A DNA stretch of 22,007 bases. Source: a virus. Made by a program: the position numbers and the translations under genes. Below, piece by piece: positions 1 through 22,007 of this stretch (within the stretch, counting starts at the first letter, position 1; each line of letters starts with the position of its first letter). The notes beneath the pieces are model-generated. The model did not search any database. It saw only the letters and a list, made by a program, of their open reading frames with translations, and was not told the DNA's origin. The stretch is taken from positions 1-22,007 of IMG/VR virus record IMGVR_UViG_3300007735_000859. One strand, written 5' to 3'.

Positions 1-3000
1 GCTGCTGTCCCGCAAGTTGCCCTTGAAAGTGCTGGAGATGTTTTAACTCTTGGGGCTGCGCGTTTCTTAGGGCGTCCGGCTCGCGAAGCTGCCGGAACTT
101 TAGGTCAACGCTTGCTTCGCGGCGCGGCAGTCGGTGCAGCAACCGAACCTCCTACCGAAGTAGCGCAGACAGCCATCGAACGCTACCAAGCTGGCCTTCC
201 CGTTACCGGCCCCGAAGCCGGTCGCGAATATCTTGAGGCTGGCCTTGGTGGCGCAATCGCTGGCGGCGTCCTTGGTGGTGCTGCGCGTGGCGCCTTTGGT
301 GCCCGGCCTGCCCCCGCTGCTCCTGCCCCCACTCCTGAAGCTGCCCCGACTCCTGAAGGTCCCGCTCCCGCTGCGCCCGCTGCTCCCCGCTTCGAACCCA
401 TTACGCTACCGGAACGCCCAGAACCCCTAGCTTCCGTGGCTGAGACCGAAGCCTTTCTTGCTGAGAACCCCCGCTTCACGCCGACCGTCCCACTTACCAC
501 GCCCGAAGCTGCCACCGCTTTCGTGAATGCAGCCCGCGTGGCCGACTGGCAACAGACCACCACCAACATTCGTCAGCGGGCCATCGACGATTTCGTAGGC
601 AAGCCTGCCGCACCCGCCTCTGAAGCCGAAGCCGCGCTGCCCATCAACCGTGAAGCGCAGGCCACCAACTTCTTCACTAATCTAGGTGAAGCCCAGACAC
701 TTGGCAACCTAGACATGAACTCGTTCACGCCCGCCCAGATCGCCCGTTCTGCCCTTGCGGTGCGCGACGTCGATCCCGGCAAACCCTCCAAGACCGAACT
801 GAAATCCGTCACCGAACAGCTAGACGGGCTTGTCGACGCGGGCTATCTACGCAAACTGACACCCCGCACCTACGGCATCAGCACTGCGCCTGTAACACCC
901 GCCGCACCCACACAAGCCGAAGCGCAAGCCGAAGTCGCCGCCTTCAACGAACAGCTTGCCGCTGGTACATTGACACCAGAAATGATGCAGCGCATGGGTG
1001 CTGAAGCTCCTTCGCCGCAGCCTCCGCTAAACGAACCTTCGCTGTGGCAAGGCTACTCTCTGAACGCAGGCCCTGATGCGCGCAGTTCTGTCGTGGCCCA
1101 GGCCCGCAACATAGCTGCTGTTCGCCAGCGCCCCTTCACTCGCCCCGAACTTGTTGACTTTGCAAATCAAATTTCGGCAGCCCCTACACCAGAAGCCCGC
1201 GACCAAATCGCCAATGACTTCATCACGCGCCGCACCCCCTCGCCTGCCGCTGCCGCACCCCCACCCCGTGGTTCAGTGCCGCCCGTCGGTCCTGCGCCCG
1301 CCACAACTTCTGCCGACGCCGCCAGAGCTGCCGACCCCGCATCCGGCGCTGGTGAACCTACAGAAACTGTTGAGGAAGCGCTGTTCACGCCGCCTATCAA
1401 TGAGCCGTTGAGGCAATCCCAAGCGCGAATTGACCAGCAGTACAATGACAGTTTCCGCGCTGGCACTTTCGCCAAAGTCCTCGCGTCACCTATTGCATTC
1501 TACGGCAAGCAACCTATATACAAAGCATCTGCTGACAGCATGGACCGTTATTATGTCCGCAATCACCAAGGCTTGAGCGACGTCACCGCGCTCTACGGTC
1601 CCATGCTTGAGATGCCTGCCGAAAGTCAGGCCCGCATGATACTTGCCTTGCAGGATGCCAGCGTCAATCGGCGCGACTGGAATCGAGGCAACTTCAGTGC
1701 AGAAGAAAACGCTGCGATGGACGGCGTCATTGCCGCGACTCAGCGTCAGCTTGACTACGTGATCGACGCCTATGTAAGCGAATACTTCAATCCTAACGGA
1801 GCCACCAACCCACAGGACCGTGCGCGCCTTGAAGCTTTCCAGCAACGCAAGGGCGACCGTCTAGTAGTTGATATGCCTGCCGACGAAGTGCGTGCGGCTT
1901 CGCCCGAAGGCTTCGCTGCCATGCAATCCTACAACAGGCTTCGCAATCCATTCTACATTCCCCAGATTGCGCGCGGCACCCACTTCGCTGCGGCTTATGA
2001 ACGCCAGCCCGGCGGCAAAGAAAAGCTAGTTCGTATCTACTTCTTCGATCCGGTGCGTGGCGTCCGCAAACTCCGTCAAAAAGTTGGTATGCAACGTGAC
2101 TTCGAAGCCATCGCCATCCAGCGCCTACGCGAAGAGTTCCCCGATACTGCCCGCTTCCGTGTTATGGAACGGGGCATTGAATCTGAAAACGACGCGCGCG
2201 CTTCAGAACTTCGTAGAGACGGCGACTTCATTGCCAACTACTTGCAGCAACTCAGTCAAGTGAGCGGCAAGGAAGCCAAGCAGATTATTGCGCGGATGTC
2301 CAAAGAAATAGACAAGGCGCAGATGGACCGCATGTTCCGTCCCAACAACAATTTGCTGCGGGCGGTAGTTCCTGAGAACGCTGTCGACTATGTACGCGAA
2401 ACCATCCCCAACTATCTGATTGCTGCCAACCGCATGCAGGCTAGGCGCACCGTGCGCGACGACTTCAACAGGTCGCTGGAAGGCTACAGCAACGAAGAAA
2501 AAGCTTACTGGAACGACACATTCAATTATGCGTCCACGCCCACGGAAGCTTTTGGGACGGGTCGCGCTCTCGCGTTCTTCGTATACTTGGGCTTCAACCT
2601 TAGTACGGCAGTCATTCAGTTTACGCAGAACCCTACCGTCTTGGTGCCACGTTTGCTGCGTGATGGGGGCGGGGCTTTCGGCACTACACGCTACGCCCTG
2701 TCAGCAGCCCGTGATGTGTACGGCACCCTAGACATCGCGAAGTCTGTAGGCAAGGAACTCAGTTACACCAAGAGTTTAGTGGATCGCGGTGTATTGTCCG
2801 CTGACGAAACCGCTGCTGTTAAGAAAGCTGTCCGCGATGGCCGCATCAATCCGGTGCAGGCTGTCGAGTTGCGTAGTTCTATTTCGGCTGCTGACTTCCG
2901 CAATACCGGCGTTGCTGACAAGGACGCCACAGCAATCGCGCAAGGCGCCAACAAAGTCGTTGACTTGTCTGGTCGCTTCCTATCCGCCGTCGATGAGACG

Positions 3001-4239
3001 AACCGTTTGACTGCTTTCTTGGCAGCTTACCGTCTAGCCAAAGCTCGCCCCGAAGTAATGGCCCGCGCAGGGCGCCTCGACAACCGCGAATATCGCACTC
3101 CCTACGAATACGCTGAAGGCGTAGTAAGCGATACCAACTTCCGTTCCGTAAAGGAAGACCGCGCGCTAGTGCAACGCTTCCATCCCGTTGCCGAAGTCAT
3201 GACGCAATTCATGTCGCCTGTCTTCAAGCTTATGGAAATCTACGCCCGCAGCGCCGCCCAAACTATTCGCGGTCTAAAGACAGGCAACCCCGAAATGGCG
3301 AAAGCAGCTGCCCTTCAGTTCGCAGCCATGACCGCCATCCAAGTTGGATTGGCCGGGGTCTGGTCGCTGCCCTTAGCTGAACGCATGCGCGAACTTATTG
3401 AGTTCGTAATGAAGCAAGCCTTCGATGATCCTATAGACTTAGAACAAGGACTTGAACGCTTCCTTGGCAATGGCTTCCTAGCGTCGCTTCTTAGCTATGG
3501 CCTGCCGCACGCGCAAGGCACCATCAGCCTGAACAGCCGTCTTAAGATCGATCCGCTACCCCAAGGCTCCGTGACCGAGTGGGATGTCCTGTCCTTGCTC
3601 GGCCCTGTCGGTGGCTTCGGTACCAAAGCTATGGACTTCGTCGATGCCTACAAGAAGGGCGACGTCTTCGGTATGTTGTATGCGTTCCCCCTGATGCCGA
3701 CTGCGGCTGCCAATCTTATCAAGGCTGGCCAGCTTGCCATTGACGAAGAACAGTGGACCAAGCGAGGCGGTCGCATCATTACACCTGACGATGTTCGCAA
3801 AGCTGGCGCATCCGGCTTGGTGCCTCCCCCTGTTCAGCAAGCTGTAGGCTTTGCTCCACCTGAGTTTGCTGACATCCGCCGTGGCGCTAACCGCATCAAA
3901 GAGCTTCAGAGTCTTAACAGAGACTCAACAGAACGCACCAACTTGGAGCTTGCCCGTTATATATTGCGCGCGTTGGAAGCCCAGCAGAACGGACGTGACC
4001 AAGACGTCGAGCGTTACATGGCTGAATACCAGAAGCGCAAAGAAGAAATTCTGCGCGAACAAGAAGGCAAGCCGATTGAGGCTCAGGTCCAAATTAACGA
4101 GCAAGCTATTGTGCGGCGCGCTCAACAAGACCTGCTAGGCCGTGGCAATCCTGAAGTTCTTACGCGACAGACCCGTGTTCCGGCGCGTAGCGAAGCTGCC
4201 CGCATTGCCGAAGAAGCGCGCTGGCGCGAACGGCAGTAG
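1..4239 (+). CDS. Giant internal virion (ejection) protein, PLxRFG-type, 5' end outside window
   Basis: The frame is open from base 1, so the gene begins upstream; the first internal start-like codon (TTG at 112) has no special claim. The visible 1412 residues begin with Ala/Gly-rich sequence including a glycine-zipper stretch (about residues 78-100) and a Pro/Ala linker. A possible small winged-helix-like segment follows (about 238-293, 'FTPAQIARSAL...GYLRKLTPRTYGI'), then a second Pro/Ala linker (about 409-455), then a long alpha-helical C-terminal region. That region has two hydrophobic stretches (about 853-877 and 1103-1125) and a charged, Glu/Lys-rich tail. The segments 'FFVYLGFNLSTAVIQFTQNP' and 'LSYGLPHAQGTISLNSRL' resemble the C-terminal part of giant phage proteins annotated as PLxRFG-domain or internal virion proteins, thought to be ejected with the DNA. 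Function is by resemblance only. Residues about 314-332 carry an FNE...GTLTP..M.RMG motif also found in the minus-strand gene at 8203-9540. Confidence 0.7.
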   Translation, partial: AAVPQVALESAGDVLTLGAARFLGRPAREAAGTLGQRLLRGAAVGAATEPPTEVAQTAIERYQAGLPVTGPEAGREYLEAGLGGAIAGGVLGGAARGAFGARPAPAAPAPTPEAAPTPEGPAPAAPAAPRFEPITLPERPEPLASVAETEAFLAENPRFTPTVPLTTPEAATAFVNAARVADWQQTTTNIRQRAIDDFVGKPAAPASEAEAALPINREAQATNFFTNLGEAQTLGNLDMNSFTPAQIARSALAVRDVDPGKPSKTELKSVTEQLDGLVDAGYLRKLTPRTYGISTAPVTPAAPTQAEAQAEVAAFNEQLAAGTLTPEMMQRMGAEAPSPQPPLNEPSLWQGYSLNAGPDARSSVVAQARNIAAVRQRPFTRPELVDFANQISAAPTPEARDQIANDFITRRTPSPAAAAPPPRGSVPPVGPAPATTSADAARAADPASGAGEPTETVEEALFTPPINEPLRQSQARIDQQYNDSFRAGTFAKVLASPIAFYGKQPIYKASADSMDRYYVRNHQGLSDVTALYGPMLEMPAESQARMILALQDASVNRRDWNRGNFSAEENAAMDGVIAATQRQLDYVIDAYVSEYFNPNGATNPQDRARLEAFQQRKGDRLVVDMPADEVRAASPEGFAAMQSYNRLRNPFYIPQIARGTHFAAAYERQPGGKEKLVRIYFFDPVRGVRKLRQKVGMQRDFEAIAIQRLREEFPDTARFRVMERGIESENDARASELRRDGDFIANYLQQLSQVSGKEAKQIIARMSKEIDKAQMDRMFRPNNNLLRAVVPENAVDYVRETIPNYLIAANRMQARRTVRDDFNRSLEGYSNEEKAYWNDTFNYASTPTEAFGTGRALAFFVYLGFNLSTAVIQFTQNPTVLVPRLLRDGGGAFGTTRYALSAARDVYGTLDIAKSVGKELSYTKSLVDRGVLSADETAAVKKAVRDGRINPVQAVELRSSISAADFRNTGVADKDATAIAQGANKVVDLSGRFLSAVDETNRLTAFLAAYRLAKARPEVMARAGRLDNREYRTPYEYAEGVVSDTNFRSVKEDRALVQRFHPVAEVMTQFMSPVFKLMEIYARSAAQTIRGLKTGNPEMAKAAALQFAAMTAIQVGLAGVWSLPLAERMRELIEFVMKQAFDDPIDLEQGLERFLGNGFLASLLSYGLPHAQGTISLNSRLKIDPLPQGSVTEWDVLSLLGPVGGFGTKAMDFVDAYKKGDVFGMLYAFPLMPTAAANLIKAGQLAIDEEQWTKRGGRIITPDDVRKAGASGLVPPPVQQAVGFAPPEFADIRRGANRIKELQSLNRDSTERTNLELARYILRALEAQQNGRDQDVERYMAEYQKRKEEILREQEGKPIEAQVQINEQAIVRRAQQDLLGRGNPEVLTRQTRVPARSEAARIAEEARWRERQ

Positions 4240-4252
4240 CCTAACTAAATTC

Positions 4253-4281
4253 TTGACAGTTGGCGGGGCTTCAGGTATGCT
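4253..4281 (+). promoter_or_regulatory. Sigma70-like promoter for the glycosyltransferase pair, predicted leaderless
   Basis: A perfect -35 box TTGACA (4253-4258) is followed by exactly 17 bp and a -10 box TATGCT (4276-4281). It starts 14 bases after the stop of the virion gene. The standard start point, seven bases after the -10 box, falls at 4288, the A of the ATG of the next gene. There is no good Shine-Dalgarno sequence before that ATG, which fits a leaderless transcript. Confidence 0.7.
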
Positions 4282-4287
4282 GTGGGC

Positions 4288-5058
4288 ATGTCTAAGTTTG
4301 CCTACTATATTGGCGTGGACCACCGTGAACCTGATGCACTGCGAGTTACCGAGGCATCTGTCCGAGCCTACGCCTCTAAGCCTGTCGATGTCAAGCATCT
4401 AGAACACATCGACCTGCGCCGCCGTCAATTGTTCGACCGGCCCTGGCGTGTCAACGAAGACGGCACCTACACTGACGAACGGGACGGCAAACCATTTAGC
4501 GTACAGTTCTCGCATACGCGCTTCCTCACTCCAATCGTAGCCAAGTACGACGGCGTCACTGACTGGGCGCTCTTCACAGACTGCGACTGGTTGTGGCTCG
4601 ACGACATCCATAAGCTGCTCCTTGAAGCTGATCCTAGCAAGACGGTCATGGTAGTACCACACCGCTTCGAGCCTGACAAGTCCACCAAGATGGATGGGCA
4701 AGTCCAGTCCCGCTACAAGCGCAAGATGTGGTCGGCCCTGATGCTTTGGAACATGAAGTCCAACAAGCTGCCCACTGTCGAGATGGTCAACGAAGCCACC
4801 GGCAATCACCTCCATACCTTTGGCTGGCTGCAAGATTCTGACATCGGCTACCTGTCGGAGTCGTGGCACTGGATTCCAAACTACAGCCCAACAACTGAAG
4901 TCGCTGTGCAAGCCGAAGAGCAGAACAGGCCCGTGCCTGTCAACGCTGTCCACTTCACATACGGGCCACCCGTAGCTGGCATGCTGGACCGCGAGCCTAC
5001 GCCCTTCGATAACTTCTGGACCAACGAACTAACGGACGCTTATCATAATGCGCGCTAA
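4288..5058 (+). CDS. GT-A fold glycosyltransferase-like protein
   Basis: The 256-residue protein looks like a single-domain nucleotide-sugar glycosyltransferase of the GT-A fold, loosely GT8-like. It has an N-terminal strand 'AYYIGVDHREPDAL', then 'DWALFTDCDWLWLDD' (about residues 92-106), whose D-C-D triad fits the metal- and sugar-nucleotide-binding DxD motif. A later 'AVHFTYGPP' (about 221-229) could be the C-terminal His that often completes the metal site in GT8 enzymes. An in-frame GTG at 4282 is possible, but ATG 4288 is preferred because it coincides with the predicted transcription start. The gene overlaps the next by 11 bp, so the two are probably co-expressed. The acceptor is unknown: virion protein, host surface glycan or modified DNA base are all possible. 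Confidence 0.65.
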   Translation: MSKFAYYIGVDHREPDALRVTEASVRAYASKPVDVKHLEHIDLRRRQLFDRPWRVNEDGTYTDERDGKPFSVQFSHTRFLTPIVAKYDGVTDWALFTDCDWLWLDDIHKLLLEADPSKTVMVVPHRFEPDKSTKMDGQVQSRYKRKMWSALMLWNMKSNKLPTVEMVNEATGNHLHTFGWLQDSDIGYLSESWHWIPNYSPTTEVAVQAEEQNRPVPVNAVHFTYGPPVAGMLDREPTPFDNFWTNELTDAYHNAR

Positions 5059-7192
5059 AATCATCACGACCCTTGGCCCCGGTGGTTGGGAAATCTATGG
5101 CCGCCGCTTCGTCGAATCCTTCAAGAAGTTCTGGCCTTCCGACATCCCCCTTGAAATCTGGCACCACGACGTCACGGGCGACTTCCCTTCTTATGAAGGC
5201 GTCACCTTCCATGCCCTCGACAATACGCCCTCTTTCCAGAAGCTGAAGGCCAAGCTGGGACAGAACGCCAAGGACGGTCCCTCACTTCAGTACTGCTTCA
5301 AGGCGGTGGCCCTCGCTTCGGCGGTGACCCCGGACCTCGACTGGATTGGCTTCGTCGACGCTGACACCGAGACCATGCGGCACGTCGACTCCCAGCTTCT
5401 CGATCAGCTTTTCGACGACAACGTCCACCTGACCTATCTGTACAGGAAGTCGGTTGCCGAAAGCGAAGGTTCTTGGTTCGCCTTTAATTTGGCTACTGTC
5501 AAGGGCGCCTCACTGCTGGCCGATTACTGGGGCCTATACGATTCCTTTGAAGCCTTCCACTTTAAGAAGGCCCACGACAACGCCGTCCTCGACCGCCTGG
5601 TAGTTTTGCACAAGGCGCACGGCTTGATGGTGAAGGACCTCGCAGCAGGGGCGCTGGGCTTAGATGCCTTCCACCAGTCCCCGCTGGGCGCCTACATGAT
5701 TCACTACAAGGGGCCGGACAAGCAGACCATCGCGAACCCCGGCCTTGCCGCGCCCGCCCGCTACGAAACGCTGTGCGAATTGCTGACCGCTTCTGTCAAG
5801 GCGACCGGCAAAGCAAACATCGTCGAGGTCGGCACGTGGAATGGTAGCCGCGCAATCCAGATGGCCGAGGCCGCTTTTGCTGCGGGCGCCAAGCAAGTTA
5901 GTTATGTCGGCTTCGATACTTTCGAGGATGGCAATGACCGCACCCACGAAGGCCACACCAAGCCGCACGCCAACTCGTGGCTAGTGGGCAATCGCCTGAA
6001 CAACTACAGCCGCATGATGTCGCGGAAGGGCTTGACTTTTGACTACACTCTGCTAAAGGGTAACACTCTCGAAACCCTGCCCCGAGCGGGCGAAGTAGTA
6101 AAGGAAGTCACGTTCGCCTACATCGACGGCGGTCACAGCTACGAGACAACGCTATCAGACTACCTGCACCTGAAGCACGTGCCGTTCGTGGTCTTCGACG
6201 ACGTAATCGCCGAGCCTGAAGACGGGGCGCCCGAGGGTCCGCGCAAAGTGTGGCAGGAAGCTCAGGGGCAGAAGCGCCTGATTACGAGCGGCGACGGCTA
6301 CAGCGGCCTTAAGCAGACCATCTCCTTCGGTGTGGTGGTGCGCGAAGGCTACCAGATGCCAGAGCTTAGGACGCGCATTCAGGTGAAGCCGGTCGACTCA
6401 GTCGACAAGGGCGAGCAGTTACAACACATTGCCGAGAACTCAAAGGCTTTGCAGAAGTGGATTGGCTGCTATCAGGCCCACACCAAGACTGCTATCTTTG
6501 TGAGTGCGGGGCCGACCGTGCCGCAGTTCTTGGAGGAAATCAAAAAGAAGCAGGCCGAGGGTGCCACGATCTTCACAGTCAAGCATGCCTTCCCGGTCCT
6601 CAAGAAGGCGGGCATCAACCCAGACTGGACTGTCATTCTTGATCCGCGCCCGGTCGACGGCAAGTCCACGCACGGCATCATTAGGACTGATCTGTTCGCC
6701 GACGCCAAACCCCGCGACCGTTTCTTGTTTGCAACTATGACGCATCCGTCAGTTCGCAAGGTGCTTGAAGAGAAGGGCGCCCAACTGTACGGGTGGCACG
6801 CCCACACTAACGCGACGGTGCAGGCAAAGCCAGCGGCCTTCGACACGGGCACCGTGGTTATGGGCGGTACCTGCTCCGCCACGCGCATTCCCATGCTGGC
6901 TTTTGTGATGGGCTTCCGGCGCTTTGAGTTCTACGGCTATGACTTCTTCTACCCTGAAGACACCAAGCAAGACGACGTGAAGCAGTCCTTCATGAAGGTG
7001 ACCTTGGGTGCAGAGCAGAAGTCCTACCTGACGACCGGCGAACTAGTGGCTGCGATGCAGGACCTGGGCCAGTGGAACAAGTGGCTTGTGGACAATCGCA
7101 TTACAGTTACGTTCCACGGCGACGGCGCAGGCAAGGCGATCTGGGAGCAGACCGTCAACAACTACAAGCAGCCCGAGGAGTATCCATTCTAG
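5048..7192 (+). CDS. Glycosyltransferase - methyltransferase - MptE/Maf-like fusion protein
   Basis: This 714-residue protein contains three recognisable domains. Residues about 1-230 are a second GT-A-like domain with 'WIGFVDADTETM' (DAD at 104-106). Residues about 235-430 form a class I SAM-dependent methyltransferase: 'VEVGTWNGS' (259-267) is the glycine-rich SAM loop, 'GFDTFE' (288-293) the acidic ribose-binding position and 'YIDGGHSY' (358-365) the motif typical of the Methyltransf_24 group. Residues about 475-714 resemble the MptE-like/DUF115 family, which includes the motility accessory factors (Maf) that glycosylate flagellin: 'IFVSAGPTV' (483-491), 'PDWTVILDPRP' (525-535) and a C-terminal 'GTCSATRIPMLAF..GFRRFEFYGYDF'. 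Only a weak ribosome site precedes ATG 5048; coupling to the upstream gene through the 11-bp overlap is likely. A role in building or attaching a modified sugar is inference. Confidence 0.75.
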   Translation: MRAKIITTLGPGGWEIYGRRFVESFKKFWPSDIPLEIWHHDVTGDFPSYEGVTFHALDNTPSFQKLKAKLGQNAKDGPSLQYCFKAVALASAVTPDLDWIGFVDADTETMRHVDSQLLDQLFDDNVHLTYLYRKSVAESEGSWFAFNLATVKGASLLADYWGLYDSFEAFHFKKAHDNAVLDRLVVLHKAHGLMVKDLAAGALGLDAFHQSPLGAYMIHYKGPDKQTIANPGLAAPARYETLCELLTASVKATGKANIVEVGTWNGSRAIQMAEAAFAAGAKQVSYVGFDTFEDGNDRTHEGHTKPHANSWLVGNRLNNYSRMMSRKGLTFDYTLLKGNTLETLPRAGEVVKEVTFAYIDGGHSYETTLSDYLHLKHVPFVVFDDVIAEPEDGAPEGPRKVWQEAQGQKRLITSGDGYSGLKQTISFGVVVREGYQMPELRTRIQVKPVDSVDKGEQLQHIAENSKALQKWIGCYQAHTKTAIFVSAGPTVPQFLEEIKKKQAEGATIFTVKHAFPVLKKAGINPDWTVILDPRPVDGKSTHGIIRTDLFADAKPRDRFLFATMTHPSVRKVLEEKGAQLYGWHAHTNATVQAKPAAFDTGTVVMGGTCSATRIPMLAFVMGFRRFEFYGYDFFYPEDTKQDDVKQSFMKVTLGAEQKSYLTTGELVAAMQDLGQWNKWLVDNRITVTFHGDGAGKAIWEQTVNNYKQPEEYPF

Positions 7193-7434
7193 CGAAAACG
7201 CCGGGCTAGCTTGGCGGCAGAGGCGGGTTGCTTTGAGAATTGCTTGCCCGCTTTTGTCGCTTTCCTTTTGGCAGCAGTCGACGCAGCGTACGTACTAGCT
7301 GGCATAGCTTTGATCGCAGCTTCTGGTAGATACCTTTCACCTGTAGCCTCCGGTCCTTGAGTTGATGGCTTGCCCGATTTGGTGCGCCATTTTTGTTTTG
7401 TCCAATCAACGAGCGACTTCTGGGGCGCCTTCAT
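7189..7434 (-). CDS. Small conserved basic phage protein (WTKQKW...GERYLP type)
   Basis: This is an 81-residue Lys/Ala-rich protein. Its signatures 'WTKQKWRTKSGKPS', 'GPEATGERYLP' and 'KRKATKAGKQFSKQP' recur in a family of small phage proteins of unknown function that I recognise by pattern but cannot name with certainty. No membrane segment or catalytic motif is visible. Its ATG overlaps the stop of the preceding gene in an ATGA junction, implying translational coupling. Its stop interlocks with the stop of the convergent plus-strand gene inside a CTAG. It is the last gene of the minus-strand cassette. Confidence 0.8.
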   Translation of the reverse strand: MKAPQKSLVDWTKQKWRTKSGKPSTQGPEATGERYLPEAAIKAMPASTYAASTAAKRKATKAGKQFSKQPASAAKLARRFR

Positions 7435-7613
7435 GACTTGTAGCCGCCGCCCTTAGCCTTGTATTGCTGTGCCAGCATTTGTGCTTTTCTGGCGCTCCAC
7501 TGGCCCGGCGAGCCGCCCTTGCCTCCAGCTTTGATGCTTTCGAAAAGGGACTTACGCATGCCGGGCTTGGTGTAGACGCCCGCTTCGTTGACACGCGACG
7601 GGGTCTTAGCCAC
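7431..7613 (-). CDS. Small conserved phage protein (PGQWSARKAQ...GGGYK type)
   Basis: The 60-residue protein carries 'VNEAGVYTKPGMRKSLFESIKAG' (quoted in part) followed by 'GSPGQWSARKAQMLAQQYKA' and a 'GGGYKS' terminus. These match a widespread family of very small phage and bacterial proteins (I believe DUF5872, from memory) with no established function. The start is GTG at 7613: an in-frame TGA lies two codons upstream, so this is the first usable start. It overlaps the preceding Cys-rich gene by 8 bp and the following gene by ATGA. Its position in the late cassette suggests a virion or assembly-related role, which is inference. Confidence 0.8.
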   Translation of the reverse strand: MAKTPSRVNEAGVYTKPGMRKSLFESIKAGGKGGSPGQWSARKAQMLAQQYKAKGGGYKS

Positions 7614-7758
7614 GCTTCATCAGGCAACCGCCTGCCTTCTTGCAAGCAGCCGGGTTCGGGCAACCTTTGCAGGGCACCATGCCACCCTTCTGCATCTTGA
7701 CGGCCTTCTTCTTCATTGGCCCCTGCGTCACTTGCTTGCTCATGTTGGAACGCATCAT
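7606..7758 (-). CDS. Cys-rich 50-residue mini-protein with KGG motif
   Basis: The peptide begins MMRSNMSKQVTQG, continues 'MKKKAVKMQKGGMV' and ends with a four-cysteine cluster spaced C-x2-C-x5-C-x5-C ('CKGCPNPAACKKAGGC'). That spacing could bind a metal such as zinc. ATG 7758 is chosen because AAGGAA lies 9 nt upstream and the ATG overlaps the preceding stop as ATGA; in-frame ATGs at 7755 and 7743 are alternatives (the latter gives 45 residues). The 'QKGGMV' segment links it to its Lys-Gly-Gly-rich neighbours. Similar Cys-knuckle mini-proteins occur in other phages without a known function. Confidence 0.7.
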   Translation of the reverse strand: MMRSNMSKQVTQGPMKKKAVKMQKGGMVPCKGCPNPAACKKAGGCLMKRG

Positions 7759-7925
7759 GCTTGCCGTTTCCTTTGCTGCATTTCCATAAGTTGCGCGTAC
7801 ATCTCTGGGTTCTGTTCCTTCAGAGTTCGTTGCATCTGACCCACCAACATAAGCAGTTGCCGGATGCCTTCCATCTCGCGCTCAGTTGGCATGTCCTCTG
7901 GCGCGAGGCGTGGTTTCTTGGCCAT
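7755..7925 (-). CDS. Short hypothetical protein, Met/Gln-rich helix
   Basis: This 56-residue ORF starts at ATG 7925, which overlaps the previous gene's stop in a TAATG junction, and ends in an ATGA junction with the next gene. The sequence has a basic N-terminus 'MAKKPRLAPEDMP' and then one long amphipathic, Met/Gln-rich helix ('MEGIRQLLMLVGQMQRTLKE', then 'QLMEMQQRKRQ') that could form a coiled coil. An AAGGA lies about 11 nt upstream of the start. No family is recognised. Support comes from the two coupled junctions and the strand-consistent packing. Confidence 0.65.
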   Translation of the reverse strand: MAKKPRLAPEDMPTEREMEGIRQLLMLVGQMQRTLKEQNPEMYAQLMEMQQRKRQA

Positions 7926-8203
7926 TACTTCTTGCGTCCTTTCGCCATCGGCTTCGCAGCTACACGACCGCCCGCCTTCTTTATGACCGGCTTGCCCATC
8001 GGCTTCGCCGCAACCTTTCCACCCATCGCCTTCTTGACGGGTGCCTTCGGCTTTACCATTCCGCCTCTGCGGTATTCTTCGGCTTCGTGTTCTTCGTCTT
8101 CCATCATGGAGCCGTCGGGCATCCTGTGCATGCCTTTACGCTTGCCGCCACCGCCCACCTTGATTTCGATTTCGACCATGCCGCCTTCTTCGTACTTCTT
8201 CAT
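7925..8203 (-). CDS. Lys-Gly-Gly-rich repeat protein, 92 residues
   Basis: The protein opens with 'MKKYEEGGMVEIEIKVGGGG', has an acidic middle 'MMEDEEHEAEEYRRGGMV' and ends with two copies of a 17-residue unit, roughly [AP]V-x-KKA-x-GG-[KR]-VAAKPM-x-K. The unit is also present in degenerate form near the C-terminus of the upstream 445-residue protein ('KKAAGGKVAAPKK'), so the two genes probably share ancestry. Both ends are TAATG junctions. Function is unknown; strongly basic repeat tails suggest contact with nucleic acid or an acidic protein surface, which is inference. Confidence 0.75.
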   Translation of the reverse strand: MKKYEEGGMVEIEIKVGGGGKRKGMHRMPDGSMMEDEEHEAEEYRRGGMVKPKAPVKKAMGGKVAAKPMGKPVIKKAGGRVAAKPMAKGRKK

Positions 8204-9540
8204 TACTTGCAGCCTTTGGCCATGCCGCCCTTGGCATACATCGCACGACCGCCGCCCATCATCTTCTTGGGCTTGGAAGTCATGCCGCCCTTCATCATCT
8301 TCTTGGGCGCAGCGACCTTACCACCGGCAGCCTTCTTGACGACGCCGCCTTTCTTCATGGCAGTCTTCGGCTTGATCATGCCGCCCTTCTTGAAGCCCGA
8401 CGAACGCATGCGTTCACGCTCTTGGGCGGTCAGCGGCGCATCGTATTCACGGCCTTCCTCGGGCGACATCATGTCGCGCATACGGCGCTTTGGCTCGGCT
8501 GGCATCGAACGCTTCATCACGTCTTCGGCCATTTCCGCGCGAGCTTCTTGTGCTTTCGGGGACTGCATACCTTGGCGGACCTTACCGCCTTCACGATACA
8601 TCATAGCTTTGCCGCCTTTCTTCATGGGTGCCTTCGCCTTAAGCAAGCCACCCTTCTTGTTGTAGCTCACGTTGGTATCGGCTGCACCAGAGCCTAAGTA
8701 GTTGCGGCGCTGTTCGATGGTGCCCGGCTCCATGCCCGTTTCGTTAGTGCGACGAATGCCCATGCGCTCAAAGAAGCCACGCTCTTCGGGCTGAATGTCG
8801 CCACCTTCCAAAATACCACGGATGGCTGCAATACGTTGGCGCTCACGCTCGGCATCTGCCGCTGCTTGAGTTCCTTCCGGGTCTACGTTGCGACGCCGGG
8901 CAGGCTGCGAACGCGGGGCCGGACGACCAGCTACCGAGCCAGCATACATATCTTCTTCGTAGCCCGGTGTCATGGTACGCATAGGCTCGGCGGGACCTTC
9001 GCCAAGACCGTAATCAGGGATGCGGGACAGTGGGTTTCCCAGCGTACCGCGCATCATGTTACGCATAAGCCTTGCACCTTCGACAACACCTTGGGCAGCA
9101 GCACGACCAGCGGCAGCACGACCCGTACCCATGGCGCGGGCCATCGGGCTTTGCATCGCGCCACGCATCATATCTGCCGCAGAGCGAGGTGGTGTGCCGG
9201 GTGCAACAGGCCGCACAGCATCCCGCATTGACGGAGCAGGTGCCGCTTGCTGAGTAGGCGTACCGCCCATGCGGCGCATATCATCTGCTGTAAGGGTGCC
9301 ACGCTGCGCGCGTTCGCTGAAGCGTTCGATATCTGACCGACCACCCATGCGGCGCATATCATCGGGAGTCAGCGTACCTTGGCGCATGCGCTCATTGAAA
9401 CGCTCGACCTCTGCCCGCTCCGAGGCGCTCATGCGACTTGCAGAACGGCGCTCATTGAGGCGCTGAATGTTTCGACGACGGCGCTCGGCTGCGGTCATTG
9501 CGACATCGCCGCCTTCTTGGAATTTGGCTACACGTTTCAT
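8203..9540 (-). CDS. Arg/Ala- and Lys-Gly-Gly-rich protein with GTLTP..M.RMG repeats
   Basis: The 445-residue protein is low in complexity but patterned. Residues 16-45 are highly basic ('AAERRRRNIQRLNERRSASR'). Residues about 46-67 and 72-93 are two copies of a 26-residue repeat centred on F-[NS]-E-R-x4-GTLT-[PA]-DDMRRMGG. The middle is Arg/Met/Pro-rich and probably disordered. The last 150 residues contain many K-K-G-G units ('FKKGGMIKPKTAMKKGGVV', 'PKKMMKGGMTSKPKKMMGGG'). ATG 9540 is chosen because AAAGG lies about 9 nt upstream and it overlaps the previous stop as ATGA; an in-frame extension to 9711 runs inside the preceding gene. The repeat motif also occurs once in the giant virion protein, suggesting a virion-associated role; no enzymatic motif is seen. 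Confidence 0.75.
   Translation of the reverse strand: MKRVAKFQEGGDVAMTAAERRRRNIQRLNERRSASRMSASERAEVERFNERMRQGTLTPDDMRRMGGRSDIERFSERAQRGTLTADDMRRMGGTPTQQAAPAPSMRDAVRPVAPGTPPRSAADMMRGAMQSPMARAMGTGRAAAGRAAAQGVVEGARLMRNMMRGTLGNPLSRIPDYGLGEGPAEPMRTMTPGYEEDMYAGSVAGRPAPRSQPARRRNVDPEGTQAAADAERERQRIAAIRGILEGGDIQPEERGFFERMGIRRTNETGMEPGTIEQRRNYLGSGAADTNVSYNKKGGLLKAKAPMKKGGKAMMYREGGKVRQGMQSPKAQEARAEMAEDVMKRSMPAEPKRRMRDMMSPEEGREYDAPLTAQERERMRSSGFKKGGMIKPKTAMKKGGVVKKAAGGKVAAPKKMMKGGMTSKPKKMMGGGRAMYAKGGMAKGCK
8257..8308 (-). repeat. 36-bp direct repeat coding for PKKMM-type units
   Basis: A 16-base sequence (catcatcttcttgggc on the plus strand) occurs at 8257-8272 and again at 8293-8308. The 36-bp spacing gives a 12-residue protein period (PKKMMKGGMTSK / PKKMMGGG). 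It lies in the 3' part of the 445-residue protein gene and is probably a product of repeat expansion. Confidence 0.7.
9266..9421 (-). repeat. Tandem 78-bp coding repeat, two units
   Basis: Units 9266-9343 and 9344-9421 begin with an identical 20-base segment (cccatgcggcgcatatcatc) and stay similar throughout. They encode the two 26-residue GTLT[PA]DDMRRMGG repeats of the 445-residue protein. Silent differences between the units suggest the duplication is not recent. Confidence 0.8.
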
Positions 9541-10064
9541 TTCTTGGGACCTTTCTTGGAAGTTACTTTGCCACCCTTCTTGAAAGCCATTCCAAGATTG
9601 CGGGCGAGGTTTCGTTCGGTAGTGTTGCGGGGCGGTTGACCAGAAAGCAGGTGCCTCATGGTCGCGGCTTCGTTGGTGGTTTCGCCATATGAAGATGGGT
9701 CGCCGGTCCACTGCATGCGCGGCTGCGTCCGCTTGAACTTAGGGAACTGATCTTCAACCTGCCCCGATTGGCCTGGCAAAAAATCAATGTAGGTGGGCTT
9801 GCGCTGCTGTGGCTGCTGGCCAGCCTGAGCGGGAGTTGATTGGCTGCTGCTGCGTGTGCTAGTAGTCACGCTTGTTGATCCACCAGTGGCCATCTTCTTG
9901 GGCTTGCCTGACAGACGCAGGGCGATGGCAGTTGCTTGTTCGACGGCGGCCTTCTTGTTGGCGGGCTTGGATGTGCCAATGCGACCGGACTTCTGGTAGT
10001 CGTCGACCAGCGTCTGGATGTTGGCGCTGACGGTCTTCTGGGACTTGCCTTTCTTAAGCGGCAT
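9537..10064 (-). CDS. Basic late-cassette protein with MPLKKGKS N-terminus
   Basis: The 175-residue protein starts 'MPLKKGKSQKTVSANIQTLV' and continues with 'AVEQATAIALRLSGKPKK'. This N-terminal block resembles many small phage proteins with an 'LKKGKS...IATAL' pattern, often found near structural genes. A Ser/Thr/Gln/Pro-rich linker (about residues 60-95) leads to 'RKPTYIDFLPG' and a C-terminus 'MAFKKGGKVTSKKGPKK' that carries the same K-K-G-G motif as its neighbours. AAGGAA lies 7 nt before ATG 10064. It overlaps the endolysin gene by 11 bp and the next gene by ATGA. Function unknown. Confidence 0.75.
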   Translation of the reverse strand: MPLKKGKSQKTVSANIQTLVDDYQKSGRIGTSKPANKKAAVEQATAIALRLSGKPKKMATGGSTSVTTSTRSSSQSTPAQAGQQPQQRKPTYIDFLPGQSGQVEDQFPKFKRTQPRMQWTGDPSSYGETTNEAATMRHLLSGQPPRNTTERNLARNLGMAFKKGGKVTSKKGPKK

Positions 10065-10563
10065 GAAGGGCTTCCTTTTCGGTTTCGTCTACCCGGCGCA
10101 GCCAGCCCTTGCCAAAAGTTGGGAAGGTCTTCAGGCTCTTGTAGAAGTCACGGCGCGCTTCGGATACCTTGGCAATGAAGTCGTGAGCGTCGAGTGCGTT
10201 GATGGCGGCCATGCTCTTGGGACCGAGGGCACCGTCTTCAGTAACACCCGCCGCCCGCTGCATCAGTTTGGCTGCCCGGCCCACGCCCTTGTTGACCGCC
10301 ATGTCGAAAGCCAACAGGTCTACGCCCGGCTTTAGTTCGTCGGCGCGCACCGCATCCCAATAGCGGGACTTGTAGATGGCGCGGACGTCGGCGTCGGAGA
10401 TGTCGCGCAGTTCTTCTTTGGACATGGCCCGGCCCTTGAAGTCCGTGAAGGTGGCCAGCGTAATGCCTTTCATAGTCGCGCCGCCTGGGTCTTGAGGGTG
10501 GTCGATGTATAGCCCCTCGTGCTTCAGGATCAGAGCCAGCGACTTGTCGAAGTTCTCTTTCAT
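10054..10563 (-). CDS. Endolysin, glycoside hydrolase family 108 N-acetylmuramidase
   Basis: The 169-residue protein matches GH108 lysozymes. The catalytic-site signature 'ILKHEGLYIDHPQDPGGAT' (residues 12-30) has Glu16 as the expected general acid, and 'KGIT' follows. The C-terminal half ('GVTEDGALGPKSMAAINAL') matches the peptidoglycan-binding module usually joined to this domain. Length is typical for the family. There is no signal peptide, so it should need the holin encoded just upstream to reach the wall. ATG 10563 overlaps the holin stop as ATGA, with AGGA about 10 nt upstream. Role: cleavage of the MurNAc-GlcNAc backbone at the end of infection. Confidence 0.92.
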   Translation of the reverse strand: MKENFDKSLALILKHEGLYIDHPQDPGGATMKGITLATFTDFKGRAMSKEELRDISDADVRAIYKSRYWDAVRADELKPGVDLLAFDMAVNKGVGRAAKLMQRAAGVTEDGALGPKSMAAINALDAHDFIAKVSEARRDFYKSLKTFPTFGKGWLRRVDETEKEALHAA

Positions 10564-11078
10564 TTGCGGGCCATCCTATTCATGGCTTCGGTCTTCTCCT
10601 TGGAGCCTGCACTGCTGCCAAAGTAGTAAGCGACCACCCCGCCCCACGCCGTGCCCAGCGTTCCCAACATCACGAGCATGGCTTCGGAACCGCCTGTCGT
10701 GGGCAGCCCGTGCTGGAGCATGTAGAACAACACACCGAAATAGCCGCTCGTGATTAGGCCCGCCAGAATCTTAGGCGTCCAGTCTTTGGTTTTGATTTCC
10801 CGGTTGCGGGCGCTGTTGCGGTCTTCGTTAGCGATACGTTCCAAGTCGATGTCGAGTTCACGCATCTTGACCGCGAAGTCTTGCTCGGCTTTCTTAAGGG
10901 CAAGCAACTGTTCGGGCGTGGCGTTGGCTGCGGCCTGTGCCAGTTCAGCTTCGGTGCCGTCGGGTTTGCCCAGCAGCGCATCTGAAATGGTGCGGACGGC
11001 CATGCCAGCCAGCGGCCCGCCGACAGCAGAGGCAATGGTCGGCGCAACAGTACGAACTAAATTAAGGAGCGCGTCCAA
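10560..11078 (-). CDS. Three-helix holin, gene-transfer-agent type
   Basis: The 172-residue protein has an N-terminal hydrophobic helix ('VAPTIASAVGGPLAGMAV'), a charged amphipathic middle ('KKAEQDFAVKMRELDIDLER') and two clear membrane helices ('ILAGLITSGYFGVLFYML' and 'MLVMLGTLGTAWGGVVAYYF'). It ends in a basic tail. The layout and the 'TIASALGGPLAG' start match the GTA holin 3TM family. The start is TTG 11078, supported by GGAG 7 nt upstream and by the preceding gene ending two bases earlier; no ATG is better placed. It directly precedes the endolysin, so holin is the most likely role: inner-membrane pores that release the endolysin. Confidence 0.85.
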   Translation of the reverse strand: MDALLNLVRTVAPTIASAVGGPLAGMAVRTISDALLGKPDGTEAELAQAAANATPEQLLALKKAEQDFAVKMRELDIDLERIANEDRNSARNREIKTKDWTPKILAGLITSGYFGVLFYMLQHGLPTTGGSEAMLVMLGTLGTAWGGVVAYYFGSSAGSKEKTEAMNRMARK

Positions 11079-11079
11079 C

Positions 11080-11544
11080 TTACTTCTCCAATACGAACGT
11101 CAAGTTCTGGTGGCGAGGGTAGGTCACGGTGCGTTCGCCTTCGGGGCACTTGTAACGGATCGTCGCCAACAGGGTTGCCCTACCGGGCGCAATGGTATCT
11201 TTGTCTGCAACATCAAGCGTGTAAGTAAAGGTATCGATCTCGGGGCCAGCCGGGCCAGTGAAGCGGGTCATGCTGGGGGTAGCTTCGTGAATAACGCTGG
11301 CGCTGTCGCGGACCGTAACCTTGAAGTCTTCGACCGAGCAGTCGTCCCGCTTCTTGATGCGAGCCACAGTCACAGCCACCGGCTGACCGATCTTGGTATC
11401 GACGATGCGGAAGTGTTCAGGTGCCCAAACAATAATGTCGTTGCGGAACCAACCAAACTTTTCGCCCGCCGAGTAACCGCCGACCGCCAAAGCGAAAGCA
11501 GCCGTAAAGAACTGGACGACAGGCGTGATCTTAGGCAGTTCCAC
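11080..11544 (-). CDS. Membrane-anchored periplasmic protein of unknown function
   Basis: The 154-residue protein has one N-terminal membrane segment ('VVQFFTAAFALAVGGYSAG', about residues 9-27). A beta-rich domain with two cysteines follows ('DDCSVEDFKVTV' and 'IRYKCPEGERTV'), probably facing the periplasm and possibly disulfide-bonded. The start is GTG 11544 with AAGG 7 nt upstream. It lies one base before the holin start. Position next to the lysis genes suggests a lysis accessory or envelope role, but there is no coiled coil or lipobox to support a classical spanin. Confidence 0.75.
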   Translation of the reverse strand: MELPKITPVVQFFTAAFALAVGGYSAGEKFGWFRNDIIVWAPEHFRIVDTKIGQPVAVTVARIKKRDDCSVEDFKVTVRDSASVIHEATPSMTRFTGPAGPEIDTFTYTLDVADKDTIAPGRATLLATIRYKCPEGERTVTYPRHQNLTFVLEK

Positions 11545-11553
11545 GGCACGGCC

Positions 11554-11808
11554 TTAGCAGTTCCAGGCCCGTAGGCTTTTGTTGATGCGGCTGTTGGGAT
11601 CGTTGGCCGTCTTAGCGGAAGTAAGCTTCTTCTTCATGCCCTTCATGCGGGCGCAAAAGGAATCGCGGCGCGGGCCACCCTCTGGTTGGGGAGGCTTGAG
11701 GCCGGGCTTGCCGGGGTTCGCTCTGTTGTAGGAGGCACGGCCTTTAGCATTGAGTCCGCCGGACGGGGACTTGCCTTCGGCCCGTTGCCATGCGGGGGTC
11801 TTGGCCAT
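11554..11808 (-). CDS. Small conserved phage protein (GGLNAKGRASYNR type)
   Basis: The 84-residue basic protein carries 'AEGKSPSGGLNAKGRASYN', 'PPQPEGGPRRDSFCARMKGM', 'KKKLTSAKTANDPNSRINKS' and a C-terminal 'LRAWNC'. This is a highly conserved small-protein family in phages; I recognise the pattern but know no assigned function. It is the first gene after the strong promoter at 11815-11843. The predicted transcription start is the A of this ATG. A GGAGG sits only 1 nt before the ATG, too close for normal Shine-Dalgarno use, which again points to leaderless initiation. Confidence 0.85.
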   Translation of the reverse strand: MAKTPAWQRAEGKSPSGGLNAKGRASYNRANPGKPGLKPPQPEGGPRRDSFCARMKGMKKKLTSAKTANDPNSRINKSLRAWNC

Positions 11809-11814
11809 GCCTCC

Positions 11815-11843
11815 ATTATAGCAGAATTACTTCAATCTTTCAA
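11815..11843 (-). promoter_or_regulatory. Strong sigma70-like promoter of the lysis/late cassette
   Basis: On the minus strand, TTGAAA (11843-11838), a 17-bp spacer and a perfect TATAAT (11820-11815) form a near-consensus promoter. The predicted +1 is 11808, the first base of the next gene's ATG. The promoter overlaps the last codons of the metallophosphoesterase gene. Downstream genes run without a break through holin and endolysin to 7189. Confidence 0.78.
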
Positions 11844-12603
11844 GACTGATAGACTCGACGTCGAACTCGCCGGGCGCGTAGAAATTAAGCAAGTGGACGC
11901 CGTTCCACCACAGCTTCTTGGCGGCCTTGGCATAGGCAAAGTCCCCGTTCGGGTCCACGAAGCAACCGGCTACTAGGGCGTGGAGCTTGGAGCCGTCGGC
12001 CTTGGTGCGGGTAGCGGTGGACAGCAGGTGTGAGTGGCCGCAGATGCACGAAGAATGCTGGGACTTGAGGAGGTTATTGGCGTGGTGTTCGCCGCCTTGG
12101 GGCCGACCCATTACGCCGCTGACGAAGTAGTGCTGGAAGATGGCGCCGTAGATGTTGGCTGGTTGCAGGAACTTATGGTAATTGATTTTGACTGGGGCGC
12201 GGTAGGTCTTGATCAGTTGCTGGACAGTCTTGGGAAAGTCCGACGTCAGCAGCCGGTTGTCGGAAGCCATCCACTTGTTGTAGCGCTCTTCGTGGTTGCC
12301 TTCGATGAACTCGATGTCAGCAGTCCCGCATGCGTAAGCAATCGAAATGATCTTGTCGAAGGCTGCAAAGCCAGCCTCAATGTCTTTGGAGAGGGATCGC
12401 TGATACCAGTGCGGGGAGTCCATGTCGTGGGTGCAAAGCGACTCAAAGTCCCAGAGGTCACCGATGTGAACGACCTTGTCCAGCTTGACGTTGCGCCCAT
12501 TGAGGAGGGCCATCAGGCCGTCGAAGCGATCCAGATTGTCGCCCGGCATGGCGTGGGTGTCTGGGATCAGGAGGACGGTCTTAGGTTGGAACTTGGTCGC
12601 CAT
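11827..12603 (-). CDS. Calcineurin-like metallophosphoesterase
   Basis: The 258-residue protein shows the metallophosphoesterase motifs in order: 'IPDTHAMP' (D15, H17), 'HIGDLWDFE' (GDxxD, 48-52), 'FIEGNHEER' (GNHE, 102-105) and 'ICGHSHLL' (GHSH, 189-192). These residues normally bind two metal ions and hydrolyse phosphomonoesters or phosphodiesters. Phage relatives are annotated only generically; the substrate cannot be read from sequence, and nucleotides or nucleic-acid ends are plausible given the neighbours. ATG 12603 has AAGG about 9 nt upstream and lies inside the end of the preceding gene (23-bp overlap). A promoter for the next genes is embedded in its 3' end. Confidence 0.88.
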   Translation of the reverse strand: MATKFQPKTVLLIPDTHAMPGDNLDRFDGLMALLNGRNVKLDKVVHIGDLWDFESLCTHDMDSPHWYQRSLSKDIEAGFAAFDKIISIAYACGTADIEFIEGNHEERYNKWMASDNRLLTSDFPKTVQQLIKTYRAPVKINYHKFLQPANIYGAIFQHYFVSGVMGRPQGGEHHANNLLKSQHSSCICGHSHLLSTATRTKADGSKLHALVAGCFVDPNGDFAYAKAAKKLWWNGVHLLNFYAPGEFDVESISLERLK

Positions 12604-12967
12604 GGGAGCTTGCCTTCTTGGTGTTGTCGGATATGAACTCGTTAGTGTAGCCAGCTACAGGCCGGTCGTCTTGCAGCCACGGCCCGCTGTCAGCGTCCAT
12701 GAGGATGCAGAGGTTGGCAGCAGCATGTGCTAGGTGGGAGAGGCCGGTCTCGGGGTCGTTGTTTTGACCGTCCCACCATGCCATCAGGTGTCGCATCGCT
12801 GCGTCGTAATAGGTGGAAGAGGAGACCGGGTCCTTGCGCCAATTCAGCGGGCCATACTTGGCGGCGCCGATTGCCATGACCTGACCGACGGCGAGGAGCG
12901 GAAGGGGCGGCACCTTACTGAGGCCAGGCTTCGCGAGGCCGTATTGGGTCTTGGGATTGGCGTCCAT
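12581..12967 (-). CDS. MazZ/DUF5664-type dATP/dGTP diphosphohydrolase-like protein
   Basis: The 128-residue protein carries 'GAAKYGPLNWRKDP', 'YYDAAMRHLMAWWDGQNNDP' and 'ETGLSHLAHAAANLCILMD', an all-alpha, His/Asp/Glu-rich pattern that I associate with the family annotated as dATP/dGTP diphosphohydrolase (DUF5664). Members are related in role to MazG and MazZ pyrophosphatases. If active it would hydrolyse purine dNTPs to monophosphates. The ATG overlaps the previous stop as TGATG. The neighbouring dUTPase supports a nucleotide-pool function. The family is common in phages with ordinary DNA, so it does not by itself imply modified bases. Confidence 0.78.
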   Translation of the reverse strand: MDANPKTQYGLAKPGLSKVPPLPLLAVGQVMAIGAAKYGPLNWRKDPVSSSTYYDAAMRHLMAWWDGQNNDPETGLSHLAHAAANLCILMDADSGPWLQDDRPVAGYTNEFISDNTKKASSHGDQVPT

Positions 12968-13152
12968 CAGATGCCCCAGATGAAAGCGAGGATGGACACT
13001 ATCACATTGACAGCCGAAATATGCACAGCAGCGATACCGACGTAATCAACCCAGGTATATTCGCGGGTATCATAGTCTACGTATTGGGCAGCGACTACGG
13101 CAATGACGGCAGCCAGGATGGCAACGGTAGCAGCGATTTGGGTGATGAGCAT
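12967..13152 (-). CDS. Small two-helix membrane protein
   Basis: The 61-residue protein is almost entirely two membrane helices ('ITQIAATVAILAAVIAVVAA' and 'GIAAVHISAVNVIVSILAFI') joined by an acidic loop 'QYVDYDTREYTWVD'. ATG 13152 is preferred over an in-frame start at 13212 because AGGAG lies 6-7 nt upstream and the dUTPase stop ends one base before it; the longer form would run back into the dUTPase gene. Possible roles include a membrane accessory for lysis or a host-envelope effector; no family is recognised. Confidence 0.75.
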   Translation of the reverse strand: MLITQIAATVAILAAVIAVVAAQYVDYDTREYTWVDYVGIAAVHISAVNVIVSILAFIWGI

Positions 13153-13153
13153 G

Positions 13154-13612
13154 TTAGACTCCTGTTGAGCCGAGGCCCGAGGCCCCGCGTTCTGTGGTTG
13201 TGAGGTCGTCAATTTCTACAACTTCTAGTTGCGGGAGGGGCAGGACCATGAGTTGGGCGATACGCATACCCGGTTCGATCATGAAGATGTCAGGCGAGGG
13301 CCATTGCGGGGAGAAGGGATGGCGGGCCAAGATGACTTTGAGTTCGCCACGGTAGTCTTCGTCGATTACGCCGGGCGCGTTCAGGACTTGGATGCCTTCC
13401 TTGGCGGCGAGACCAGAGCGTGAGCAAACCAAGCCGACGTGACCAGGAGGAAGTTCGATGGCGATGCCGGTGCCGACGGTGCGGCGAGTTCGCATGTCGT
13501 CGAGCCATTGCTGTTCGTCAGCGTAAAGGTCGAAGCATGCCGCCCCAGCAGTTGCTCGGGTAGGGAGGATTGCGGTCTTGGTAAGCCGCTTGAACTTTAG
13601 AGTCCTAACCAT
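13154..13612 (-). CDS. dut: dUTPase (dUTP diphosphatase), trimeric type
   Basis: The 152-residue protein holds all five dUTPase motifs in order: 'AACFDLYA', 'VCSRSGLAAKEG', 'LNAPGVIDEDYRGEL' (uracil pocket with catalytic Asp), 'GMRIAQLMV' and the Gly-rich 'RGASGLGSTG' C-terminal arm that closes over the nucleotide. It hydrolyses dUTP to dUMP and pyrophosphate, keeping uracil out of DNA and feeding dTMP synthesis. ATG 13612 is chosen over ATG 13618: AAGGA lies at a proper 6-nt distance from it, and the promoter at 13621-13649 should start transcription at about 13614-13612. It overlaps the preceding nuclease gene by 16 bp. Confidence 0.95.
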   Translation of the reverse strand: MVRTLKFKRLTKTAILPTRATAGAACFDLYADEQQWLDDMRTRRTVGTGIAIELPPGHVGLVCSRSGLAAKEGIQVLNAPGVIDEDYRGELKVILARHPFSPQWPSPDIFMIEPGMRIAQLMVLPLPQLEVVEIDDLTTTERGASGLGSTGV

Positions 13613-14052
13613 TGGCATTCCTTATACTTGGTAGGAGGTATCTCGTCAAGCTTATATATACTAAAAGGTTTCTTATGTGAAGAAGTTTTTGCGTTCTTAT
13701 AGACTTGCAAATAGGAAAGGGTGGCGTTGGGGTAGATGGCTTGGACGATGGGGCCATAGAACTCTATGAGTTTCTTGCGGGCCGGACCCATCCATGTCAG
13801 TTTGATTTCGACTATGCAGAGGTGGTCGTCTGTCAACCAGAGAAGTGCGTCGGGCTGGCAGACGCCGGATCGCTTGGGCGTTTTGTAATAGAGCCAAGGC
13901 GACAGGTCGATGCGGGGATACAGGGCAACGAGCCGCTTGTGGACCGCCCGCTCGAAGGAGATACCCGCCTGTTGTGCTTTAGTTCGTTTTTGTTTGGGGA
14001 ACTGTGGTACGTAGTCAGCGTGACGTGCAACAACAGGCGAGCCTAACTTCAT
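13597..14052 (-). CDS. PD-(D/E)XK nuclease-like protein
   Basis: The 151-residue protein has the restriction-endonuclease-like core: 'GISFERAVHKRL' (helix with Glu), 'GVCQPDALLWLTDDHLCIVE' with the Asp of the PD motif, then 'VEIKLTW' giving E-x-K. Its size is similar to T7 endonuclease I (gp3), a junction-resolving enzyme of the same fold that also sits with DNA metabolism genes, but direct sequence similarity is not obvious. It may resolve branched DNA or degrade host DNA. ATG 14052 overlaps the previous stop as ATGA, with GGAGG 3 nt upstream. The 3' end is notably AT-rich and hides the dUTPase promoter. Confidence 0.75.
   Translation of the reverse strand: MKLGSPVVARHADYVPQFPKQKRTKAQQAGISFERAVHKRLVALYPRIDLSPWLYYKTPKRSGVCQPDALLWLTDDHLCIVEIKLTWMGPARKKLIEFYGPIVQAIYPNATLSYLQVYKNAKTSSHKKPFSIYKLDEIPPTKYKECQWLGL
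13621..13649 (-). promoter_or_regulatory. Sigma70-like promoter of the dUTPase gene, near-leaderless
   Basis: On the minus strand TTGACG (13649-13644), 17 bp, and TATAAG (13626-13621) each match consensus at five of six positions. The -10 box ends 8 nt before ATG 13612, so the transcript would have about 0-2 leader bases. It lies in the unusually AT-rich 3' end of the nuclease gene. The AAGGA ribosome site overlaps the -10 box, so it could serve only read-through transcripts. Confidence 0.55.
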
Positions 14053-14375
14053 AAGCCTCCGGTATTCAGCTTCTTGAAGAAGGTAGCTTCAAGGATTTTC
14101 AAGCCCAGGGCAAAGTCGCGGGCTTCGATGGGCGAGGCGAAGACGTGGTTCTCTGAGTGGTAGACGTCGGGGTTTTCGGGATCGTTCACGGCCACGCAGC
14201 AGATGAAGTTCTTGACTTCCATCTTGTTGTCGAGCAGGAACTTGGCAAGCTCGGCGATGGACTGAATGATCTCAGTCTGTTCTTCGGAGATGTCAGAGGG
14301 CAGGTCCGGCAGCGGCGCAGGGGCTGCTGGGTTGGAGGCCACGATCTTGAAAGGCAGTACGTTTTCAGTCGACAC
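14049..14375 (-). CDS. Hypothetical protein, 108 residues
   Basis: No family is recognised. The N-terminus is Pro/Ala-rich ('NPAAPAPLPDLP'), followed by a helical segment 'EEQTEIIQSIAELAKFLLDN' and a mixed alpha/beta C-terminal part ('VKNFICCVAVNDPENPDVYH'). GTG 14375 is preferred to GTG 14384 because AAGGAG lies 8 nt before it and only a few bases before the other. It overlaps the previous gene by 11 bp and the nuclease gene by ATGA, so it belongs to the replication operon. Confidence 0.7.
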   Translation of the reverse strand: MSTENVLPFKIVASNPAAPAPLPDLPSDISEEQTEIIQSIAELAKFLLDNKMEVKNFICCVAVNDPENPDVYHSENHVFASPIEARDFALGLKILEATFFKKLNTGGL

Positions 14376-14571
14376 AGTATCCACTCCTTGCGTTTGATAC
14401 GGGTTGAACGATGTTGGTGCGGATCACCCAGATGTTGGTGCCGTTGGAAGGGTCGATGGCCTTTTCAAGCCACACCTTTACAACGTAACCGCGCTTGCGC
14501 CACCAGTTGCGGATGTCTGCCATCAGCTTGTAGTTGGCTGCGCGATCCGCCAGATAGTCATGCCTTGCCAT
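14365..14571 (-). CDS. Small basic hypothetical protein
   Basis: This 68-residue protein ('LADRAANYKLMADIRNWWRK', 'GYVVKVWLEKA', 'IWVIRTNIVQ') starts inside the polymerase 3' end (14-bp overlap). GGAGG lies 4 nt before ATG 14571. Its Trp-rich basic helix and short beta hairpin would suit a small nucleic-acid- or protein-binding fold. A similar short protein occurs in other phages, but I know of no function. Confidence 0.7.
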   Translation of the reverse strand: MARHDYLADRAANYKLMADIRNWWRKRGYVVKVWLEKAIDPSNGTNIWVIRTNIVQPVSNARSGYCVD

Positions 14572-15997
14572 TGGGCCTCCATTTCTTCAGGCCGTCAGGG
14601 TTCTTGTCGCTGGCCTTGCCCCAGTTATACCCGACTTCGACATCAAATGGAATCATTATTTCACGGCTGATGCCTTTGATGTCGGTCACTGGGAAAGGAA
14701 AGCGAAGGCATTCAAGAACTTCGGGTAGCAGTTCGTCGGCCTTGTCAATGCGGACCTGGCCGAGAACAGCATCGTGTAGGTTCAGAAGTATTTGAACGTC
14801 GGCGCCGGGCTTACCTTCGAAGCGTTCCCATATCTGGTAGATGCCGATGTTCATTAGGACACCGACGCAGTGCTGGGGTACGAAGGCAATGGCTTCGCGC
14901 AGGGTAGCATCGTCCCAGCGCCGGTTCCAGAAGTTGCGCCGGATACCGAAGGGCGTGATCAGGTAGCCCTTGGTCTGTAGCTGGTTGGCTACCCATACGT
15001 GCCAGTCGCTGATGCCGGGGAACCGCTTGAAGTACTGGGCCTGGAAGGCTTCAGCTACGGCGGTTTCGACCTTCATCTGCTGTGCCAGGGTGAACGGCTT
15101 TCCATAATAGTTACTGCCGTGGGCGCCCCTCTTTGTAATGTCACGGTAAGAATAGCCACGGTAGTATTCGCGTTCAGCAAGCTCGCGGTCTGGCGCGAAA
15201 CCAAAGACCATGGAAGCGACCATTGTGTGTGAGTCGCCACCCTCCACTGCCGCGATGTAGTTATCATCGCCGGATAGATACGCAACAATGCGCGCTTCTG
15301 CTCCCTGTTGATCAGAATAGAAAAGTAGATAGCCTGGATCAGCAACGAAGCAGGTGCGCGCTTCCTTCGGTATGTTTTGAAGGTTACTTCCGATACGGAA
15401 CGGATGTTCACTTGACGATAGTCGGAACGTCTCAGTGCCTGCGATATTGAACGCTGCATGGAAACGGTTGCTGGGCGACAGCTTCTTACTAAGAAATTCG
15501 ATTTGCTTTTCAAGGTCGCGGATGCGGAGGATGTGGTTGGCGAAGAAGGCACCGCGCGGGTATTCACGAGCGATGCGTTCGAGGATTTCGCGGTCGGTTC
15601 CAACTTTGGTTTCTCCTTTCTTGGATTTGGTTTGCTCGGGGATGGCGAGCATTTCGTAGAAGAGGACCATGAGCTGGGGCGTGGAGTTGTGGTTGACTGT
15701 CGTGCCCCATAGCTGCTCGCAGACGTAGTCGAAGTTGGCTTGGACGTGGTCAGCGCGGGCGCGTAGTCCGGCTACCAAGGTGTCGCGCCGGGCCGTGTCG
15801 ATCTGGACGCCGCGCCGCATCATGGTCATGATAGGACCGAGCATCAGTTCGCTGTAGCGGTGGGTGGTCGCGGCCCAGTCAGGAAGAAGGCCCTCGTCGT
15901 AGATTTCTTTGAGGGCCATCGTCTGCATTGTGTCAAGGGAATTGTATACGATCTCTTGATTTTCAGGAGTCGGGGTCAGGTCCGTCAGTATCTTCAT
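14558..15997 (-). CDS. Family A DNA polymerase, polymerase half (split from its exonuclease)
   Basis: The 479-residue polypeptide carries the Pol I palm and fingers: 'LQNIP' (206-210), motif A 'YSDQQGAEAR' (catalytic Asp229), motif B on the O-helix 'RDITKRGAHGSNYYG' (Arg285, Lys289, Tyr297), and motif C 'NLHDAVLG' (catalytic Asp409). Two deviations stand out: the residue four after the O-helix Lys, equivalent to Phe762 of E. coli Pol I, is His293, and the usual HDE is HDA. The first 30 residues contain 'VYNSLDTMQT', the Exo III motif YxxxD (Tyr18, Asp22), so the protein starts in the middle of the exonuclease domain. ATG 15997 has its own GGAGA 5 nt upstream. It should replicate phage DNA, presumably with the product of 16594-17538. 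Confidence 0.93.
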   Translation of the reverse strand: MKILTDLTPTPENQEIVYNSLDTMQTMALKEIYDEGLLPDWAATTHRYSELMLGPIMTMMRRGVQIDTARRDTLVAGLRARADHVQANFDYVCEQLWGTTVNHNSTPQLMVLFYEMLAIPEQTKSKKGETKVGTDREILERIAREYPRGAFFANHILRIRDLEKQIEFLSKKLSPSNRFHAAFNIAGTETFRLSSSEHPFRIGSNLQNIPKEARTCFVADPGYLLFYSDQQGAEARIVAYLSGDDNYIAAVEGGDSHTMVASMVFGFAPDRELAEREYYRGYSYRDITKRGAHGSNYYGKPFTLAQQMKVETAVAEAFQAQYFKRFPGISDWHVWVANQLQTKGYLITPFGIRRNFWNRRWDDATLREAIAFVPQHCVGVLMNIGIYQIWERFEGKPGADVQILLNLHDAVLGQVRIDKADELLPEVLECLRFPFPVTDIKGISREIMIPFDVEVGYNWGKASDKNPDGLKKWRPNGKA

Positions 15998-16289
15998 TGG
16001 TGTCTCCGTTGAGGAAGTTATTTCGCATACGGGTAAGCAGATGCAAAGTCAAGGGAGGACCGTCATAGGATTTGGCAAAGCGCCGGACACGGGTCGGGTC
16101 AAGGTCAGCAGCCAGACAAACTTCGTCGAAGTTCTGGGCGGTGGTGCCAAACTCAGCGGTGAGCCATGCGTGAGCCTGCCGCTTGTTGACTAGGGCTACT
16201 GGTGTCTTGGGTTCGGAGGTAGCGTCTATGAGCGCTTGGATAATTACGCTCGCCCATAGACGCCTGATGCCTGAATCTTCTTCGCTCAA
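15963..16289 (-). CDS. Small alphaproteobacterial-type protein, possible DNA-binding regulator
   Basis: The 108-residue protein has the pattern 'RRLWASVIIQALIDATSEP' ... 'RQAHAWLTAEFGTTAQNFDE' ... 'VCLAADLDPTRVRRFAKS'. I recognise it as a small family in alphaproteobacteria and their phages. The second half is compatible with a helix-turn-helix, so DNA binding is plausible but unproven. The start is TTG 16289 (ATT 16292 is possible); no strong ribosome site is seen, so it may depend on the gene ending 12 nt upstream. It overlaps the polymerase start by 35 bp and is one of the two genes separating the polymerase halves. Confidence 0.72.
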   Translation of the reverse strand: MSEEDSGIRRLWASVIIQALIDATSEPKTPVALVNKRQAHAWLTAEFGTTAQNFDEVCLAADLDPTRVRRFAKSYDGPPLTLHLLTRMRNNFLNGDTNEDTDGPDPDS

Positions 16290-16300
16290 AATGTCGGTAC

Positions 16301-16573
16301 TTATTTAGATTTACCGACCTTTTGTGCTTTCTTAGATTCCTCTTTGAGTTCCGCGTTGGAAGTCTTGTCGGCCACAGTGACCGTAAAGAACTCGGGAACC
16401 TTGAGGCCAGTGGCTTCTTCGAACATCTTGCCAAGCTTGTTGTAGTCACCAAGCTCAAGCGTCCTGTTCATCCACTCGTTGAAGACTTTTTCGAGAGGAT
16501 AGGTCTTAACAAACTCAGCGGTTTTGCCGAAGTCGATGGTCGCGTAGACCGATAGTCCAATAGTTTTTTCCAT
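16301..16573 (-). CDS. Hypothetical 90-residue protein between the polymerase halves
   Basis: ATG 16573 is preceded by GGAGA 6 nt upstream. The sequence begins with a beta strand ('GLSVYATIDFG'), has a helical middle ('LEKVFNEWMNRTLELGDYNK', 'LGKMFEEATGL') and a highly charged Lys/Glu tail ('ELKEESKKAQKVGKSK'). No homing endonuclease, intein or maturase motif is visible, so it does not explain the split polymerase as an intron or intein. No family is recognised. Co-location suggests a replication accessory role, as inference only. Confidence 0.7.
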   Translation of the reverse strand: MEKTIGLSVYATIDFGKTAEFVKTYPLEKVFNEWMNRTLELGDYNKLGKMFEEATGLKVPEFFTVTVADKTSNAELKEESKKAQKVGKSK

Positions 16574-16593
16574 GGTAGTTCTCCGTCAGCAGG

Positions 16594-17538
16594 TTAGTCG
16601 ATTGCTCCTGCCTTGTTAAAGTCTTTTTTGGCCTTGGTTCGAAGGTGCTTCCATGCGCGGGTCGGTATGTGAAGGGAGGCTAGGAAGCCCAGCGACTTTT
16701 CCCATTCCGGTTGCCATGCGTGGTGGCGAAGCATCGTATCGAAGATGTGGCCTTTAGGTCTTATGCCATAAGCATCAAGGTATGTCAAGTCATAGGTGGC
16801 GTTATGAAATCCCCATGACAAGTCGGGACGTTGGGCCAGATACCAAAGCCACATCCAGATGTCACGCTCGTCGGCTTCGGACCAGATGTGTTGGTAGGCA
16901 CGGTCTTCTAGCTGGACGTACAGGCAGCGGTCTGACGACGTGGCTACGGAGAACTCGGTGATGCGGCAAGCCTTGTTGGTTTCTACGTCGAAGACAATTT
17001 CATCGCCGATGTAGCGGGTCGAAAAGTCGTAGAGGTCGGCGACCGTTTCGGGCAGGTGAATGGTGCGGGGCCGGTCAGTGTAGCGGGTCTGGACTTTACG
17101 CATAGCGGATACTACGACGGGCCGTTCGTTCCAAGCCATGCGCGCGTAGAGGGTGGGCGCGTAGGTCGGAACCACCTGCAAGCCCTTGACGAAGGGGCTG
17201 TCGATGTGGGTGCCCCGGAAGGTGTCCAGCTTGGTTTCGCCGGTCAAGCAGTGCATGGCATGGGGACCCATGGTCAGGGCCATGTCATAGCCTTGCAGGT
17301 CAGCGCATAGCTTAACGAAATCGTCTTGGGCTAGGCGCGTGAGCGGGGCGCCCGGCTTGCCACCGACAAACAGGGTAGGCCACTTGGCGGTGTAGGCCCG
17401 GTGTGCGGTATGGATACTGGTCGGACGCAGGCCCGCCGCTTGCAGCAGTTCCTGCGTTACCTTCCATTCCCACTCGGAGAGTGGGCCACCGTTGGCAGCG
17501 TCGACCGAGGGCCAATCAATTACTAGGGCGATCTTCAA
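16594..17538 (-). CDS. UDG-like fold plus DEDD 3'-5' exonuclease, N-terminal half of split PolA
   Basis: In the 314-residue protein, residues about 1-150 resemble the uracil-DNA-glycosylase-like domain found at the N-terminus of some phage polymerases ('YDMALTMGPHAMHCLTGETK', 'GLQVVPTYAPTLYAR', 'RPVVVSAMRKV'). The usual 'TYHP' is 'TYAP', so glycosylase activity is doubtful. Residues about 178-300 are a DnaQ-like exonuclease with Exo I 'IVFDVETN' (D184, E186) and Exo II 'GFHNATYDLTYL' (N246, D250). The protein ends before Exo III, which lies at the start of the polymerase gene. The start is TTG 17538, supported by GGAG 7 nt upstream and by overlap with the previous gene (23 bp). Confidence 0.85.
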   Translation of the reverse strand: MKIALVIDWPSVDAANGGPLSEWEWKVTQELLQAAGLRPTSIHTAHRAYTAKWPTLFVGGKPGAPLTRLAQDDFVKLCADLQGYDMALTMGPHAMHCLTGETKLDTFRGTHIDSPFVKGLQVVPTYAPTLYARMAWNERPVVVSAMRKVQTRYTDRPRTIHLPETVADLYDFSTRYIGDEIVFDVETNKACRITEFSVATSSDRCLYVQLEDRAYQHIWSEADERDIWMWLWYLAQRPDLSWGFHNATYDLTYLDAYGIRPKGHIFDTMLRHHAWQPEWEKSLGFLASLHIPTRAWKHLRTKAKKDFNKAGAID

Positions 17539-17707
17539 GGGGAAGCTCCATCTGCTCAGGCGGATACTTGTGAACTACGGGGATGTTTACCCAATGACCG
17601 TGGGCATCTTTGGTTTGAATGGCATAGGTGGTTGGACGCGGCTTGCCTTCCTCTGGTGAAGACCAGTTCTGAACTACGCGCAGTGTCGGCACGGTGTTGC
17701 GGCACAT
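17516..17707 (-). CDS. Small hypothetical protein, 63 residues
   Basis: The ORF has a compact beta-rich look ('TYAIQTKDAHGHWVNIPVVH') and an acidic, Pro-rich C-terminus ('PPEQMELPLEDRP'). A GGAGAAG precedes ATG 17707 by about 8 nt, and the ATG overlaps the previous stop as TGATG. It overlaps the exonuclease gene by 23 bp. No family or function is recognised. Confidence 0.65.
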   Translation of the reverse strand: MCRNTVPTLRVVQNWSSPEEGKPRPTTYAIQTKDAHGHWVNIPVVHKYPPEQMELPLEDRPSN

Positions 17708-17961
17708 CAGACGGGCTTCTCCGTTTCGTGGGTGGCAAGGTCAAGGGCACGACCGCCGTGATATACAAGCAGTTCGTTGACGGCGCCTAGGATTTTTAGG
17801 TTGTCGCCAATGTCCGCCCAGTTGTGGGGGCCGCCGCCTGAAGCAAGGTTCTTATGGGCTTGACGGATGCACCAGATGGCGGTGTCACCTGTGTTGCGTA
17901 GCATGGCGATCATGAACTGGTCAGCCATTTCTTCGTCGATGTTGATTGTAAGACCCTGCAT
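17707..17961 (-). CDS. Hypothetical protein, 84 residues
   Basis: The protein is mostly helical ('NIDEEMADQFMIAMLRNT', 'DTAIWCIRQAHKNLA', 'IGDNLKILGAVNELLVYHGG'), with a short Gly-rich loop in between. It is similar in feel to small phage proteins of replication operons, but I cannot name a family. AAGGA lies 8 nt before ATG 17961, and the SleB gene stops one base before it. The stop overlaps the next ATG. Confidence 0.7.
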   Translation of the reverse strand: MQGLTINIDEEMADQFMIAMLRNTGDTAIWCIRQAHKNLASGGGPHNWADIGDNLKILGAVNELLVYHGGRALDLATHETEKPV

Positions 17962-17962
17962 G

Positions 17963-18481
17963 TTAGCGTTCCTTGTAGAAGACGTGGTTGTCGATGCGGG
18001 CAGTCCGCCGCAGATGGCGCCATCCTACTATGGATGTGTCGTGGAAGTAAAGGGCGCCGTGCGTCAGGTCAGGGATATTTGAAAGGGCCAGTTCGGCAGC
18101 CTCCCTAGCTTGCGCCACGTCGGTGACATTTGCTAGGGGTAAATGTCGGCGCGCGGTGCAGGCCCACGAGAACTGGCAGGAGTTGCCTCGGCGCTGGAAG
18201 ACTACATCGCAGACGTCAGGCGGGAAGCGCACGTCGTTGGCCCTGTTAAGGATGACTTGGCCTACGGCGATCTGGCCTGCGCGTGACTGGCCTCGGGCTT
18301 CCCAGTAGATGGCGCGGGTTATGCAGTTCAGGTAGCGGTCGCGGTTGTTGGTGTCGTTCCATTCTACTTCGATGGGGCTAGGCGGCACGGCGATGGCTGG
18401 CAGGGGTTGCGCCCATACCAGACCCGCCAACGCCATGACCGGCCAGTAGATCAGAACATCACGCACTAGGCGTAGCTTCAT
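17963..18481 (-). CDS. Secreted cell-wall hydrolase, SleB/Hydrolase_2 type
   Basis: The 172-residue protein starts with a likely signal peptide or signal anchor ('MKLRLVRDVLIYWPVMALAG', 'LVWAQPLPAIA'). A SleB-type domain follows: 'AIYWEARGQSRAGQIAVGQV' with the expected catalytic Glu61, 'ILNRANDVRFPPDVCDVVFQ', 'CQFSWAC' and 'DLTHGALYFH'. SleB-family enzymes are peptidoglycan hydrolases, usually lytic transglycosylases. ATG 18481 is chosen because GGAGG lies 8 nt upstream; the longer form from 18517 would put 12 hydrophilic residues before the signal. It lies among replication genes far from holin and endolysin, so it may be expressed earlier or serve a different purpose. Confidence 0.85.
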   Translation of the reverse strand: MKLRLVRDVLIYWPVMALAGLVWAQPLPAIAVPPSPIEVEWNDTNNRDRYLNCITRAIYWEARGQSRAGQIAVGQVILNRANDVRFPPDVCDVVFQRRGNSCQFSWACTARRHLPLANVTDVAQAREAAELALSNIPDLTHGALYFHDTSIVGWRHLRRTARIDNHVFYKER

Positions 18482-18740
18482 CTTCCTTCCCTCCTGCCAG
18501 CGCGGCGCGGGCTTCATCCAAAGCAGCTTCTAATTCTTCAGTGTAGCACTCAATACCTATACTGTTTAGAACACGCTCACCTTCATGGGCGTATAACTTA
18601 CGCAGCGCCGCTTCCAATTCCGAGATGCGGTCGGCGGCTTCAAATGGTGCGCGATCAAAATAAATCCCTCGGCTACCTTCATTCTGAAGGCGCAGCCATT
18701 TCGCCGTATTCCGCAACCGCTTCACAAGATCATCACTCAT
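18459..18740 (-). CDS. Small coiled-coil protein, paralog of the 19040 gene
   Basis: The 93-residue protein starts 'MSDDLVKRLRNTAKWLRLQN' and has a heptad-like helix 'AADRISELEAALRKL' and an Ala/Glu-rich end 'EELEAALDEARAALAGGK'. ATG 18740 follows GGAGAACCCA; the in-frame extension upstream overlaps another gene and lacks support. Two stretches of DNA are shared with the gene at 19040-19276 (20 and 16 identical bases), and the ribosome sites are almost identical, so the two are duplicates. Function unknown. Confidence 0.7.
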   Translation of the reverse strand: MSDDLVKRLRNTAKWLRLQNEGSRGIYFDRAPFEAADRISELEAALRKLYAHEGERVLNSIGIECYTEELEAALDEARAALAGGKEDEATPSA

Positions 18741-18924
18741 TGGGTTCTCCTTTGGGTTTGTGGCAGGAGGGTTGCTTGGTAAAGACTGCGATGGGGGCGC
18801 CGGGTTTGCCCCACCACTTAGCAGCAGCGTCATGGACGGCTGGCGTAAGGGCACGAGGGCAAGAGGCGGCGTCAGCGCAGTCAGCATAGAAGGGACAGAA
18901 TGTCATGTCACGAAAGCCCATCAT
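18733..18924 (-). CDS. Cys-rich small phage protein
   Basis: The 63-residue protein 'MMGFRDMTFCPFYADCADAA' has cysteines spaced C-x5-C-x5-C followed by 'CPRALTPAVHDAAAKWWG', 'KPGAPIAVFTKQPSC' and a basic end. This resembles a recurrent small phage family with 'CPFY..C' and 'WWG.PGAPI.VF' motifs; metal binding is plausible. ATG 18924 overlaps the preceding stop as ATGA and follows AAGGA by 9 nt; ATG 18921 or 18906 are alternatives. Confidence 0.75.
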   Translation of the reverse strand: MMGFRDMTFCPFYADCADAASCPRALTPAVHDAAAKWWGKPGAPIAVFTKQPSCHKPKGEPNE

Positions 18925-19043
18925 GGGTTGGGTTCCTTGAGTGCGGCCAGTGCTTCTTCAGCATCGGCCTTGGTTGGAAAGGGGAAGGCATGGAAGGCGC
19001 CTGCGTTAACGAGGTACCACCAGCCGCTGATGTTCTTGATCAC
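18921..19043 (-). CDS. 40-residue mini-protein
   Basis: This short ORF (start GTG 19043) reads 'MIKNISGWWYLVNAGAFHAF' followed by 'PFPTKADAEEALAALKEPNP'. A beta hairpin followed by a helix, with the pattern 'WYLV...F.F.TKADAEEAL', is common in small phage proteins. A run of G (AGGGGGG) lies about 5 nt before the GTG, and the GTG overlaps the preceding stop as GTGA. Its own stop overlaps the next ATG as ATGA. Function unknown. Confidence 0.65.
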   Translation of the reverse strand: MIKNISGWWYLVNAGAFHAFPFPTKADAEEALAALKEPNP

Positions 19044-19276
19044 GACTTCCCCCCTTTCAGCGCGGCGCGGGCTACCAGCGCAGCTTCTTGGCACCTATCG
19101 CAACAAGTGTTGTTTGCGATTGACGACAGCGCCGCTTCCAATTCCGCAAGGCGTTTGCGAAGGGCGTCATAGGTTACTTCGGACATGGGTTCTCCTGCGT
19201 TTGTAAGGGCTTCGTTAGCGCGGCGCCGGACCTCGTGGCTAGGCACCGTGTCGGTAGCATAAGCGTCAATGATCAT
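19040..19276 (-). CDS. Small coiled-coil protein with two possible starts
   Basis: From ATG 19276 (GGAG about 10 nt upstream) the product is 78 residues. A second in-frame ATG at 19186 has a better site, GGAGAACCC, and gives 48 residues: 'MSEVTYDALRKRLAELEAAL', then 'SSIANNTCCDRCQEAALVAR' and 'AALKGGKS'. The shorter form aligns with the paralog at 18459-18740, which has the same ribosome site context and the same ELEAAL and ARAAL-x-GGK elements. Both forms may be made. A CC-x2-C cluster is present only here. Function unknown. Confidence 0.6.
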   Translation of the reverse strand: MIIDAYATDTVPSHEVRRRANEALTNAGEPMSEVTYDALRKRLAELEAALSSIANNTCCDRCQEAALVARAALKGGKS

Positions 19277-19364
19277 ATGTCAAGGCTCCATAAAGAGTTA
19301 GGGGAGCAGACTTGCGCCCACTCCCCCTTCCCTGTACTCACCAACTAAAGGAGAAGCGGTTCGG

Positions 19365-19814
19365 TCAGGCCGCCTTCTTGTAGCTATCGACCGAGTAGTA
19401 ACGCGACACCGTCAGGCGAGGCGTGTTCAGTGGGGTGCCATCACGGTTCTCAGTTTCGTGGGCAACCGATACAACGACGTCGCTGCCGGGAAGAATATCG
19501 ACAGCGTCACGAATGCTGTTACCGACAGTGTCCTTGCTGATGCGAGCAAGACGATCTTGCACCACCGGCAGAGACTTCTCCGAAATCCAAAGCGTATCAC
19601 GGAGACGGCACTTGGAAAGATCGACGCCCGTCATGTCGTGCGGGTGCAGAGGGTCGATCATGGTGAAGGTAATCTCCAAACCCTGAGTACCGGAGTTCGC
19701 CTTGACAATCTTCACAGACTGCACAGTGGCAAGATACTCGCCCGCCGGGGCCTGCCGGAAAGCCGGACGATCAGCAGCGGTGTTGGAAATCACGGTGTCG
19801 AAAAGGTCAGCCAT
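19365..19814 (-). CDS. DUF669-type protein, probable ssDNA-binding accessory
   Basis: The 149-residue protein begins 'MADLFDTVISNTAADRPAFR', continues 'APAGEYLATVQSVKIVKANS', 'GTQGLEITFTM' and 'SKCRLRDTLWISEKSL', and ends in beta-rich sequence. This matches the DUF669 pattern of phage proteins encoded next to Sak4-like ATPases and thought to have an OB-like, single-strand-binding role. ATG 19814 is chosen over TTG 19853 because GGAG lies 10 nt before it and family members begin near MADLFD. A promoter about 45 bp upstream (19859-19887), with an inverted repeat over its -35 box, suggests regulated, separate transcription. The 88 nt after its stop hold no clear gene. Confidence 0.78.
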   Translation of the reverse strand: MADLFDTVISNTAADRPAFRQAPAGEYLATVQSVKIVKANSGTQGLEITFTMIDPLHPHDMTGVDLSKCRLRDTLWISEKSLPVVQDRLARISKDTVGNSIRDAVDILPGSDVVVSVAHETENRDGTPLNTPRLTVSRYYSVDSYKKAA

Positions 19815-19858
19815 TGGCTGTGTTCTCCATAAGGGTTGTGTCACATAGGACAAGGCGG

Positions 19859-19887
19859 GATATACATCCGGGCACCCGCCCTGTCAA
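19859..19887 (-). promoter_or_regulatory. Sigma70-like promoter upstream of the DUF669 gene
   Basis: On the minus strand a perfect TTGACA (19887-19882) is followed by 17 bp and TATATC (19864-19859), a weaker -10. Predicted +1 is about 19852, giving a 38-nt leader before ATG 19814. It lies in one of the few noncoding gaps of the window (19815-19901). Confidence 0.55.
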
Positions 19888-19899
19888 TAGATGCCCGGA
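19867..19899. promoter_or_regulatory. Inverted repeat enclosing the -35 box, candidate operator
   Basis: An 8-bp perfect inverted repeat, TCCGGGCA at 19867-19874 and TGCCCGGA at 19892-19899, is separated by 17 bp that include the -35 TTGACA and most of the spacer. The location and symmetry suit a repressor or activator site. There is no U-run after it in the minus direction, so terminator function for the preceding gene is less likely; AT-rich sequence follows it on the plus strand. Confidence 0.45.
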
Positions 19900-19901
19900 A
19901 A

Positions 19902-20087
19902 TTATTTTAGCGTGGCCGGGTTGTGAAGGTTGGCAAGGAGTTGCTTCATTTCACGATTCTTCCGCGCAAGCAAGGAATTGTGGTAGTCACGATCTTCCAA
20001 ACAGAGGCGGCGAGGTTTACCTCTGACTCGGTTTTCTTCTGCTTTGGACGGACTAAGATTTTCTACTTTGATTCTCTTCGCGCACAT
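19902..20087 (-). CDS. Small basic hypothetical protein, 61 residues
   Basis: The ORF 'MCAKRIKVENLSPSKAEENR' continues 'VRGKPRRLCLEDRDYHNSLL' and 'ARKNREMKQLLANLHNPATL'. It is strongly charged, with a C-terminal helix, and may bind nucleic acid. AGGAG lies 7 nt before ATG 20087, inside the end of the ATPase gene, and the ATPase stop is two bases upstream. No family is recognised. It is the last gene before the noncoding promoter region. Confidence 0.65.
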   Translation of the reverse strand: MCAKRIKVENLSPSKAEENRVRGKPRRLCLEDRDYHNSLLARKNREMKQLLANLHNPATLK

Positions 20088-20089
20088 GA

Positions 20090-20893
20090 TCAGGCTCCTA
20101 TGGTCAGGCGGTCGAGCATCGAGGCTAGGTCGTATGGCTCGGCTGCCTTGATGAGGGTGGGTGCGGAGGTGCGAAGCGAAGCCTTGTCTGTGGCCGCTGT
20201 CTTAAAGGTGCGGTTGCCTGCGCGGTCCACTTCGAGGTGCCAGATGTCAGAGAAGTAGGTTTGCATCTTCTTAGAGAACTTGACGCCGACGCCGACGGGC
20301 ACGTCACGGGCCTTGCCAATGATCTTGCCTTGGTCGTCGGTGTCGCCAGTCTGCATGATGTGGGTTAGCACAATGACGGACGCGCCCATCTTGTTGCCAG
20401 TCAGGTGGTCGAGGATGGCGCCGTAGTATTTGCCAGCCACGTTGTAGAGGGAACGCCCATCGCGCTTGGCTTCGGGGTCTTCATGGGCGGCAAGCAAAAG
20501 CAGTTCGCCCAGGAAGGTGCCGCTGTCGATGACGACAACATCTTTCGAAGTCCATGACGTGCAGGGTCCAAGGTCTTCGCCCCCGGCTACCTTCCAGTGT
20601 TCCAGCATAGAACAGAAGCGCCGCATCTCAGTGAGGGCTTGCTTGCTGGCGTTGCCGGTTCCAGCAAAGAGGTTGGTGCCGGTGATCTTGGCGGCAGCAT
20701 AGGTGCTGACGTAAACGTCGGCTGCATTGTCGCGCAGATAGGAGCCGATGACTCGAGTGTTCTGGTCGAAGTCATGGATCATGATACGGTAGCCTGCGTT
20801 GGCAAGCTGGGCAAGGGCGCCGGTCTTGCCGGATGCTGCTTCACCGCAAAGCAGGATGCGGGGAGGCATGGCAGCGTCACTAAACTTGGGCAT
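20090..20893 (-). CDS. RecA-fold ATPase, Sak4/AAA_24-like
   Basis: The 267-residue protein has Walker A 'GEAASGKT' (17-24), an acidic motif 'IHDFDQNTRV' (39-48), Walker B 'VVVIDSGT' (119-126) and a sensor strand 'VIVLTHIM' (173-180). It matches phage AAA_24/Sak4-type ATPases, which are linked with single-strand annealing or recombination and usually sit next to a nuclease and an SSB-like gene, as here. ATG 20893 has GGAGA about 9 nt upstream; the in-frame ATG at 20935 would extend back into the nuclease gene. It overlaps that gene by 14 bp. Confidence 0.85.
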   Translation of the reverse strand: MPKFSDAAMPPRILLCGEAASGKTGALAQLANAGYRIMIHDFDQNTRVIGSYLRDNAADVYVSTYAAAKITGTNLFAGTGNASKQALTEMRRFCSMLEHWKVAGGEDLGPCTSWTSKDVVVIDSGTFLGELLLLAAHEDPEAKRDGRSLYNVAGKYYGAILDHLTGNKMGASVIVLTHIMQTGDTDDQGKIIGKARDVPVGVGVKFSKKMQTYFSDIWHLEVDRAGNRTFKTAATDKASLRTSAPTLIKAAEPYDLASMLDRLTIGA

Positions 20894-21767
20894 TGAAAAG
20901 GGTCTCCGATATGGATTGTTTGTTGCGTGGATCATTGGCCCATTGGCTACACCAACGGGACACAGGGCACCAGTTCTGGCAGCGGACTGCTTCGCCGGGC
21001 CTATGTTCTACATACATGGCAACGCTGGTGCTGGCAAGCTTTTCGGCTTCGATAGGGTTGTCGAATAGCTTGACGGCGCGGACGTTGCCCCGCTTCATGA
21101 CTGCCCACTTTTCGGGCTTGGTCCAGCGTTCTTCATCGCTGCATGGTTCGAAGTCGCTGGCTTGGTGGCGGGCGATCTGCCGTTCGATGAAGTCGTCAGC
21201 TTCGGCAGTTTCCCACACACGGACAGAAAAGTTTTTGACTTGGGCCTGCGGGTAGTCAGGGCTGCGGGCAGCCTCGTTGCGGGACCAGTCACGCAGGATA
21301 GCAATGACATTGATGTTGCCTACCTGAAGGCCCTTCTCTTTCTGAAGAAGGCGGCGGTAGATGTTGGTCTGCTGCTCCCATTCAAGCGGGACTTCGCCGC
21401 CTTTGACTTTCCAGGCTGACGTAACCTTGAAGTCATAGAGCTGGGAGCCGGACAGAACTACGTTGTCCACCTGACCTTTTAGTTTCCAGCCCCGGTAGGT
21501 GGAGTTGACGGTGGCTTCGGTCAGCACGTTAGGCAGGGCAAGGCTGGCCCGTTCGATAATGGTGTGAACGGATTGCCCTAGCAAGGACCAGATGCGGTCG
21601 CTTACGTCCTCCTCGATTTCCTCACGGTGCTTCAGCTTAAGGGCACGGAGCTGGGGCGGGGACAGAAGTTCCGTCACCGATATGTCAGCGTCGCCCTTAG
21701 TGTAGCTGTCATTCATGATGGCAGCCACGATAGCTTCGGGTAGGTCTAGCTTGTTGGTCAGTATCAT
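20880..21767 (-). CDS. Cas4/RecB-like PD-(D/E)XK exonuclease with probable Fe-S cluster
   Basis: The 295-residue protein shows the RecB-family nuclease motifs: 'LLGQSVHTIIER' (His68), 'LKGQVDNVVL' (Asp101), 'LYDFKVTSAW' (Asp112, Lys114) and 'EQQTNIYRRLL' (Q..Y). Cys209 and the C-terminal set Cys263-x3-Cys267-x5-Cys273 fit the four-cysteine iron-sulfur cluster of Cas4 and AddB-type enzymes. Such phage nucleases usually process DNA ends for recombination. The partner ATPase and DUF669 gene follow directly. ATG 21767 overlaps the preceding stop as ATGA with only a weak ribosome site, implying coupling. No CRISPR genes or repeats are nearby. Confidence 0.85.
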   Translation of the reverse strand: MILTNKLDLPEAIVAAIMNDSYTKGDADISVTELLSPPQLRALKLKHREEIEEDVSDRIWSLLGQSVHTIIERASLALPNVLTEATVNSTYRGWKLKGQVDNVVLSGSQLYDFKVTSAWKVKGGEVPLEWEQQTNIYRRLLQKEKGLQVGNINVIAILRDWSRNEAARSPDYPQAQVKNFSVRVWETAEADDFIERQIARHQASDFEPCSDEERWTKPEKWAVMKRGNVRAVKLFDNPIEAEKLASTSVAMYVEHRPGEAVRCQNWCPVSRWCSQWANDPRNKQSISETLFNAQV

Positions 21768-22007
21768 AGCATGGTGTCCAGTATGTTGGGTGCAGCCACG
21801 GGACCGGCTTTCTTTTTGCGCGCGACAGCATTGGCCTTCTTCATCTTGGAAGCGGCTTCGGCAATGGCGGCATCGTCGGCGCGGGCCTTGCGGTTGCGTT
21901 CGTTGATCTTGCGGATTTCCTCGATCACCTGTTCTAGGTTGGCCGGGGTTAGTTCTTCGGGATCGCGGGCGAATACTTGCGCGCGGGTCAGCTTCTCTAG
22001 AGGAGCA
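21764..22007 (-). CDS. Partial small basic protein, 5' end outside window
   Basis: The frame is open to the right edge, so the start is outside. The visible 80 residues read 'APLEKLTRAQVFARDPEELT', 'PANLEQVIEEIRKINERNRK', then Ala/Lys-rich sequence ending 'AAPNILDTML'. It is a helical, highly charged protein. Small proteins with a 'DPEELT..NLE.VIE.IR' start precede nuclease/ATPase modules in other phages, but no function is known. It is translationally coupled to the nuclease by ATGA. Confidence 0.7.
   Translation of the reverse strand, partial: APLEKLTRAQVFARDPEELTPANLEQVIEEIRKINERNRKARADDAAIAEAASKMKKANAVARKKKAGPVAAPNILDTML

Follow-up and report, generated by a model that had tools for sequence, protein, structure and literature searches.

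How can a family A DNA polymerase proofread when the residues of its exonuclease site are encoded in two separate genes, and how did the gene come to be broken at that point? The window, by which we mean the whole stretch of DNA analyzed here, is a 22-kb virus record (IMG/VR) that encodes its polymerase as two halves of 314 and 479 aa. All four genes of the locus lie on the minus strand, in the order exo half, P0003, P0004, polymerase half:

16594..17538, minus strand: exo half, 314 aa, TTG start; UDG-like domain at residues ~1–160, then D184/E186 (Exo I) and N246/D250 (Exo II)
16301..16573, minus strand: P0003, 90 aa, a gene between the halves
15963..16289, minus strand: P0004, 108 aa, TTG start, a gene between the halves
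14558..15997, minus strand: polymerase half, 479 aa, ATG start; N-terminal Exo III helix (Y18, D22), followed by the family A palm/fingers/thumb
15932..15946, minus strand: Exo III codons Y18-N-S-L-D22, in the 5′ part of the polymerase half

A preliminary description of this DNA had assigned these exonuclease residues and had placed genes of 90 and 108 residues between the halves; its numbering agrees with the translations, and both genes were recovered with the coordinates above. The 3′ end of P0004 overlaps the start of the polymerase half by 35 nt, and a GGAG Shine-Dalgarno sequence lies 6 nt upstream of the polymerase ATG. Because the choice of start codon was ambiguous in the clade-wide census, we relied on the window's own GGAG alone as Shine-Dalgarno evidence.

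The exo half matches the Pfam family DNA_pol_A_exo1 (E = 1.4e-5) only in part, over profile positions 33–125 of 173, and the polymerase half matches DNA_pol_A (PF00476, E = 7e-42). The aspartates of motifs A and C and the R/K/Y of motif B, which form the family A signature, are invariant throughout the clade of split polymerases described below. The DEDDy set of PF01612 (D/E of Exo I, D of Exo II, and Y...D of Exo III) is present in full, spread over two polypeptides; no single chain contains the complete DEDDy fold, since the exo half stops short of the Exo III helix. The first ~160 residues of this half, a part of the protein that had been passed over previously, form a diverged domain resembling type-4 uracil-DNA glycosylase (UDG). 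Pfam does not detect a UDG domain in the window's exo half, but homologues do show one, and it is clear in Caulobacter phage Kuura, L091, and L090.

The nearest intact polymerases are those of ctMlz233 (MW202489) and Microcystis phage Mel-JY34, which carry the same UDG-like, exonuclease, and polymerase domains in the same order and with the same catalytic residues, but as one ORF of 779–810 aa rather than as two chains. Comparison with phage polymerases, which the preliminary description had proposed, thus supplied unbroken relatives on which the break could be mapped. The alignment places it in a loop that joins two helices, the “WK” helix following Exo II and the helix of Exo III: the exo half ends past the conserved “WK,” and the first residue of the polymerase half lies ~17 residues ahead of the Exo III tyrosine. 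From these aligned ends it follows that the whole exonuclease fold is present, with its last helix, which bears the Exo III tyrosine and aspartate, on the polymerase polypeptide. This alignment and the partial Pfam match bear out the earlier claim that the split falls within the exonuclease domain. The gene is a single fused ORF in 74 of the 89 records from the sister group and the outgroup.

We scanned IMG/VR with the polymerase half, with an alignment of the polymerase half and its Kuura counterpart, and with the exo half. The relatives recovered range from 96% down to ~31% identity, and those that carry the split polymerase make up a large group of freshwater phages. Both halves are present as separate ORFs in 75 split-clade records, including the window and Kuura, and are fused in none; addition of L090, in which 6.2 kb and ~10 genes separate the polymerase half from the exo half upstream of it, brings the records with the same break to 76. 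Some of these are near-identical to one another, and the tree was therefore built on 45 representatives. The only isolated phage found with such a break is Kuura (OQ067476), in which it is identical to that of the window; its genes 029 (exo half) and 026 (polymerase half) flank two small genes. Kuura differs from the window in sequence (the exo halves are 29.6% identical and the polymerase halves 33.7%), and its spacer genes lack convincing homology to those of the window. The agreement of 76 records, among them a sequenced isolate, rules out the assembly error that had been raised as a possible source of a falsely discontinuous gene, and the earlier reading of the locus as a stable genetic rearrangement holds, the break being fixed across the clade. 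A scan of genome contigs recovered no bacterial or archaeal relative. The clade-wide extent of the split had escaped notice in the preliminary description.

All 45 representatives of the split type form one clade in an outgroup-rooted tree (SH-aLRT 99), and every one whose record includes both halves is broken in the same loop. The sister group consists mainly of intact UDG-exo-pol genes, and within it the polymerase gene was split anew on several occasions, at Exo I as well as ahead of Exo III and ahead of motif A. L224 carries a break before Exo III, yet it belongs to the sister clade: an AU test rejects a tree that unites it with the split clade (p = 0.003). The gene has thus been split at the Exo III border independently at least twice. 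Seven records broken before motif A (L216, L227–L229, L238, L239, and L241) are polyphyletic, a single clade being rejected (AU p = 0.0001), and L188 and L211 are broken at Exo I. We rejected ctLwi270 (L047) as a carrier of the window-type split, since its break falls after Exo III; it lies outside both the split clade and its sister.

The distance between the halves ranges from nothing (adjacent ORFs in L094, L110, and L116) to 1.8 kb, with 6.2 kb in L090, and the genes found in the gap include P0003, P0004, DUF7768, an RNase H-like protein, a deoxynucleotide monophosphate kinase, and HNH endonucleases. P0003 is a facultative, clean insert at the junction of the exo stop and the P0004 start; it is missing from L001 and L005, and the window and L001 differ by ~306 nt at this site. 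In the subclade of the window, P0004 is conserved and invariably sits between the halves; it is also found between the distant halves of L090. Since the gap genes differ or are absent among relatives, P0003 and P0004 are no part of the split mechanism, and the spacer between the halves is incidental. This variability and occasional absence of spacer genes is a feature of the locus that the preliminary description had not brought out. P0003 and P0004 were also considered as homing endonucleases and set aside, with no family match in Pfam or PHROGs. Kuura genes 027 and 028 are unconvincing as homologues of P0004 and P0003, respectively (027 shares 21% identity with P0004, and PHROGs gave no match).

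Could one protein still be made from the two genes, through an intron, protein splicing, or stop read-through? The halves of L116, which share a frame and are separated by a single TAG, would suit such a reading. However, Rfam finds no intron, and no intein or intron motif occurs in the window; the spacer includes a conserved coding gene, P0004, with a dN/dS of 0.088; and in the window, L094, and L110 the two halves lie in different frames. Given these differing frames, the Rfam result, and the 6.2-kb gap of L090, we rejected an intron, intein, or read-through as exceedingly improbable.

The preliminary description had left two outcomes for proofreading, assembly of the chains in trans or loss. 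If proofreading were lost, the exo half would be a relic or have a different function, and the Exo III helix would persist in the polymerase half as a structural leftover. An exo half that lacks its last helix is compatible with such a loss, as is the state of the window's UDG-like domain, which has decayed past recognition by Pfam and evolves faster (dN/dS of 0.20) than the other parts. The catalytic residues tell against it. The D and E of Exo I, the D of Exo II, and the Y and D of Exo III are invariant in all 78–79 sequences complete at each site, down to ~30% identity. Pooled dN/dS values are 0.077 for the exo region, 0.047 for the region after Exo II, 0.039 for the Exo III segment, and 0.066 for the rest of the polymerase, so that the lowest values measured (~0.04), indicative of strong purifying selection, flank the break itself, in the C-terminus of the exo half and in the Exo III segment. 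The distance matrices of the two halves are also correlated across 35 phages (Mantel r = 0.884, against 0.303 for the best of 2000 permutations).

To obtain a structural model, we used L009, whose halves lie in one frame, so that reading through the stop codons joins them by a 97-aa non-native linker. AlphaFold2, given this sequence and an alignment of 94 rows, returned a model with a pLDDT of 87.5 and a pTM of 0.85, in which the linker is disordered and the Exo III helix has a pLDDT of ~94–98. Foldseek matched both halves of this model, over ~745 columns, to the Bst large fragment (TMt up to 0.81) and to Klenow (0.73–0.76); because the alignment includes intact homologues and the linker is covalent, the model shows that the halves fit together as in Klenow and does not report binding affinity. 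Invariant residues, purifying selection, correlated divergence, and the linked model together make trans-assembly the best supported outcome, and we regard loss of proofreading as very unlikely. Most likely, proofreading requires both chains together, with their physical association and activity predicted from conservation and from the model.

The preliminary description had also reported an absence of intron, intein, and homing-endonuclease motifs from the intervening genes. This statement stands for the window, where Pfam, PHROGs, and Rfam find no such motif in the intervening genes and Pfam and PHROGs find no homing endonuclease in the gap; it fails for the relatives, in which HNH genes lie at or beside the break, and a reading of homing elements as irrelevant to the split is unsupported. 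In L006, L007, L012, and L040, an HNH-type ORF of 179 aa, which matches endonuclease VII/HNH profiles in PHROGs, lies between the exo half and P0004, in the position occupied by P0003 in the window. In L027, L028, and L044, the gene for a 182-aa HNH-AP2 endonuclease sits inside the polymerase gene, directly after the Exo III codons equivalent to Y18-N19. The cassette repeats ~29 nt of polymerase coding sequence downstream and supplies a new start, and in L044 the upstream remnant of the original polymerase 5′ end matches the uninterrupted start of L009 at 57 of 57 nt. The polymerase of L188 and L211, otherwise of the intact type, is interrupted directly ahead of Exo I by an HNH gene of 113 aa; its second ORF begins anew with MKLAVDIET.

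These present-day cassettes are secondary insertions, either into genes that were already split (the Exo III site) or in another clade (the Exo I site), and the ancestral insertion itself is no longer preserved. A homing endonuclease was nonetheless probably the cause of the original split, since the HNH insertions at the Exo I and Exo III sites, which give the downstream part a new 5′ end, show the very step that an ancestral fission needs. The other origin to be weighed is plain mutation, in which a stop and a new Shine-Dalgarno sequence and start arose in a tolerant loop, or the insertion of ordinary cargo genes, with endonucleases as later visitors. The break does fall in an inter-helix loop, and this origin keeps an appreciable, if clearly smaller, probability because some members (L094, L110, and L116) have adjacent halves with no intervening gene, and because L224 is broken at the equivalent place with two small ORFs in its gap that match no recognized family, and no recognized endonuclease, in PHROGs. 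It leaves unaccounted for the recurrence of HNH genes exactly at Exo I (L188) and Exo III (L027, L028, and L044), with the downstream 5′ end rebuilt.

Taken together, the data make it likely that the window encodes a two-chain family A replicative polymerase with a composite DEDDy site, derived from one ancestral break that most likely came about through a homing endonuclease. In this scheme, a homing endonuclease gene targeting active-site codons would have entered an intact UDG-exo-pol gene, bringing a new stop and a new start, in a single event at the base of the phage clade. The original endonuclease would since have gone from the window, leaving a spacer of ordinary small genes that are gained and lost. 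The two chains would be translated from separate starts, presumably on one polycistronic message, and would come together as a Klenow-like enzyme, Exo I and Exo II being contributed by the exo half and Exo III by the N-terminal helix of the polymerase half. An elaboration that we consider doubtful is that proofreading is a dissociable subunit, with fidelity set by subunit stoichiometry, and that P0004 is a third holoenzyme subunit in the window's subclade. A role for P0004 as a universal polymerase subunit is unsupported, as its known occurrences are confined to the window's subclade, L090, and a single ORF of L287. Its AlphaFold model, built from 11 sequences, is helical, but its low confidence (pLDDT 50.6) makes it unusable.

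An exonuclease active site shared by two chains through the history of a diverse phage clade would amount to a natural split proofreading enzyme, in which fidelity could be switched by omitting one subunit and the cost of composite active sites is testable. The many independent breaks at Exo I, at Exo III, and before motif A, some of them with HNH genes, make this polymerase lineage a clear natural series in which to follow the fragmentation of essential genes by homing endonucleases that target codons held constant by selection.

Split phage polymerases and homing-endonuclease “genes-in-pieces” are already known; what is new is a break that separates Exo III and is kept clade-wide. In the open-access literature we found no description of a split that leaves Exo I and Exo II on one chain and Exo III on the other, and none of its clade-wide conservation; the paper on Kuura leaves the polymerase split unmentioned (PMC9959647). 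The replicative polymerase of Aeromonas phages 25 and 44RR is likewise made as two polypeptides, gp43A and gp43B; those of phage 25 co-purify with polymerase activity, and a seg homing endonuclease lies in the gap of that phage (PMC2988022). That enzyme belongs to family B, however, whereas the window's belongs to family A and is broken within the exonuclease fold, so that the catalytic Exo III lies on the other chain, an arrangement fixed across a diverse clade. The ribonucleotide reductase gene nrdA of phage Aeh1, a gene in pieces split by mobE, yields a functional split NrdA (PMC2988022). There an essential enzyme is interrupted by an HNH homing endonuclease at a place critical to its function, and the split enzyme still works, but the enzyme is a different one and the endonuclease is still present, unlike in the window. 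A split family A enzyme is known from the OM43 phages MEP401 and MEP402, in which, as in most of their group, a family A polymerase is encoded in two ORFs with a small ORF of unknown function between them (PMC10580990). Their break lies inside the polymerase domain (exo + N-pol/C-pol) rather than before Exo III, and their layout resembles that of the seven records broken before motif A.

In motif B of the polymerase half, the residue aligned to position 762 of E. coli Pol I, in the O helix, is an invariant histidine across the split clade (77/77 sequences), and histidine is also frequent at the equivalent position in the intact sister clade. The types described at this position in a virioplankton survey are Phe, Tyr, and Leu (PMC6302109). 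Motif B of the polymerase half and the related features considered here are as follows.

Window ~15101-15145, minus strand: motif B, residues 285-299 of the 479-aa protein.
L040:1114-3459: polymerase half with an in-frame insert.
L123:4366-6819: polymerase half with an in-frame insert.
L047 (MW202554) 2878-3138: ORF between polymerase halves.

The L040 insert interrupts motif B itself (GAHG^C...) and is intein-like, giving a weak match to the Pfam intein splicing model. An HNH ORF is found immediately 3′ of the polymerase gene in L038 (953-1471); it shares 36% identity with the 179-aa HNH-type enzyme encoded between the exo half and P0004 in L006, so that HNH elements border the polymerase gene at both sides.

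L047 represents a separate, independent polymerase split, with the break located after Exo III. Its spacer ORF resembles, by motif, an NrdR-type zinc ribbon, and its PHROGs matches are mostly to families of unknown function. A homologue of P0004, the 108-aa protein encoded between the halves in the window, lies at L288:6364-6684, between the L090 halves despite their 6.2 kb separation.

In several split records (e.g., L091, L093, L116, L216, and L224), the upstream half frequently terminates in Lys-(Gly/Ala/Lys)-Asp/Glu-Asp/Glu, the codons of which, in the cases inspected, approximate a Shine-Dalgarno sequence for the downstream gene.

Elsewhere in the window, two cell-wall hydrolases of separate families are encoded at 17963-18517 (Hydrolase_2), closely upstream of the polymerase genes, and at 10054-10563 (Glyco_hydro_108). 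A 714-aa protein (5048-7192) carries both a Methyltransf_24 methyltransferase domain and an MptE-like one, and its gene appears to lie within the structural region of the phage.

Follow-up and report, generated by a model that had tools for sequence, protein, structure and literature searches.

The open reading frame at 14558..15997 on the minus strand of the 22,007-base IMG/VR virus record analysed here (the window) probably encodes the catalytic half of a replicative family A DNA polymerase (PolA), which belongs to a viral clade with histidine at the position of E. coli Phe762 and whose proofreading site would be rebuilt from two proteins. The division of the proofreading domain between two neighboring genes, here called gene 1 and gene 2, was overlooked by the first-pass annotation and is a more surprising feature than the histidine itself. 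The polymerase gene and its motifs are as follows.

14558..15997, minus strand: gene 2, 479 amino acids, a family A polymerase (palm, fingers and thumb) with the last part of a 3'-5' exonuclease domain (Exo III); open reading frame, PF00476, structural model and Klenow fold
15290..15316, minus strand: motif A, SDQQGAEAR, with D229 at D705 and E234 at the steric gate position, E710; motif alignment
15101..15145, minus strand: motif B and O-helix, RDITKRGAHGSNYYG, residues 285-299; motif alignment
14873..14893, minus strand: AIAFVPQ, with a clade-specific Ala at the position of E. coli N845 and Gln at Q849; alignment and co-fixation count
14768..14779, minus strand: motif C, LHDA (N-L-H-D-A), with H408 at H881, D409 at D882 and A410 at E883; motif alignment

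Gene 2 starts with an ATG at 15997, a few bases downstream of a GGAG stretch resembling a ribosome-binding site, and stops at 14558. Its product is a family A DNA polymerase: it matches PF00476 in a profile search with an E value of 7.3e-42 (144.1 bits against a curated cut-off of 34.3), it carries the catalytic Asp pair and the lysine equivalent to K758 (K289), and its AlphaFold model, with a mean pLDDT of 90.0, superposes on Klenow residues 468-928 (1kfs_A) with a Z score of 30.9 and an rmsd of 4.3 over 418 aligned residues. The histidine that had been read from the sequence at position 762 was confirmed on this minus-strand frame. A gapless MAFFT alignment of motif B with the E. coli and T7 enzymes sets H293, encoded by the CAC codon at 15119..15121 (minus strand), on E. 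coli F762 and T7 Y526, as well as N296 on I765 and Y297 on Y766 in E. coli numbering, and phmmer sets it on Taq F667. The helix predicted at residues 284-296 of the model is the O-helix and holds H293, in agreement with the Klenow superposition. Nothing was found in favor of the opposite idea, namely a mis-registered O-helix whose true residue at 762 would be Phe, Tyr or Leu, and given the concordance of both alignments, the predicted helix and the superposition there is practically no chance that it is correct. Motif C is indeed HDA rather than HDE, with A410 in the place of E883.

Viral PolA are classified, and the lifestyles of their phages predicted, by residue 762, and with His293 and a separate branch in the tree, gene 2 falls outside the known F/Y/L762 viral groups. 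In the sequences collected, His762 defines a large viral clade that has been little noticed and that is uncommon by sampling only. The description of gene 2 as an uncommon polymerase subtype thus holds in that this PolA is a subtype distinct from the F/Y/L762 ones, and fails as to rarity. Searching IMG/VR with the window protein found 45 loci, 40 of which carry H762, four being fragments that end short of the site and one, L047 (24% identity), carrying F. A scan using intact relatives as queries and patterns clear of motif B gave H762 by alignment in 78 of 80 cases, the remaining two (L129 and L130) being H by eye in another frame; from position 4898 onward in these two contigs, the H762-type motif B lies out of frame with the upstream polymerase part, which makes another interrupted polymerase gene. 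In a wider scan, at least 561 IMG/VR stretches encode a relative, and all 80 kept loci are H762; the scans overlap in contigs, and the H counts of scan A4 are biased by a pattern that included HGSNYYG. Among named phages the clade has hardly any records: H762 was found in at least six records of a 50,697-record collection (Kuura, ctMlz233, Mel-JY34, EBPR podovirus 3, a Desulfofustis phage and Vibrio phage VS-ABTNL-3), a lower bound, given that few of the remaining matches in it were read. The top 80 GTDB genome matches, 23-29% identical to the query, include no H762: 66 have F, 13 have Y and one, unreadable in the alignment, is F by eye.

A PolA tree was built from 101 rows by a quick method, with the columns of motifs A, B and C removed and four contigs left out for their inteins or irregular frames (L042, L196, L129 and L130); its 67 H762 rows require a single change, on one branch with an SH-aLRT of 99, and the long branches of L050 and L051 group together. 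As for earlier surveys, the part of Keown et al. 2022 available to us (PMC9069017) states that a sequence was retained if its residue 762 was F, L or Y, therefore the His762 clade could not appear in that IMG/VR survey. The consulted section of Nasko et al. 2018 (PMC6302109) has a table restricted to F, Y and L that holds 2,045 of 2,095 SERC sequences, and the excerpt of a 2026 study on T7 (PMC13228545) describes tests of Y526F and Y526L. We found no paper in the open-licence literature on a His762 class, nor on any PolA whose exonuclease domain contains the split, and the sections consulted of PMC12632393, PMC11348598, PMC12926913 and PMC9629493 mention neither.

The histidine does not come alone. 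When 100 H rows are compared with 99 F/Y/L rows (from phages, at below 90% identity, and from GTDB), position 765 is N in 86, H in 11 and D in three of the H rows and mostly hydrophobic in the others, position 845 is A in 98/100 against N in 97/99, and position 883 is S in 80 and A in 19 against E in 94/99, the S883 counts of scan A6 being biased by one pattern that spans motif C. L or Q occupies position 706 in 98 of the 100 H rows and A position 709 in 98, together with retention of D705 and R668 (100/100 each), K758 (98/100), Q849 and D882. In Klenow, the active site is lined by N845, E883 and Y766, among others. Because H762 travels with this co-fixed set, it is part of a rewired pocket. 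The change at E883, which we considered as an unusual trait of its own, was rejected, since F762 and L762 phages share it: HDA is found in NoShow (F762) and HDS in T5-like phages (F762) and in phiVC8 (L762). HDA alone therefore says little, and its presentation as unusual was not borne out, HDA and HDS being ordinary within the H762 clade. In the mechanism that we envisage, His762 would replace Phe or Tyr beneath the sugar moiety of the dNTP that enters the site and would work within the rewired set (N/H/D765, A845, S/A883, L/Q706 and A709), the catalytic D705, D882, K758 and R668 being kept. Its ring nitrogen may act as a hydrogen-bond donor like the hydroxyl of T7 Tyr526, which would let the enzyme use dNTP well and discriminate weakly against ddNTP; we put this Tyr-like role forward only tentatively, as somewhat less probable than its contrary.

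The first-pass annotation had suggested instead that the enzyme might be tuned to an altered nucleotide pool, and this suggestion found no support. The window encodes two proteins of nucleotide metabolism adjoining the replication genes, both found by profile search.

12581-12967: dGTP_diPhyd_N-type protein
13154-13618: dUTPase

These two genes speak for tuning of His762 to a modified pool (a Z-genome or another base modification), as does phiVC8 DpoZ, an earlier case, according to the available part of PMC8599892, of tuning to dZTP in a PolA; DpoZ, however, has L762 and not H, and H762 is constant over a very diverse clade. Moreover, PurZ was detected in none of 20 records (several of 54-63 kb, possibly fragments), and neither was a thymidylate-synthase/hydroxymethylase homologue or QueC, while the controls were found in 14/14, 9/14 and 12/14 genomes, respectively. 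We therefore regard a modified pool as very unlikely to explain the histidine. Integrase was absent from 20 of 20 records, and lysogeny was set aside because of this absence and because the best GTDB matches are distant, with F or Y: the phages of the clade look virulent and are treated as such here. Inside the replication gene block, the window also encodes at 17963-18517 a protein resembling by eye a SleB-type cell-wall hydrolase.

The second feature concerns the exonuclease domain. Upstream of gene 2 lie two small open reading frames and gene 1, and the exonuclease motifs are distributed over the two larger genes.

16594..17538, minus strand: gene 1, 314 amino acids, TTG start, a degenerate UDG-like region and the first part of the 3'-5' exonuclease; PF01612 and phrog_17
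16978..16989, minus strand: Exo I motif DVET (D355 and E357), in gene 1
16789..16803, minus strand: Exo II motif NATYD (D424), in gene 1
16301..16573, minus strand: gap open reading frame of 90 amino acids with no Pfam or PHROG match, present in 11/61 split contigs
15963..16289, minus strand: gap open reading frame of 108 amino acids with no Pfam or PHROG match, sharing 35 nt with the beginning of gene 2, present in 39/61 split contigs
15932..15946, minus strand: Exo III motif YNSLD (Y497 and D501), residues 18-22 of gene 2

Gene 1 matches the phrog_17 DNA polymerase family with an E value of 2.2e-14 and PF01612 with 1.4e-5, above the cut-off. Some relatives are intact, with UDG, exonuclease and polymerase in one chain of about 800 amino acids, and the two proteins of the window together match these over their whole length, one after the other. 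As Exo I and Exo II are in gene 1 and Exo III is in gene 2, the metal-binding triad of one domain is divided between two genes, and the DEDDy residues D355, E357, D424, Y497 and D501 are all present. These five residues are invariant in 38/38 split rows (four contigs being counted twice, hence 34 distinct) and in 68/68 intact rows (one of them an F762 phage, L053), a count made, like the tree, with L042, L196, L129 and L130 left out. In every split row examined, the break falls at about residue 365-371 of the intact relative, in whose model (mean pLDDT 90.9 overall and 78 in the ten-residue block with the break) this site is a loop, residues 366-373, between two helices.

Gene 1 supplies Exo I and Exo II, gene 2 supplies Exo III and the polymerase, and the two proteins probably bind non-covalently to rebuild one DEDDy proofreading site, as other genes-in-pieces enzymes do; judging from the conserved residues, they would assemble in trans into one proofreading polymerase. 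Alternatively, gene 1 could be a leftover or a separate nuclease and gene 2 alone an exo-minus polymerase, the split having ended proofreading. It is true that gene 1 changes faster (identity of 0.67-0.84 versus 0.84-0.91 for gene 2) and that its UDG-like region has lost its motifs when aligned to intact relatives, so that part of gene 1 is decaying. The unchanged exonuclease residues of the 38 split rows are unexpected for a dead site, and so is the dN/dS of gene 1, 0.08-0.17 in seven close pairs; that of gene 2 is 0.06-0.10 in six pairs, the seventh being saturated, and all these ratios are rough because dS is near saturation. Both genes look to be under purifying selection, and in each of 20 records this PolA is the only one. 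A loss of proofreading is on this evidence improbable, and assembly of gene 1 and gene 2 into one site remains the reading that we favor.

How the split arose is less certain. Most likely, judging from the gene contents of the gaps, a homing endonuclease inserted itself: the split would have arisen in the ancestor of the window's subclade, at the loop before the Exo III helix, an endonuclease gene would have entered at the break, and the lineage of the window would later have lost it or replaced it by small genes. Open reading frames of the HNH or endonuclease VII type, of three kinds, occur in the gap of 9/61 split contigs (four of one type, three HNH-AP2 and a related HNH pair in L136 and L137). 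This origin is drawn from a minority of cases, since the window's own gap holds no endonuclease, only the two small frames without family matches, and 52/61 split contigs have no gap match to the endonucleases queried. It is also quite possible, at somewhat less than even chances, that a stop and a re-start in the loop split the gene by chance and that endonucleases and other genes settled in the gap later. Besides the many gaps with no endonuclease detected, this is consistent with L186 and L187, in which gene 1 and gene 2 touch (gaps of -11 and 3 nt) with nothing between. Against a chance split, L136 and L137 are further splits at the identical site, although in the tree they fall among the intact relatives, and these two independent, later events both hold related HNH frames at the break. 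We retain endonuclease insertion, of the kind described for Aeh1 nrdA (PMC2988022), as the preferred origin.

Other explanations of the interruption were examined. A group I intron at the break was rejected on the grounds that no Rfam match was found, up to an E value of 1, across 14400-17700. A split intein was rejected as well, for there are no intein halves and only a few residues separate the break from the end of gene 1 and the start of gene 2; against a sequencing error speaks the occurrence of the same split with differing gap contents in dozens of contigs. Inteins, which are homing elements too, do occur elsewhere among the relatives. A close one (L042:1102-3459) has an in-frame intein in motif B, placed precisely at the G/S junction in HGSNYYG, with a weak match to Pfam Intein_splicing, and a distant one (L196:5929-8382) has a second intein, with a LAGLIDADG_3 match, before the SGDLH stretch. 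In a contig of a Daviesbacteria MAG (L211), a bacterial Pol I shows an apparent intein after NHPVQG, near the Q849 motif.

A natural His762 enzyme offers a test of the role of residue 762, and Kuura, Mel-JY34 and VS-ABTNL-3 provide isolates or complete genomes to work from. With its divided exonuclease, this family A replicase would have a proofreading site that is naturally in two parts, and could help to learn if proofreading can be turned on and off or provided as a separate component. The broader picture, a very extensive clade of virulent phages in which His762 with N/H/D765, A845 and S/A883 acts on the incoming nucleotide by a chemistry unlike that of the Phe, Tyr and Leu enzymes and part of which proofreads in trans, adjustably through the supply of gene 1, is speculative, and we hold it to be rather unlikely in its entirety.

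The F/Y/L762 groups of viral PolA, in the parts of PMC6302109 and PMC9069017 consulted, have the same family A fold and the same frame of motifs A, B and C as the window, which differs from them by His at 762 with its co-fixed residue set. Split PolA as such is already known: phage ctwe8250 (Y762) has two genes annotated as DNA polymerase in its record, separated by a small one, the break there coming after the exonuclease gene. Within the H762 clade, the intact UDG-exo-pol PolAs (ctMlz233, Microcystis phage Mel-JY34 and IMG/VR L063-L142) carry all exonuclease residues and HDS, and differ from the window in being one protein of about 800 amino acids and in having D710 where the window has E710. 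Fusion of UDG to PolA has been published for the jumbo phage PaBG, according to the portion of PMC7412058 at hand. Caulobacter phage Kuura (OQ067476) shares the window's layout, with a separate UDG-exo gene, two small genes and then the polymerase gene; like the window, its polymerase has H762 and N765, with HDS as motif C. The two polymerases are, however, only 33.7% identical, gene 1 of Kuura keeps a detectable UDG domain (E value of 3.1e-15), and its small genes gave no match to the window's gap frames in a query search. In a Kuura-like virus, an RNase H-like gene (L062:5157-5678; phrog_531, E value of 3.4e-13) occupies the polymerase gap. The cultured Vibrio phage vB_VspS_VS-ABTNL-3 (MF497422; L368 3456-6590) also has H762 (KAGGHATNYR), HDS, a UDG-exo part and two genes, but is split elsewhere: the break lies in the polymerase domain, after QNLPKGDG and before motif A, and an uncharacterized gene separates the two parts.

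The nearest precedents for the arrangement itself are the genes-in-pieces enzymes Aeh1 NrdA/mobE and Aeromonas phage 25 gp43A/B, in which, according to the text of PMC2988022 available to us, one ancestral enzyme is likewise encoded by two genes, endonuclease genes are found at the breaks and the pieces reassemble. The window shares with them a gene that is interrupted in comparison with intact homologues and of which both pieces are kept. Those precedents concern a ribonucleotide reductase and a family B polymerase, whereas the window holds a family A polymerase in which the break divides the proofreading triad.

Follow-up and report, generated by a model that had tools for sequence, protein, structure and literature searches.

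A candidate pseudoknot overlapping a putative promoter upstream of a predicted phage single-stranded DNA-binding protein gene

What is the function of an inverted repeat that straddles a promoter in the noncoding gap between two phage genes? The gap in question occupies positions 19815 to 19901 (minus strand) of a 22,007-nucleotide stretch of viral DNA, IMG/VR record IMGVR_UViG_3300007735_000859, which was analysed whole and is referred to here as the window. Its initial annotation as a candidate regulatory switch for the replication genes relied on two sequence observations, both of which we recovered. The 8-bp inverted repeat is perfect (8/8), with its arms TCCGGGCA (19892-19899) and TGCCCGGA (19867-19874) 17 nt apart on the minus strand (helix A), and it brackets the −35 box of a TTGACA-17-TATATC promoter (TTGACA, 19887-19882; TATATC, 19864-19859), the 3′ arm lying inside the promoter spacer. 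By itself, such a repeat is only mildly unusual, as 8-bp inverted repeats with arms at most 30 nt apart occur in 141 of 5000 shuffles of the 87-nt gap and in 4 of 252 87-nt tiles of the window. It rises above chance because it is kept in relatives, a comparison suggested along with the annotation, which revealed preserved pairing in 30 of 37 distinct elements.

A second repeat, absent from the initial annotation, interlocks with the first. Its arms, GACAGGGCGGG (19875-19885), which overlaps the −35 box, and CCCGCCTTGTC (19849-19859), which spans the last −10 base to the predicted transcription start, can form an 11-bp helix (helix B) of 10 Watson-Crick pairs and one G·T. The resulting arm order, A-B-A′-B′, is that of an H-type pseudoknot and, since the arms of A and B do not overlap, the two helices could probably form at the same time in one molecule. 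Taken singly, helices A and B have predicted energies of −13.5 and −20.6 kcal/mol, respectively. A small hairpin (C; GTC-CTATGT-GAC, 19840-19851, minus strand) shares its GTC with helix B, its G being at about +1/+2 of the predicted transcript; this hairpin is weak alone in the window (−1.5 kcal/mol; z +0.85), and its stem consists of three to five Watson-Crick pairs in 33 of 34 rows, L217 being the exception. Nested folds of the leaders are not unusually stable (z of −1.2 in the window, −0.8 in L196, −1.5 in L217, and +0.6 in L177); nested folding cannot depict a pseudoknot, and the RNA and DNA z-scores both lack significance. An alternative fold of the window involves UUUCCGGG (arm A, 19892-19909) and CCC..GGAGA over the Shine-Dalgarno sequence (19823-19833). 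Pairing of UUUCCGGG with the Shine-Dalgarno sequence is a possible off-state, on which no switch model was built.

The gene order around the element is well defined. Upstream and on the same strand are an exonuclease gene, a sak4-like AAA ATPase gene (20090-20935; PHROG 124, E=4.2e-8; Pfam AAA_24 above cut-off), and a 61-aa ORF (19902-20087) that matches no family and fills a variable slot between sak4 and the element. Downstream is a 149-aa SSB gene (19365-19814, minus strand) preceded by a GGAG Shine-Dalgarno sequence (19825-19828), a motif that stands before the start codon in the 38 distinct upstream stretches listed, and followed by a terminator-like hairpin (19300-19327, minus strand). 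Of 35 loci examined, 33 yielded both sak4 and ssb, and the order and strand of the two genes are identical in all 33. A co-directional ORF ends between −31 and +26 of TTGAC in 45 of 45 loci, a test that is weak for short ORFs because the longest antisense frames at these places stay open for 68 to 300 codons, so that the order of sak4 and ssb was given preference over it. Between sak4 and ssb, different relatives harbor different small genes, or none, and this slot resembles a hot spot for insertions that has the element as its border. Behind ssb, hairpins of at least 10 pairs (G-T allowed) occur in 35 of 35 distinct tails, 31 of which continue with at least five T in the next nine bases; the hairpin of the window leads into TAACTCTTT, where the T-run is weaker than that of many relatives. 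A promoter and a terminator of its own thus appear to flank the SSB gene. Of the proposed switch for the replication genes, the regulatory-looking sequence over a conserved promoter stands, but "replication genes" is imprecise, the gene directly downstream being one DUF669 SSB gene with its own terminator-like hairpin. Another promoter-like sequence, TTGACA-16-TATGCT, is found nearby at 19283-19256, partly inside the next ORF.

The 149-aa product is a predicted SSB by family and OB fold. It scored 22.3 bits against Pfam PF05037 (DUF669; cut-off 21) and matched the SSB family PHROG 378 weakly (E=0.0041); among the relatives, the L217 protein fell below the Pfam cut-off and that of L228 gave no match. 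A structure model built from 19 relatives (pLDDT 81.6, pTM 0.71) best matched PrgE of pCF10 in its DNA-bound entry 8s4t (Z 11.0, rmsd 2.7 Å, 112 residues aligned; Foldseek E 1.8e-6 for the best PrgE chain), with SSBs, PriB, and RPA among the lower-scoring matches, and a PDB sequence search returned only an unrelated weak match. The DUF669 protein encoded beside sak4 in HK620 is described as a proven SSB (PMC5928155). As to gp32, the family matches of the product are only DUF669 in Pfam and PHROG 378/3724, and the absence of gp32 from the best 50 fold matches listed carries no information. The SSB gene also avoids A at 4-fold degenerate third positions (2 A of 86), more so than the other counted minus-strand ORFs, which is perhaps a sign of high expression.

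Relatives were collected by scanning IMG/VR with Sak4, the SSB, and an SSB alignment, which yielded many loci, often pieces of the same contigs. The final set comprises 37 distinct elements, i.e., 34 plus L230, L231, and L241, the window's own included. In bacterial genomes, none of 80 pattern matches encoded a relative, no relative was confirmed among the annotated phage records searched, and a literature search by title and abstract start found no description of the element. With the subfamily 1 core (this subfamily is defined below) as the pattern, a scan retrieved 104 stretches; in this listing, those having the element, as judged by eye, run into an SSB-like start codon, and the remaining ones look like unrelated promoters or chance matches. 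In 12 of 16 contigs (10-63 kb), a covariance model for helix A, which had been built from the very elements that it was then searched against, gave a single strong match each; the L032, L214, and L241 contigs had weak matches, and the L217 contig had none. One contig had a further match at E 0.25, and only the element scored well in the window. Six unrelated viral contigs (L079, L091, L095, L114, L120, and L159) share a promoter-like stretch with a palindrome-like piece in its spacer, TTGACA-ggggtataccc..-TATACT/TATATT.

The putative promoter is conserved across the elements. TTGAC occurs in all 37 distinct elements, followed by A in 18 and G in 19, and TA occupies the −10 place at a fixed spacing in 37 of 37, the elements having been located by the pattern TTGAC[AG]-N17-TA in the 120 to 130 nt upstream of the gene, which no examined sequence failed. 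Elsewhere in the elements, TA makes up 4% of dinucleotides (123/3071). The boxes are in register throughout; the last −10 base is poorly kept (T in 1 of 37), and since the promoter scan demands T at this place, this promoter was not in its list. The register, (C)TTGAC-N17-(G)TATAT, matches that of alphaproteobacterial sigma70 promoters, for which CTTGAC-N17-CTATAT has served as the query in Sinorhizobium meliloti (PMC2573895), but the later −10 positions of the element are degenerate (TATGTG, TATCTA, and others). The promoter may be of an alphaproteobacterial sigma70 type. The predicted start falls on or beside the GTC that opens hairpin C, so that a short transcript would carry a 5′ hairpin and lack both arms of A and the 5′ arm of B.

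Comparison of the elements argues for both helices. The 30 aligned elements (28 distinct rows) all have a recognisable arm A, and 7 bp of helix A and 8 bp of helix B were scored in them. As rows were picked for helix A (six of 34 were dropped, namely L217, L177, L204, L214, L216, and L221; L230 and L231 were included on inspection by eye, whereas L241 never was), the percentages for this helix are inflated, but helix B was not a criterion. Standard pairs fill 416 of the 417 scored cells of the 30 elements, and 7 of the 15 pairs show double changes. The 7-bp core of helix A is paired in all 30 elements, with double changes at five of its seven pairs, and the first eight pairs of helix B are 99.5% paired. 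The covariation score is 0.438, compared with 0.222 in shuffles, none of 500 of which reached the observed value, and slid control structures were only 36 to 50% paired. The count of further pair types, one of five measures, was no higher than in shuffles (15 versus 15.7; 485 of 500 shuffles as high). An earlier set of 28 sequences agrees, with double changes at six pairs, a count reached by 14 of 500 shuffles. Full swaps of pairs are evident in helix A (A6, G-C/A-U; A7, C-G/G-C; A3, U-A/C-G) and in helix B (B4, A-U/G-C; B8, A-U/C-G/U-A). Two subfamilies can be told apart, one with TCCGGGC/GCCCGGA as helix A and an 11-bp helix B (subfamily 1), and the other with TCTGGAG/CTCCAGA and an 8-bp helix B (subfamily 2). 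L217 has the same topology in unrelated letters, with an 8-bp helix A (AAGAGGAG/CTCCTCTT; equaled by 75 of 10000 shuffles) and, by eye, a 6-bp helix B (TGACGC/GCGTCA). As predictions from sequence comparison, helices A and B and the promoter are well supported.

In some relatives, helix A was not detectable. Its pairing is no better than in shuffles in L177, L204, L252 (contig of L214), L242 (contig of L216), and L241. HNH-type genes end directly at the element in these loci (L177:1363-1923, L242:1436-1930, L241:1429-1923, L204:1426-1950, and L252:1373-1924). HNH-type ORFs upstream of the elements were called by eye or by identity in L177, L204, L214, L216, L221, and L241; in the two scanned for Pfam HNH_3, L242 scored above the cut-off and L177 below it. 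Relatives with an HNH-type gene persist without detectable helix A, which counts against the pseudoknot reading proposed below. They still keep the TTGAC and TA boxes, which suggests that the promoter and the fold are each under selection independently.

We propose that the gap is the ssb leader and holds two superimposed signals, a promoter that gives rise to a short leader and a read-through pseudoknot that controls ssb, a reading that we consider to have about an even chance of being correct. The embedded promoter would produce a short mRNA beginning ~37 nt upstream of the start codon, with hairpin C at its 5′ end; this mRNA would extend through ssb and end at the terminator behind it. Transcripts reading through from the exonuclease and sak4 genes of the sak4 operon would instead carry the whole leader as RNA, where A-B-A′-B′ could adopt an H-type pseudoknot between ~85 and 35 nt before the AUG. 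This pseudoknot would most likely be a cis-acting site of the polycistronic message that governs how well ssb is translated or how long the mRNA survives. By analogy with T4 gp32, its most likely ligand would be SSB in excess over ssDNA; both this ligand and repression as the outcome are guesses. A more ambitious version of the proposal, which we regard as tentative and rather doubtful, is that the elements make up a new RNA family of an uncultured phage clade in which the ssb promoter lies within both pseudoknot halves. Here, the start site would decide between a duplex promoter, yielding an unregulated ssb message, and an SSB-responsive operator that shuts the polycistronic copy; an unrelated SSB family would have reinvented the T4 gene 32 circuit, and helix A would have been lost where an HNH-type gene fills the slot. 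Conserved promoter boxes overlapping a conserved fold would then be a compact example of start-site-dependent leader choice.

The alternative that fares best places the same RNA in mRNA stability or processing rather than in translational control: RNase E would cut at the A/U stretch 5′ of helix A, and the knot would shield the 5′ end of ssb. It is rather improbable, yet it draws on an A/T-rich stretch, TAAAATAATT (19900-19909, minus strand), which lies directly before helix A and holds the stop codon of the upstream ORF. Scored with RAUUW, which we take to be the consensus, this stretch matches in 25 of the 37 distinct elements, but the other 12 lack the motif, and good helices occur among these too (L192, L202, L224, L230, and L231). 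The stretch could equally be an UP element. In T4, RNase E is reported to cut gene 32 mRNA species, polycistronic ones included, at −71, shortly before the pseudoknot, and the mRNA is reported to be unusually stable (PMC3014915).

The initial annotation had read the symmetry as typical of a DNA operator. In such a case, a phage or host transcription factor would repress or activate the promoter from a palindrome over the −35 box, which is compatible with the position of the repeat and the conservation of the boxes; palindromes can also covary if the specificity of their regulator changes. However, the gap between arm A and TTGAC is 4, 5, 7, 8, or 9 nt in the 28 of 34 rows having a good arm A. 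This 5-bp variation would rotate DNA half-sites by up to half a helical turn. The letters of the arms differ while their pairing is kept, and the second, interlocked repeat covaries as well. Sliding of arm A and changes in the length of loop C (3 nt in L198 and L203, 5 to 6 nt in the remaining rows) are easy in RNA and hard for a rigid operator. A search for further sites detected only the two arms of TCCGGGCA in the window, which may be a phage fragment (1.01 matches expected; at least two in 27 of 100 shuffles). Nothing singles out the 108-residue protein that had been put forward as the ligand. Pfam gave it no family up to E 0.1, its only PHROG match (E 0.058) is to a family of unknown function, and it is kept at 66 to 89% in 13 of 16 related contigs (the match in the L217 contig has an internal TAA), also in the records of L214 and L241, where helix A was not found. 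Its gene (15963-16289) lies between the halves of an apparently split family A DNA polymerase (14558-17538), the exonuclease half (16594-17538) and the polymerase half (14558-15997) matching different parts of phrog_17 with 90-aa and 108-aa ORFs between them. The variable arm spacing and the letters changing under kept pairing led us to set an operator aside as the main explanation, and we consider it improbable.

We also asked what the wobble pairs say about the nucleic acid that folds. Inside the stems (7 bp for A; for B, 11 bp in subfamily 1 and 8 bp in subfamily 2), sense G·U wobbles occur at nine pair positions and A·C at none, and L225 has one G-G; for a fair coin, nine of nine has a probability of 0.002. 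The raw tallies are less one-sided, with 45 G·T and 17 A·C in helix B (11 positions, 34 rows; A·C is common just beyond the 8-bp stem of subfamily 2) and 10 G·T and nine A·C in helix A, all nine A·C being in rows without a good arm. Furthermore, 4-fold sites of the SSB genes display 1042 C↔T versus 114 A↔G differences (172 non-independent pairs of 44 coding sequences), which makes C↔T 0.85 of the per-site transition differences and raises the probability of nine of nine to 0.22. T also exceeds A at 4-fold sites of the window, 385:221 in 14 minus-strand ORFs, one of them the SSB gene, and 316:147 in three plus-strand ORFs, an excess smaller than the SSB asymmetry. Given the C↔T asymmetry, and because stem ends were set by pairing, wobble direction was downgraded as proof of RNA. 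The wobbles are consistent with RNA and would not separate RNA from ssDNA; action as RNA is, in our inference, the likelier of the two.

A structure in ssDNA, whether in an intermediate of replication or recombination or as a single-stranded promoter of the Frpo kind, is very unlikely. The element adjoins ssb and sak4, Frpo-type hairpins are described upstream of ssb on F (PMC9849209), a similar idea was raised for the STAXI motif and there judged less likely than RNA (PMC2864571), and sense-strand G·T would fit too. Nevertheless, DNA folds of either strand of the window do not rebuild both promoter boxes in a stem, a template-strand structure would favor sense A·C, none of which occurs within the stems, and there was no rolling-circle gene among the ten proteins scanned. 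It is just as hard to believe that the helices act on elongation only, by attenuation or put-like antitermination past the ssb terminator, since no U-run follows A or B and the downstream genes may own promoters, even though the genes beyond the hairpin found in 35 of 35 tails need to be expressed somehow.

Set beside known systems, the proposed ssb leader with its read-through pseudoknot has several partial counterparts. The DUF2815 RNA motif is a candidate RNA upstream of another phage SSB-like family. STAXI (RF01728) also consists of pseudoknots near ssb, but it occurs near other DNA-handling genes too and is built of two or, usually, three tandem pseudoknots with frequent UUCG loops, as described in PMC2864571, whereas the element is single copy (one strong match in the window and likewise in each of 12 contigs out of 16). 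In Rfam searches of the window, L230, L196, L217, and L177, STAXI did not match up to E=5, and no family reached threshold on the element; given the lack of tandem copies and of an Rfam match, we do not take the element to be STAXI. Frpo of the F plasmid likewise combines promoter boxes with self-complementary sequence upstream of ssb. However, the −10 box of the element, or both boxes, lie mainly in loops in DNA folds of both strands, and the ordinary −35/−10 spacing is conserved.

By analogy, the element would work most like the leader of T4 gene 32, in which gp32 is reported to bind a pseudoknot 67 nt upstream of the AUG (PMC3014915, PMC535899). Both this leader, as known from T4, T2, and RB69, and the element show pseudoknot topology in a phage SSB leader, tens of nucleotides upstream of the AUG and where the preceding gene of a polycistronic region ends, and the slot that houses segG in T4 houses an HNH-type endonuclease gene in some relatives here. 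In contrast to gene 32, the SSB is of the DUF669 family, the promoter boxes are inside the knot, the stems are of 7 to 8 and 8 to 11 bp with other letters, and the UUAAA/UAAA coating repeats found in T4 between the knot and the ribosome-binding site are absent, the leader here reading ..GACACAACCCTTATGGAGAACACAGCCAATG. Since these repeats are missing, and any homology to gp32 or any repression would be putative, we do not class the element as a gene 32-type member. A second phage lineage with a covarying pseudoknot before a DUF669 SSB gene would make the repeated evolution of SSB autoregulation through RNA knots testable.
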